Positions 1-50,282 of a stretch of 50,282 bases of DNA are shown here, piece by piece (the first letter of the stretch is position 1; the number at the start of each line of letters is the position of its first letter). A model generated the notes under the pieces. That model was not told the DNA's origin. It was given only the letters and a program-made list of their open reading frames with translations, and ran no database searches. The stretch comes from Lichenifustis flavocetrariae. Lineage in GTDB: Bacteria; Pseudomonadota; Alphaproteobacteria; Rhizobiales; Beijerinckiaceae. A program made the position numbers and the translations under genes. The stretch covers positions 1-50,282 of the forward strand of contig NZ_JAMOIM010000033.1 of the NCBI RefSeq assembly GCF_026130545.1. The letters are read 5' to 3'.

Positions 1-264
1 GCTCGCAGCCTCGCGCGCCAGGCGTCGCCAGTGGTGAAGAAGGCCCAGGCTCATCCCATGACGCCGCGCCACGTCCGCGACATTGGCGCCGGGCACGAAG
101 CTCTCCGTCGTGATCTGCGCCTTTTCCTCGCGCGCCCAACGCCGGCGGCGCTCCACCCCGCTGATCACCTCAACACGGCGCCCGACCCCATATCCAACAT
201 GTACGCGTTGGGCATCATGCTGATCAGCGTGCCGATCATCGTCACTGGCCAAATCATCCCCCAC
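1..264 (-). CDS. tnpA: IS66-family accessory protein TnpA, partial
   Basis: Reading the minus strand from a GTG at 264, the frame stays open to the window edge. The first 45 or so residues are unremarkable; then come an RRVEVISG block, RRRRWAREEKAQI and a helix-turn-helix-like stretch with VARRHGMSLGLLHHWRR. This is the typical start of the small IS66 orfA/TnpA protein, which is needed together with TnpB and the TnpC transposase. The gene runs off the window, so its completeness is unknown. An IS3 remnant lies directly upstream. The start codon is uncertain because no clear ribosome binding site was seen. Confidence 0.6.
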   Translation of the reverse strand, partial: MGDDLASDDDRHADQHDAQRVHVGYGVGRRVEVISGVERRRRWAREEKAQITTESFVPGANVADVARRHGMSLGLLHHWRRLAREAAS

Positions 265-293
265 TATCTCACCGAAGGGGCTATCATCGCGCT

Positions 294-646
294 TCACGAG
301 CGGTTCTGAAACGTGAGGTGCTCATGCCGGATACGGTCGAGCTCCGCCTGAGCAAAATAGGCCGATGCTTTGCGCAGGATCTCGTTGGTTGGCACAGCTC
401 CCTGTTCTCCCGTTCCAGCACCTTCAGCTTCTCGGCGACATCGTTCGACACGCCGGCCCGCTTGCCCGTATCGACCTCGGCCTTCTTCACCCACTCATGC
501 AGGGTCTGCGCTGCGCAACCGATCTTCTCGGCGATCGAAACTACAGCCGCCAACCGGGACGCGTGATCCTTCTCGTGGTCCAGCACCATCCGAACCGCTC
601 GGGCCCGGACCTCCGGTGAAAACTTGTTAGATGTCTTGCTTGTCAT
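294..646 (-). pseudogene. IS3-family transposase OrfA, frameshifted and truncated
   Basis: The minus-strand ATG at 646 opens a typical IS3 OrfA: residues 1-80 contain [17 protein letters not shown], an HTH of the [16 protein letters not shown] type, and a leucine-zipper-like [12 protein letters not shown]. After ENREL the family sequence ([18 protein letters not shown]) continues in another minus frame, so one base is missing near 395-402. Similarity ends around 340, where OrfB should follow; instead unrelated sequence leads into the IS66 gene. The product cannot be functional as it stands. Confidence 0.8.
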
Positions 647-696
647 AGCCCCGTCCTCTCAGGAGTTGGGGCCTCCGGCAATCCCGGGGCGGTTCA
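340..696 (-). mobile_element. IS3-family left-end remnant
   Basis: On the minus strand the segment starts with TGAACCGCCCCGGG at 696, about 50 bases before the OrfA ATG at 646, as expected for an IS3-family left terminal repeat and leader. The OrfB half and right end are absent. The left end abuts the interior of an IS1380 transposase gene at 697, so the IS3 copy probably inserted into or recombined with that element. The boundary at 340 is approximate. Confidence 0.6.
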
Positions 697-2032
697 GTCG
701 CTCTGTTGTGGCTGATTTCGACGTGGCGCGATCACGTCCGATGCCGGCGCGTTGCTCCTCGGCGCGACCGATCGCGCGATCCCGCTGGTGGAGCGGTTCG
801 CGGCCTGCTTTCACGATGCGCGTGATCCGACCCGGACCGAGCATGCGGTCAGGACGCTGATCGGCCAACGTGTGTTCGGCCTCGCGCTCGGATACGAGGA
901 CCTCGTCGACCACGACACTCTGCGGCACGACCCCGTTCTAGCGGTTCTGGCCGGCAAGCTTTCGGCGAAGCGTCCCGATTGTGCACCACTGGCCGGCAAG
1001 TCGACCCTGAACCGGCTGGAACACGCCCCGTCGGCGATCCCGAAGCGCTATCACCGGATCGGCCACGATCCCGAGCGTATCGCGCGGCTGTTCGTGGATC
1101 TGTTCCTGGAGGCGCATCGCACGCCGCCTAAGGAGATCGTGCTCGACCTCGATGCCACCGACGATCCGCTGCACGGGCATCAGGAGGGTCGGTTCTTCCA
1201 CGGCTACTACGACGGCTACTGCTATCTGCCTCTCTACATCTTCTGCGGCCGGCACCTGCTCGCGGCCAAGCTGCGGAAAGCCGACATTGACGCCTCGGCC
1301 GGGGCCGTCGAGGAGGTGGCGCGTCTGGTCGGCCAGATCCGCAGCCGCTGGCCGCGCGTGCGCATCCTGCTGCGCGCCGACTCCGGCTTCTGCCGCGAGG
1401 CCCTGATGACCTGGTGCGAGCAGCACCGCATCGACTTCGTTTTCGGTCTCGCTCGCAACGCGCGCCTCGTCGAGGAGATCGCGGTCGAACTGATCCAGGC
1501 CGAGGACGAGGCGACCCGGACAAGTCGGCCGGCGCGCCGCTTCAAAGACTTCCGCTGGTCCACGCGCGACAGCTGGTCGAAGCGGCGGCGTGTCATCGCC
1601 AAGGCCGAATGGACAAACGGCGAAGCCAATCCGCGCTTCATCGTCACCTCGCTCGACAAGGCAGAGGCGGGAGCCCGCTTCCTCTACGAGGATATCTACT
1701 GCGCACGCGGCGACATGGAAAACCGCATCAAGGAGTGCCAAGCCGACCTTTTCGCCGACCGCACCTCGGCCGCCACCATGCGCGCCAACCAGCTGCGGTT
1801 ATGGTTCGCGTCCCTGGCTTATGCTCTTCTCTGCGCACTCCGACGCATCGGCCTCAAGCACACCGTCTTCGCCGAGGCGACTTCCGCCACCATCCGGCTC
1901 AAGCTGCTCAAGGTCGGCGCCCTGGTGACAACCAGCGTTCGCCGCGTGAAGAAGATTGCCATGGCCTCGGCACACCCCTGGCAGCAGGAGTGGCGGCTCG
2001 CCCAGGCGCGATTGCGAAACGCCGCGGCCTGA
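697..2032 (+). pseudogene. IS1380-family transposase, 5' truncated and frameshifted
   Basis: DDE transposase of the IS1380 family. From about 752 the frame is open for 426 codons with the family signature DLDATDDPLHGHQEGRF followed by YYDGYCYLPLY, then LRADSGFCRE and, near the C-terminus, YCARGDMENRIKE carrying the catalytic Glu. Upstream, the normal N-terminus (SRSVVADFD then ITSDAGALLLG) is split over two frames: GAC GTG GCG at 719-727 lacks one G relative to the expected DFDGGAITSD. The gene is also cut at 697 by the IS3 remnant, so the native start is lost. An internal TTG at 752 could start only a shortened protein. Confidence 0.85.
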
Positions 2033-2196
2033 TGCCGCCAGATCACCCCCCCATTCACCCTTAACAGGACCCGCTCAGCCGCCCCAACCCTCGAACCGCC
2101 TCGCGGGATGATGGCTCATGTCCAAACCCCCAAGCACTCTGCCCACCGCAGTCAAAAACGCTTCATGCATTCGGCCGGTGAGAAATGCAGGCTAAG
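697..2196 (+). mobile_element. IS1380-family element, left end missing
   Basis: The body of the element is the transposase pseudogene. Downstream of its stop, sequence of the same base composition continues to about 2196 and ends with GGTGAGAAATGCAGGCTA, where base composition turns clearly AT-richer. I take this as the probable right end. The left end is replaced by an IS3 end at 696/697, so this copy cannot supply two inverted repeats. The right boundary is an inference from composition. Confidence 0.5.
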
Positions 2197-2357
2197 ATCA
2201 ACCCACCTTACGAGGTGTTTATGGTAGTGAGTGTCGGTGCAGCAATTCAAGAGTACAAGGTGCAGCAAATTTTTCATACCTAATATCAACTGCTTCTATA
2301 GACCCTCATCGAGATTGATCCGGATTATAGCAGTCAGTACTCAATCGAGTTCAGCAA
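2197..2357. other. AT-richer spacer between IS1380 and IS256 copies
   Basis: This short spacer is visibly poorer in GC than both flanks. It contains only tiny open frames (for example 20 codons from ATG 2221) and no recognisable domain. It may be a leftover of the DNA that was there before the insertion sequences arrived. Confidence 0.4.
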
Positions 2358-2391
2358 GGTGCCGTCGCGGGAGTGGTTGGAAATTGAAGGC

Positions 2392-2453
2392 GGCGTAATC
2401 TCCAGGTTGTCCAACCCCTTGCTCGGCGCGTCAACGCCGGGGGAGATTACGCC
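2392..2453 (+). promoter_or_regulatory. Hairpin in the IS256 transposase leader
   Basis: GGCGTAATCTCC at 2392-2403 and GGAGATTACGCC at 2442-2453 are a perfect 12-bp inverted repeat with a 38-base loop, and the right arm ends exactly at the transposase ATG (2454). The right arm contains GGAG, the likely Shine-Dalgarno sequence. In transcripts entering from outside the element the site would be paired, a control known from IS10 and IS50; for this element it is an inference. Confidence 0.55.
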
Positions 2454-3712
2454 ATGGAGCAGACTACGACGAAACCGGCGGTCGATGCGAGCGCCGGCAC
2501 GCTTTTCGACAGTTGGTTCGATCCGATCGAGACGGATGTGCGCGCAAAGGTGCGTGGTTTCATCGAGCAGATGATCGAGGAAGAACTGAGCACGGTGCTG
2601 TCCCGCCCGCGCTATAGCCGCCACGCCGGTTCACCGGCGGAGGACGGCGGGATCGGGCCGGTGGCTGGGCATCGTCATGGCCATCGGAAGCGGTCGCTCA
2701 CGGGAACATTTGGACCGACCGAGATCGCCGTTCCCGTGCCAGATTGGTTGGCGAGGATGGCAAGACGACGGAGTGGAAGAGCCAGGCGCTGCGTGCCTAT
2801 CAGCGCCGTACTCAGGCCGCGGAGGCGCTGATCGCCTCGGCGTATTTGTCTGGCACCAACACGCGGCGGGTTCGGCGTGCGCTGGCGGCGGTGTTCGCCA
2901 AGGGTGTCGGCAAGGACATCGTCAGCCGGACGTGGCGCAAGGTCAAAGGCGACTGGGACGGTTGGAACGCCCGCTCGCTGACCGAGGAACCGATCATTCG
3001 TCTCATCCTCGATGGGACGGTGGTTCGGGTCAGGCTCGACAAGAACGCAACCTCGATTTCCCTTCTTGTCGCCCTTGGGGTCCGGCAAGACGGGCAGAAG
3101 GTGCTCCTCGCCGTGAAGAACATGGGCGGAGAAAGCGAGGCGGCGTGGCGGGCGCTGCTGGACGATCTCGTCAAACGCGGCCTGAAGACACCGGAGTTGG
3201 TGATCGTGGACGGCGGCTCCGGACTCGACGCGGCCCTGGCGGCGCTTTGGTCCGACGTCGCGGTCCAACGCTGCACAGTCCATAAGCATCGTAACCTCCT
3301 GGCTCACGCGCCGGAGCGCTTGCACGAGGAACTCTCCAACGACTACAAAGACATGATTTACGCCGAGACGGCCAAGGAGGTCGAAACCCGCCGCAAGGCC
3401 TTCCTCCGGAAATGGCGGCTGAAATGCCCGGCGGTGGCCAATAGCCTGGAGGAAGCCGGCGACCGGCTGTTCACCTTTACGCGCTTTCCGCAAAGCCAGT
3501 GGAAGTCGATCCGCACCTCGAATGCGATCGAACGGCTGCATGAGGAGTTCAAGCGACGGATCAAGACACAGACCGTGCTGCCGGCCGCCGAGACCGCCGC
3601 CATGTTGTTCTGGGCATTGATGGCGTCAGGACAGATCACACTGCGGAAGGTCGACGGCTGGAAAACCCTTCCCGAAAAGCTCTCCGATCAGGTCATTGAC
3701 CTCGCCGCATGA
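2454..3712 (+). pseudogene. IS256-family (mutator-type) transposase, one frameshift
   Basis: ATG 2454 opens the N-terminal part (FIEQMIEEELSTVLSRPRY, then GHRHGHRKRSLTGTFGPTEI). The family continuation VGEDGKTTEWKSQALRAYQ lies in the next frame from 2744. CCC at 2733-2735 (VP then a switch) would restore the frame with one extra C. The rest, about 320 codons, is intact: the first catalytic Asp in LILDGTVV, the second in VIVDGGSGLDAAL, the conserved VQRCTVHKHRNLL, and the third acidic residue in TSNAIERLHEEFKRR. If the missing C is a sequencing error this would be a full-length, active-looking gene. Confidence 0.85.
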
Positions 3713-3836
3713 TCGGATAAACCTCGTCACGCTGGAGATCGCGCCAAAAAGCAATTCCAACCAACTTCGCGACGGCACCGTGGAAAGAGGTCTTAACGGG
3801 ATTCCTGCGGTGCGGGTGAGGCGGTATCCTGGCGGC

Positions 3837-5266
3837 ATGACTTACATCGCCGGCCACGATCGCTGCCAGTCGCTTCTTCTGCCCGAGACGGTGGACGACT
3901 ATGTCGGTCCGGACAATCCCGTTCGCTTCATCGACGCCTTTGTCGACGGGTTGGATTTGGCGGCGGCGGGGTTCGCGCGGGCGACGCCGCGCGTGACGGG
4001 CCGTCCGGGCTATGCGCCCGCCGATCCGTTGAAGCTCTACCTGTACGGCTACCTGAACCGGGTGCGATCGAGCCGGCGGCTCGAAGCCGAGACGCATCGC
4101 AACGTCGAGGTGATCTGGCTGCTGCGGCATCTGAAGCCGGACTTCAAGACCATTGCTGATTTCCGGAGCGGCAATTGTCAGGCTTTTCGCCAGATCTTCC
4201 GTCAGTTCGTGCTTTTGTGCCGCCAGCTCGACCTGTTCGGCCGGGAGTTGCTGGCCGTGGATGGCACGCGGATCAAGGCGGTCAACAACAAAGACCGCAA
4301 TTACACACGAGCAACGCTGACCGATATCATCAAGAAGGCCGATGACCGGCTTGCGGATTATCTCCAGCGCCTCGACACGAGCGACGCCACCGAGAGCGGC
4401 AAGGGTGGCACGCGTGTGACGAACCTGGCCGCGAAGATCGCCGCGCTTGGCGAGCGGCGCGAGCGCTGCAGGACCATGCTGGCGGAACTGGATCGGACGG
4501 GCGAGAGCCAAATCTCGCTCACCGATCCGACAGCCGCGCGATGGCGGCCCACACCCATGTCGGCGTCGGCTATAACGCGCAGATCGCGGTGGATGCCAAG
4601 CACAAGCTGATCGTCGAGCAACAGGTCACCAATCAGGTCGTCGACATGGGCCTGCTGACGCAGACAGCGGAACCCGCCAAGCAGATTCTCGAGGTGGAAC
4701 GGATCGCGGTCGTGGCCGACAAGGGCTACTTCAAGATCGAGGACATCGAGGCCTGCGAGAAGGCCGGGATGGACCCCTATGTGCCGCGTCCGCAGCGTGG
4801 CCCTTCGGTGAGAGCCGGCCTGTTTCGCAAGGACGAGTTCATCTACGATCCGGCCAGCGACAGCATCCTCTGTCCCGCCGGCCAGCATCTGTATCGTTAT
4901 ACATCATCTGTTCTACGCGACCTGAAGAAGATCAATTACGCCAATAGGCACGCCTGCCGCGATTGCCCGCTTCGTCCGCAGTGCACGGCCAGCAGCTTTC
5001 GCTCCGTATCGCGTCTGGAGAACGAAGCCGTCCTGGACCGTATGCAGGCCCGCCTCGCCCAGCGCCCCAGCGTTCTTGGCCAACGACGCGAGACCGTCGA
5101 GCATCCCTTCGGCAGCATCAAGCAATGGATGAACAAGGGCGCCTTTCTGATGCGCGGCCTGGTCAAAGTGCGCGCCGAGTTCAGCCTGACCGCGCTCGCC
5201 TACAACCTCAGGCGGGTGTTGAACCTCGTGGCATTTCCCATCCTGATGGAGGCGATCCAGGCCTGA
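3837..5266 (+). pseudogene. IS1182-family transposase, one frameshift
   Basis: ATG 3837 begins MTYIAGHDRCQSLLLPE, followed by the IS1182 N-terminal domain (FIDAFVDGLDL, HLKPDFKTIADFR) and the catalytic LLAVDGTRIKAVN. At about 4527-4530 the frame changes: LTDP should continue DSRAMAAHTHVGVGYNAQ, which is found one frame over from 4541. One missing G after CCG explains it. The second half has the remaining conserved parts, ADKGYFKIEDIEACE, the cysteine cluster HACRDCPLRPQC and the catalytic Glu in RRETVEHPFGSIKQWM. Terminal inverted repeats were not identified, so the element borders are unknown. Confidence 0.85.
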
Positions 5267-5629
5267 AGGAGGCCTTTCCGGCTTGCGGGACGGCCAAGGC
5301 TGACCAGTTTTGTCGATCATCGGTCGATCCGAACGGCCGACGACGGCCCAGCGGCCCTCAAGGGCCGCGTCAGGGCCCCGTCAGCCTCCTTTCACCCTCG
5401 CCAGACCCAAAACCGAGTTTCCACACGGTCTGTGTGAGTTTCGCATCACGGACACGAAAATTTATCGCGGGGAATAGACCCAAACCGTCGTTCGAGAGCG
5501 CGCAATGCCCCAGGTCGGTCAGGACTTCATCGAGAAGACTTTTGAGGTTCCCGTCGGCTAAAGCCTCCTTGACGAGAAAGCCATGGACGTCTCAGGGCGC
5601 CGGGGTGGGATCGCGGGCTCGGCATCCCG
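5267..5629. other. Non-coding stretch after IS1182
   Basis: No frame here looks like a protein. It holds a perfect 8-bp inverted repeat with a 2-base loop (GCGGCCCT/AGGGCCGC, 5351-5368) and a small dyad CACACGGTCTGTGTG near 5423, which might belong to the right end of the IS1182 copy. No T-run follows, so I do not call a terminator. Confidence 0.35.
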
Positions 5630-6049
5630 TTAATGGCCGCCGCGCTCGATTGGCTCAGGGGCTAACCGATTAGCGGCCCGCTCTGCTTCATTCGGCCGCT
5701 GATCGAAGCACGAACGCGCGAGATTGACCGCAGCTAGATTTTCTACAGTCCAATTGTATAAAACGGAGAATGGCTTCCCTAGAGATTGACCGAGTTCAGT
5801 GAGCTCATACTCAACTGCGACCGGGGACAACGGAATAACGCGACGTTCTACGAGGCCGTTACGTTCAAGCCGGCGCAGACATTGCGTGAGTGCTTTCTGC
5901 GTAACGCCTTCGATCTGACGCCGTATGGCGTTGAAGCGCAGCGGGCCCGGTTCAAGGATAGCCAGCACCATCATCGACCACTTGTCGGCAATCTGGTCGA
6001 ACAACTGACGGCTCGGGCATTCGGAGGAAAAGCGTTGGGGGCCGACCAT
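5630..6049 (-). CDS. HxlR-family transcriptional regulator
   Basis: A 139-residue winged-helix protein of normal HxlR length. The N-terminal Cys of the family is present (ECPSRQLFDQIADKWSMMVL), followed by FNAIRRQIEGVTQKALTQCLRRLERNGLVERRV and the wing VEYELTELGQSL. HxlR proteins usually sense reactive electrophiles or oxidants, often through this Cys, and control a divergent oxidoreductase gene. Here an oxidoreductase pair starts 170 bp away in the opposite direction, and two dyads lie between them. Local repression of 6219-8237 is therefore the likely role. Confidence 0.88.
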   Translation of the reverse strand: MVGPQRFSSECPSRQLFDQIADKWSMMVLAILEPGPLRFNAIRRQIEGVTQKALTQCLRRLERNGLVERRVIPLSPVAVEYELTELGQSLGKPFSVLYNWTVENLAAVNLARSCFDQRPNEAERAANRLAPEPIERGGH

Positions 6050-6053
6050 GAGC

Positions 6054-6118
6054 GGTATCCTTCGATATACCTAGGCGAAACGAAGTGCTTTCTTGACGTC
6101 TAGTATCACGAGGATACT
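6054..6118. promoter_or_regulatory. Two operator-like dyads in the HxlR/oxidoreductase promoter region
   Basis: GGTAT-N8-ATACC at 6054-6071 and GTATC-N5-GATAC at 6103-6117 are both perfect short inverted repeats, and each is followed by a CTAGG or TTAGG tail. Paired dyads of this kind between divergent genes fit binding sites for the HxlR protein. The function is inferred from position. Confidence 0.4.
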
Positions 6119-6218
6119 TAGGATGTCCACGTATCAACCGGTCTGTTGTGATTTCACGTGATCACGCAGCCGCAAGCGCCGTGTCGGAGCTGAGTTGGTC
6201 AACCTTGGAGGCGTCTTC

Positions 6219-7181
6219 GTGACGGATGTAGAACCAGGACAAGCGCTGACCGCCCGAGCCGTGGCGTTCAACGGGCCCGGCGGTGTCGAGGTCATCCGCG
6301 TCATCGACCGCGAGGTTCCCCCGCCGGCCGAAGGGCAGGTGCGGATCGCGGTTCGGGCAGCCGCTATTAACCCGACCGACATTCTGCTGCGCCAGATGGG
6401 GAGCGCCGACCAACCGCCCCCTGCCGTGCCTGGCGTCGATGCCGCCGGTACCATCGAATCGATAGGCCCAGGAGTCTCGCGCCTTAGCGTCGGCCAAAAG
6501 GTCGTTGCGGTGGTCAAGGCCCATCGGCCGGAGGGCGGAGCGCAGTCCCAATACATTGTTGTCCCGGCGGCATCCGTCATCCCCATGCCCCATGATCTCT
6601 CCTTCGCCGAGGCCTGCACGATCTCGATGAACGGGCTCACCGCGCTTCGCTCGTTGGAACTCGCCGGTTTACGACAGGGACAAAGCCTCGCGATCAGCGG
6701 CGGAGCCGGGCTTCTCGCGCAATATGCGAGCGTGATCGCGAAAGAGCGTGGGCTGCGGATCATCGCGGACGCGAAGCCAGAGGAGGCCGAGCCCGTCCGC
6801 AGCTATGGCGCGGAGGTGGTGGTAGATCGGGGACCAGGCTTCGCCGAAGCTGTCCGGCGTGAATTTCCGGGCGGTGTCGATGCCCTCATCGATACGGCAG
6901 TCCTAAAGGAGAAGGCCTTTCCCGCCATTCGCGATGGCGGAGTCTACCTTCCCGTCCGGCGCTGGAAAGAAAGGCCGGTGGAGCGCGGCATCATCGTCAA
7001 GCCGGTACTTGTCTATGACGTGTTCGAGCGCACCGAATGGCTTGAGGAGCTTCGGCGGCTTACCGAAACGGGCAAGATCGTACCTCGCGTCGCTGGTGAA
7101 TACGCGCCCGAGCAGACGGGCGCCGCCCATGCCGTCCAAGAAGCCGGCGGGGTGCGTGGTCGCCTGGTCATCCTCTTCTGA
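6219..7181 (+). CDS. Quinone oxidoreductase-like zinc-type alcohol dehydrogenase (MDR family)
   Basis: A 320-residue medium-chain reductase. The GroES-like domain holds VRIAVRAAAINPTDILLR and PGVDAAGTIESIGPGV; the Rossmann domain begins near ISGGAGLLAQYASVIAKE, and ERGLRIIADA would contact the NADP phosphate. The structural zinc cysteines are absent, as in QOR/zeta-crystallin enzymes. They reduce quinones or enones with NADPH in the cytoplasm. GTG 6219 is chosen because GGAGG lies 8 bases upstream; TTG at 6195 is an in-frame alternative. It precedes a second reductase by 33 bp, probably in one HxlR-controlled operon. Confidence 0.85.
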   Translation: MTDVEPGQALTARAVAFNGPGGVEVIRVIDREVPPPAEGQVRIAVRAAAINPTDILLRQMGSADQPPPAVPGVDAAGTIESIGPGVSRLSVGQKVVAVVKAHRPEGGAQSQYIVVPAASVIPMPHDLSFAEACTISMNGLTALRSLELAGLRQGQSLAISGGAGLLAQYASVIAKERGLRIIADAKPEEAEPVRSYGAEVVVDRGPGFAEAVRREFPGGVDALIDTAVLKEKAFPAIRDGGVYLPVRRWKERPVERGIIVKPVLVYDVFERTEWLEELRRLTETGKIVPRVAGEYAPEQTGAAHAVQEAGGVRGRLVILF

Positions 7182-7214
7182 ACGTCGGCGGTACATCTGG
7201 AAGGAACGAAGTCA

Positions 7215-8237
7215 ATGAGCGATAATACGAATAGCGCCGCATGGCAGCCACGGGTTGGAACGCCGCTTGAGGTCGGCCCGGCGGAAATGCCGGTTCCAGG
7301 AGAAAATGAAATTCTGGTCCGCAATCGGGCGATCGCCATCAACCCCGTCGATTGGATACTCCAGGACAATGCGATCTTCCCATGGCTCGACTATCCGGCC
7401 ATCCTAGGAAGCGATGTGGCGGGAGAGGTGGCTGCAATCGGCAGCGGCGTCACCGGCTTCAAGGTCGGCGATCGTGTCCTTGGACAATCGGTCGGAGCGA
7501 CGACGAACCGGCCGACGCATGGCGCTTTCCAGACCTTCACCCTCATCATGGCCAACATGGCCGCACCGATCCCCGCCAGCATGGCCTATGAAGATGCATC
7601 TGTCATACCGCTCGGCCTTGGAACGGCCGCGTGCGGGCTGTTCCAGAAGGATCATCTCGGGCTTCATCATCCCAGCCTGTCGCCACACCAAACTGGGGAA
7701 ACGGTTCTGGTTTGGGGTGGCTCATCAAGCGTCGGCTGCAACGCGATCCAGCTCGCGGTCGCGGCGGGTTATGACTGCGTAACCACGGCCTCGCCGCGCA
7801 ACCGGCAGTTTTTGACGGATCTCGGCGCGAGCCATGTCTTCGATCACGCTGATCCTGGCGTGGTCGAGACGATCGTCGAGGCGCTCCGCGGCAAGACGCT
7901 TGCAGGGGCGCTGCACGCGACAGGCGACATGCTGGCCAGCTTCGCGGTCGTCAGCCGATGCCGGGGGCGCAAGTTCGTGTCCACAACCCTTCCCCCTCCA
8001 GAGGGACGGGCCGCGGACGTCGAGACCAACCACATCTTCGGCACCAGCCTGAAAGACAACGAGGTTAGCCGGGCGGTATATGGCGATTTTCTGCCGGCCG
8101 CGTTGGCCGCTGGCCGCTTCCAGCCTGCGCCCGAGCGCCGTGTCGTCGGCAGTGGCCTGGCAGCGTTACAGGGCGCGTTGCAAGTCCAGAAGGCGGGCGT
8201 GTCGGGTAGCAAGATCGTGATCACCATCAATGAATGA
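7215..8237 (+). CDS. Zinc-binding-type alcohol dehydrogenase family protein (enoyl-reductase-like MDR)
   Basis: 340 residues, full length. The N-terminal catalytic domain has ILVRNRAIAINPVDWILQD and YPAILGSDVAGEVAAIGSGV; the nucleotide-binding site is ETVLVWGGSSSVGCNAIQLA. Near the end ALQVQKAGVSGSKIVITI closes the fold. It resembles the ToxD/trans-acting enoyl reductase group and fungal-type zinc-less reductases. The gene starts 33 bp after the first reductase and overlaps the next gene by 8 bases, so the three are probably cotranscribed. The substrate cannot be told from sequence. Confidence 0.83.
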   Translation: MSDNTNSAAWQPRVGTPLEVGPAEMPVPGENEILVRNRAIAINPVDWILQDNAIFPWLDYPAILGSDVAGEVAAIGSGVTGFKVGDRVLGQSVGATTNRPTHGAFQTFTLIMANMAAPIPASMAYEDASVIPLGLGTAACGLFQKDHLGLHHPSLSPHQTGETVLVWGGSSSVGCNAIQLAVAAGYDCVTTASPRNRQFLTDLGASHVFDHADPGVVETIVEALRGKTLAGALHATGDMLASFAVVSRCRGRKFVSTTLPPPEGRAADVETNHIFGTSLKDNEVSRAVYGDFLPAALAAGRFQPAPERRVVGSGLAALQGALQVQKAGVSGSKIVITINE

Positions 8238-8700
8238 CCACGATCGAGAGGAACTGGACGCCGATCCGGCCGGGACGATGGCGACCGGACGTGATCTGTC
8301 GATCGGGTTCGTGGGGTTGGGCGCGATCGGAAGCTCGGTCGCCCGGCATTTGCTGGCCACCGGGCGCAGGGTCACCTTGTGGGCTCGGCGACCTACCGCG
8401 TTAAGTGATCTCACGGCGCGGGGGGCCATCGTCGCGCGCTCTCTGAGCGAAATCGGAGAAGCCGACATCATCATCAGCGTCGTGTTCGATGACGATGCAA
8501 CGCGAGAGGTTGTGCTGGGTCCCGCTGGTTTCATCCACGCCATGCCGCCGGGCTTAATCCACGTGGCGATGGAGACGATCTCTCCGGCCCTCTCACGGGA
8601 GCTGTATTACAGCCATACAGCGCGAGGTCAGCATTACCTTGCCGCGCCGGTTTTCGGCCGTCCTGAGGCAGCAGAAGCCGGGCAGCTCGGCATCATGTAG
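8230..8700 (+). pseudogene. 3-hydroxyisobutyrate-dehydrogenase-like NAD(P) reductase, 3' truncated
   Basis: ATG 8230 overlaps the stop of the preceding reductase. The N-terminal Rossmann domain is intact: SIGFVGLGAIGSSVARHLL with the GxGxxG loop, IIISVVFDDDATREVVLGP and HVAMETISPALS. Family members have about 290 residues; this frame ends after GQLGIM because an IS21-like end begins at 8696 and supplies the TAG stop. The C-terminal helical domain with the catalytic Lys is missing, so the enzyme is very probably inactive. Confidence 0.8.
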
Positions 8701-8888
8701 AGGGCGGTCCAAATCCAGGCCACTCCACCGCCCCGTCCGACTCTAGACGATCGATACTAGATTAAACGGTGCCTTGGCTAACCTTTTACGTTCATGATCT
8801 TATTTCGTCTGTAGCGGGGTCGCCGGCCGTTGTAGGGCTGGCCTGGATTTGCTCCGCCCCCTGGCCTGGATTTGGACCGCCCTTCACA
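8696..8888. mobile_element. IS21-like terminal repeats without transposase genes
   Basis: The 27-base ends are near-perfect inverted repeats: 8696-8722 (TGTAG then AGGGCGGTCCAAATCCAGG) and 8862-8888 on the other strand, differing at two positions. A further direct copy, TGGCCTGGATTTGCTCCGCCC, lies at 8839-8859. Repeated subterminal copies of this kind are typical of IS21-family ends. Only about 140 bp lie between the ends, with no istA or istB. It is either a deletion derivative or a MITE-like unit. I see no clear target duplication. Confidence 0.6.
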
Positions 8889-8986
8889 ACATCTGGCGTT
8901 GTCGCCGCGATGATGGTCGCGGACAGCATGCCCACACCTGGGATTGTCGCCAGCCTCTGGCTCGTCTCGCTTTGCGTGTCATGATG
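8889..8986 (-). pseudogene. IS110-family transposase fragment
   Basis: On the minus strand this short stretch encodes ETSQRLATIPGVGMLSATI, the helix-hairpin-helix-like start of the C-terminal transposase_20 domain of IS110/IS116/IS902 enzymes. Nothing else of the gene is present on either side; the IS21-like repeat cuts it at 8888. It is a scar of an earlier insertion. Confidence 0.6.
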
Positions 8987-9056
8987 GCCGTTATCACCTC
9001 ACCACGTGGAATATGCATCCCCGTCGGAGCCGGCGGCTTCAGGGCGGTCGCAATTC

Positions 9057-9479
9057 TCAGTGCGCCAAAACAGCGAGAGCGACCGCGATCAGCACGAGCG
9101 TGCACAGCACGTAAGTAACGAGCTGTTGCGGATAGAGGCCCAGTGGACGGGGCAGTCGAACCGCGAACTCGGGATCGCTCCAGGCGGTGCCGGGAAATGC
9201 TCGCGCCAAAGCCATGGCGACGAAGTAGTTCGCCGCGACCGCAGCGGCGATCAGGAACAACGGAAGCGTCAGCGGACGTGAGCCGAACAGGATAGCGAGT
9301 GACAGTGATCCGCTAATGATGCCCATAGCCATCGTCTGCCCGTTGTGAAATTTAGCATGTGGTGGCCATTTTGGATTGAACAAATGCTGCTTCGCGCCAG
9401 ACGGCACAATCGCATCCGCGACCAGGCCGCCATAGTTGAACAGGGCGACGAAGGCGATAGTATACTTGGCGATTTCCAT
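9057..9479 (-). CDS. Small four-helix membrane protein, possibly DUF6640
   Basis: 140 residues starting at ATG 9479, preceded by GGAGAGGAGCG; the frame is open further upstream but without a better site. Four hydrophobic segments are visible: IAFVALFNYGGLVADAI, MGIISGSLSLAILFGS, LPLFLIAAAVAANYFVAM and QLVTYVLCTLVLIAVALAVL. The loop after helix 1 has FNPKWPPHAKFHNGQTMAM, a motif I associate with the uncharacterised DUF6640 family. It is an inner-membrane protein of unknown role and probably transcribed alone. Confidence 0.65.
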   Translation of the reverse strand: MEIAKYTIAFVALFNYGGLVADAIVPSGAKQHLFNPKWPPHAKFHNGQTMAMGIISGSLSLAILFGSRPLTLPLFLIAAAVAANYFVAMALARAFPGTAWSDPEFAVRLPRPLGLYPQQLVTYVLCTLVLIAVALAVLAH

Positions 9480-10089
9480 AGGACGCTCCTCTCCCTCGAT
9501 CAGGGAAAGGACGTACAGGTTGCCCACGTCTCCATCAGACGTGTAGGCTGTACGAACGCTAACGCCACCCGGACTACCTACCGGGCTGTGACTTTCGCAC
9601 GTCCACATTCATCTCGCCTGAGTGGGATTGCTTTGTCAAGATTAGCGAAACGGGCTGGCGCCGGGGTTGAAATCCAAGGCGTCCGTCCGTTCTGGCCTTC
9701 GAGGAAATGCTGAAGGCACTTCTGTGCCGCGCAATCGAAATGTGGCCGACGCGCAATCAAGGGCCATTTCCGATGCACATTAGCTGAGACTGGAGGCGCC
9801 CGCCGACGCACGCTCTGTGAGAATGAACGCACGATCTGTGAGACCGACGCGAGATCATCCGCACCCGACGCAAAATCCGTTAGACGCAGAAGCCCCTTGT
9901 CCGGCAAGCCGCAGCTGAGGGGTCAACCTTGCGGTGATTTCCGGACGGGTTTTATAGTCAGGGATCGAGGATATCTCGCGCCAATCAGGAGCCGTCAGAA
10001 AAATCGGCCGTTTAGCTGGCGCCGAGCCGGCCATCATTATAGGTCGTCACAGCTAGGTACCCGCCTTAGCCCCGCCCTTGTCGAGAATC
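9480..10089. other. Gene-free stretch
   Basis: No supported gene. A 109-codon open frame exists on the minus strand (9578-9907), but it shows no recognisable domain and no convincing start. Two imperfect direct repeats containing ACGCACG and TCTGTGAGA lie near 9805-9842. The region separates the redox genes from the exporter region. Confidence 0.35.
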
Positions 10090-10826
10090 TCAGTCTCCCG
10101 CGATCACTCGCTCCGTCGCTCGCGGCCACAGCAGCACCCACAACAGCAGGGCGGTTACCGACGGTGCCGCCCAAACGCGCTCGTGCAGACCGGGGACCGC
10201 GATTACGCCAAGCAGGCCGCCGAGCAGGAACATCAGCAGCGTGGGCACGATCGCCCGCCACGTATGCCGGTCCCGCTCGCGCTCCTCGGCGGTGCCATGC
10301 CCGGTCGCCAGATTGAGCAGAGCCACGCTGCCGGTAACGCAGTTGGCGGTCAGCGCCCAAGTGGTCGGTGCCGACTTGTCCATCATGTGCATGGCGGTAT
10401 TGGACAGCGCGATCAACAGCACGGCGAGCAGCCCGACGAGCAGGCCGGCGTCCGACTTGCTGCCGATCACCGGACCCGCGACTCCCGCGGCGATGCACAG
10501 CGCCAGCAGCGCGGTTGCCTGCATCAGCAGCAGGCCGCGCATCATCGCGCGGCTGTCCGTTCCCAGCCGTCGCGTTAAAAATAGATCAGGATCATGCCGG
10601 CAAAGAACACCGGCACCGCCAGGATCTGCGGCGCATGCGGCGTTTCGCCGGGCAGCAGGTAGGATACCGACTGGGTCAGATCGCCGGTGATATTAGCCGA
10701 GTAGAAGTGCGAAAGGGTCAGCCAGCCGATAACGTCGATCATACCGGTGAGAAAGCCTAGTGCGGGCGGCAGGCGCGTCCAGCGGAGGCCATCGCCAGGC
10801 GCGGCGTGGTCGCTAGAACCGCTCAT
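10090..10826 (-). pseudogene. DUF1275 (YoaK-type) membrane protein, one frameshift (module A)
   Basis: ATG 10826 overlaps the stop of the preceding ThrE-like gene. The first part carries the DUF1275 core, LPPALGFLTGMIDVIGWLTL followed by ANITGDLTQS. After MILIYF a TAA ends the frame, but the next frame continues at once as LTRRLGTDSRAMMRGLLLMQ and further membrane helices to 10090. One extra base in the five-A run at 10577-10581 would restore one protein of about 245 residues with six or so helices. This is either a sequencing error or a recent frameshift. A homologue stands at 17330-18037. Confidence 0.75.
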
Positions 10827-12170
10827 GTTCGGCTGCGCGGCATCGGCGTGAATCGAGCCGCATCCAGATGGACTTAGGAATGACAAGTCCCAGCGCCATG
10901 GCGACCAGCGTCAACAGAGCGGTGCCGCCGTCTGCGCCGATCCCGGCGAGCAGCCTGAGCGGCGCACCGGCACCGGCGCGCTGCAGCTCGACCAAGCCCG
11001 CGGCCATGCGGAACAGAAAGCTGCCCGGCACCTGCGCGACCACCGCCGCAAACCCCACCGCCGCGAACGGCAGGCGCCAGCGCCGCGCGATCGGCTCCAC
11101 CACCACGCCGACCAGCAGGCAGCCGATCCCGGCGGCGCTGGCGTTGGCAAGGTGCAGCTCGGTGAGGCAGAACCAGCGCAGGCCGTGCGCCAACGCGCCT
11201 ACGATCACCGGCAAGGCCAGCATCCGGTAAGGTATGGAGAAGAACACGCCATAGGCCGCCGAGGCCATCGCCGCGCAGGCCATGTCCTGCCACCATGACA
11301 GGTCGGACGGGGGCGCGTTGGGATCAGGCGCAACGCCGTCCGCCAGGCCCGCGCCGATCAGCACGCCGGCCGACAGTGCGACAATGGAGAGCAGCCCGTA
11401 GGTAAGCCTGGCGAGGCCGATCAACAGCCGCAGCCCGGCAAGGTCGAAAGTAGCGCCCATCAGCGCGGGGCCGGGCACCAGCACCAGCAACGGCCCCATC
11501 ATCACCAGCCCGGAGTCGAGAGCGACATGGAAGCGCGTGGCGACTCCGCCGACGACCCCGGCGAGCAGCGCGGCGGCGAACAGCTGCGCCAGCCCGTTAT
11601 TGATTCCCAGCCGCTCGCCCATCCACCGTCGCAGCAGGCCGCCAGCGAATGCGGCGACCCCGACCACCGGCAGGATCTGCGGGTCGGCCGCGCCGTTGAG
11701 CAGCGACAGGGCCGGGGCCTGCCCGCCCCCGCCCACCAGCCGATCGCGTGCGCCCGGGCCTGCCTGTCGGGGTAGGCGATTTGGAGCAGCGCCAAGGCGG
11801 AGGGCACGAGCAGGGCCGCGCCGAGCCCCTGCATCATCCGAGCAGCCAGCAGCCAGCTAAACGCTGGCGCGATCCCGCAGGCCAGCGAGGCGAGCGTGAA
11901 GAACGCGAAGCCCGCCATGAACGTCGCGCGCGGACCATGCCGGTCGCTGAGCGCGCCGGCGTTGAGTAGGAAGGCGGCGTAGGCCAGCGTGTAGACGTTG
12001 AGCACCCACTCCATGCCGCCCAAGCCGGTGCCGAAAGACCTGCCCAGCGCGGGCGCCGCGACGTTGACCGCCGACACGTCGACCGTGACGAGCACGATCC
12101 CCATCATCGCCGCCGCCAGCACGGCTGCGGCGCTCATCGTCCCGTACACCGCTCTCGTCTGATGGTTCAC
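10813..12170 (-). pseudogene. MFS transporter N-terminus joined to ThrE exporter membrane domain
   Basis: From GTG 12170 the first 150 residues are the start of a DHA2-type MFS transporter: VLVTVDVSAVNVAAPALG, WVLNVYTLAYAAFLLNAGAL, SDRHGPRATF and MQGLGAALLVPSALALLQIA. Near 11730 the coding frame changes and the rest (ending 10813) is the membrane part of a threonine/serine exporter, with LLVLVPGPALMGATFDLAG and PFAAVGFAAVVAQVPGSF. MFS residues 150 onward and the ThrE cytosolic domain are missing, so this is a hybrid of two unrelated genes. One extra base in the G-rich run at 11725-11733 (read on this strand) would join the halves. Confidence 0.65.
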
Positions 12171-12179
12171 GACCGGTCG

Positions 12180-12896
12180 TCACCAGCCCAGCGGGCTGCC
12201 CTGCCAGTCGAGATAGAGGTTCTCACCCGATCCCTGGTGGCGCTCAACCACGTCGGCGACGCCCCGCACGCTCGGCTCCAGCTCCATCTCCGGCTCGACC
12301 GTGCCGTCTAGGGTGCCCATGGCAGTGCGCACCCAGCCGGGGTGGATCGAGAGCATGGTGAGACCGAAAGGCCCGCGGTCCCGGTTGGTCGCCCATAAAC
12401 CACGCGCGAGCATGTTCAGCGCGACCTTGCTGGCCCGGTAGAGCTCGAGTCCGCCCTCCAGGTTGATGGCGGTGCTGCCCCGGTGCGAGGACATGAAGGC
12501 GTAGGTTCCGCCGACCTCGGTAAGCCGGCCGAGCAGCCGGTGGGCGAGGCGGATCGGGCCGAAGGTGTTGGTCAGCATGATCTCGGCGAACTCCGCGTCC
12601 GTCGCCTGCGCCACGCTCTGGTGCAGCGGTCCGTAGATGCCGGCGTTGAAGAAGATCACGTCGAAGCGGCGGTCGGCCAGCGAAGCCAGGAACGGCTCGA
12701 TCTGGCCGGCGTCGGTCACGTCGATGGACGCCAGCGAGAGCCGCGAGGGATCCTCGCGCCCGACTGCTTCAAGCTCGCCGATGTCCGCGCTCGGGCGCGC
12801 CGTGCCGGTGACGCTCCAGCCGCGGCGGAACAACTCTCGAGCGAGCCCAAGGCCCAGCCCACGTTCGGCCGCGATGATCAAGATCGAGTTGCTCAC
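12180..12896 (-). CDS. Short-chain dehydrogenase/reductase family protein
   Basis: 238 residues of an SDR with an atypical nucleotide site: ILIIAAERGLGLGLARELF in place of TGxxxGxG. It has FDVIFFNAGIYGP in place of NNAG, a catalytic Ser region GTYAFMSSHRGS and YRASKVALNML with the YxxxK pair. GTG 12896 is chosen for its 8-base distance to AGGA; TTG 12899 is also possible. It follows another SDR by 13 bp and precedes the MFS start by 9 bp, which points to one operon read from 13659 and under control of the divergent LysR gene. The substrate is unknown. Confidence 0.83.
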   Translation of the reverse strand: MSNSILIIAAERGLGLGLARELFRRGWSVTGTARPSADIGELEAVGREDPSRLSLASIDVTDAGQIEPFLASLADRRFDVIFFNAGIYGPLHQSVAQATDAEFAEIMLTNTFGPIRLAHRLLGRLTEVGGTYAFMSSHRGSTAINLEGGLELYRASKVALNMLARGLWATNRDRGPFGLTMLSIHPGWVRTAMGTLDGTVEPEMELEPSVRGVADVVERHQGSGENLYLDWQGSPLGW

Positions 12897-12909
12897 CAAA
12901 CTGGTCCTT

Positions 12910-13659
12910 TCAAATTGCGGTGTAGCCGCCGTCCGCCATGACCAGGGCGCCGGTCATGAAACTGGAAGCGGGCGAGGCGAGGAAGGCGATCACCTCGGCG
13001 ATCTCGCCAGGTTGGCCGATGCGGCCGATCGGGTGCGCGTCGCCGTAGCCGGCGAGCTTCGCCCGGCTGTCCTCGACGCCGGTGCTCTGCAGGATGTCGG
13101 TCTCGACCACGCCGGGCGCGACCGCGTTGGCGCGGATGCCTCGCGCGCCATATTCGACGGCGATGACCTTCACGAGCTGGGTGATCGCCCCCTTGGAAGC
13201 GGCGTAAGCGGCCAGCTCCTTCATCGCCACCTGGGCCACGACCGAAACCACGGAGACGATCGCGCCGCCGCCGGTCTCCAGCATCGCCCGGACGGCCTCG
13301 CGCGAATGCACGAAGTTCCCCCGGGCGTTGGTGGCCAGCACTGCGTCCCACTCCTCGACGCTGGTGTCGAGAAGCGGCTTGTTCAGCGTGCGGCCGGCGT
13401 TGTTGACCAGGATGTCGAGCCGGCCGAACCGCTCGCGCGCCAGGGCGACGGTGCGCCGCGCCACGTCCTCGTTGGCGACGTCGCCGGTCAGGGCCGCGTA
13501 GCCGTCGCCGTCCAGCTCGTGCACGACGTCGGAGAGGTCGCTCGCGACAACACGCGCGCCTCTCGCGTGCAGCAGCTCGGCCGTCGCGCGGCCGATGCCG
13601 CGCGCCGCGCCGGTGATCATCGCGACCTTGCCGTCTAGGCTCCACCTCTCCGGGGTCAT
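12910..13659 (-). CDS. SDR-family oxidoreductase (classical)
   Basis: 249 residues from ATG 13659, which has GGAAGGAGCG just upstream. Classical SDR features are complete: KVAMITGAARGIGRATAELL, an acidic residue in VVASDLSD that favours NAD, LDILVNNAGRTLN, the Ser in IVSVVSVVAQVAM, YAASKGAITQLVKV with Tyr and Lys, and the substrate-side APGVVETDI. It ends in SSFMTGALVMADGG. It resembles 3-oxoacyl-ACP reductase/2-deoxygluconate dehydrogenase-like enzymes. First gene of the operon facing the LysR gene at 13837. Confidence 0.88.
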   Translation of the reverse strand: MTPERWSLDGKVAMITGAARGIGRATAELLHARGARVVASDLSDVVHELDGDGYAALTGDVANEDVARRTVALARERFGRLDILVNNAGRTLNKPLLDTSVEEWDAVLATNARGNFVHSREAVRAMLETGGGAIVSVVSVVAQVAMKELAAYAASKGAITQLVKVIAVEYGARGIRANAVAPGVVETDILQSTGVEDSRAKLAGYGDAHPIGRIGQPGEIAEVIAFLASPASSFMTGALVMADGGYTAI

Positions 13660-13798
13660 GACCACGCTCCTTCCAAATAAGTCCAGCATCGCCCGGGTCG
13701 GCGGACCCGAGCCAGGAGCTGGCGACCAGCCGATCTGCGTCGGGCTGAACTGGTAAGTAGAGCTCTGGAGCCCGCGAGAGAATTGCGACTTTCTAAGC

Positions 13799-13817
13799 AA
13801 GCCTGTAATGCAGGCTT
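13799..13817. promoter_or_regulatory. Palindrome upstream of the LysR gene
   Basis: AAGCCTG-TAATG-CAGGCTT is a perfect 7-bp inverted repeat in the divergent region between the SDR operon and the LysR gene, 20 bases before the LysR start. It is a plausible LysR autoregulatory site, inferred from symmetry and position. Confidence 0.4.
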
Positions 13818-13836
13818 ATAAATGCTCGGAGCAGGC

Positions 13837-14745
13837 ATGATCCCGACGAGTGACTTCGGTGCGCTCCGCGCCTTTGTCGCGGTGGCCGAGGCTCTGAGCT
13901 TCAGCCGGGCGGCCAAGTCCCTCGGCGTCTCCTCCTCGGCGCTCACCCAGGGGGTGCGACGCATTGAGGACCGCATGGGCGCAAGGCTGCTCAACCGCAC
14001 CACGCGCAGCGTCTCGCTGACCGAGGCGGGTCAGGCGCTTTACGATCGCGTCCGGCCGGCGATCGACGAGCTCGGGACCGTGATGAGCATGGACCCCGGC
14101 GTCACGGGCCAGCTGACCGGAACGGTCAGGATCAACGCCTTCCGGATCGCGGCCGACCTCTTCCTGACGCCGATGCTCGCCCGCTTCGCGCGCGACCACC
14201 CGGGCGTCGTGCTGGACGTCACCCTGGACGACAACGTGGTCGACATCGTCGCCGCCGGCTACGACGCCGCGATCCGCCTGGGAGAATTGATCGAGCGCGA
14301 CATGGTCGCCCTCAGGCTCGGTCCTGAGCTACGCCAGGTCGCGGTGGCTGCGCCATCCTACCTCGCCGAACACGGCGCGCCGGTTACGCCGCGAGACCTG
14401 CTCGCACATAACTGCATCCGCTGGCGCTGGCCGGGACATGAGCGACCCTACGCCTGGGAGTTTTGCGAGGATGGCCGCTGGTTCGCCGTCGAAGTCTCAG
14501 GCTCGCTGATCGCAAGCAGCCGCGAGTTCGGCGTGCGGGCCGCCGTGGACGGCGTAGGCGTCGCCTTCGCCGTCGAAGAGGCGATCGCGCCGTTCGTCGA
14601 GGACAATCGCTTGGTGCGGCTCTTGGAACCCTGGTCGGCTCCCTTTCCAGGCTTCCATCTCTGCTACCCGCAACAGCGGAACATGGCGCCGGCCCTCCGC
14701 GCCTTCGTCGACGCGCTGCGATCGCCATACATCGTTCCTGCTTGA
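13837..14745 (+). CDS. LysR-family transcriptional regulator
   Basis: 302 residues from ATG 13837; GGAG five bases upstream supports it over the in-frame ATG 13822. The N-terminal winged HTH reads FVAVAEALSFSRAAKSLG then SSSALTQGVRRIEDRMGARLL and NRTTRSVSLTEAG; the effector domain has VRINAFRIAADLFLTPML and DAAIRLGELIERDMVALRL, as in the CrgA/AaeR-like group. It is divergent from the SDR-SDR-MFS/ThrE-DUF1275 genes and is their likely regulator. Confidence 0.88.
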   Translation: MIPTSDFGALRAFVAVAEALSFSRAAKSLGVSSSALTQGVRRIEDRMGARLLNRTTRSVSLTEAGQALYDRVRPAIDELGTVMSMDPGVTGQLTGTVRINAFRIAADLFLTPMLARFARDHPGVVLDVTLDDNVVDIVAAGYDAAIRLGELIERDMVALRLGPELRQVAVAAPSYLAEHGAPVTPRDLLAHNCIRWRWPGHERPYAWEFCEDGRWFAVEVSGSLIASSREFGVRAAVDGVGVAFAVEEAIAPFVEDNRLVRLLEPWSAPFPGFHLCYPQQRNMAPALRAFVDALRSPYIVPA

Positions 14746-14823
14746 TCGGGACGGCCGTGAACATCAGCGGGCGAGCCGCTGAGGAGAGGCGGTGATCGCC
14801 GCCTCGACCAGGGGCGGTCGCGT

Positions 14824-15525
14824 TCAGAGTGGTATGGCGTAGGCGTGGTGCCCAGCTTCATCCTGCACGGTCCCCCAGCTCGGAACAGATCTGGGCACGC
14901 CGCCCGCCGCCGTGGCTACGCCGTTGGCGATGGCGAGCTGCCGAAGCAATTCCGATCGCGACCCCATGATCCGAACCTCGCGGTCGGCGACCTCCACGCG
15001 TTGCGCCAGCGCTCGCAGATGGTCACGCCGGAACCGCCCGTCCGGACCGCGCAGCTTTCGCCGCGCGGCCGCAGCGAACGCCGTCAGGGTTGCCGGCGTG
15101 ATCTCCGGCCCGATGGTGTCGGCCTCGGCCGCAGCCCGCTCGGCGTCGGCTTCAGCCTGACTTTTGATTGCGCGCAGCTCGGCGATGCGCTCCTTGATGC
15201 CGATTGCAACCCGGCCATTCGCACCGCGACCAGCCCCCGCGACTGTTTGGACAGCCTCGTCCATGCGCGCCAAGATGCCGAGGACGTCTTGCAGAAACAT
15301 TCGTCCGGCGTTCTTTGGCCTCGCACCACCGTGATGACGTTCAAACAGCGACGTTCCTAGTTCGTCTTCCAGTGTGCGGAGCCGACGACTAATGGCTGAC
15401 TGTTCAACACCAAGCGATTGGGCGGCGCGCCGAAAACTGCCCGCCTGGGAAATCGGTACGACGACGTCCAAGTCCCTGAGCTCAAAGAGGCGACTGTCTC
15501 GTGATTTCTTGAGCTCTTCTGGCAC
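14824..15525 (-). pseudogene. Chimera: LysR N-terminus fused to serine recombinase C-terminus
   Basis: One open frame of 233 codons joins two unrelated genes. Residues 1-110 (15525 to about 15197) are a LysR DNA-binding half: LDVVVPISQAGSFRRAAQSL, EQSAISRRLRTLEDELGTSL, LFERHHGG. From KERIAELRAIKSQA (about 15196) onward it is the C-terminus of a large serine recombinase, with coiled-coil-like Ala/Glu-rich sequence, LRGPDGRFRRDHLRALAQRV and EVRIMGSRSELLRQL. Neither effector domain nor recombinase catalytic domain is present. A deletion or illegitimate recombination event best explains it; a DNA-binding fragment could still be made. Confidence 0.75.
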
Positions 15526-15681
15526 GCGACTACCGCACTTTCGCCGATCTACGAGGCGTGAACTTCACCGCGCCGTTCCTCAAGACGGGGGTCGGCTTGC
15601 CTTCCTGATTAACCCTCTGGTTCGAGAACACACCCATTCACCGTTGCTGGATGAGCACCGATCAAAATATACGCGATTAGC

Positions 15682-16029
15682 CAGGGCAATTTCGAGCTGA
15701 ACGCGATGCGCCCGATCATCATCAACAACTTCCTCCATTCGGCGCGCATCCTGGGCGACGGGTGCGAGAAGTTCCGGACCTTCTCGGTGGAGGGCACCGA
15801 ACTCAACGAGAAGAAGATCGCGCAGTATGTCGGGGAGAGCCTGATGCTGGTCACCGCGCTCAGCCCGGTGATCGGCTACATCAACTCAGCGCATATTGCC
15901 GAAAAGGCCGCGGCTGATGGCAGCACGCTCAAAGAGGCGGCAGTCGCTTCCGGCAAGATCGACGAGGCGAAGTTCGATCAGATCGTGAACCCGATCAACA
16001 TGGTCGGGCACGGCGTTGCCGGCGCCTAG
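15682..16029 (+). pseudogene. fumC: Class II fumarase C-terminal fragment
   Basis: The frame encodes QGNFELNAMRPIIINNFLHS, CEKFRTFSVEGTELNEKKI and SLMLVTALSPVIGY, the last quarter of class II fumarate hydratase (FumC), including the C-terminal domain up to NMVGHG. The roughly 350 residues with the active-site SS-loop are missing; similarity starts abruptly near 15682. The stop at 16029 lies 5 bases before the start of the ThrE gene. It is therefore a gene remnant carried next to the exporter module. Confidence 0.8.
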
Positions 16030-16033
16030 GCCA

Positions 16034-17333
16034 GTGGCGCACACCGCCGCGGACGCAGCTGGAACCCGGATCACGCCGGAACAGGCGGCGGACCTGCTGA
16101 TGGAGGCGGCAATCAGCCTTCACGGTAACGGTCAGGAGACGGCCGTCACCCAGAAAGCGGTCGAGCGGCTCGGCATGGCGCTTGGCCATCCCGTGACGCT
16201 CCTCCTGCGCTGGGGCGAGGTTGTCGTGTCGCTAAAGGGCGGGCGAGACGGCCAGGTCTGGCGCGTCGACACCGCGACGCCGGATGCCGTGGCGATGAAC
16301 CGCGTGGTCGGCACCATGGCGCTGATCGACGACCTGGAAGACAAAGCAGGAAGTCACCGGCAGGACGGTCCGGCGTTGCGATTGGCTGACGAGTTGCCGC
16401 CAAGCAGCGACCTGCTGTTCGTTGCCGCATGCGCCGTCGGCGCGGTTATGCTCGGCATCATCTCCGGCGCGACACGTTGGCAAGCGTTATTGCTGATTGC
16501 GCTCAGCGCCGGCGCGGGCGGAATGATAAGGCGAGCGACTGGTCGACGCGGCGCGAGCGCCATCGTCCAACCATTTCTCGCCGCTTTGGTGGCGGGACTG
16601 GCCCTCGCGGTGCGTTGGCAGCTCAGCTCCGTGCTCAGTGCTCCGTCTGGTCGCGGTCGCGCCGTGCATGGTGTTGGTGCCAGGACCGCACATCCTCAAC
16701 GGTGCCTTCGATTTGCTGGCGCTGCGTATCCCACTCGCCGCCTCGCGACTCGCCTTCGCGGTCCTCGTCCTTTTCGCGATCGGAGTCGGGCTTCTTGCCG
16801 GGCTCGCGTTGGCCGGCGGTGAGCTCCCCGCTTTCGAACCTGGACGGAGCGTCGCGGTCTGGGTCGACGTACCCGCCGCGGCGATCGTGGCGATGTGCTA
16901 TGGCGTGTTCTACTCGATGCCGGTGCGGATGCTGGTTTGGCCCGCCGCGGCGGGCGCTGTCGCGCACGCCGCGCACTGGTGGGCGATGGCGACGTTCGGG
17001 TTGTCCGCCGCGACGGCGACCGGCGTGGCGGCACTCGTCGCAGCCACCATCCTCTTACCCGCCGTCCGGCGTTATCGGCTGCCCTTCGCGGGCGTCGGGT
17101 TCGCGTCGGTAGTGTCGCTCCTGCCCGGGGTGTTCGTGTTTCGCCTGATGAGTGGGGCAGTGCAGATCGCCGCGGCCGGGTCCGACATCCCGCCCAGGCT
17201 CCTCGACGCCGTCCTGGCGGATGCCGTCACCGCTTTCGCGATCGTTCTCGCCATGGCGCTGGGGCTGGCAATACCAAAACAGCTTTATGAAACGCTGTCA
17301 CCCGGCGCGAGCGGCGGGAGAGCACCGACATGA
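16034..17333 (+). pseudogene. ThrE-type threonine/serine exporter, frameshifted by a 7-bp duplication (module B)
   Basis: GTG 16034 (TTG 16016 also possible) opens a cytosolic domain (ITPEQAADLLMEAAISLHGN, MNRVVGTMALIDDLE) followed by helices (LLFVAACAVGAVMLGIISG, FLAALVAGLALAVRWQLSS). The frame then breaks at 16631-16644, where GTGCTCA-GTGCTCC is a 7-bp tandem duplication; removing one copy gives the family sequence SSVLRLVAVAPCMVLVPGPH. The second half (from 16638) runs intact to PKQLYETL. ThrE proteins export threonine, serine or small molecules by proton exchange. The stop overlaps the next ATG, so it was an operon with DUF1275. Confidence 0.8.
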
Positions 17334-18037
17334 CCGCAACCGCGTCGTCGTTCTCCGCCTCCGTCGGATACCGGACCTTGCCGGCGTTGTTGAGCTTTAT
17401 CGCGGGCATGGTCGACGTGATCGGCTGGTTGACGTTGGGCGGCGTGTTCACGGCTCACATCACCGGCAACATCGTCGTGTTCGCGGCGGCGTTGGCCGGT
17501 GGCGGCCAGTCCCACCTTACGTCAATCCTGTTGATCCCGATCTTCGGCGTATCGGTGCTGGTCGCCGATCAACTGGTGCATCGATCGGACCGATGCGCCG
17601 AGAGCCATGCTCGATCCCTGCTCGTCATCCAGTTCGGGCTGCTGGTCGCTGCGGCCGTCGTCGCCTGGGCATTGCAGCCATCGCGCGATCCGCACGGGGG
17701 AGCGGCATTTGCGGTCGCCGCGATCGCCGTGATGGCGATGGCGGCTCAGAACACCTTTTTGCACCTCAGCCGCAAGCAGGCGCCGACGACGGCGGTGATG
17801 ACGGGAAACATCGTTGCGGCGCTGGTGTCCGGACTGGCGCTGCTTCGCGGCGATGCCGACCGCGACGAAGCGGCGCGTCACTGGACCGCCACATGGCCGC
17901 TGCTCGTGGGTTTCGTCCTAGGCTGTATCGTTGGAGCGCTGCTTGTCGGTCAGTCACGGACGTTCGCTTGGATCATGCCCGCTCTCTTCGCGCTTGGCGC
18001 TGTCCGGCTGAACGAACGCGGGCCAGGGCTGACATGA
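17330..18037 (+). CDS. DUF1275 (YoaK-type) membrane protein (module B)
   Basis: 235 residues, intact. Core motif LPALLSFIAGMVDVIGWLTL and HITGNIVVFAAALAGG near the N-terminus, then about five more helices (IPIFGVSVLVADQLV, LLVAAAVVAWALQP, AVAAIAVMAMAAQNTF, GFVLGCIVGALLVG) and PTTAVMTGNIVAAL, a second copy of the TGN motif. The family is uncharacterised, a presumed transporter. ATG 17330 overlaps the ThrE stop (ATGA), the same arrangement as in module A, which suggests the two proteins work together. Confidence 0.85.
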   Translation: MTATASSFSASVGYRTLPALLSFIAGMVDVIGWLTLGGVFTAHITGNIVVFAAALAGGGQSHLTSILLIPIFGVSVLVADQLVHRSDRCAESHARSLLVIQFGLLVAAAVVAWALQPSRDPHGGAAFAVAAIAVMAMAAQNTFLHLSRKQAPTTAVMTGNIVAALVSGLALLRGDADRDEAARHWTATWPLLVGFVLGCIVGALLVGQSRTFAWIMPALFALGAVRLNERGPGLT

Positions 18038-18112
18038 ACATGATGCGGGCCGGCGTGATCGATGGCTGCTGGAGCGGCTTCGCGTTCTTCCTCCCGGCGA
18101 TGGCGCTGGTGG
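18034..18112 (+). pseudogene. Start of an unknown membrane protein, cut off
   Basis: An ATG overlapping the DUF1275 stop (ATGA) begins MNMMRAGVIDGCWSGFAFF, a hydrophobic start, but after about 26 codons the sequence switches to antisense of a resolvase gene. It is probably the third gene of module B, lost by a rearrangement. The family cannot be recognised from what is left. Confidence 0.35.
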
Positions 18113-18340
18113 GTCATCATCATCTCCACCAGAGAGCGGCCGAGCCGGTCCAGCTTCCAGACCACCAGGATGTCATCGGGACGAAGAAAGGCGAGCGCCT
18201 TATCGAACTCTGGCCGGCTGGTGCTTGCCTTGCCAGATTTCTTCTCCTCGAAAATGCGTTCACACCCGGCCTTCCGGAGCGTGTCGCGCTGCAGGTCGAG
18301 GTTCTGGTCCGCGGTCGACACTGTCATAACCGATGAGCAT
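18113..18340 (-). pseudogene. Tn3-type resolvase N-terminal fragment
   Basis: The minus strand encodes VSTADQNLDLQRDTLRKAGC, IFEEKKSGKASTSRPEFDKA and VWKLDRLGRSLVEMM, the catalytic half of a small serine resolvase including the VSTxxQ Ser. The original start (MLIGY at 18340) is out of frame with VSTADQ, so the 5' end has an indel. After SLVEMM at about 18115 the gene stops and module B DNA begins. The C-terminal HTH is missing. Confidence 0.75.
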
Positions 18341-18458
18341 GTCAGGATGCTTGCATTTTACCCTTTAACTTACAGTAGAAAAGCTAACACGTTTTCCTTA
18401 CATTTTAGAGCTGGATAGGGGTGGCAGCCCATGCCGCCTTCCACGTTGTAAGGAAAAA

Positions 18459-18478
18459 GATCGGACCCTGTTGGCGAA
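18459..18478 (+). repeat. Left terminal inverted repeat of IS1182 copy
   Basis: Twenty bases, GATCGGACCCTGTTGGCGAA, exactly complementary to 20226-20245. It lies 65 bases before the transposase start. Confidence 0.8.
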
Positions 18479-18542
18479 TATGAGGGGGCAATGAATCCAA
18501 TGAGGCTGGTTCGGGATTCCCGATTGCGGGAGGACCGCTGCC

Positions 18543-20221
18543 ATGTCGCCACCACGCAAGCAATCCATCATCACCGTCCCCATGCAAACCGCCCAGGTTG
18601 CCTGCGCCGCCTTTCCGGGCGGTTCGCCCTACCTCCTGCTGAGGGACCAGCTCGGCACTGTGTTCACCGAGGCTGACTTCACCGACCTCTACCCCAGATC
18701 ACGGCCAGCCGGGCTATCCGGCCTGGCGCCTTGCACTTGTGACGCTCATGCAGTTTCGGGAGGGATTGAGCGATCGGCAGGCGGCTGAAGCCGCCCGGGC
18801 TCGAATCGATTGGAAGTATCTGCTTGCCCTGGAGCTGGCGGACCCCGGCTTCGACTACAGCGTTCTTTGTGAGTTTCGTTCGAGGTTGTTGAAGTACGAT
18901 GCTGAAGAAAGGTTACTCGACAGGGTCCTGGGCGCGGCGAGATCGGCTGGGCTGTTGAAAGAGCGTGGTCGTCAGCGAACTGACTCGACCCACGTTCTTG
19001 GCGCTCTGCGGGTTCTCAATCGCCTCGAGTTAATCGGCGAGACCATGCGAGCCGCGCTGAATACAATTGCAGTGATCGAGCCGGATTGGTTACGCAAGGT
19101 TGCACCCTCTGACTGGTACTCCCGATATGGCCGTCGGATCGAGGATATGCGACTGCCGGACACAGAGACCAAGCGAGATGCTTACGCCGTCCAGATCGGC
19201 GCCGACGGCTATGGATTACTCGACGCTCTAGACCGAGGCACCACGCCCATAGTGTTGCGGGACATCACGGCTCTCACAATCCTGCGCCGGGTCTGGGCTC
19301 GGCACTTCGAGCGTCATCGGGCAAGTGATGTTTCCGGATCGGGCAGCCCGAGCACTAAGGTGCAGCTGCGCGTTGTTCGCAACCGCGGTGCCGAGGATCG
19401 CATCGAAACGCCCTATGAGCCGGAGGCGCGCTTTCGCTCGAAACGAGGCATGCACAGGACCGGCTACATGGTCCACCTCACCGAAATCGTGTGACGCCGA
19501 CGTGCCACATCTTGTTCTTCAGACCGATACGACGCCAGCCGACGTCCACGAAGCGCGACGCACGGGTCCGATCCACACCGGTCTGGCCGCGAAGGGATTG
19601 CTGCCAAACGAGCAACTCGTCGATAGCGCTTATGTGAGCGCTGATTTGATTGTCGACCTGCGGGATCGACATGGCGTCGATCTTGTCGGACCGGCCCGGC
19701 GTAGCATGTCGAACCAGCGTCAGGCCGATGGTGGTTTCGATCTAAGCGCATTTGTAGTCGATTGGACTACCCACCAAGTGAGATGCCCAGAAGGCAAGAT
19801 CAACCAGTATTGACATGACTATAGTGACAAACGAGATGGTCCCTTTATCAAAGTGAGGTTCGCGCCTGGTGATTGCGTGCCATGTCCATCCAGGGCGCGA
19901 TGCTTTCAGGCCGAGGCAGGAGGGCGGCAACTGAGTCTGCACACGCGTGCGGAGCACGAGGCGCTGATTGCTGCCCGGTCTCGCAGTCAGAGCGAAAGCG
20001 GCAAGAAACTCTACGCTCAACGGCAAGGAATCGAGGGTACGATCGCCCAGGGCGTTCACAGCTTTGGTCTCCGACGCTGTCGTTATCGCGGCCTAGAAAA
20101 GACGCGCCTACAGCACACCGCAGCTGCGGCCGCCCTCAATATCGAGCGCCTCAGCGCTTGGCTGGCCGGCATACCTTTGGCGAAAACCCGCGTGTCACGC
20201 TTCGCCAAGCTCGCTGCCTAA
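18543..20221 (+). pseudogene. IS1182-family transposase, multiply broken
   Basis: The pieces read as one IS1182 transposase. N-terminus: MSPPRKQSIITVPMQTAQVA and LRDQLGTVFTEADFTDLYP, then a frameshift near 18690-18701. The main frame (18739-19494) has REGLSDRQAAEAARARIDWK, a helical SVLCEFRSRLL and TDSTHVLGALRVLNRLEL with the catalytic Asp, and ends in a second frameshift near 19486-19495. The third piece has QTDTTPADVHEA and DSAYVSADLIVDLRDRHGVD, then a TGA at 19811-19813 where WHDYSDKRDGPF would be expected. The last piece has CVPCPSRARCF and LYAQRQGIEGTIAQGV with the catalytic Glu. Two indels and a nonsense codon make this clear decay. Confidence 0.85.
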
Positions 20222-20225
20222 GCGT

Positions 20226-20245
20226 TTCGCCAACAGGGTCCGATC
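20226..20245 (-). repeat. Right terminal inverted repeat of IS1182 copy
   Basis: Exact reverse complement of 18459-18478, starting 5 bases after the last transposase codon. Confidence 0.8.
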
Positions 20246-20362
20246 GTTTTGTGGGCATAGCGGAGTGATCGAGCGGGGTTATGTTTCCGCTAGGGTTGAG
20301 ATGGGTAGGAAGCGGTCCGGCTGCGTTCAGTCAACATGGAACGATAGCCGAACCAGCCCCTT

Positions 20363-21457
20363 CTAACGGTCGGGCCACGTGTGGCCGCCGGTCACCCGAG
20401 CGCCTTGTTCAGACGTTTCGAGGACGTCCTCGATCAGGCGGGTGAGCCTGACGGCGTGATGGAAGTCGGCGACGTTCGACGATCCGTTTCGGATATCCTC
20501 GCCGAGCGCCTCGTAAACGCCGGCGACGTTCAATGCCCCGTCCGACAGTCCCGCGAACTCTCCCTCGTCGACGCTCTGCCGTTCGCCATCTTGCGAGAGA
20601 CCGATGCGGCTCGACTGGACGCCGCGCGGCGCGCCACCGTCGAGGCGAAGGCTGCCTTTCTCTCCTGTAACCTCGAGATGGAAGGGAGTGTCGACCGTTC
20701 GCCCGCCCGCCACTTCCAGCCCGAAGGGCGCGCCAGACCCGAAACGCCCGTGCATCAGGAGGTGGTCGAAGGTCACGCGCGCACGGGACTGGCGCGGCTC
20801 GCCGACCTGAATATTCGAAAACTGGCGGGAAACGAGGGCATTCATAAATTCGAGCTGGCCGCCAAGCGCGATCAGCAGGTCCAGGGTGTGGGCGCCCTGG
20901 ATGGTTATCATGTTTGCGAAGCTGGCCGGGTCTTCGAGATAGACGAACTGCGGCGGCACGTCCGGTCCGAAGCCGGCTGTCGTTGAGAAGGCAGTGACGC
21001 TCAGTAGGCGTCCGAGTGCGCCAGAGCCGAGGATGCCCCGAGCCTTTTTCACGGCCGGGCTTTCTCGAAGCTGCAGGCCGATGGCGTGCTTCACGCCGAC
21101 CGAACGGGCTGCGCCGGCGATCTCCCGCGCCTCGGTGGCACCCGCGCCTAGAGGCCACTCACTGTACACGTGCTTGCCGGCCGCAATAGAAGCGAGCAGC
21201 AGTTCGCGATGGTCGGGCACACGGGTTGCAACCGTCACGATGTCGATGTCGGGATCCGCGATCAGGGCGAGGCCCCCGGCATAGGCCTTTTCCGCGCCGA
21301 AGGCGTTTGCGGCTTCGTCCGCGGTTTCCTGCCGGCTCGTCGCGACGGCGGCGAGTGTCATGCCTTTGATTGCCTTGACGGCTGGCACATGCGCTTCGCT
21401 TGCCCAGCCTCCGGTCGTGTTGATCCCGATGATGCCGACCTTCAGTTCGCTCGCCAT
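20363..21457 (-). CDS. Gfo/Idh/MocA-family oxidoreductase (Gal80-like)
   Basis: 364 residues from ATG 21457 with GGGAG just upstream; a longer frame exists but lacks family similarity. The Rossmann N-terminus is KVGIIGINTTGGWASEAHVP, followed by DPDIDIVTVATRVPDHRELL and the family motif GKHVYSEWPLGAGATEAREI. The C-terminal alpha/beta domain has MITIQGAHTLDLLIALGG and a final HHAVRLTRLIEDVLE. Such enzymes oxidise sugars or cyclitols with NAD(P), and the GAHTLD motif is the usual His site. It faces a LysR gene 114 bp away, a typical regulator/target pair. The substrate is not visible. Confidence 0.88.
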   Translation of the reverse strand: MASELKVGIIGINTTGGWASEAHVPAVKAIKGMTLAAVATSRQETADEAANAFGAEKAYAGGLALIADPDIDIVTVATRVPDHRELLLASIAAGKHVYSEWPLGAGATEAREIAGAARSVGVKHAIGLQLRESPAVKKARGILGSGALGRLLSVTAFSTTAGFGPDVPPQFVYLEDPASFANMITIQGAHTLDLLIALGGQLEFMNALVSRQFSNIQVGEPRQSRARVTFDHLLMHGRFGSGAPFGLEVAGGRTVDTPFHLEVTGEKGSLRLDGGAPRGVQSSRIGLSQDGERQSVDEGEFAGLSDGALNVAGVYEALGEDIRNGSSNVADFHHAVRLTRLIEDVLETSEQGARVTGGHTWPDR

Positions 21458-21507
21458 TGTAGTCTCCCTTCGACCCGTCTCTCGCGCGGCCTCGACGCCC
21501 AGTGATC

Positions 21508-21531
21508 TAATGCGGTTGGCGGATGGCATTA
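21508..21531. promoter_or_regulatory. Dyad between the oxidoreductase and LysR genes
   Basis: TAATGC-N12-GCATTA is a perfect 6-bp inverted repeat midway between the divergent starts at 21457 and 21572. The spacing fits a LysR-type site. The role is inferred. Confidence 0.4.
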
Positions 21532-21571
21532 AGCGGGCTAGGTCTTCAGCAGTTGAAACCACGAGTTTGTA

Positions 21572-22474
21572 ATGATCGATCGACTGACCAGCATGGAGGT
21601 CTTCGTAAAGGCAGTCGATCTGGGCTCCTTCACTGCCGCGGCGGTGTCGCTCGGGCTCTCGTCGCAAATGGTCGGCAAGCACATCCGCGTGCTGGAGCAG
21701 AGGTTGGGCACGCAACTGATGCGGCGTTCCACGCGTCGGCAAGGCCTGACCGATGCCGGTCGCCTGTTCTACGAACGCTGCCGTGCGGTCCTGACCGAGG
21801 TCGCGTCAGCCGAAGCCGTCGTGGAGGACATCAACGCCACACCCCGCGGCCGCCTGCGTCTCAGCGCGCCCATCGGCTTCGGCGCATGCCGTCTCGCTCC
21901 TTTACTGACGACCTTCATGGAGCGCTATCCCGAGGTCGAGGTCGAGTTGATCCTGACGGATCGCTATGTCGATCTGATCGATGAAGGCTTCGACGCGGTG
22001 TTTCGGCTCGGCCCGATCGCGGACACCTCGCTGATCGCCCGGGAACTCGCTCCACACGAACAGGTCGCCTGCGCTTCGCCGCAATATCTGGCAAGGAAGG
22101 GCATACCGCAGACGCCAGCAGATCTAGGCGACCACGACTGCCTCGGCTTCGTCAACGCATCAGGCTTAACCTACGCAGAATGGCGCTTCACAGCCCGGGA
22201 CGGCGCTCCGCAGTCCACTCGGATCCGCAGCCGGTTCCAGGTCAATGACGGACGTGTTCTCGCGAATGCGGCAGCAGCGGGCGGCGGCATTATCCTCCAG
22301 CCGATAGCGGTTCTTCGCGACTATCTCGACACGGGAAGGCTTATTCCCGTTCTCACAGATTTCATCGCACCGCATCGACCAATGTTTCTGATGTTCTCAG
22401 GACAGCGGTCGCAACCGCCCAAGCTACGCGCATTGATCGATACCGTCGTTGCTGAAGTCGCTCCGCCGCGGTGA
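21572..22474 (+). CDS. LysR-family transcriptional regulator
   Basis: 300 residues, complete. HTH: VFVKAVDLGSFTAAAVSLGL, SSQMVGKHIRVLEQRLGTQL, MRRSTRRQGLTDAGRLFYER. Effector domain: RLRLSAPIGFGACRLAPLL and DRYVDLIDEGFDAVFRLGPI, as in the large AraC-independent CrgA/DsdC-like group that controls adjacent oxidoreductases. Divergent from the Gfo/Idh/MocA gene with a dyad between, which it probably regulates. Confidence 0.88.
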   Translation: MIDRLTSMEVFVKAVDLGSFTAAAVSLGLSSQMVGKHIRVLEQRLGTQLMRRSTRRQGLTDAGRLFYERCRAVLTEVASAEAVVEDINATPRGRLRLSAPIGFGACRLAPLLTTFMERYPEVEVELILTDRYVDLIDEGFDAVFRLGPIADTSLIARELAPHEQVACASPQYLARKGIPQTPADLGDHDCLGFVNASGLTYAEWRFTARDGAPQSTRIRSRFQVNDGRVLANAAAAGGGIILQPIAVLRDYLDTGRLIPVLTDFIAPHRPMFLMFSGQRSQPPKLRALIDTVVAEVAPPR

Positions 22475-22865
22475 CAAGGGAACAGAATACTACCATCGGC
22501 AATGGCAGCTGACCGGAGCGGGAGCTTGCTCTTTAACTGTCTTGGATAGGTTGGAAGCGGCAATGCGCCGGCTTCGCCGGTTAGATCGACGCGTCCGCCA
22601 CGTGTCCGGTTATCGGGTGTTTCCTGGACAACTAAGTTGACCGCCTAAGAAATCTGGACAACGATCGTTATCTGTACGTGCCTTTGTTCTTTGATATAGC
22701 TCGGAACCGGTTTGGCTCGGGAACAGACGCTCGCGTGCCCTTGCGCAGAGGACCAGCCAGTTCATTTCTACGCTGCAAATTTACTCAGAAAGGAAATGGA
22801 CGCGGAATAAAGGCCGATGAGGCCGGGTCTCATCTCAGGAGCACCTGCTTCTGAGGAGAACTCAT
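22475..22865. other. Intergenic region before the metallophosphoesterase operon
   Basis: No gene supported. A short GCCGG-rich hairpin with a TTCG loop lies near 22567-22581, and two copies of CTGGACAAC occur near 22625 and 22655, perhaps scars of an insertion sequence. GGAAC blocks near 22707 and 22721 look like an ECF -35, but no matching -10 was found. Confidence 0.3.
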
Positions 22866-22970
22866 TTGAGTCATCATGATGAAAAACACGGGGACGGGCT
22901 CAATCGTCGCGGCGCGCTCGAATGCATGCTGTGGGCCGGGACCGGCGTGCTATGAACGCTGACGGGCGGC
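22866..22970 (+). other. Tat-type leader of the metallophosphoesterase, interrupted by TGA
   Basis: From TTG 22866, preceded by GAGGAGA, the frame reads LSHHDEKHGDGLNRRGALEC then MLWAGTGVL, a stop codon TGA at 22953-22955, and TLTGGVPRS running in frame into the enzyme. Twin Arg followed by a hydrophobic stretch is a Tat export signal. A TGG Trp codon is expected where TGA stands. As it is, the signal is separated from the enzyme. Confidence 0.55.
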
Positions 22971-23810
22971 GTGCCCCGCTCCATGAGCCTTGCCAAGGCG
23001 GCGACCTTGGACGAGCCGGGCGGCTTCACCTTCCTGCAGCTGAGCGATAGTCACGTCGGCTTCAACAAGCCCGCAAACCCGGATGCCCTCGGGACGCTGA
23101 AAGAAGCAGTCGACAAGATCAAGGCCATGCCGAGCCGGCCGACCTTTTATCTTCATACCGGCGACATCAGCCACCTTTCAAAGGACTCCGAATTCGACAA
23201 CGCCGATCAAGTCATGAACGGTCTGAACGCGCCTGTCTTCTACGTGCCGGGAGAGCACGACCTGCTCGATGATGGTGCTGGCAAAGCTTACTTCGCCCGG
23301 TATGGTAAGGGCTCGAAAGGCGCCGGTTGGTACTCGTTCGACCAGAACGGAGTGCACTTCATCGGTCTCATCAACGTGGCGGATCTCAAGCCCGGAGGGC
23401 TCGGCAATCTCGGCGCGGAACAGCTCGCCTGGCTGGCCGACGACCTGCGCGGACGGTCTACGTCAACGCCCATTGTGGTGTTCGCCCATATTCCCCTCTG
23501 GACCATTTACGCCGAATGGGGCTGGGGCACCGCGGACAGCGCCCAGGCGCTTGACCTGCTCAAGCGCTTCGGGTCGGTGACGGTACTCAACGGGCACATC
23601 CATCAGGTGACGCAGAAGGTCGAAGGCCATGTGGCGTTCCACACCGCCCGCGCGACCGGCTTTCCTCAGCCCGCGCCCGGCACGGCGCCGTCGCCTGGCC
23701 CCATCAAGGTGCCCGACGGGCAGCTGCGCAAATATCTCGGTATCACGGACGTGACCTTCATCCAGGGCAAGGAACAGCTTGCCATTGTCGATATCCCTCT
23801 TGCCGGCTGA
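22971..23810 (+). CDS. Calcineurin-like metallophosphoesterase
   Basis: 279 residues if started at GTG 22971 (ATG 22983 also possible). The metal-binding motifs are complete: FLQLSDSHVG (DxH), LHTGDISHL (GDxx), VPGEHDL in place of GNHD, HIPLW, and VLNGHIHQV (GHxH). Such enzymes hydrolyse phosphomonoesters or diesters with two metals. The upstream in-frame leader indicates that the protein is normally exported by Tat; the TGA at 22953 would leave this copy in the cytoplasm or untranslated. It heads a compact operon with a cupredoxin, an ECF sigma factor and an anti-sigma factor. Confidence 0.85.
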   Translation: MPRSMSLAKAATLDEPGGFTFLQLSDSHVGFNKPANPDALGTLKEAVDKIKAMPSRPTFYLHTGDISHLSKDSEFDNADQVMNGLNAPVFYVPGEHDLLDDGAGKAYFARYGKGSKGAGWYSFDQNGVHFIGLINVADLKPGGLGNLGAEQLAWLADDLRGRSTSTPIVVFAHIPLWTIYAEWGWGTADSAQALDLLKRFGSVTVLNGHIHQVTQKVEGHVAFHTARATGFPQPAPGTAPSPGPIKVPDGQLRKYLGITDVTFIQGKEQLAIVDIPLAG

Positions 23811-23822
23811 AGAGGACTCGCC

Positions 23823-24182
23823 ATGCTTCATTCGGTGTTTCGGCCCATCTCTCGGGCTCCGGGGGCGAAAGCCTTTGAGATGATGCTCCTTCTGGCGATG
23901 ACCTGCAGTCTGTCGGCGGCCTATGCGCAGGACCCCAAAGTCACCATCGACAACTTCACGTTCACCCCAGCGCAACTGACCGTCACGCCAGGTACAATGG
24001 TGACCTGGTCAAATGCGGACGACATCCCACACACGGTGGTTTCTGACGACAAGGTCTTCAGATCGAAGCCGCTCGACACTGATGACAAATTCAGCTTCAC
24101 CTTCACCAAACCAGGTGAGTACGGTTACTTCTGCTCTCTGCATCCCCACATGACGGGCAAGATCGTTGTCAAAACGTTCTGA
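23823..24182 (+). CDS. Periplasmic cupredoxin (plastocyanin/amicyanin-like)
   Basis: 119 residues. After a signal peptide (MMLLLAMTCSLSAAYAQ, cleavage probably before DPKV) comes a single cupredoxin fold: VTIDNFTFTPAQLTVTPGTM, TWSNADDIPHTVVSDD, FTFTKPGEYGYFCSLHPHM. His of IPHTV plus Cys, His and Met of FCSLHPHM form a type 1 copper site. It would carry electrons or copper in the periplasm. It starts 12 bp after the phosphoesterase stop. Some N-terminal residues before the hydrophobic core suggest the start may be the internal ATG at 23880. Confidence 0.88.
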   Translation: MLHSVFRPISRAPGAKAFEMMLLLAMTCSLSAAYAQDPKVTIDNFTFTPAQLTVTPGTMVTWSNADDIPHTVVSDDKVFRSKPLDTDDKFSFTFTKPGEYGYFCSLHPHMTGKIVVKTF

Positions 24183-24221
24183 CCACGGCCGATTGCGAGC
24201 GGCGCCGCATGGGGTGTCGCC

Positions 24222-24770
24222 GTGACAGCGCTCGCGCATGCCCGCTTCAGCCAGATCGTCCTGCCACGGCTTGATGAAGGCTACAGGCTTGCCCGCTGGC
24301 TGACCGGCAATCCGACTGATGCTGAGGACGTGGTCCAGGAAGCGAGCCTGCGGGCCTACCGCGGCATCGAAGGGTTTGCTGAGGGAAACGCGCGGGCCTG
24401 GTTCCTCACCATCGTGCGCAACACATGCTATTCATGGTTGCAGCGGCATCGACCGCGCATCATCGTCTTCAGCGAAGATTTGGAAGCAGAGGAGCGCAAC
24501 TCTGTTCTCGATGCTGGCGGAGTTCTGGGAGCGGAAGCACCACAAACGCCTGAAGCCGCTCTGTTCGCAAAGGACGAAGCCGGACGGCTGGCTCGGGCCA
24601 TCAATGCGTTGCCCGTGCCGTTCAAGGAGGTTCTTGTGCTCCGAGAGTATCACGGGCTCAGTTACCGGGAGATCGCCGAAGTGACCGGCGTTGCGATTGA
24701 GACCGTGATGTCGCGGCTCGCGCGAGCCCGACAGCACCTTCTGAATTTGCTCGAGTCAGAACCCCAATGA
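24222..24770 (+). CDS. ECF-type RNA polymerase sigma factor
   Basis: 182 residues from GTG 24222. Sigma region 2: EGYRLARWLTGNPTDAEDVV, QEASLRAYRGIEGF, ARAWFLTIVRNTCYSWLQR. Region 4: LPVPFKEVLVLREYHGLSYR, EIAEVTGVAIETVMSRLARA. No regulatory extension. Its stop overlaps the start of the anti-sigma gene by 4 bases (ATGA), so the pair is translationally coupled. It probably transcribes its own operon, including the phosphoesterase and cupredoxin genes. Confidence 0.92.
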   Translation: MTALAHARFSQIVLPRLDEGYRLARWLTGNPTDAEDVVQEASLRAYRGIEGFAEGNARAWFLTIVRNTCYSWLQRHRPRIIVFSEDLEAEERNSVLDAGGVLGAEAPQTPEAALFAKDEAGRLARAINALPVPFKEVLVLREYHGLSYREIAEVTGVAIETVMSRLARARQHLLNLLESEPQ

Positions 24771-25537
24771 CCGCAGACCAAGAGACATTTCTGCTTCTCA
24801 GTGCCTATCAGGACGGCGAGCTTTCACCGGGCGAAGCGCTGGCGATGGAGCGACGGCTCGCGGCTGAGCCCGAGTTGCGGCAACGGGCGGAGCGCTTGAG
24901 GACGCTTTCGGGCGAGGTTCGCAACGCGTTGGCGACGCCTCCAGCCTCGGACGCCTTGCGAGCCAGTGTGGTTCAGCAGATCGGTTTCCGCCGTGCCGCG
25001 CCGCACCGCTCGTGGTTTGAGGCTTGGCAACTGATGGCGGCAGTGCTGCTGGTGGGCTTTTTTGGCGGCGGTCTGATCGGCGGAGGCACCGGGATTTGGC
25101 TCGCAGCATTGGGCTCGCAACCGACCGAGGACGCCGTCGTCGCTGGACACCTTCGTGGACTGATCGCGCCCCAGCCATTCGACATAGCGTCGTCGAACCG
25201 TCACGTCGTGAAGCCTTGGTTCAACGGCCGGACGACCGTCGCTCCAGACGTGATCGACCTCACCGACAAAGGATATCCGCTTGCGGGTGGCCGCATCGAT
25301 GTGGTCGGCGGCAAAGCCGTTCCGACCCTTGTCTACCGGCACGATCAACACGTGATCAGCGTCACCGTCGTCCCTCGCATTGGTCCAATGCCGAAAGGCG
25401 AGGATCAACGCGACGGCTACACGGTCAGACATTGGAGCGCCGGGGACCTCACCTACTGGCTTGTGTCTGACCTCGACGCTACCGGATTGAACACGTTTGA
25501 ACGGCTGTTTTGCGACAGCCCGGGAGGCGCGATGTAG
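24767..25537 (+). CDS. Transmembrane anti-sigma factor
   Basis: 256 residues. A short cytosolic N-terminus (SAYQDGELSPGEALAMERRL, then a helical Arg/Glu stretch) binds the sigma factor in this family; the zinc HxxxCxxC motif is absent. One membrane helix lies near residues 85-110 (LMAAVLLVGFFGGGLIGGG, GIWLAAL). The C-terminal 140 residues are periplasmic with VVKPWFNGRTTVAPDVIDL and RHDQHVISVTVVP, a domain typical of FecR-unrelated RsiW/ChrR-like anti-sigma factors in Alphaproteobacteria. It ends the operon. Confidence 0.88.
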   Translation: MTADQETFLLLSAYQDGELSPGEALAMERRLAAEPELRQRAERLRTLSGEVRNALATPPASDALRASVVQQIGFRRAAPHRSWFEAWQLMAAVLLVGFFGGGLIGGGTGIWLAALGSQPTEDAVVAGHLRGLIAPQPFDIASSNRHVVKPWFNGRTTVAPDVIDLTDKGYPLAGGRIDVVGGKAVPTLVYRHDQHVISVTVVPRIGPMPKGEDQRDGYTVRHWSAGDLTYWLVSDLDATGLNTFERLFCDSPGGAM

Positions 25538-25585
25538 CCCTCCAAGGACGCACAATAGGCGATGGCATAAACAGCGCCCAAGCCG

Positions 25586-25612
25586 GTTCCTTCTTTGTCC
25601 ACTTGAAGGAAC
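25586..25612 (+). terminator. Possible terminator hairpin after the anti-sigma gene
   Basis: GTTCCTTC-N11-GAAGGAAC is a perfect 8-bp inverted repeat about 50 bp after the stop at 25537. No U-run follows, so intrinsic termination is uncertain. Confidence 0.3.
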
Positions 25613-25759
25613 AGAATGGTTCCCTTGACGACGCTTACGACGCTCGCATTCGGTTGCCTCGCACATTGTGCTGGTGAAACAGCCTTGCCAAGGGACTTGG
25701 TCGACTTTCGATGATTCAGGTAGTTGCAGCGCCTATCGGCGTCAGGACCCCGCGCCGTG

Positions 25760-26653
25760 TCAGTGCGCTACGCTGTAGTCCATGCGCTCGAGATCCTCGA
25801 TCAAGCCGGGACCGGTCGGGTGCCAGTCCAAACGTGCCTGCGTCTTGGCACCCGACGCCCAAAGATCCATGCCGGCGAACATTGCCATCCAGCCGAAATG
25901 CGCAGGCACCTCCTCGGGCGTGATCGATTTGACCGGCACGTTCAGCCCTTTGCCGAGGATCTCGGCAACGGTGCGGACTGAAACACCTTCCTCGGCGACT
26001 GCATTGTAGCGCGCCCCCTTTTCGCCTTTCTCCAACGCGAGCCGGTAGAGCCGAGCGACATCGGTGACATGCGCGGCCGGGAAGCGGTTTTTCCCTTCGC
26101 CGACATAGGCCGAGAGGCCCTTCTCGCGCGTGATCGCGACCAGCGGCGTGATCAGCCCCTGTTGGACGGTATCATGCACCTGCGGCAAGCGCACGACTCT
26201 GACATCGACGCCGGCGTCGAGCAGCGCCTGGCCCGCCTCCTCGGAGGCCTTACGCGGGTTCGCATGCGTCGTGTCATAGACATCTTCATCCGCCGGCTTG
26301 CCGGGGGCGCTGCCCAGGCCGGTACCGGATGTGATCAGGAGCGGCCGGTCAGAGCCGTTTAGTAAGGAGCCCAGCGCTCCAATCACGCGCCGGTCTTTCT
26401 CGCAGTTGGCGACGAAGTTCGAGAAATCATGGTCGAAGCCGCAATGGATGACGCCGTCGGCCTGCTCGGCGCCGCGCCGGATGCTATCGAGATCCTCCAG
26501 CGTGGCGCGATGTGGCGTGGCACCTTGCGCGGTCAGACGTTGCGCCCCTTCCTCCGACCGGGTCATACCGATCACCTCGTGTCCTGCTTGCAGCAGCTCG
26601 GGCACGATGCGCGAGCCGATAAAGCCAGTGGCACCTGTCAGAAACACGCGCAT
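25760..26653 (-). CDS. NAD(P)-dependent epimerase/dehydratase-like SDR
   Basis: 297 residues, an extended SDR. N-terminus MRVFLTGATGFIGSRIVPEL gives the GxxGxxG site; R33 in GMTRSEEGAQRL suggests NADP. Then VIHCGFDHDFSNF, LLITSGTGLGSAPGKPADED and VRVVRLPQVHDTVQQGLITP. The classical YxxxK is missing (THANPRKASEEAGQALLDAG), so the activity may be atypical, as in the NmrA/atypical epimerase group. The divergent neighbour is an XRE-type regulator that often accompanies such reductases. Confidence 0.85.
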   Translation of the reverse strand: MRVFLTGATGFIGSRIVPELLQAGHEVIGMTRSEEGAQRLTAQGATPHRATLEDLDSIRRGAEQADGVIHCGFDHDFSNFVANCEKDRRVIGALGSLLNGSDRPLLITSGTGLGSAPGKPADEDVYDTTHANPRKASEEAGQALLDAGVDVRVVRLPQVHDTVQQGLITPLVAITREKGLSAYVGEGKNRFPAAHVTDVARLYRLALEKGEKGARYNAVAEEGVSVRTVAEILGKGLNVPVKSITPEEVPAHFGWMAMFAGMDLWASGAKTQARLDWHPTGPGLIEDLERMDYSVAH

Positions 26654-26706
26654 GAAAACTCTCCGTCGTTGTTGATGCCGACAGTCTGCGCTACGCTCGC
26701 ATCAAG

Positions 26707-26747
26707 TTAAAGCCGTGAGACTATCCTGGTATAATCACCAACAGGAT
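26707..26747 (+). promoter_or_regulatory. Promoter and operator of the XRE regulator gene
   Basis: A perfect -10 box TATAAT (26730-26735) stands 17 bases after TTAAAG (26707-26712), a weak -35. ATCCTG-N13-CAGGAT (26723-26728 and 26742-26747) is a perfect inverted repeat that surrounds the -10. Its right arm includes the AGGA ribosome binding site before ATG 26752. The arrangement suggests autorepression. Base matches are seen; function is inferred. Confidence 0.5.
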
Positions 26748-26751
26748 CTGC

Positions 26752-27699
26752 ATGCCCACCTCGCTGTCGCCCGCGCCAATCTTGCCCGCGCTGCCACCCA
26801 ATCCTCTCGGCAGCTATCTGAAAGACCGCCGCACCCGGCTCGATCCGGCCGCGTTCGGCCTGTCGGGCCGGCGGCGCACACCGGGCCTGCGCCGCGAGGA
26901 GGTCGCCCAGCGCGCCAATATCAGCTCGACTTGGTACACTTGGTTAGAACAGGGGCGTGGTGGCGCGCCGTCGGCCGATGTGCTCGACCGGATCGCCAGT
27001 TCGTTGATGCTCACAGATACGGAGCGTGAGCACCTGTTCATGCTCGGCCTCGGGCGCCCGCCCGAGGTCCGCTACCGTCCGACCGAAGGCGTGACACCGC
27101 GGTTGCAGCGCCTGCTCGACACGCTGGAGGTCAGCCCGGCGTTGATCAAGACGGCGACCTGGGAGGTGGTGGCCTGGAACCGCGCCGCCGCCATCGTGCT
27201 GACCGACTGGGGCCAGGAGCCGCCCGAGCAGCGCAATATCCTGCGCCGCATCTTCTGCGATCCGGACGTCCGCGCGGCCCAGCACGACTGGGACACGCTC
27301 GCCCGCTTTGTCGTCGCGGCATTCCGGGCAGATGCCGCTCGGGCTGGTGCGGCCAGCGAGGTTGCCAAGCTGGTCGATGAGCTCTGCCACAGGAGCCCGC
27401 AGTTCCGGGAGCTGTGGCAGCAGCACGATGTCGTAAATTGGGGGGAAGGCACCAAGCGCCTGACGCATCCGACACTAGGCCCGATTGAGCTGGAATACTC
27501 CTCCTTCGCGGTCGATGGCCGGCCCGACCTCTCGATGATCGTCTACAACCCGGTCGATCCTGCCGTCGCTGCGCGTATCCGCGAGCTGATCCAACCCCAG
27601 CCGGCGCGGAGCCGTGCCCGCGGGACGGCTCGTCCGGAACAGTCGTCCGCCGAATCTGCTAGGCCCGATGCCCAGCCCTCCGTGCGCCAACGCAATTGA
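26752..27699 (+). CDS. XRE-family regulator with MmyB-like ligand domain
   Basis: 315 residues. N-terminal XRE HTH: LGSYLKDRRTRLDPAAFGL, RRRTPGLRREEVAQRANISS, WYTWLEQGRGGAPSADVLDR. C-terminal half is the MmyB-like PAS-related domain with VVAWNRAAAIVLTDWG, LRRIFCDPDVRAAQHDWDT and LIDELCHRSPQFRELW-like sequence, and TLGPIELEYSSFAVDGRPD. Such proteins bind fatty acids and often repress a divergent SDR gene, here at 26653. The last 40 residues are Pro/Arg-rich and disordered. Confidence 0.9.
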   Translation: MPTSLSPAPILPALPPNPLGSYLKDRRTRLDPAAFGLSGRRRTPGLRREEVAQRANISSTWYTWLEQGRGGAPSADVLDRIASSLMLTDTEREHLFMLGLGRPPEVRYRPTEGVTPRLQRLLDTLEVSPALIKTATWEVVAWNRAAAIVLTDWGQEPPEQRNILRRIFCDPDVRAAQHDWDTLARFVVAAFRADAARAGAASEVAKLVDELCHRSPQFRELWQQHDVVNWGEGTKRLTHPTLGPIELEYSSFAVDGRPDLSMIVYNPVDPAVAARIRELIQPQPARSRARGTARPEQSSAESARPDAQPSVRQRN

Positions 27700-27791
27700 G
27701 CGCTTTGTCAGGCTTTGCCAGGACTGACGCGGAGCCGGAGCGCTACGCTCCACCGCAAGCACAGAGATCTTCGCCACCAGCGCCGTCCTCT

Positions 27792-27851
27792 CGTATCGGC
27801 GACCTTCAGGATATCGTGCGGACGCTGAAGGCCAAAGGGATCGCGCTTCAG
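27792..27851 (+). pseudogene. Serine recombinase scrap
   Basis: RIGDLQDIVRTLKAKGIAL is the conserved stretch of a serine resolvase that normally precedes KATEQ. Only about 20 codons remain; both sides are unrelated. It is too short to define its parent element. Confidence 0.45.
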
Positions 27852-28031
27852 CAGTCACGGCTCAACTACCCTGGAGGTAATTGAATCGGTAGCTCCCTCC
27901 AGATTCGCATGCCGGGGACCGCCGTGGTCGCTCGCGCGACTGGACAGCTGCCGGAAAGCTTCGGAAGGAGGTCAGACATCCAATATACAAGACGTTGCCG
28001 CTGAGGTGCGATCGCGTATCACTCCAGCCTC

Positions 28032-28412
28032 GTGCCCCAGATGCCGCCCGTTCGAAAACCCACGGCCATCGATAATTCCATCCTCAACGAAATGCTCGCC
28101 ATCCGGCTGCAGCAGCTCGAGATTGAGAATGGCGGGATGGAAGCATTTTTGCCGAAAACGGGGCTCGCTCGGGGCACCTACTATCAGGTGCTTCGTGGCA
28201 TCGGGAACCCGACCCTCAAGACGCTTGATCGCATCGCATCCAGCCTGAACTTGAGCGTTCTCGAGCTGTTGGGTTTCGACATCGACGATGCCCGGCGCGC
28301 CGTCAAGAAGAGCGGCGTCAGCTACGACGATCTCGCCTCGGCGCTCCTGAAACGCAACGAGGCCGATCGTCGTGTGGCGCGTCAGACTCGGTCGCGGAAG
28401 CTGCCCGGCTGA
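28032..28412 (+). CDS. Small XRE-family DNA-binding protein
   Basis: 126 residues, start GTG 28032. HTH: LPKTGLARGTYYQVLRGIGN, PTLKTLDRIASSLNLSVLEL. The N-terminal helix (NSILNEMLAIRLQQLEIENG) and the C-terminal ARRAVKKSGVSYDDLASALL extension resemble phage or antitoxin-like repressors. No toxin partner is visible on either side. It stands alone between a recombinase scrap and the LysR gene. Confidence 0.7.
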   Translation: MPQMPPVRKPTAIDNSILNEMLAIRLQQLEIENGGMEAFLPKTGLARGTYYQVLRGIGNPTLKTLDRIASSLNLSVLELLGFDIDDARRAVKKSGVSYDDLASALLKRNEADRRVARQTRSRKLPG

Positions 28413-28695
28413 CATCGGGTCGCAAGACTCCTCGAAGTCGGGAGTGACCTCTGTCGGATGTTTCTAACGGTCCGGATCACGCCATCAAAGTCGCTCCATG
28501 CGTAAGGATGGGCTTGCAAGCGGTCATTTAAGGCGCACCGCCTCAGGACATTGCACCCTGGAGCAGCATTCGTCGGCAGCGACGGCGCCGAGGCGCGTCA
28601 GCTTGAGACATGCTGGATGGCGGACCGCTTCGAAGACGTATCGAACTCGGCAGAGCATGAAGTGCCGGTTATCGGGTTCCTGACTCCGGTAAGGA

Positions 28696-29631
28696 TCAGC
28701 CGGTTGCAAAGGGTTTGTTGTGCGGGGATTCGTCACCGATCTGGCGGGCGAGCTCGGCCAGCTTTTCGGCGAAGCGGGTGGTGACGCCGTCGAGCGGCGC
28801 GCTGGTGCGATGGACGATCACCAGGGACTGGGACCCGGCCTCGCCGTCGGTGATCGGAATGAAGCTCAGCGCACCACGCTGACGGTCGACCTCGACATCC
28901 GCCTTGGTCAGCACGGTCGCCACGTCCCCCAGCATGGCGAGCCGCTTGAGAAGATCGATGGAGTTTGTCTCGACGATCGGGTCCACGGTGAGCCTGGTCC
29001 GCTTGATCGCCCGGTCTAACAGGGTCCTGATCGTCAACCCCTCGGCCGGCAGCGCGAAGGCACAGTCGGCCAGTTCGCTCCACCGCAGGCTGGCGCGGCT
29101 GGCGAGCGGGTGGCCGGGACGGACGACGAGGCCGAGGCTGCAGGGCGTGCTGCTGAAGGTCGTCAGGTTCGGCTGGGGCGGCATGTCGAACCCGAGACCG
29201 AGTTGCGCGTCGCCGCGGCCAACGGCCGCCGCGATGGCCTCGGACGGCATCGTCGTCACGCTGATCCGGGTCAGCGGATAGGTCTGGTGCCAAGCACTCA
29301 CGACCTGCGCCAGCACGTCGGTCGTCAAGGCCTCGAGCGTCGCCACGTGGATCTTGGAACGCCGAAGGGTCTTCAGGTCGCCGATGCGGTGAAGCGTCTG
29401 GCGGTGGTCCTTCATGGTCGCGCGAATGTGCTCGACAAGAAGTTCACCGATGGCGGTCAGGCGGACGCCACGGGACAGCCGCTCGAACACCGGCAGTCCG
29501 AGTTCTTCCTCGTAGGCGATGATCTGGCGGTTGATGGCCGACGACGCGACGGACAGACGCTCGGCGGCCTGCCGGATCGAGCCGGTCCGGGCCACCTCGT
29601 CGATATATCGCATCAAGCGTGAGTGCAGCAT
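28696..29631 (-). CDS. LysR-family regulator of the nitrogen-compound locus
   Basis: 311 residues from ATG 29631; the frame extends upstream without similarity. HTH: LMRYIDEVARTGSIRQAAER, LSVASSAINRQIIAYEEELG, PVFERLSRGVRLTAIGELL. Effector domain: KIHVATLEALTTDVLAQVVS and GLGFDMPPQPNLTTFSS. It is divergent from the first binding-protein gene. A TGCC-N5-GGCA dyad of T-N11-A type lies 26 bases before its start and recurs before the second transporter. I infer that it controls both arms of the 28.7-39 kb locus. Confidence 0.88.
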   Translation of the reverse strand: MLHSRLMRYIDEVARTGSIRQAAERLSVASSAINRQIIAYEEELGLPVFERLSRGVRLTAIGELLVEHIRATMKDHRQTLHRIGDLKTLRRSKIHVATLEALTTDVLAQVVSAWHQTYPLTRISVTTMPSEAIAAAVGRGDAQLGLGFDMPPQPNLTTFSSTPCSLGLVVRPGHPLASRASLRWSELADCAFALPAEGLTIRTLLDRAIKRTRLTVDPIVETNSIDLLKRLAMLGDVATVLTKADVEVDRQRGALSFIPITDGEAGSQSLVIVHRTSAPLDGVTTRFAEKLAELARQIGDESPHNKPFATG

Positions 29632-29656
29632 CGCGGCTCTCGTTCTGCGAATGCGA

Positions 29657-29693
29657 TGCCGGAAAGGCATCATAGCGGTCCGAAATCGGTGCT
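29657..29693 (+). promoter_or_regulatory. LysR-type box, copy 1, before the first ABC transporter
   Basis: The element begins TGCCGGAAAGGCATCAT and ends GAAATCGGTGCT. It contains the perfect dyad ATGCC-N5-GGCAT, with T-N11-A geometry, and matches 34741-34777 at 29 of 37 positions. It ends 71 bp before the binding-protein ATG. Confidence 0.6.
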
Positions 29694-29764
29694 TCCTTTG
29701 CCTCACACAAGCCGCTGTAATTCGCAAGGATCGAATGCTGGGTCTTGCGGCAAGGGAGTGGGCG

Positions 29765-30546
29765 ATGTTCTATAGGGCGAAACGCGCGTGGCTGATCGGC
29801 TGGGCAGCGCTACTTCTCGGAACTGTTCCGGCGATGGCCGAAATGGTCACGATCGCGACCGAGGCCGACTATCCCCCGTTCAGCAAGACCAAAGCCGACG
29901 GCCGTTATTCCGGGTTCGAGATCGATCTCGGCAACGCCGTCTGCGCAAAGGCAAAACTCGACTGCAAATGGGTCAAGCAGGAATTCGCCGGCATGATCCC
30001 GGGCCTTATGGCGCGGAAGTTCGACATGATTTTCTCGTCGATGTCGATCACGCCCGAGCGTGCCGCAGGCTCTTCTCCAAACCCTACCTGTCCGACCAGT
30101 TTCGCTTCTACGGGCCGAAAGGACATGACGTCACCTTCCCGGAGGGGCTCGACGGCAAGCGTGTCGGCGTCTTCGCAGGCTCGTCGGGCGAACAATTCAT
30201 CAAGTCCAAATGGGGCGACAAGGTCGAGACGCGGCCATACCAGAACCTTGATCAGGTGAATGCCGATCTCGAGGCGGGGCGCATCGACTACGGCTTCAAC
30301 GGCCAGCTGCCGGTCAGCACGTTTTTGAAGTCCGCGGCCGGCACGGAAAGCCAGTGGTACGGCCCATCCTACAGCGACCCGATCCTCGGCCGCGGCGCGG
30401 GTGCGCTGTTGCGGAAGGACGAGATGGAGCTCGCGACCAAGGTTAACGAGGCGATCGCGGCCGTCTACGCGGACGGGACCTTCGAGAAGCTCAGCCAAAG
30501 CTACTTCGGACCGCAGATCGACATCAAGGCCGACAAGCTCTGGTAA
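29765..30546 (+). pseudogene. Amino-acid-type ABC transporter substrate-binding protein 1, one frameshift
   Basis: ATG 29765, preceded by GGGAG, opens a signal peptide (WLIGWAALLLGTVPAMA) and the family-3 binding domain: TIATEADYPPFS, YSGFEIDLGNAVCAKA, KFDMIFSSMSITPERA. At about 30062-30065 the frame shifts: FSKPYLSDQFRFYGPKG is one frame over and continues intact (GKRVGVFAGSSGEQFIKS, FEKLSQSYFGPQIDIK) to the stop. Adding one C to GCCGCAGG gives RARRLFSKPYL, the expected sequence. Intact downstream genes and good codon structure make a sequencing error quite possible. If real, this importer has no binding protein of its own. Confidence 0.8.
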
Positions 30547-30568
30547 GGATTGCGCGGAGCGGGCCGCG

Positions 30569-31264
30569 ATGGAGACGCTCGTCCTCGCGGCGAGTTGGAG
30601 CGGGCAGCTCGCGGCCGGCCTCGGCGTGACGCTCGCGCTCGCAGCTCTTTCGATCGTCCTGGGCACGGCGGTCGGGCTGGGTTGCGCCCTGCTCGCCGCC
30701 CGACCGGGCGTGTTTGGCCCACGGCTGGTCCTGATGGCCGCCGGCCTGGTCCGCAGCCTGCCGGAATTGCTGGTGATCTTCGCCGCCTATTACGGCTTCG
30801 CCTTTCTTCTTCAGGCGATCGTGGCGCCCTTCGGCGTCACCGGCTTCGTCGCGATCGATGCGTTCTGGGCGGGCGTAATGGCCCTGACGTTGATCCATGC
30901 CGCGTTTTGCACGGAAGTGTTCCGGGGCGCCTTCGCGGCTCTGCCACCCGGCCCCATCGAGGCCGCCCGCGCCTTGGGCCTGCGGCGCGTCCCGGTCTTC
31001 TGGCTGGTCGCCTGGCCGCTGGCCCTGCGCTATGCCTTGCCCGGCTGGATGAACCTGACCATCGTCAGTCTCAAGTTGACCCCGCTCGTGGCTGCGGTGG
31101 GGCTTCAGGATTTGCTGAGGACGGCAGGCGATGCCGGCCGCAACACGCATGATTACCTGCTGTTCTACCTCCTCGCGCTCGGCATCTATCTCGCGCTCGC
31201 GGCCGCCATAGGTCTGATACAGATGCGGCTGGAAGCCCGTCTGACCCGCGTTTGGGCCGGGTGA
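30569..31264 (+). CDS. ABC transporter permease, polar amino acid type (HisQ/HisM-like)
   Basis: 231 residues from ATG 30569 (GGAG upstream). About five membrane helices; the His/Glu/Gln permease motif includes LVRSLPELLVIFAAYYG and, in the ATPase-contact loop, TEVFRGAFAALPPGPIEAAR followed by ALGLRRVPVFWLVAWP. It lies 22 bp after binding protein 1 and overlaps the next permease (GTGA). The pair resembles octopine/nopaline or arginine systems, which use two different permeases. Confidence 0.88.
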   Translation: METLVLAASWSGQLAAGLGVTLALAALSIVLGTAVGLGCALLAARPGVFGPRLVLMAAGLVRSLPELLVIFAAYYGFAFLLQAIVAPFGVTGFVAIDAFWAGVMALTLIHAAFCTEVFRGAFAALPPGPIEAARALGLRRVPVFWLVAWPLALRYALPGWMNLTIVSLKLTPLVAAVGLQDLLRTAGDAGRNTHDYLLFYLLALGIYLALAAAIGLIQMRLEARLTRVWAG

Positions 31265-32022
31265 GCGGAACAATGCCCTCTCGGCTCCTGGAGGCGCTAC
31301 CGCTGCTGTGGCAGGGCACACGGGTCACGGCAGCCCTGTTCTTCTGGACGGCCCTGCTGGCCCCGGCGATCGCCTTGCCGGTGGCGCTCGCCCGCGACAG
31401 CCGGAGCACGGCCTCGCGCCGCTTCGGCCATGGCTTCATCCTGTTCTTCCGGGGCGCGCCCCTGCTGGTCGTCTTGTTCCTGCTCTACTACGGGCTGCCG
31501 CAGGTGAACGCGCTGCGCCACAGCGCGCTCTGGCCCTTGCTGCGCGAGCCGTTTCCCGTGGCGGTCCTCGCCCTCGCGCTCAACTCCGCCGGCTTCCAGG
31601 CCGAGATAATGGCCGGTGCGCTCCGCGCCGTGCCGCTGGCGGAGGTCGAGGCCGCGACCGCGGCGGGTTTCTCACGCTGGCAGATCTTCCGGCTGATCAA
31701 GCTCCCGAATGCCGCCCGCATCGGATTGAGAAGCTACGGCAACGAACTCGTCTTCATCCTCAAGGGCACGGCCGTGGTGAGCTTCATCACGATCCGCGAC
31801 CTGATGAATGCCGCAACGGAGATCTATTCGCGCACCTTCGATCCAATTACGCCCCTGGTCTCGGCGGGGCTGATCTATCTCGCCATGGTGGCCGCCGTCG
31901 CGGCCGTGGTCCGGACGATGGAGCGCAAGCTCGATCCGCTGTTGCGGGCGGCGTGGCGGGGCCGACGTTCCGCGGCCGTGATGGTCGCGATCAGCCGAAA
32001 GCTGGCGCCAACCGTCCATTGA
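31261..32022 (+). CDS. ABC transporter permease, polar amino acid type (second of pair)
   Basis: 253 residues from GTG 31261, overlapping the preceding stop; ATG 31273 is an alternative. Helices with ILFFRGAPLLVVLFLLYYGL, then the EAA loop FQAEIMAGALRAVPLAEVEA, AATAAGFSRWQIFRLIKLP. The last 30 bases overlap the 3' end of the ATPase gene on the other strand, so transcripts from both sides converge here. Confidence 0.88.
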   Translation: MSGTMPSRLLEALPLLWQGTRVTAALFFWTALLAPAIALPVALARDSRSTASRRFGHGFILFFRGAPLLVVLFLLYYGLPQVNALRHSALWPLLREPFPVAVLALALNSAGFQAEIMAGALRAVPLAEVEAATAAGFSRWQIFRLIKLPNAARIGLRSYGNELVFILKGTAVVSFITIRDLMNAATEIYSRTFDPITPLVSAGLIYLAMVAAVAAVVRTMERKLDPLLRAAWRGRRSAAVMVAISRKLAPTVH

Positions 32023-32764
32023 GGAAGTTCGCGAGCCGCGTCGAACGCGGCGCGTCCAGGCATTGCGGGACCGGGACGTCTTCGACGATGCATCCGGCTT
32101 CCATGAAAACGACGCGGCTGGCCTGCCGGCGTGCGAAGCCAAGTTCGTGGGTCACCGTCACGGTCGTGATGCCGCGTTCCGTCGCCCGCTCGATGGCCTG
32201 AAGGACGCCCTGGACCCGTTCCGGATCGAGCGCCGAGGTCGGCTCGTCGAGCAGAAGGATGTCGGGGCCCTTCGCGAGCGCACGGGCCAGCGCCACCCGC
32301 TGGCGTTGGCCACCCGAAAGCTCGAACGGATAGGCATGAGCAAGCTCGGCGATTTCCATGGCTTCGAGATGCTGCCGCGCAGCCGCTTCGGCCACACGGC
32401 GCGGCAGGCCCAGGAGCTTCATGGGTGCGAGCGTGACGTTGTCGAGGACGTTTCGCTGGGCGTAGAGGTTGAAGCTCTGGAAGATCATTTCGCTATGGCG
32501 CCGGCAATAGCGAAGCGCCCCGTCATCCCGCAGGTCGCTGCCGAACACGCGCACCGCGCCGGCCTGTGGGACGGCCAGCCCGTTCATGCAGCGGATCAGC
32601 GTCGATTTTCCGGAGCCCGACGGACCGATGACCGCCACCCGCTCGCCACAGCGGATCGTGAGGTCGATGTCGCGCAAGACGGCCGTTGTGCCGTAGGACA
32701 GCCGCACGCCGTCGAGCTCGATGATCGGCACGCCCGGGGAGAGCGGCTGATGGCGGCCCTTCAA
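31991..32764 (-). CDS. ABC transporter ATP-binding protein, polar amino acid type
   Basis: 257 residues; the start is TTG 32764 or a downstream GTG near 32731. All motifs are present: Walker A GPSGSGKST, Q-loop MIFQSFNLY, signature LSGGQRQRVALARAL, Walker B ILLLDEPTSALDP and H-loop TVTHEL. It is the only ATPase gene in the locus and must energise one or both of the two permease pairs. It is transcribed with the RidA and DUF1989 genes, 43 bp after the RidA stop, away from the permeases. Confidence 0.9.
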   Translation of the reverse strand: MKGRHQPLSPGVPIIELDGVRLSYGTTAVLRDIDLTIRCGERVAVIGPSGSGKSTLIRCMNGLAVPQAGAVRVFGSDLRDDGALRYCRRHSEMIFQSFNLYAQRNVLDNVTLAPMKLLGLPRRVAEAAARQHLEAMEIAELAHAYPFELSGGQRQRVALARALAKGPDILLLDEPTSALDPERVQGVLQAIERATERGITTVTVTHELGFARRQASRVVFMEAGCIVEDVPVPQCLDAPRSTRLANFLNGRLAPAFG

Positions 32765-32807
32765 GGGTCCTGGCCTTCGGCTCGCTCGATCAAGACGTGC
32801 ATCTCCC

Positions 32808-33992
32808 TCACGGCATTGCGCCGCCGACCGCCGCGAGCCCGTCCCAGGCGGCGCCGATCACCGCGATCGCCTCCATTTCGACCAGGATGCCGTACTGGCC
32901 GAGCGGCGTCGCCACGAGCGACCGCGCCGGATAGGGCGGCGCGAAGACCTCAGCATAGGCGCGCTCGAAGGCGGGAATCAGCCGCGCATCCGACAAGGTG
33001 ACGCTGGTCTTCACAACGTCGGCGAGGGTCCCGCCGAGAGCTTCGAGCGACAATCTCACGTTCTCCAGCGTCCGCATCGTCTGGGCTGCGACATCGCCCG
33101 GTCCGACCAGCCGATCCTCCGCATCGTAGGGGCACTCGCCGGCGATGAACACCAGATCCCCGGCCCGAGCGCCATGGCTGTGCGGCCCTTTGCAGGGGCC
33201 AAGGTCGGGGAGGTAGGTCGTGTCGGGACGGGCCAGGAACTGATCCCGTCCCACACCGCTGCGTGTCGAATCGACGTAGCGGCGATCGAGGCCAGGCGCC
33301 GCGATCGCTTCGATCTCGATCAGGGACAAGGGATCGCGCAAGGCGCCGCTGACGGAACACCGCGCGGCGCTGGAACCCGCAAGATTGGAATTATAGGCGG
33401 CGTTGTAGAGCCGGTAGTCGTGCCAGCAGGAGGTCGTGTTGTTGACCTTGAGAAGGTCGTCCGGCCCGGCACCCGCTCGGTTCAGGGCGGCACACATCCG
33501 TTCGAGCGCCTGCTGGCCCTGCGCTCCAAGGTCGCCCGCGCCCACCAGCCGATCGCCCGCGAAGGGGCCGCACCCGGCCGTGAGCACCAGCGGGCCGAGC
33601 CGCGTCGCGACGATGGCGCCGTGCTCGACGACGACCTCCGGCCTGTCCCCGATCATGCCGACCGCTTCCAGCAGCGAAGATCCGCCGCCGGCAGGGAGAC
33701 CGGCGCCCACGGCCGTGATGGCGGCTGCGGGGAACACACTCCTGCAGACGGCCGTCGCATTGCCCGCGTCCTCCATGGTCACGAGGAACGCCTTGAGCTT
33801 ACCGACCTGGTCGGGCCGGCAGCCCAGCACCTCGAGCGCGCGGGCGACATGGGTCCAGCTATCGCCGCCGTCGCCGTGGCGGGTGCCGAGCGCTCCGGTG
33901 AACACAAGCCCGCCGGCCCGCACCGCGAGACTCTCGGCGCCCAGGGTCCGGAGGCCCGGCACGGCGACCGTCCGCATCGGGGCGGCCGTCAC
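32808..33992 (-). CDS. Triple RidA/YjgF-domain protein
   Basis: 394 residues built from three RidA-like units: about 1-120, 125-240 and 260-385. The third has the full set around PARSLVATPLGQYGILVEME with the Arg and Glu that bind and activate imines; the second has AARCSVSGALRDPLSLIEIE, also complete. The first (AAITAVGAGLPAGGG, LLEAVGMIG) lacks the Arg and looks structural. RidA proteins hydrolyse reactive enamines or imines to ketones and ammonia. GTG 33992 overlaps the DUF1989 stop (GTGA). RidA trimers are normally homomeric, so one chain may mimic a whole trimer. Confidence 0.85.
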   Translation of the reverse strand: MTAAPMRTVAVPGLRTLGAESLAVRAGGLVFTGALGTRHGDGGDSWTHVARALEVLGCRPDQVGKLKAFLVTMEDAGNATAVCRSVFPAAAITAVGAGLPAGGGSSLLEAVGMIGDRPEVVVEHGAIVATRLGPLVLTAGCGPFAGDRLVGAGDLGAQGQQALERMCAALNRAGAGPDDLLKVNNTTSCWHDYRLYNAAYNSNLAGSSAARCSVSGALRDPLSLIEIEAIAAPGLDRRYVDSTRSGVGRDQFLARPDTTYLPDLGPCKGPHSHGARAGDLVFIAGECPYDAEDRLVGPGDVAAQTMRTLENVRLSLEALGGTLADVVKTSVTLSDARLIPAFERAYAEVFAPPYPARSLVATPLGQYGILVEMEAIAVIGAAWDGLAAVGGAMP

Positions 33993-34615
33993 TGCGCCTC
34001 GCCAGGCCGGACCACGAGGCCGATCTCCGTGAGATGATAACCGTTGCAGGGACCCTGGTCCGAGGGACAGTTCGAGATGGCGACGATCAGATCCATGTCG
34101 GCGCGCAGATCAACGTAGTCGCCGGGCTTCGAGACCGGTTCGATGGTGCGGATACTGCCGTCCGGATGCATGCTCACGTTCATGAAGACGTTGAAGCTAT
34201 AGGGGATCTCCGTCATGGGGATGCCGAAGGGCGCCAGCGCCGCTTCGAGGTTCGAGCGGCAATTGGGGGTGTCATGCTGCCCGAAGCGCTTGAAATTCGA
34301 TCCCTCGTTGCACGAGCCGGCCAGCAGATCGTGAACGCCGCAGGTGTCGTCCACCAGGGTCATCAGGCTGTTGCAATGGTTGGACAGCAGGCTGCGGCCC
34401 TTCTTCATGTAGATGCTGCCCTGGTCCATCATGGTGACGTGCACCGAAAGCTTCTCGCCTAGATCGTGCCGGTTGAAGCAGACCAGATCGGCCACCTGCT
34501 GCCCCTCGATATCCGTGATGCGCAGCACCTCGCCGGCCCGCATCGCGAAGGCGCTGCGACCACGCGGTTCCAAGACCCGGTCGCGCGCTCCACTGGTCTC
34601 ACTCCCCTCTGCCAC
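33989..34615 (-). CDS. DUF1989 (urea-carboxylase-associated) protein A
   Basis: 208 residues from GTG 34615, 7 bases after GGGAG (TTG 34621 also in frame). DUF1989 motifs: LRITDIEGQQVADLVCFNRH, CGVHDLLAGSCNEGSNFKRF, PNCRSNLEAALAPFGI, IPYSFNVFMNV, SKPGDYVDLRADMDLIVAIS and SNCPSDQGPCNGY. The conserved Cys and His suggest a metal or covalent site. In guanidine degradation two DUF1989 proteins form carboxyguanidine deiminase CgdAB; no carboxylase or allophanate hydrolase is found here, so the substrate may differ. First gene of the minus-strand arm (DUF1989, RidA, ATPase). Confidence 0.85.
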   Translation of the reverse strand: MAEGSETSGARDRVLEPRGRSAFAMRAGEVLRITDIEGQQVADLVCFNRHDLGEKLSVHVTMMDQGSIYMKKGRSLLSNHCNSLMTLVDDTCGVHDLLAGSCNEGSNFKRFGQHDTPNCRSNLEAALAPFGIPMTEIPYSFNVFMNVSMHPDGSIRTIEPVSKPGDYVDLRADMDLIVAISNCPSDQGPCNGYHLTEIGLVVRPGEAQ

Positions 34616-34701
34616 GCCCAATCTCCCTTGCCTGATGGCGGCATCACAAGCCCAGGCGGCGAAGCCTGAGAAGAACCAAATACCTTGCGCAGCGATGCCT
34701 A

Positions 34702-34719
34702 AATGCGTGCGGGCGCATT
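34702..34719. promoter_or_regulatory. AATGCG dyad in the central divergent promoter region
   Basis: AATGCG-N6-CGCATT is a perfect 6-bp inverted repeat 22 bases before the LysR-type box at 34741, between the DUF1989 and binding-protein 2 genes. It may be a second activator or repressor site. Confidence 0.35.
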
Positions 34720-34740
34720 CCGCAAGGGCTGTTTTTCTGG

Positions 34741-34777
34741 TGCCTGAAAGGCATCATTGCAGGGTGAAATCAATGCT
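34741..34777 (+). promoter_or_regulatory. LysR-type box, copy 2, before the second ABC transporter
   Basis: Begins TGCCTGAAAGGCATCATTGC and contains TGCC-N5-GGCA (T-N11-A). It matches the element at 29657-29693 at 29 of 37 positions, in the same orientation relative to the binding-protein gene. It lies between the divergent DUF1989 A and binding-protein 2 genes, so it could serve both arms. Confidence 0.6.
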
Positions 34778-34874
34778 ATTCGCAGCGCGGTGTTCGTCTA
34801 GCCTGCTTTCAGTGGAGCCGAATCGTCGCCTCGATGGGTGACGCACTCACCCGTACTTTTCTCAAGGGGTCCTC

Positions 34875-35726
34875 ATGACGTTATGGACACGCCGGCCTTT
34901 CGTGGCCGCCTTAGCGCTCGCGCTCCTTGCCGGCGGCGCAAGCAGTGCAGCGCGCGCCGAGACCACGCTGCAGCACATCCTGGCCACCAAGAAGTTGACG
35001 GTCGGGACGGAGGTGGCCTTTCCGCCCTTCGAATTCATGCGGGACGGAAAGATCACGGGCTATGGCAAGGATATCCTCGATGCCGTGGTGGCCGACCTCG
35101 GGGTCGAGCTCAATCAACTCGACGTGCCGTTCCAGGGCATTCTCGCGGGGCTGGATGCCAAGAAATTCGACTTCGTGGCGACATCGGTCGGCGTCACGCC
35201 GGAGCGCGCCGCCAAATACGCTTTCACGTTTCCCATCGCGGTCTCGAGTGAAGTGATCGTGAAGCGGGCGGACGAGACCGCGCTGACCGCGGTCAAGGAT
35301 CTCGAAGGCAAGACGGTCGGCACCCAGCTCGGCACCACGACCGAGCAGGAGGCCCGCAAGGCGGATGCCGCCCTGAAGACCGCCGGCGGCATGGGTTTCG
35401 CCGACCTCAAGCTCTACCCGTCATTCCCAGAGGCCTATCAGGCCTTGGCCAGCGGCGAACTCGATGCCGTCGTGCAGAGCGCGCCCAATGCGGCCGTGCT
35501 GGTCAAGGAAAAGCCGGGTGTGTTCGGGCTCGCCGGACCGGTCAGCCAATCGCAGCGCTACATCGCCTGGGTCTGCCGGCCGGGCGACGACGATCTGCGG
35601 GCTCGCATCTCGAGCGTCATCAAGACAATGAACGACAACGGCAAGCTCGCCGAGCTGCAGAAGAACTGGTTCGGCTTCACCATGACGATCCCGGACAACG
35701 TCACGCTCCCGCCGGGCGCGCTCTGA
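34875..35726 (+). CDS. Amino-acid-type ABC transporter substrate-binding protein 2
   Basis: 283 residues from ATG 34875 (AAGGGG upstream). Signal peptide FVAALALALLAGGASSAARA with cleavage after ARA; then LTVGTEVAFPPFEFMRDGKI, GYGKDILDAVVADLGVELNQ, FDFVATSVGVTPERAAKYAF, LEGKTVGTQLGTTTEQEARK and YQALASGELDAVVQSAPNAA. The Arg and Asp of a family-3 polar-amino-acid site are present. It is not closely similar to binding protein 1, so the two importers may take up different compounds. Confidence 0.9.
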   Translation: MTLWTRRPFVAALALALLAGGASSAARAETTLQHILATKKLTVGTEVAFPPFEFMRDGKITGYGKDILDAVVADLGVELNQLDVPFQGILAGLDAKKFDFVATSVGVTPERAAKYAFTFPIAVSSEVIVKRADETALTAVKDLEGKTVGTQLGTTTEQEARKADAALKTAGGMGFADLKLYPSFPEAYQALASGELDAVVQSAPNAAVLVKEKPGVFGLAGPVSQSQRYIAWVCRPGDDDLRARISSVIKTMNDNGKLAELQKNWFGFTMTIPDNVTLPPGAL

Positions 35727-35745
35727 CGTCGATCGAAGGTTCGCC

Positions 35746-36405
35746 GTGGACTTCGACACGACCGCTTTCGCGACCGCCTTGCCCAAGCTGGTCGCCGCGA
35801 GCGGCGTCAGCCTCGGCATCGCGCTGCTGGCGATGTCGCTCGCGATCGGCGGCGGCTTCATGCTGACGGTGCTGCGGGCGCTCAAGTGGCCGCCGCTCAG
35901 CGCCATCGTGGCGGTCGCGCGAAGCATCATCTTCGGCACGCCGCTGCTGGTGCTGATCTTGATTGCCTATTACGTGCTGCCCGCGATCGGATTGAACCTC
36001 ACACCGGTGACGGCCGGCACTCTGGCGATCGGGACAAGCAGCGCCTTCTTTGTCAGCGAGATTTTCCGCGGCGGCCTTGCCACCATTCCGGCCGGACAAG
36101 TGGAAGCCGCGGCCAGCCTGAGCCTCGGCGCACCTTGCATCTGGCTTCGCGTTCTGCTGCCGCAGGTACTGCGCGTCAGCGTGCCGGCGCTCGTCAACGA
36201 GTTCACCATCCTGTTCAAGGCGACGGCATTGCTGTCAGCCATCACGGTGACCGACGTCCTGCGCACCGCCCAGCAGATCTATGCCGTGAATTATCGCCCG
36301 TTCGAGACGCTGCTCGCGGCGGCCTGCATCTATGTGGCAATCAATCTCATCGCGAGCCGGTTCGGCAGTCTCGCCGAACGACGCAATGCCCGGTTCGTGC
36401 GATGA
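35746..36405 (+). CDS. ABC transporter permease, second importer, subunit 1
   Basis: 219 residues from GTG 35746, 19 bp after binding protein 2. Helices include GVSLGIALLAMSLAIGGGFM and FGTPLLVLILIAYYVLPAIG. The ATPase-contact loop is FVSEIFRGGLATIPAGQVEA, AASLSLGAPCIWLRVLLPQV. The stop overlaps the next ATG. Confidence 0.88.
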   Translation: MDFDTTAFATALPKLVAASGVSLGIALLAMSLAIGGGFMLTVLRALKWPPLSAIVAVARSIIFGTPLLVLILIAYYVLPAIGLNLTPVTAGTLAIGTSSAFFVSEIFRGGLATIPAGQVEAAASLSLGAPCIWLRVLLPQVLRVSVPALVNEFTILFKATALLSAITVTDVLRTAQQIYAVNYRPFETLLAAACIYVAINLIASRFGSLAERRNARFVR

Positions 36406-37121
36406 CGGACGCCTTCGCGGTGCTCCGCGATCACGCCGGCCTGCTGGCGCAGGGTCTCCTGCTGACCGTGCTTCTGGCTTCCGCGGGGATCGTCGCAGGC
36501 TTGGTGCTGGCGGTGCCGCTCGCGCTGGCCAAGCTGTCCCGACACCGCGTTGTCCGGGGTCTCGGCACCGAACTGATCGAGCTTCTGCGCAACATGCCGT
36601 TCGTGGTGCTTCTGGTTGTGGTCCATTTCGGCGCCCCACGCCTCCTGATACGGTTCGCGCCGAGCACCAGCGGCGTCGTCGCGCTTGCCCTCTACGGCGC
36701 TGCCTATTTCGCCGAGGTCCTACGTGGTGCCTTTCTCTCCGTACCGCGAGGCCAGACGGAGGGAGCCCATGCCCTTGGCCTCACGGGTCGCGCAACGCTG
36801 ATTGCCGTGGTGGCGCCGCAGACGACCGCCGCTGCCGTTCCGCCCGGTCGCGTGGTGGCCGTGATGCTTCTCAAGGACTCCGCCGTCCTGTCGATCATTT
36901 CCGTGCCGGAGCTGACCCATGCGGCGATGCGGATCCAGGCGGAAAGCTTCGCGACCGTGCCGGTCTTCGCGGCCCTGGCGCTTCTCTACTGGCTGATGAC
37001 CCTCGGGCTTAGTGCGGCTGTGGACCGCCTTGAGGCCCGGACCCGCCTGCGGCGGCGCACGTCACTGCGCGGCAGCACCGTCGCGGCCCGCTATCTCGCA
37101 CTCGACTGGCCTTTGGTGTGA
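36402..37121 (+). CDS. ABC transporter permease, second importer, subunit 2
   Basis: 239 residues from ATG 36402 (ATGA overlap with subunit 1). Helices: LLLTVLLASAGIVAGLVLAV; contact loop YFAEVLRGAFLSVPRGQTEG, AHALGLTGRATLIAVVAPQT. Near the end LLYWLMTLGLSAAVDRLEAR is the final helix. A GTG at 37118 overlaps its stop, but the next gene more likely starts at 37160. Confidence 0.88.
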   Translation: MTDAFAVLRDHAGLLAQGLLLTVLLASAGIVAGLVLAVPLALAKLSRHRVVRGLGTELIELLRNMPFVVLLVVVHFGAPRLLIRFAPSTSGVVALALYGAAYFAEVLRGAFLSVPRGQTEGAHALGLTGRATLIAVVAPQTTAAAVPPGRVVAVMLLKDSAVLSIISVPELTHAAMRIQAESFATVPVFAALALLYWLMTLGLSAAVDRLEARTRLRRRTSLRGSTVAARYLALDWPLV

Positions 37122-37159
37122 CGATGCCGTTTCATCCCCCGCGTTCCGGAGAGACTCCG

Positions 37160-37831
37160 ATGCCCACCTCCGCCATCGATCGCCCTGCCGACCTGAGACA
37201 TCTTCCCGATGAGCCGGGACCCTGTCGGTGGGCGGAGGTTCTCGCCCCCAAGGGCCGGGTCGCCTTCGAGCTCGAACAGGGCGAAACGCTGCGCATCGTC
37301 GATCTCGACGGGCAGCAGGTCGCCGATTTCATCTGCTTCGACAAAAACAACATGGCTGACAAGATCTCCCACAGCACCACGGTCATGCTGAAGGGCAACA
37401 TCAATCTGACGACGGGCGACTACATCTATTCGGTCGACGCCTGGCGGATGTTGGAGATCACCCGCGACACGGTCGGGCGTCACGACATCCTCGCCGGCTC
37501 CTGCTGCCCGGGGTTGAACCGCATGCGCTACGGCAGCGAAGCCGAACATCAGCCGAACTGCCGCGAGAACCTGGCGGCCGTTATGGCGCCCTATGGTGTG
37601 AAGCTCACCGAAATCCCGTACACGTTCAATATCTTCATGAATGTCCCGGTCGGCCCGAACGGCGACATCGGCGTGATCGCGCCCATCTCGAAGCCGGGCG
37701 ACAGCATCGACCTCAAGGCCGAGCGGGACCTCGTGGTGGCGATCTCGAATTGCCCGCAGGAGCGCAATGTCTGCAACGGCTTCAAGGCGACGAGACTCGG
37801 TCTGTTGATCTACGCGGGGCAACCGTCGTGA
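37160..37831 (+). CDS. DUF1989 (urea-carboxylase-associated) protein B
   Basis: 223 residues from ATG 37160, where GGAGAG stands 6 bases upstream; ATG 37124 and GTG 37118 are in frame. Motifs parallel protein A: LRIVDLDGQQVADFICFDKN, DILAGSCCPGLNRMRYG, PNCRENLAAVMAPYGV, IPYTFNIFMNVPVGPNGDIG, SKPGDSIDLKAERDLVVAIS and NCPQERNVCNGF. A and B differ clearly, as expected for two subunits of a hetero-oligomer like CgdAB. Unusually, A and B lie on opposite arms of the locus. Confidence 0.85.
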   Translation: MPTSAIDRPADLRHLPDEPGPCRWAEVLAPKGRVAFELEQGETLRIVDLDGQQVADFICFDKNNMADKISHSTTVMLKGNINLTTGDYIYSVDAWRMLEITRDTVGRHDILAGSCCPGLNRMRYGSEAEHQPNCRENLAAVMAPYGVKLTEIPYTFNIFMNVPVGPNGDIGVIAPISKPGDSIDLKAERDLVVAISNCPQERNVCNGFKATRLGLLIYAGQPS

Positions 37832-38970
37832 GCGCGGCGGCCGGAATCGTTCTCGACGACTTGTTCCGCGGTCTCGTCTTCTTCGGGACAGGCGGGGGTG
37901 GCCGTGCGGCCGCCGGGATCGCGTTGTTGCGCGCGCATTTCGGGCCGGATTACCAGCCGCGCTTCACGGATCCGGCGTCTCTGCCCAGGGATGCGTTCGC
38001 CTGCGCCACCATCGTTTTGGGCGGCCGAGACCCGGAGGAGGATGTCAGTGCCGAGGAGCGGCACGCACTCGGGGTTCCGGCCGCGGATCTCGCCATGGGC
38101 GAGCGTTTCGCCCGTGCCGTGACGGCGTTGGAGCGCGCGACAGGTCGGACGATCACGGCGCTTGCCGTGGTCGAGCTTGGCAGCCTCGCCATGGCGGCGA
38201 CCCTGGTCGCGGCCGACCTCCTCGGCAAGGCGGTGCTTGACGCCGACGGCACCGGCCGCTCGATACCGGAACTCGGCCTCAGCAAGCTCGACCTCGTCGG
38301 TCTGGCGCCCGCGCCGCTTGCCCTGGTCGACCGGTTCGGGGGAGAGACGGTGCTGCTCTCGTCCCCGAGCGCCGCCATGGCGGATCGCCTCGGCCGTCAC
38401 GTCAGCCGCGCCGTGTGGGGTCGCGGGCTGGCCTGCGCCGGCTACCTTCAACCGGCGGCCTCATTCGGACAAGGACTGGTGGCCGGCAGTGTCGAACGCG
38501 CGCAAACGGCTGGGCAATTGCTGGGGGGCGCCGAACCGCCGAAGGTCCGGCTCGCGGCTGTCGTGGCCGCCTTTGATGCTCACCTGCTGTTCGAGGGTGT
38601 GGCAAAGCAGACGCATTGGCGAAGCCAGGAGCCTTACCGCTTCCGTGAACTCGACTACTTCATCGAGGGGACCGGCCGCGACGAGGGACGCCAATGCTCC
38701 ATCTGGGTGAAGAACGAGCACCATCTCGTCATGCGCGATGGCGTTCTCGTGGCCTCCAGCCCCGATCCCATTGCCGTGCTTGACGCGAGTACACTCGAAC
38801 CACTCACGACGCTCGGCGACGTGACGCCCGGCCGCGCTGTCTCCATCGTCGCCGTTCCGAGCCTGGATCCCATCTGGAGGACACCCGTAGGGCGAAACCT
38901 TTTGGGTCCACGCCGCTTCGGGTTTGATTTCGATCCTGTCCTGATCGGTGGAGACCGCAACACAGCCTGA
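37828..38970 (+). CDS. DUF917-family protein
   Basis: 380 residues from GTG 37828, overlapping the DUF1989 B stop (GTGA). N-terminal glycine motif VFFGTGGGGRAAAGIALL, then FACATIVLGGRDPEEDVSAE, a central ITALAVVELGSLAMAATLVA, and in the C-terminal half EGRQCSIWVKNEHHLVMRDG and SSPDPIAVLDASTLEPLTT. DUF917 proteins occur with hydantoinase-like and allantoin-type genes; one group is named S-methyl thiohydantoin desulfurase. Position at the end of the uptake/DUF1989 operon suggests hydrolysis or rearrangement of the imported compound. Confidence 0.83.
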   Translation: MSAAAGIVLDDLFRGLVFFGTGGGGRAAAGIALLRAHFGPDYQPRFTDPASLPRDAFACATIVLGGRDPEEDVSAEERHALGVPAADLAMGERFARAVTALERATGRTITALAVVELGSLAMAATLVAADLLGKAVLDADGTGRSIPELGLSKLDLVGLAPAPLALVDRFGGETVLLSSPSAAMADRLGRHVSRAVWGRGLACAGYLQPAASFGQGLVAGSVERAQTAGQLLGGAEPPKVRLAAVVAAFDAHLLFEGVAKQTHWRSQEPYRFRELDYFIEGTGRDEGRQCSIWVKNEHHLVMRDGVLVASSPDPIAVLDASTLEPLTTLGDVTPGRAVSIVAVPSLDPIWRTPVGRNLLGPRRFGFDFDPVLIGGDRNTA

Positions 38971-38999
38971 ATCGCTTTGTCACCTTCGTTGAAGCGATT
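38970..38999 (+). terminator. Possible terminator after the DUF917 gene
   Basis: AATCGCTT-N14-AAGCGATT starts at the last base of the DUF917 stop codon; a short TTC/GAA extends the pairing inside. Only three T follow, so it is a weak candidate, but the position fits the operon end. Confidence 0.4.
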
Positions 39000-39342
39000 T
39001 GGTCCCGCTCCACATGAGGGCAGCGCGATGGTTGTTCGCTGAGCACCACCGAGAGCCTTCTCTGATTGGGGTTTGGTGGTCAAGCTGTCCTGCTCAGGGT
39101 TTCGCCGTCGATCCCGTGGGTCACTCGCTTCTCTTCGCGGTCGGCGTGGAGCCGCCGCATGATGGGGTCAGGAAGGCGTGACACCTCAATCTGTTTCACG
39201 ACCTTGCGGCAAGGGGATTGCCGCTGGTTCGAGACGCTTAACGAGGTTGTCTTGCCCTTCGTCCCCACGGGAACGATCCGGACGACCCTTGAGGGCCGAA
39301 TTCTATTGACCGGCCTCCTGTTTGACCGATTCCTTGATGGTC
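39000..39342. other. Gene-free stretch between the catabolic locus and an IS110 fragment
   Basis: No coding frame is supported. The part next to 39342 may be the 3' non-coding end of the IS110 element, which in this family can carry structural RNA or recognition sequence, but I cannot show it. Confidence 0.3.
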
Positions 39343-39755
39343 TCAGGCAGCTGCAAGACGGGCTGCGGCGTCTGGCTCGCGGCCAAAACGGAATTCGGTC
39401 TCATCGATCAACATGCGGTGCAGGATGACGGCGAGCTTGCGCGCGACTGCGACGAGGGCCCGCGCAATGCCGCGGCGTTTGGCGATCGTCATGCCCCAGG
39501 CCCGAAGGCTCGACCATTTCTTGCTCCTCACGAGCAGCGTGTGCGCCGCTTCGTAGAGTGCCGTTCGCGCGAGTTCGTCGCCGCATCGGCTGACCCGCCC
39601 TTGGATATCGGTTTCGCCTGATTGATAGAGGGCCGGCGTCAGGTCGAGGTGGGCGCCAACGTCCCGCGAGTGCCGGAAGCGGTTGGGCCGGTCGATGGTG
39701 GCCCGGAAGGCGAGCGCCGCGTTGGGGCCGACGCCGGATGCCTGATGCGAGATAG
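39343..39755 (-). pseudogene. IS110-family transposase, C-terminal fragment
   Basis: The minus strand encodes SGVGPNAALAFRATIDRPNR, DVGAHLDLTPALYQSGETDI, QGRVSRCGDELARTALYEAA and VARKLAVILHRMLIDETEF, the transposase_20 domain of IS110/IS116 enzymes up to a stop at 39343. The N-terminal RuvC-like DEDD half is missing, and upstream the frame breaks near 39755 about 35 bp from the ClC gene end. It is a truncated copy. Confidence 0.75.
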
Positions 39756-39789
39756 GACAAGGTCTCGGTGCTCGAACCGAACTGCGGGA

Positions 39790-41037
39790 TCAACTACGAC
39801 ACCATTTGTTGGTGGCCATTGAACCGCCAACTGCGAGGAGCATGGGAATTAGAAAATCGTGGCTGACACGGGTGAACTCCAAGACAAGCACGACCGCCGT
39901 GAGCGGCATCGTCATGGACGAAGCCAGGAACGCAGTCACCCCTACCACCGCGAATGCTCCGATGGGAATGCCAGGCCAGAGTGCGGTCCATGCTATGCCT
40001 GGTGCGGTTGCGAGAAGAGCGCCGATGGTCATGCCGGGGGTGAGCATGCCTCCTTCCGCTCCAGCGCGAAGACAGGCCGTCGTCGCAATAAGCTTTAGAG
40101 CCAGCAGTTCTGCTGCGAGACGTAAACTGATGTCGCTGTCCAGCCCGAGTTGGATCGGGCCCCTGCCGTTTCCCAGTAGATGCGGAAAAGGCACAGCAGC
40201 GACACCGACCAGAATGAAAACGGCGCCACACCATGGAACGAGGCGCCAGTTCCGTGGCGCTCGGGCCCGCGCCGCTGTGGCGAGCCTCGCATACCATTGG
40301 CCTCCATAACCGAAGATTGGTCCGACACAGGTAGACCACAATATGAGTGAAGTGCTGACCTGCAGGTCGGGCATCCTGTACTGCGATGCGTTGCCCAAGC
40401 CAATCCAGGCGACCAGGGCTGCAATGACGGACGTGATGATGGCCGGGACTGCGGCAGCAATGCTGAACGTCTGCAACATAACCTCAAGTGTGAACACAGC
40501 GCCACCGAGCGGGACATTGTAGACTGCAGCTAGCCCGGCACCGGCACCGCACGCGATCATGATCCTGGTGTTCGCAGCACTGAGATTTGTCTTCCGCACC
40601 AGCCAAGTCGCCAGCAGAGCACCGATCTCACGAGGCGCCACTTCTCGGCCCAGTGGAGAACCTAAACCGACGGTGACAATCTGCAGCAGGGCATGTCCGA
40701 CAGTCGCCAGGGGCATCGTTGCCTCGTGCGACTTCACCGCTTGCTTGATGCTGACGAGTGGACGACCATAGGCGTACACCGCCCACCAGCCAAACCCGGC
40801 CACGGATGCGCAGACTGCCATTGCACCAACACGACGCCAAGGCTTTGCGTCTACCACTCCGTTGAGAAAGCTTTCGTGACTGATGATCTCAGCAAGGCTG
40901 TAGCCATAAGCGATATGCTGAACGAAGTGGAGCAACATCGCGAGAAGCATCCCGCACAGTCCGGCTCCGACCCCGATCAAGATCGTGACGGCCCAAAGGG
41001 CGAGGTAGCCACATCTGGCAATGGGGGAGTTCCACAA
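39790..41037 (-). CDS. ClC-family chloride channel/transporter-like protein
   Basis: 415 residues with about ten membrane helices. Selectivity-filter parts are recognisable: GLGSPLGREVAPREIGALL (for GREGP), YNVPLGGAVFTLEVML and LRAGAEGGMLTPGMTIGAL (for GxFxP). These variants mark the bacterial ClC subgroup without regulatory CBS domains. The start (TTG 41037) is uncertain: a longer N-terminus may exist in another frame across a C5 run. The C-terminus ends at SMATNKWCRS just before the IS110 fragment and may be shortened. Confidence 0.82.
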   Translation of the reverse strand: MWNSPIARCGYLALWAVTILIGVGAGLCGMLLAMLLHFVQHIAYGYSLAEIISHESFLNGVVDAKPWRRVGAMAVCASVAGFGWWAVYAYGRPLVSIKQAVKSHEATMPLATVGHALLQIVTVGLGSPLGREVAPREIGALLATWLVRKTNLSAANTRIMIACGAGAGLAAVYNVPLGGAVFTLEVMLQTFSIAAAVPAIITSVIAALVAWIGLGNASQYRMPDLQVSTSLILWSTCVGPIFGYGGQWYARLATAARARAPRNWRLVPWCGAVFILVGVAAVPFPHLLGNGRGPIQLGLDSDISLRLAAELLALKLIATTACLRAGAEGGMLTPGMTIGALLATAPGIAWTALWPGIPIGAFAVVGVTAFLASSMTMPLTAVVLVLEFTRVSHDFLIPMLLAVGGSMATNKWCRS

Positions 41038-41339
41038 CGGTCGATTTTGACGAGACTTCGGCTGGAAATGCGGCCCTGGCGTTTTTCATGCTTATGGGGA
41101 GGTCCGCGCCTGCTGAGCCTCGCTGTGACTTGGGCTGCTTATGGAACATCGGACGCATATTGGCCTTCATCGGTGATGACACGACGGGTTTGAACATCGT
41201 GCGGCGTTCGAACGGCAGCCGCTGTTGCCAAGACGACAAAGGTCGGTGCGAGATTCAGGCTATGCGCCGCCAGCATACTTCAATCGGCGAGCACCGCAGT
41301 TCGAGATGTCGGGCTCTGGAACGGTTTGCCCGAAGAGGC
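41038..41339. other. Intergenic stretch upstream of the ClC gene
   Basis: No supported gene. An open minus frame (40889-41239) overlaps the ClC start region and could hold its true N-terminus, but no domain supports it. Confidence 0.3.
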
Positions 41340-41783
41340 TCACCGCTCGGGGGCGCCGCCCAAGGCTCCACCAGCACGGATGGCTCTGATCTCTGATTTC
41401 GCCGTGCGGATGAAATCGGCCCGGAGCTTCAGGTCTGCAGAGCGCAGTCCCAGATAGGTGCCAGCCGGGGTGCTGCCGTTCAAGGTCCTCTGATCCAGCC
41501 TCAGCGCGCGGACCGCAGGATCGGCTGCCATATGGTCCGACAGGAGATGTGCGGCGTCAGCCCAGGCGTCGATGCAGCTGTAATAGGCTCGCCGAGCCAG
41601 TGCCACGGGTCTCTCTCCTCGCGAGAGAGCATCCTGCGTGATCACGGCCTCGCTGCAGGCCATGGCCTTCGTCCGCGCATCGTCCGCGTCGTCGGCGGTG
41701 GCGCCGGAGCAGACGCTCAGCCCGAAGATGATCCCCAGGGTCAGAGCGTGAAGCTTGCTATGGCGTGACTTCAAGAGACTCAT
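41340..41783 (-). CDS. Secreted hypothetical protein
   Basis: 147 residues from ATG 41783, 2 bp after the RND pump stop (41786). A signal peptide is clear (KLHALTLGIIFGLSVCSGATA). The mature part is helical: ACSEAVITQDALSRGERPVA, RRAYYSCIDAWADAAHLLSD, RLDQRTLNGSTPAGTYLG. Two Cys could form a disulfide. No family recognised. The tight spacing suggests that it belongs to the efflux operon and may be a periplasmic helper. Confidence 0.65.
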   Translation of the reverse strand: MSLLKSRHSKLHALTLGIIFGLSVCSGATADDADDARTKAMACSEAVITQDALSRGERPVALARRAYYSCIDAWADAAHLLSDHMAADPAVRALRLDQRTLNGSTPAGTYLGLRSADLKLRADFIRTAKSEIRAIRAGGALGGAPER

Positions 41784-41785
41784 GA

Positions 41786-44700
41786 TCAACCTGCCTTTCT
41801 CACGCCAACACCGGGAACGGTGTGGGCCTGCTGGGCCGGTCCGGCGCGGTTCGCCAGTTCCGCAGGAGCCGGTCGGCGCATGTGTGATAGAGCGTCGCGG
41901 AGCCTGTCCATGTAGATGTAGACGATGGGCGTGGTGAACAGCGTGAGGACCTGGGACACCAACAGGCCGCCGACAATGGCGTATCCGAGCGGCTGCCTGA
42001 TTTCCGATCCTGTGCCCGTGCCCAGCATCAAGGGCACGCCGCCGAGGAGCGCACACATGGTGGTCATGAGGATGGGCCGGAAGCGGAGAAGACAGGCTTC
42101 ATGCACAGCTGCCTCGGCCGACAGGCCCCTGTCCCGTTGCCCAACCAGGGCCACGTCGACCAGCATAATGCCGTTCTTCTTGACGATGCCGATCAGCAGG
42201 ATGATGCCGATGATGCCGATCACGTCGAGCGGGCGCCCGACCAGGAGCAGCGTCGCGAGCGCCCCCAAGCCCGCCGACGGCAACGTCGACAGGATGGTCA
42301 GCGGGTGGATGGCGCTCTCGTACAGCATGCCCAGGATGACGTAGACGGCGAAGAGGGCCGCGAGGATCAGCGGCGGCGTGCTCGACAGCGAACTCTGGAA
42401 CGCCTGGGCGTTGCCCTGGAACCCGGTCGCAATCGAGGACGGCAGATGCAGTTTGTGCGCCGCGTCCTGAACAGCGAAGACGGCAGCCCCGATGGTCGCG
42501 CTTGGTGCGAGATTGAAGCTAAGGGTGACGGAGGGAAACTGCCCCTGGTGGTTGACCGCGACGGGTGCCACGCTCTGGACGAAACTGGCAATCTGGCTGA
42601 GCGGTACGGAGGCGTTGCTCTGCGAGCGGACGTAGATGCGTCCCAGCGCGTCTGGCCCGAGCTGATAGCGGGGGTCCACCTCAAGGATCACGTAATACTG
42701 GTTCAGCGCCGTGTAGATGCGCGCCACATGGCGCTGACCGAAGGCGTCGTAGAGTGTGGAGTCTATCGCGGCAGGGTCGATGCCGAGCCGAGAGGCCGCC
42801 GAGCGGTCGATTTCGACGTTGAGGGTCCGCCCGGTCGACTGCTGGTCGCTAGCGACGGAGGTCAGCTCCGGCAGAGCCTGGAGTTTGGCGAGCAGCTTCG
42901 GGGCGTAGAGGTTCAGCTCCGCGCTGTCGACGTCGGTTAGGGTGAATTGGTACTGGGTCTTCGACAGGCGGCTGCCGATGTTGATGTCCTGGGCGGCCTG
43001 CATGTAGAGCGTCATGCCCTGGACCGGTTGAAGAGCCGTCGTGAGGCGCGCGATGACCTGGTCGGCGGTGACGTCGCGCTCGCCTTTGGGCTTGAGCGTG
43101 ATAAACACGCGCCCGTCGTTCTCCGTTACGGTGGGTCCGCCCGGGCCGATGTAGCCGACCGCCGACGCGACCGCGGGGTCGCGGCTGGTGATATCGAGGA
43201 TGGCCTGCTGGCGCTCCTTCATACCGGCCGGCGAGACGTCCTGGGCGGCCTCGCTGATGCCGACGATGAGGCCGGTGTCCTGCTGGGGGAAGAACCCCTT
43301 CGGGATGACGACGAAGAGCGCGACCGTCGCGGCCACCGTGGCGATCATCACGCCGAGCGTCACGAGGCGGTATCTCAGGGCGACGACGAGGCCCTTGTCG
43401 TAGGCACCGACGAGCCAGGCGAAGAAGCTCTCGAAGACGCGAGACACGCGCCCCGCCTCGCCGTGCTCGTGGGCCGGCAGCAGCTTCGCGCAGAGCATCG
43501 GGGTGAGGGTCAGCGAGACCAGGACTGACACCAGGATCGACACCGCGACCGTGACGGCGAACTCCCGGAACATCAGGCCGACGGCGCCGCTCATGAGGAA
43601 GAGCGGGATGAACACGGCGATAAGGGATATGGAGATCGACAAGATGGTGAAGCCGATCTCACCGGCCCCGTCGAGGGCGGCCTGGAGCGGCGCCGCCCCG
43701 TCCTCGATGTGGCGGACGATGTTCTCCACCATGACGATGGCATCGTCGACCACGAAGCCGACGGCGATCGTCAGTGCCATTAGCGACAGGTTGTCGAGGC
43801 TGTAGCCGAGCGCGTACATCACCCCGAAGGTGCCCACGATGGAAATTGGCACCGAGATCGCCGGGATCACGGTCGCCCACAGTTTGCGCAGGAACACCGC
43901 GATGACCCCCACCACGAGCGCGATGGTGAGCAGCAGCGTGAAACGCACGTCCGCGACGCTGGCGGCGATCGTCTGGGTGCGGTCGGACACGACCTGCATG
44001 TCGATGCTGGGCGGGAGTGAGGCACGAAGTTGCGGCAGCGCCTTCTTGATCGCAGCAACGGTCGACATCACATTCGCGCCCGGCGAGCGCTGCACGGCGA
44101 GGAGCACGGCGGGCTTGGTGTTGAGCCAGCCTCCCAGCGTCGTGTCCTGGGGCGCCTTTACGGCATGGCCGATGTCGCGCACCCGGATCGGCGCCCCGTC
44201 GCGATAGGCCACGATGGTCGCGTCGAAGCCGGCCGCCGTCATGAGCTGATCGTTGGTCTGAAGCGCCGTCGCCTGCTGCCCGCCGTAGAGTTGGCCCTTC
44301 GGCTGGTCGACGGTCAGGTTGGCCAGGGCCCCCCGGACGTTCTCGAAGTCGAGGTTCTCGGCGGCGAGCTGGGCCGGGTTGATCTGGACGCGGATGGCGG
44401 GGCTCAGCAGGCCGCCGAGGCCGACGAGGCCGACGCCGGGGATCTGCGAGATCTTCTGGGCCGCGATCGAGTTCGCATAGTCGCTTACCGTCATGATCGG
44501 CAGCGCGTCGGACGTCATAGCCACGAGCAGGATCGGCGTGTCGGCCGGGTTGGTCTTGCGATAGATCGGCGGATTGAGCAAGCTCGCCGGCAGCTGTCCC
44601 TGGGTGGCGTTGATGGCGGCCTGCACGTCGCCGGCGGCCGAGTCGATCGTGCGGCTCCGGTCGAACTGCAGCGTGATCTCCATGAACCCCGTGCCGCTGC

Positions 44701-44947
44701 TCGAGGTCATCTGGGTGATGCCGGGGATCTCGCCGAACTGGCGCTCAAGCTGCGTCGCGACAGACGACGCCACGGTTTGCGGATCGGCGCCGGGAAGCTG
44801 CGCCGTGACCTGGATCGTCGGCGAGTCGATGTTGGGCAGCGCCGCCACCGGCAACAGCGTGTAGCTGAGAGCCCCGAGGGCGACCACCGCCACCATGAGC
44901 AGGACGGTGGCGATCGGCCGGTGGATGAAGCCGGAGGACAGGTTCAT
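41786..44947 (-). CDS. RND-family multidrug efflux transporter (MdtB/MexB-like)
   Basis: 1053 residues from ATG 44947. N-terminal helix PIATVLLMVAVVALGALSYT, porter domain start LPNIDSPTIQVTAQLPGADP, the proton-relay Asp pair in VGFVVDDAIVMVENIVRH, and the second-half LIVGIVKKNGIMLVDVAL-type helix (seen as LLIGIVKKNGIMLVDVALVG). It exports drugs or metabolites as a trimer across the inner membrane by proton antiport. Sequence is closest in style to the MdtBC/MuxBC branch. It overlaps the adaptor gene by 4 bases. No outer-membrane channel gene is in the window. Confidence 0.93.
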   Translation of the reverse strand: MNLSSGFIHRPIATVLLMVAVVALGALSYTLLPVAALPNIDSPTIQVTAQLPGADPQTVASSVATQLERQFGEIPGITQMTSSSGTGFMEITLQFDRSRTIDSAAGDVQAAINATQGQLPASLLNPPIYRKTNPADTPILLVAMTSDALPIMTVSDYANSIAAQKISQIPGVGLVGLGGLLSPAIRVQINPAQLAAENLDFENVRGALANLTVDQPKGQLYGGQQATALQTNDQLMTAAGFDATIVAYRDGAPIRVRDIGHAVKAPQDTTLGGWLNTKPAVLLAVQRSPGANVMSTVAAIKKALPQLRASLPPSIDMQVVSDRTQTIAASVADVRFTLLLTIALVVGVIAVFLRKLWATVIPAISVPISIVGTFGVMYALGYSLDNLSLMALTIAVGFVVDDAIVMVENIVRHIEDGAAPLQAALDGAGEIGFTILSISISLIAVFIPLFLMSGAVGLMFREFAVTVAVSILVSVLVSLTLTPMLCAKLLPAHEHGEAGRVSRVFESFFAWLVGAYDKGLVVALRYRLVTLGVMIATVAATVALFVVIPKGFFPQQDTGLIVGISEAAQDVSPAGMKERQQAILDITSRDPAVASAVGYIGPGGPTVTENDGRVFITLKPKGERDVTADQVIARLTTALQPVQGMTLYMQAAQDINIGSRLSKTQYQFTLTDVDSAELNLYAPKLLAKLQALPELTSVASDQQSTGRTLNVEIDRSAASRLGIDPAAIDSTLYDAFGQRHVARIYTALNQYYVILEVDPRYQLGPDALGRIYVRSQSNASVPLSQIASFVQSVAPVAVNHQGQFPSVTLSFNLAPSATIGAAVFAVQDAAHKLHLPSSIATGFQGNAQAFQSSLSSTPPLILAALFAVYVILGMLYESAIHPLTILSTLPSAGLGALATLLLVGRPLDVIGIIGIILLIGIVKKNGIMLVDVALVGQRDRGLSAEAAVHEACLLRFRPILMTTMCALLGGVPLMLGTGTGSEIRQPLGYAIVGGLLVSQVLTLFTTPIVYIYMDRLRDALSHMRRPAPAELANRAGPAQQAHTVPGVGVRKAG

Positions 44948-46110
44948 GGCAGCATCCCCGCGCTGGCCGTGGAGGTGTTCGGCACGTCGCCGGGCGACGA
45001 TGCTTTGACCAGGGTGCCCGCCACGAGACGGTACTGGCCCTGCACTACCACCGTCTCGCCCGCATCGAGCCCCTTGGCGATCAAAGCCGTCCCTCGCTCG
45101 CGCTGTCCGATCTCCACCGCTTTGATGGCGACTTTGCCGTCCGCACCGACGACGTAGACGAACTGTCCCTTGTCGTTCTGCTGCACGGCATCGGTCGGGA
45201 TCGTCAGGGCGTCCTTGACCACCGAGGTGGTGATCTCGGCGTTGACGAAGGTGCCGGGCCACAACTGCCGCTCGGCGTTCGGGAAGTTGGCCTTTAGCTG
45301 GACGGTGCCGGATGTCGGATTGGCTTGGTTGTTGATTAGCAGCAGCGAACCCGTGTCGAGCTTCTTCGTCCCGCCCTGGTCGTAGACGGTGGCCGCGATC
45401 GGCCCTCGCGCGAGAGCCGCCTGAACGGGCGGTATGTCGGCTGCGGGCAGCGTGAAGACGACGCTGACCGGCTGCACCTGGGTCATGGTGACGATGCCGC
45501 CGGGATCCGCGGGGCGGATCACGTTGCCGATGTCGACCTGCAGGATGCCGGTGACGCCATCGAACGGTGCCCGCAGAGTTGCAAATTCGAACTCGGTCTC
45601 CGCGTCGTCGATGGCGGCCTGGTCGGCCTTAAGCGTGTTCTGGAGCTGGTCGACCTGGGCCTTCTGGTCGGTAACCTGTTGTTCGGTCGCGTAGCCGCGC
45701 TGCAGCAGTGGTTCGTTGCGGCCGAGGTTGGTCTGTACGTTGGTCACCTGCGCTTTGTCGCGTGCCAGCTGGGCTTGGGCCTGCGCGAGCCTCGCCTGAT
45801 AGAGCCGCGGGTCGATCTGAGCCAGCACGTCGCCGCGCTTGACCGTCTGGCCTTCGGTGAAGTCCACGCGCTCCAGTAGTCCGGCCACTTGGCTATGGAT
45901 CGTTGCCACTTTGAGGGCCTGGACCGTGCCGAGGCCTTCCAGCACGATCGGGACGTCCTCTCTCTTCACGACAGCCGTGACGACGGGCACCGGCGCCGGA
46001 GCTACGGCAGGCGCGGATGAAGGTGCGGGCCGGTTCAGGACGACCCAGCCGAGAACACCGGCCCCGATAGCGGCCGACACCATCAACGATCGCGAGATGA
46101 ATGTTCGCAT
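44944..46110 (-). CDS. RND efflux periplasmic adaptor (MdtA-like)
   Basis: 388 residues. N-terminal anchor (SAAIGAGVLGWVVLN), lipoyl half-motifs VATIHSQVAGLLERVDFTEG and DGVTGILQVDIGNVI, a coiled-coil hairpin of about 85 residues (QARLAQAQAQLARDKAQVTN), beta-barrel VSVVFTLPAADIPPVQAAL, and the C-terminal membrane-proximal domain with ALTIPTDAVQQNDKGQFVYV. It links the RND pump to an outer-membrane channel. First gene of the efflux operon; its stop overlaps the pump start (ATGA). Confidence 0.93.
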   Translation of the reverse strand: MRTFISRSLMVSAAIGAGVLGWVVLNRPAPSSAPAVAPAPVPVVTAVVKREDVPIVLEGLGTVQALKVATIHSQVAGLLERVDFTEGQTVKRGDVLAQIDPRLYQARLAQAQAQLARDKAQVTNVQTNLGRNEPLLQRGYATEQQVTDQKAQVDQLQNTLKADQAAIDDAETEFEFATLRAPFDGVTGILQVDIGNVIRPADPGGIVTMTQVQPVSVVFTLPAADIPPVQAALARGPIAATVYDQGGTKKLDTGSLLLINNQANPTSGTVQLKANFPNAERQLWPGTFVNAEITTSVVKDALTIPTDAVQQNDKGQFVYVVGADGKVAIKAVEIGQRERGTALIAKGLDAGETVVVQGQYRLVAGTLVKASSPGDVPNTSTASAGMLP

Positions 46111-46293
46111 AACGGCCTACTTTCTCTCTCATCACGGTGACGCGACGGACATCGCCGCTGAGGCATGATCAGTGTGCCGTCTCTTCATCAGGTGCCTGTG
46201 TCGATGCAGGTTCGTGACGGCTGCTCGTCAACTCACCCATCCGAGCGGTGTTCGATCCGCTGCCCCGCCGTACCCGACGGTCGATGCTCTCAG

Positions 46294-46821
46294 CTAGCCG
46301 TGATGGGCCGCGGTCCACTTGGCGAGATCGTCGCTCGACAGGCTGGGCACGCGCTTCAGAAAAGCGGTCACACTCCAAAGCTCCGCATCGGGAACGGGAT
46401 CCTTGCCGGTACCGAAGCTCGGCATGCCAGTCATCTTGATGCCGTTCTTGAGCACCCAGAAGAGTTCCGGGGGCGTAATGTCTTCGATGACCGCCTTGAG
46501 GTTCGGTTGCGGGTTCAGTCCCTGCGAGAACCGTGCGGGTTTCACCCCGAGGCCGCCATGGCAGGACTGGCATCCCAGGCTCGCATAGGCCTGTGCCCCG
46601 CCCTGGACCACCGACGCATCGTCGAGCGACATCGGCGGCTGATCGGTCGCGTGACGCGTGATCGAGGCCTCACGGACATGGACCAACGCCCAATTGACCA
46701 ACGCGGGATCCCGCTCGCTCGCCGCTACGCTGAAGACGCCGCCGAAGAAGAAGGTTGCGGTTCCGACACCGGCGGCGATCGCCAGACACGCTGCACAAGC
46801 GATGGCAGTGAACGGTTTCAT
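46294..46821 (-). CDS. Periplasmic c-type cytochrome
   Basis: 175 residues. Signal/anchor segment AIACAACLAIAAGVGTATFF at the N-terminus, one haem motif CQSCH near residue 84, and the distal ligand in GIKMTGMPSFG. The long loop before the Met and the LWSVTAFLKRVPSLS helix are typical of single-haem cytochromes that accept electrons from periplasmic dehydrogenases. It follows the bicupin gene by 137 bp in the same direction and could be cotranscribed. Confidence 0.88.
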   Translation of the reverse strand: MKPFTAIACAACLAIAAGVGTATFFFGGVFSVAASERDPALVNWALVHVREASITRHATDQPPMSLDDASVVQGGAQAYASLGCQSCHGGLGVKPARFSQGLNPQPNLKAVIEDITPPELFWVLKNGIKMTGMPSFGTGKDPVPDAELWSVTAFLKRVPSLSSDDLAKWTAAHHG

Positions 46822-46958
46822 CGCGGGTCGCGCTCCGTGAAGAGGATGGGGAAGCTGGATCGTGCCATTGAACCTGACCCCGCCGCGGCGGTGACGTTCG
46901 ACCCGAACTCATAGGACGAGGTGCAATCCGGATGTCTCGCGTTCGGGGAGCCGAAGCA

Positions 46959-48218
46959 TCAGAGCGGCACAACGACGGGGGCGCCGCTCGGCCACTTGGC
47001 GATATTTTCCGGTGACACGTTGAGGTGAGCGGCGACAAGGGCCGGAGGCGTGTGGGAAAGCCAATCTGACAGGGACAGATCCTGATAGGAGCCGCTCTTG
47101 AACACTTCCAAGAATACCAAGTCGGAATTGCCCACGTTCTTGATGTAGTGACCCAGATTGCGTTTGATATAGCCGATGTCGCCGGGCATGAAATTGTTCG
47201 TCACGGCCTTCGGACCGGTGTTGAACACCGTCATCTGCGCCGATCCTTTGATGTAGTATTGCCACTCGTCGGCGTTGGGATGCCAGTGCATCTCGCGCAT
47301 GCCACCTGGATGTACGGTAACGAGCGCGGCCGCTATCGTGGTCGACGCTTTAAAGTTGCTGCTGTCGGCGATCTGCACCATGCCGCCCTTCGTCTGCTTG
47401 GCGATAAGGCCTCCTGCGAGCGCATGGGTGAAGGGGTTCGGAACCGGCCCGTTCGAACCCTTGACCGCGTCCTGATCGGCGACAAGCGGACCTGGCACAG
47501 TTCCCTGAAAAATCCAAAGGTCGTGAGTGTAGATCTTGCCGAACATCTCGGCGGGCACTCCGAAGTTCAACGCCAACACGTCCGGTGGGGTGTGGGCGAT
47601 CCAGTCCGTCACCAGCAAAGTGTTGTACTCGGACTGCTCACCACTGTCGAAGCAGAGGATGAACTCACAGCCATCCGGGCCGAGCCCCTGCAACGAGTGC
47701 GGGTAGCCGGTCGGGAAATACCAGAGATCGCCCTCCTTCGTGTCGGCCACATAGGCGCGTCCTTCCGGATCGAGGACAGTGACGCGGCAGGCGCCGTAGC
47801 TCATGTAGCCCCATTCGGCCGCCTGATGCCAATGCAGTTCCCGAACGCCGCCTGCATCGAGCCGCATGTTCACTCCGGAGATCTCCTTCGAGATCTGGAA
47901 ATCCGCCTGCGTGACCTGCCTGGCCCAGCCGCCGTCCTGGATGCGCCGTGGTGCGTTGTTGAACGAGGCCCAGAACTGCGGCAGATCGCCGACATCGGTC
48001 GGGGGTGGGCTAAACGAATTCGGAAACTGCCCGGCGAGGGTCAGGTTCTGCGGCCCCCGATCGATGATGCTCGCCGGATCCCGCTCGGCATTGATCGCCC
48101 CTTGAGGTGGCTCGTCAGGATCACCGAAGGTGGCCGCTGGAGCCCGGGAGGTGAGGCCGAACAAGCTGGCCGTGGCGCCAGCGGTCAGAACTCCACGCCT
48201 TGTCTGGTTTCGGTTCAT
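46959..48218 (-). CDS. Oxalate-decarboxylase-family bicupin, Tat-exported
   Basis: 419 residues from ATG 48218. A Tat signal QTRRGVLTAGATASLFGL leads to two cupin domains, each with a Mn-binding set: VRELHWHQAAEWGYMSYG (HxH..E) and MREMHWHPNADEWQYYIKG, with later GYPHSLQG and NLGHYIKN providing the third His. The family splits oxalate into formate and CO2 or, in variants, oxidises it. A cytochrome c gene follows. A 15-bp palindrome lies 84 bp upstream. Confidence 0.88.
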   Translation of the reverse strand: MNRNQTRRGVLTAGATASLFGLTSRAPAATFGDPDEPPQGAINAERDPASIIDRGPQNLTLAGQFPNSFSPPPTDVGDLPQFWASFNNAPRRIQDGGWARQVTQADFQISKEISGVNMRLDAGGVRELHWHQAAEWGYMSYGACRVTVLDPEGRAYVADTKEGDLWYFPTGYPHSLQGLGPDGCEFILCFDSGEQSEYNTLLVTDWIAHTPPDVLALNFGVPAEMFGKIYTHDLWIFQGTVPGPLVADQDAVKGSNGPVPNPFTHALAGGLIAKQTKGGMVQIADSSNFKASTTIAAALVTVHPGGMREMHWHPNADEWQYYIKGSAQMTVFNTGPKAVTNNFMPGDIGYIKRNLGHYIKNVGNSDLVFLEVFKSGSYQDLSLSDWLSHTPPALVAAHLNVSPENIAKWPSGAPVVVPL

Positions 48219-48301
48219 GGGGGTCACCGCTTCAGGAGTGTGGTGTGGTTCGAGTGTTCTACAGCGCTCTTCTGAGATCACTCTTCGGTGTGCTGGGTCC
48301 A

Positions 48302-48337
48302 ATTCAGATCGCGCATGCCGATATGCGCGATCTGAAT
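48302..48337. promoter_or_regulatory. Perfect 15-bp inverted repeat between divergent genes
   Basis: ATTCAGATCGCGCAT at 48302-48316 and its exact complement at 48323-48337 are separated by six bases. It lies 84 bp upstream of the bicupin start and 307 bp before the 48644 gene, in a 425-bp region with no other feature. Length and symmetry suggest an operator; a bidirectional hairpin is the alternative. Confidence 0.55.
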
Positions 48338-48643
48338 AGGGTTCTCCGACTCAGATGTTGGATTGCGACGAACCACTCAGACCGATCCGCCACCGTGCTG
48401 CCGATCGCGCCGGCTGTCGCCTTTGAAGTGGTAATGTTCGCCGGCGCGTCGGAGGCGATCGTGGAGGAGAGGCCAGGTCGGGGGTCCTCAAGTTCTCGAC
48501 GCCGGTGACTCCAGAGAGCGAACGCCGACCAGCAACTTGCAGGCGACACCGCATGATCACGGGGCATGTCACGATGTCGAACATTCATTGGCGGCGGTAC
48601 AGTCCGACAGCGACTCTGTCGAGAGTCGGAGGACCACCAGACC

Positions 48644-49228
48644 ATGTCACCTTTCCCTCTATGGGCAGCTCCATCGACGATCAACCGGTCGGTCCCTGTG
48701 GCTGTGCTCGTGGCAAGCGGCGGGTCGCTCGAAGCCGAGCGGGTGATCGAAACCTGGGCCGTCTCGATGCCAGCGGCTGCGTTCTGGGTGATCGAGACTC
48801 AAGACGACGAAATCGAGACGCATCGTCTCTTGCAGGTCGAGCGATCCGATACACGGCATGGGCCGCATCTCGTCCTGGTCGGTCTCTGCGGGGGAGAAGC
48901 TCTCGCGCTCCGACTTGCCTTGGGGGGCGAAACCCCAATTTGTGGGGGGCTGCTACTGTGTCGGGACCTCGGCTGGCTTCCGTCATTCGAGGCGACGCTC
49001 AACGGATACAAGCCACCGAAGCTTCGGTTCGTCTGGCAGTCGGTGGACCCACTTTCGTCGGCAGAAATCCTGGGTAGTCGTCTGCGATCCTATCGGGCGT
49101 CGGGCATCGACGCGCAGGCGATCGTGATACCGGACGACGTCGGCACCTCGAGAACCAACGCCGCGGCCGTCCGGGCTTCCGCAACCTACGCCGCAGAACT
49201 CATTGCGGTCGCGCTGGCGGCGCCTTGA
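48644..49228 (+). CDS. Unassigned alpha/beta-hydrolase-like protein
   Basis: 194 residues from ATG 48644 (GGAGGA 10 bases upstream; the frame opens earlier at 48566). Alternating hydrophobic strands, VPVAVLVASGGSLEAERVIE, HGPHLVLVGLCGGEALALRL and GGLLLCRDLGWL, and AQAIVIPDDVGTSRTNAAAV, resemble an alpha/beta hydrolase. The nucleophile elbow reads GLCGG, Cys instead of Ser. I do not recognise a family. It stands between the bicupin and a convergent LysR gene. Confidence 0.6.
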   Translation: MSPFPLWAAPSTINRSVPVAVLVASGGSLEAERVIETWAVSMPAAAFWVIETQDDEIETHRLLQVERSDTRHGPHLVLVGLCGGEALALRLALGGETPICGGLLLCRDLGWLPSFEATLNGYKPPKLRFVWQSVDPLSSAEILGSRLRSYRASGIDAQAIVIPDDVGTSRTNAAAVRASATYAAELIAVALAAP

Positions 49229-49278
49229 CCCATCCACCCGACGAGCACGTCGCCGCGGGATCATGAGCGTCGGAGCGC

Positions 49279-50199
49279 TCACGCCGTACGTGCCACGCGC
49301 ATGACGACGTCACGTAACCAGCGATGAGCCCGGAGGTCGTCGTTACGACGATGCCAGAGCATCGCCAGGTTCGACCGTGGCGACACGAAGGGCAGTCGGA
49401 GCACGGCAAGGGGTGTCGTCCTAGCAAAGGTTCTCGCGATCCGCTCGCCGAGGATCGCGATGAGATTGGATTGCGCCAGGGTGGAACCGGCCGCCAGCAG
49501 GGGCGCGCGAAGCGCGACGCGCCGGGCCAGCCCATGAGCGGCGAGTTCATCGTCGACGAAATCGCTGTCCTCGCCCGTGGACGACAGAATGAGGTGAGGG
49601 AACTCTCCCAGCGCATGGATCCCGATCATCTCGCCAAGTGCGGCCGGGTGGCCCACACGCACCAAGGCGACAAATCCATCGTCGAACAGCTTGAGGTCCC
49701 TGAAACGCTCATTTGAAGAAGCCAGACCCCCGAGGGCGAGATCGAGGTCGCCCCGGTCGAGCTGCTCCGGAAGGTTCAGCGTGCCGCTCGGGCGCAGGTC
49801 GAGGCGTATGCCCGGTCCTTCCGCACTCACGGCCGCGGTGATCGGAGCCGTAAGGACTAGGGCGCTGCGATTATCGACCGCGATCGAGAAAGAGCGTTCG
49901 CTCGTTGCCGGATCGAAGATGGACGCGTCGAGAAGGCCTGCCTGAATGCCCCGAAGCGCGGTTCGCACGGAACCCGAGAGACGAAGCGCGAACGGGGTCG
50001 GTTCCATGCCCTCCGGGGTTCGCACGAACAGGTCGTCACCGAGCGCGATGCGCAGCCGTCCGAGTGCGTGGGAGATCGCGGGCTGCGTCATGTGTAGCTT
50101 GGCGGCTGCGCGCGTCACGCTGCGCTCGTCAGCGATGGCGTCGAACACGACAAGCAGGTTGAGGTCGAGCTTCCGCAGGTTCAAGACCATGTTCTCCAA
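49279..50199 (-). CDS. LysR-family regulator (NodD/LinR-like)
   Basis: 306 residues from ATG 50199. HTH: NLRKLDLNLLVVFDAIADER, SVTRAAAKLHMTQPAISHAL, GRLRIALGDDLFVRTPEGM. Effector domain with RSFSIAVDNRSALVLTAPI and GDLDLALGGLASSNERFRDL, as in the NodD/PcpR/LinR subgroup that recognises aromatic inducers. Convergent with the 48644 gene. Its target is likely outside the window or the neighbouring bicupin region. Confidence 0.9.
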   Translation of the reverse strand: MENMVLNLRKLDLNLLVVFDAIADERSVTRAAAKLHMTQPAISHALGRLRIALGDDLFVRTPEGMEPTPFALRLSGSVRTALRGIQAGLLDASIFDPATSERSFSIAVDNRSALVLTAPITAAVSAEGPGIRLDLRPSGTLNLPEQLDRGDLDLALGGLASSNERFRDLKLFDDGFVALVRVGHPAALGEMIGIHALGEFPHLILSSTGEDSDFVDDELAAHGLARRVALRAPLLAAGSTLAQSNLIAILGERIARTFARTTPLAVLRLPFVSPRSNLAMLWHRRNDDLRAHRWLRDVVMRVARTA

Positions 50200-50282
50200 A
50201 GAGCCTGCTAGCCCGGATTATGCAGGCCAATAAGCATTGAGGTGGATTTTCTCTACCGGACCGTGCCGTTTGTCCGATTTTG
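50200..50282. other. Upstream region of the last LysR gene
   Basis: A weak dyad ATGC-N10-GCAT sits near 50219-50236, perhaps a LysR autoregulatory site; no gene starts before the window edge. Confidence 0.3.

Follow-up and report, generated by a model that had tools for sequence, protein, structure and literature searches.

A candidate locus for import and breakdown of a nitrogen compound, with two non-CgdAB DUF1989 proteins, a DUF917 protein, and a triple RidA, in Lichenifustis flavocetrariae

Gene content and layout of the locus

The window analyzed here, a 50,282-nucleotide stretch of Lichenifustis flavocetrariae contig NZ_JAMOIM010000033.1, carries a closely packed set of importer genes and putative catabolic genes (Table 1). 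Genes were called from the open reading frame (ORF) listing and from Pfam/NCBIfam profiles run on ten of the proteins; profile or search queries for the ATPase and/or D1 had one extra upstream codon (31991-32767 and 33989-34624). These calls agree with the gene list of a preliminary description of this DNA, except for SBP1, the first binding protein, whose gene is interrupted by a frameshift. They also bear out its close packing, with D2 overlapping both permease 4 and the DUF917 gene. Searching the window with Rfam (gathering threshold) and for tRNAs returned no matches.

Table 1. Positions of genes and palindromic boxes in the window, with the basis of each assignment
Feature	Position	Strand	Basis or remark
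LysR-family regulator	28696..29631	-	PF00126/PF03466; 64-68% identity to both LysRs in the A. gelatini locus
Palindromic LysR-type box copy 1, TGCC-N5-GGCA	29657..29676	+	between LysR and SBP1
SBP1, family-3 binding protein	29765..30546	+	frame broken near 30052-30070
ABC permease 1	30569..31264	+	PF00528; 58% to A. gelatini
ABC permease 2	31273..32022	+	PF00528; 59% to A. gelatini
ABC ATPase, sole one in locus	31991..32764	-	PF00005; 62% to A. gelatini
Triple RidA	32808..33992	-	PF01042; 54-55% to two orthologues
DUF1989 protein D1	33989..34621	-	PF09347, 181 bits; 74-77% to two orthologues
Palindromic LysR-type box copy 2	34741..34760	+	between D1 and SBP2
SBP2, family-3 binding protein	34875..35726	+	PF00497
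ABC permease 3	35746..36405	+	tblastn (not Pfam), 65-67% to three Ancylobacter orthologues
ABC permease 4	36402..37121	+	PF00528
DUF1989 protein D2	37118..37831	+	PF09347, 169 bits; 76-82% to four Ancylobacter orthologues, 62% to fifth
DUF917 (S-Me-THD-like) protein	37825..38970	+	PF06032 + PF20906

Parts of family-3 importers of the polar amino acid type are present (SBP2, the permeases, and the ATPase), with SBP1 broken into two halves that lie in different frames and that PF00497 matches as two pieces (29846-30067 and 30052-30510). The A. gelatini orthologue of SBP1 is a single open frame (L087:13728-14531). The importers do not each have their own ATPase; a single one, GlnQ-like by NCBIfam yet under the cut-off, serves four permeases. 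In one Ancylobacter congener (G654), both halves of the locus contain an ATPase match, the second by tblastn only (41% over 259 residues).

PF01042 matched the RidA protein at 124.7 bits in two significant stretches; the initial third of the chain is a further unit that resembles RidA but has diverged. In an alignment, the catalytic Arg and Glu are both present in units 2 and 3, while unit 1 lacks the Arg, as it does in two orthologues. RidA is a trimer; an AlphaFold2 model of the triple protein (2 sequences, pLDDT 53.4, pTM 0.61) was too poor to speak to a single-chain trimer. The DUF917 protein passed the cut-offs of 27 for both of its Pfam domains (PF06032, 82.2 bits; PF20906, 106.6 bits) and missed those of the thiohydantoin desulfurase models NF058532 and NF058529 (35.1 of 450 and 23.7 of 440), and because it lies so far from these models any chemistry assigned to it is a guess.

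Conservation and distribution

We searched for genomes with the same set, as had been proposed in the preliminary description. Importer 2 (SBP2 and its permeases), D2, and DUF917 occurred together in 5 of 30 Ancylobacter genomes, a contig end cutting SBP2 in one, and the full set, with D1, the triple RidA, and importer 1 added, was conserved in 2 of the 30, with neither a carboxylase nor an allophanate hydrolase gene matched in the sequence taken around it. Neither of the outcomes that the preliminary description had named as contradicting it, missing conservation or a constant link to these two genes, was seen. The core of the locus is importer 2, D2, and DUF917, and its extension is D1, RidA, and importer 1, together with an M17 aminopeptidase in both full relatives; in the window, the extension is found without M17 and without an intact SBP1. 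Gene order is kept in A. gelatini and one congener save for inserted genes, which places the set beyond chance. The two M17 proteins share 71% identity and the motif NTDAEGR, and both are encoded between the ATPase and RidA genes. A tblastn search of the window gave no match to M17, and elsewhere in the genome there were matches of 41% at best, one in two pieces, and no close copy. The second LysR and second ATPase of the relatives are also missing from the window locus.

DUF917 orthologues were 67 to 70% identical in three Ancylobacter genomes, found in a scan with six 8-residue patterns from one protein that distant relatives can escape, and 67% and 51% identical in two further congeners. 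A 46% relative in a Rhizobium MAG had no DUF1989 match within about 10 kb. A search of 396 other genomes from the family to which the window belongs (E 1e-40) yielded no DUF917 orthologue; the locus is thus rare and patchily distributed and was probably moved horizontally. Searches with RidA or DUF917 of genomes from the order, relatives, phylum, and family recovered no orthologue save the window's own. Across 248 other genomes from the order, the best RidA match scored 78.4 bits (versus 860.5 for the protein itself), and the remaining matches were remote, with DUF917 matches of 29 to 30% in two relatives and, in another search, matches in ten other genomes at E 1e-20. When a plasmid collection was queried with RidA, DUF917, and D1, the best place of every record was below 60% identity; plasmid matches were used only for the context of other DUF1989 genes.

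With SBP1 broken and M17 and the second LysR absent, the pathway may not run fully here, and the locus is perhaps partly decayed in this strain. These losses, together with that of the second ATPase, speak for a decaying island, a formerly complete pathway that no longer functions. However, the remaining genes are open, D1, D2, RidA, and DUF917 show 51 to 82% identity to their orthologues and retain key residues, neither palindromic box is damaged, and the SBP1 frameshift could be an assembly error; we consider such a non-functional island rather unlikely.

A palindromic box at both divergent promoters

Near-identical copies of a 20-bp box (TGCCNGAAAGGCATCATNGC) lie at 29657 and 34741, each in a divergent promoter. 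Allowing up to three mismatches, the box occurs nowhere else in the window and two matches were reached in 0 of 100 shuffles, though its exactness is partly by construction, because the pattern was written from these two sites. A 21-base form allowing up to two mismatches found, across the 7.5-Mb genome, the two locus sites (0 mismatches) and one other (2 mismatches). The core TGCCN5GGCA is exact in 7 of 9 promoter regions (2/2 in the window and 5/7 in relatives) and has one mismatch in the remaining two; the bare core has two further occurrences in the window, at 19784 and 23710. LysR is predicted to bind this box, and its presence at both divergent promoters suggests that the locus behaves as one unit.

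DUF1989 proteins distinct from carboxyguanidine deiminase

The preliminary description proposed that the paired DUF1989 proteins form carboxyguanidine deiminase, which would make D1 and D2 the two subunits of CgdAB in guanidine assimilation. They do belong to the same Pfam family, and their nearest NCBIfam model is UAAP2 (cut-off 284.7). However, their scores against TIGR03424/TIGR03425 (176.2/120.6 for D1 and 174.3/110.1 for D2) are far under the cut-offs of 284.7/205.95. For CgdA and CgdB we drew on sequences compared here and on passages of published papers, in one of which membership is defined by clade in a PF09347 tree (PMC11410670). In our 100-row PF09347 tree, which left out three divergent DUF1989 rows, three D1 and four D2 rows formed their own clade (100/91), outside CgdA and CgdB. 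Three zinc cysteines and an Asp, whose roles are described in a passage of PMC12560246, are kept in all seven rows that D1, D2, and orthologues contribute to the alignment, and both proteins are predicted to bind zinc; alignment and tree did not include D2 of A. lacus or A. radicis. In contrast, in all 5 of the survey loci linked to a carboxylase, the CgdA-type subunit was without the Asp and without two of the three cysteines, a degraded site not seen in D1 or D2. Furthermore, the urea/guanidine carboxylase model TIGR02712 had only partial matches, none over the cut-off, in this 99.7% complete genome, and neither carboxylase nor allophanate hydrolase was matched in the sequence taken around the two full orthologous loci (L094, L100, and L104). 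Pairing of D1 with D2 is not obligatory either, D1 being absent from three of the five Ancylobacter genomes with D2 and DUF917. Scores, tree placement, intact zinc sites, and the absence of a carboxylase all argue against a CgdAB identity, which we reject as highly improbable; D1 and D2 are related to known guanidine-degrading enzymes but clearly distinct from them.

We also surveyed the context of 60 DUF1989 regions, hand-picked among the best-scoring matches listed, by the best tblastn matches to a small panel within 6.5 kb. The selection passed over most tandem pairs and the long frames of TMAO-demethylase type, so that counts from this survey are not unbiased. No carboxylase was matched in 55 of the 60 regions, a share that is not a family estimate, because the tandem pairs are the likeliest to be carboxylase linked; no DUF917 was found in any of the 60. 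With many DUF1989 genes lacking a nearby carboxylase, the automatic name "urea carboxylase-associated protein" can mislead.

Binding-site residues of the importers

SBP2 keeps the carboxylate Arg and has Ser where LAO has Asp161, SBP1 keeps Arg77 and has Gly at 161, and the A. gelatini SBP1 combines Arg with Ala. According to passages of PMC5740067 and PMC4192606, OccJ and NocT also lack Asp161, the residue that holds a free alpha-amine. SBP1 and SBP2 thus resemble opine-binding proteins in a trait that is not specific. Among 20 other family-3 binding proteins taken from the same genome, 9 of the 17 scorable ones had Asp/Glu at 161 and 8 did not, and because of this variation a missing Asp161 is only a hint. 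Among 24 DUF1989-linked binding proteins, Asp161 was missing in 14 of 20 scored and kept in 6, which include arginase-family-linked loci; four rows (L089, L144, L154, and L166) were dropped as truncated, overlong, or poorly matched. Importers whose binding proteins are 55 to 57% identical to SBP2 sit between a pair of arginase-family genes, and a DUF1989 gene follows downstream (L086, L146, and L151), a context that supports the substrate class proposed below.

Uptake of an N-carboxyalkyl amino acid for opine-type catabolism would fit some of these features. The A. gelatini SBP1 is nearest to LAO/HisJ and then to octopine- and nopaline-binding proteins, SBP2 has the NocT pair Gly72 and Ser161, and SBP1 is OccJ-like with Ser72 and Gly/Ala161, in a comparison that covered positions 11, 14, 72, 77, and 161 of the full OccJ/NocT signature. 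However, the locus has no opine oxidase or dehydrogenase, and position 161 varies widely among the other binding proteins of this genome, and we regard an opine substrate as quite improbable.

A proposed pathway

From the gene content, conserved order, operator-like box, residue conservation, and patchy distribution, we infer, with a probability of roughly 45%, that this unit imports an N-substituted or guanidino-type amino-acid derivative and breaks it down by hydrolysis, under the control of LysR. Of the preliminary description, this retains a locus for import and breakdown of a small polar nitrogen compound and abandons the carboxyguanidine deiminase. LysR would control one catabolic unit, probably acquired horizontally. 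The family-3 importers would take up an amino-acid derivative that bears a carboxylate and has a substituted or guanidino/amidino-like alpha-nitrogen, and inside the cell the putative zinc enzymes D2 and D1 would hydrolyze an amidine-like C-N bond. DUF917 might hydrolyze a hydantoin-like ring, possibly a cyclic guanidine or thiohydantoin, and the fused RidA would convert a reactive enamine/imine product to a ketone or keto acid and ammonia. In the relatives, M17 may free an amino acid, a plausible source of the substrate on which RidA acts.

Alternatively, the locus might serve a hydantoin or cyclic-dipeptide pathway in which DUF917 opens the ring, M17 cuts a (dehydro)dipeptide, RidA handles the released dehydroamino acid (enamine), and DUF1989 removes an amidine. 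According to a passage of PMC11055893, the neighborhoods of cyclodipeptide oxidase genes are enriched in DUF917 genes, and the position of M17 beside RidA in both full relatives is consistent with such a route. However, a Pfam scan of 30 ORFs of the window showed no family of cyclodipeptide oxidases, hydantoin racemases, or hydantoinases, the importers are of the amino acid rather than the peptide type, and M17 is missing in the window, making this route unlikely.

Returning to breakdown of an N-substituted or guanidino-type derivative, it is possible, though less likely than not, that the locus represents an undescribed pathway, governed by one LysR palindrome, for taking apart an imported amino-acid derivative of N-substituted or cyclic-guanidine type. 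A new non-Cgd lineage of zinc DUF1989 hydrolases would then work alongside DUF917 as ring hydrolase and a RidA that forms a pseudo-trimer within one chain (in relatives, also with M17). As the preliminary description had supposed, no described pathway with this set was found in the literature (open-licence PMC papers). Few members of the large DUF1989 and DUF917 families have been tested. A compact, clearly delimited locus with a shared operator-like box and genuine orthologues gives a starting point for working out what three kinds of protein do: DUF1989 proteins of a lineage separate from both carboxyguanidine deiminase and TMAO demethylase, DUF917 proteins remote from the named thiohydantoin desulfurases, and a fused RidA.

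Comparison with known systems

Like CgdAB (UAAP1/UAAP2) of the guanidine carboxylase pathway, the locus encodes two DUF1989 proteins, and the cysteines of D1 and D2 are those kept in CgdB-type subunits; it differs in that D1 and D2 form a separate lineage, both with cysteines, alongside family-3 importers, DUF917, and RidA, with no carboxylase found. The DUF1989 domain of TMAO demethylase (Tdm) shares the zinc cysteines and Asp, and its D346 position is D in D1 and E in D2, but D1 and D2 stand alone without a GcvT domain and have T and Q, respectively, at the H276 position. S-methyl thiohydantoin/thiohydantoin desulfurases contain both Pfam domains of the DUF917 protein, which nevertheless scores 35 and 24 bits against their cut-offs of 450 and 440. 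RidA/RutC enamine-imine deaminases share the Arg and Glu of units 2 and 3, whereas here three units form one chain and the first lacks the Arg. Finally, SBP1 and SBP2 are, like OccJ and NocT, family-3 binding proteins with the carboxylate Arg kept and Asp161 replaced, but at a locus without an opine-degrading oxidase.

Gene content and control of the locus

The combination of genes at this locus is real and conserved; it is built from known families and is without description in the literature searched. No paper there combined two of DUF1989, RidA, and DUF917, or two of "urea carboxylase-associated," "aminopeptidase," and "Rid family." The preliminary description knew of no described pathway with this exact set. 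The genome is a 7.5-Mb draft, and the window is the entire contig C107. ORF listing and Pfam/NCBIfam searches (ten proteins) identified a LysR regulator, the intact binding protein of importer 2 (SBP2), three of the four permeases, one ATPase, a three-unit RidA, two DUF1989 proteins (D1 and D2), and a DUF917 protein, while the fourth permease was recovered by tblastn. The gene set first proposed was thus upheld except for the binding protein of importer 1 (SBP1), whose frame is broken; its ortholog in Ancylobacter gelatini is an open frame. The G+C content of the locus is 66.3%, versus 63.6 to 63.8% in the flanks. None of the 20 flanking ORFs scanned was pathway-like, and tRNA and Rfam (gathering threshold) searches of the window returned zero matches.

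Features of the window and of stretches of DNA from other genomes and plasmids
Sequence	Coordinates (strand)	Feature	Detail
Window	28696-38970	Locus	
Window	30052-30070	Meeting point of SBP1 halves (approximate)	Halves in two different frames
Window	33989-34621 (-)	D1	
Window	35746-36405	Fourth permease	tblastn match to relatives
Window	37118-37831 (+)	D2	
Window	29657; 34741	Palindromic box	LysR/SBP1; D1/SBP2
Window	19784; 23710	Bare core TGCCN5GGCA	Unrelated places
Window	752-2032; 18739-19494	Transposase-type genes, left part	DDE_Tnp_1_4; DUF772
Window		Left flank	Helix-turn-helix regulator, epimerase, phosphoesterase, transposase-type genes, dehydrogenases, exporters, others
Window		Right flank	CLC channel, RND efflux pair, two-cupin protein, a LysR
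L046	8860-10092	Three-unit RidA protein, 410 aa	Beside a LysR gene
L094	10833	ATPase comparison	Orthologous locus, compared with that of L100
L146	5188-12700	Four tandem DUF1989 matches, two arginase-family genes, importer	Binding protein 57% identical to SBP2
L112	6452-11900	Three DUF1989 genes, RidA-like match, family-3 importer	One row, single strand
L096	8357-10264	Three tandem DUF1989 genes, then family-3 importer	Same in L106
L042	9630-13173	Guanidine/urea carboxylase gene	Frame-broken in deposited sequence

Both divergent promoter regions carry a 20-bp palindromic element, TGCCNGAAAGGCATCATNGC. The search pattern was derived from these two sites themselves, and with up to three mismatches allowed they were its only matches in the window (0.09 expected). 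A 21-base form, searched across the whole genome with up to two mismatches, returned three matches, namely, the two locus sites (0 mismatches) and one elsewhere (2 mismatches). The core TGCCN5GGCA was exact in 7 of the 9 promoter regions compared (2 of 2 in the window and 5 of 7 in relatives), and the other two had one mismatch. Sites of LysR regulators are inverted repeats, and the box fits such a site, making it a candidate operator. Since it is shared by both promoters, its presence suggests that the two halves of the locus, on opposite strands, are under joint control. In A. gelatini, a second LysR gene lies between D1 and SBP2; it had no tblastn match in the corresponding gap of the window, though the box persists there.

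Distribution among relatives

Scanning of the named genome collection for DUF917, with single-protein patterns that are insensitive to distant relatives, returned only Ancylobacter lacus, Ancylobacter radicis, and A. gelatini (67 to 70%) and a Rhizobium MAG (46%). The 396 other genomes searched in the window's family gave no DUF917 match at an E value of 1e-40, and only remote matches came from 59 other relatives and from 397 further genomes across the phylum (best, 105 bits versus 829). Across 248 other genomes from the order, the best match to the triple RidA reached 78.4 bits, versus 860.5 for the self-match. Orthologs of D2 (62 to 82%) occur in 5 of 30 Ancylobacter genomes, in all five beside DUF917, permeases 3 and 4, and SBP2 (cut by a contig end in A. 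radicis). D1, the triple RidA, and importer 1 were found together in 2 of the 30, A. gelatini and G654. Such patchiness suggests that the locus has moved horizontally between Ancylobacter-like bacteria and those resembling the window's.

Gene content also varies within the locus. A. gelatini and G654 carry an M17 leucyl-aminopeptidase-type gene between RidA and the ATPase (71% identity to each other) that is absent from the window; it contains NTDAEGR, which we take to be the M17 family signature. G654 has one ATPase match per half, the second sitting between permease 4 and D2, while A. gelatini and the window have one only. Given the SBP1 frameshift and the absence of M17, this strain may run the core route only, or the island may be decaying.

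DUF1989 proteins and their neighborhoods

The preliminary description noted that DUF1989 pairs form carboxyguanidine deiminase, whose subunits CgdA and CgdB each correspond, by the definition in PMC11410670, to a clade of the PF09347 tree. In our 100-row tree, D1 (3 rows) and D2 (4 rows) formed one clade (100/91) outside both. By alignment, D1 and D2 each retain three cysteines and an Asp that PMC12560246 assigns to the zinc site of TMAO demethylase; the residue numbering comes from that paper, which questions whether the Asp has the bridging role originally proposed. In all five carboxylase-linked loci of the survey, by contrast, only one of these cysteines survives in the CgdA-type partner, and its Asp is gone. 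NCBIfam scores of D1 and D2 were far under cutoff, and no urea/guanidine carboxylase match exceeded the cutoff in the genome. D2 occurs without D1 in A. lacus, A. radicis, and a third Ancylobacter genome (G668), so the pair is not obligatory. The tree, retained cysteines, low scores, and lack of a carboxylase match over the cutoff make the deiminase assignment very unlikely.

The survey covered 60 DUF1989-containing regions from the order, hand-picked among the matches listed; it excluded long frames of the TMAO-demethylase type and the majority of tandem pairs, so the counts are not family-wide estimates. Neighbors in these hand-picked regions were arginase-family genes (15/60), family-3 binding proteins (13/60), M20 (8/60), GntA-type (YqcI/YcgG) N-oxygenases (7/60), carboxylase (5/60), and RidA (2/60); DUF917 was found in 0/60, and 29 had no panel gene nearby. 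Outside the survey, DUF1989 is also associated with family-3 importers in several Ancylobacter-genus loci and one Paraburkholderia plasmid. L086, L146, and L151 each hold an importer whose binding protein is 55 to 57% identical to SBP2; the importer is flanked by two arginase-family genes, and a DUF1989 gene follows downstream. This association suggests, short of proof, that importers of the SBP2 type take up guanidino or amidino compounds.

Several other arrangements were observed. DUF1989 directly adjoins the N-oxygenase gene in seven survey regions (L126, L127, L128, L130, L131, L142, and L143) and in a Novosphingobium plasmid (L045), to whose N-oxygenase the other seven are 46 to 66% identical by tblastn. 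These eight DUF1989 genes form one clade (100/100), which suggests a dedicated substrate, perhaps an N-hydroxy compound. Of the three DUF1989 genes in L112, one resembles CgdB, another resembles CgdA but lacks the first two cysteines, and the last belongs to another clade; no carboxylase match was found in that region. In L096 and L106, from two Ancylobacter-genus genomes, the third DUF1989 gene lacks the zinc cysteines. The carboxylase gene of L042 (Sinorhizobium sp. B11 plasmid p1) is absent from the PLSDB gene table.

Binding proteins, RidA, and DUF917

SBP1 of A. gelatini is closest to LAO and HisJ, followed by octopine- and nopaline-binding proteins, and SBP2 is closest to glutamine/arginine-type binders. 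Both retain the carboxylate-holding Arg and lack Asp161, which holds the free alpha-amine in LAO and is likewise missing from OccJ and NocT, according to PMC5740067 and PMC4192606. The former paper also reports that octopine binding is unchanged when OccJ has an Asp at position 161, so this position alone is not decisive for the ligand. In a control comparison, Asp/Glu occupies column 161 in 9 of 17 scorable proteins among the genome's 20 other family-3 binding proteins, and of 24 DUF1989-linked ones taken, 14 of the 20 scored lack it. Because of these counts, we regard the loss as only a hint of a ligand with a blocked, guanidino, or absent alpha-amine.

The RidA chain shows one pattern in the window, A. 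gelatini, and G654: unit 1 lacks Arg, while units 2 and 3 retain Arg and Glu. Because RidA proteins form trimers whose sites lie between subunits, it is attractive to suppose that this one chain may fold as a pseudo-trimer with fewer working sites, although the weak fold model does not show it. Another three-unit RidA protein (27% over two units) is encoded elsewhere in the order (G037), and a 19-kb stretch surrounding it contained no DUF1989 match. The DUF917 protein carries both S-Me-THD domains (Pfam) in common with named S-Me-THD enzymes, but its score against the nearest model (35 bits) falls far under the cutoff (450). According to PMC11055893, the DUF917 family is enriched near cyclodipeptide oxidases, and a hydantoinase activity is suggested for it there.

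Proposed route and comparison with known systems

The observations comprise which genes are present and how they are ordered, the boxes, the retained residues, and the distribution; each reaction step below is inferred from family knowledge. LysR would sense the compound or its product and open both promoters, and the importers, with one ATPase common to both here, would bring the compound in. D2, with or without D1, would hydrolyze an amidine-like C-N bond, DUF917 would attack a hydantoin-like ring, and M17, where present, would cut a peptide-type bond. RidA would then hydrolyze the released enamine or imine to a keto compound and ammonia. The locus offers a way to test what three little-known lineages do. 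The step assigned to D2 is modeled on its kin, which hydrolyze carboxyguanidine. CgdAB includes an inactive cognate according to PMC11271267; the CgdA-type partner in the carboxylase-linked survey loci has a degraded cysteine set, whereas the sets of D1 and D2 are both complete.
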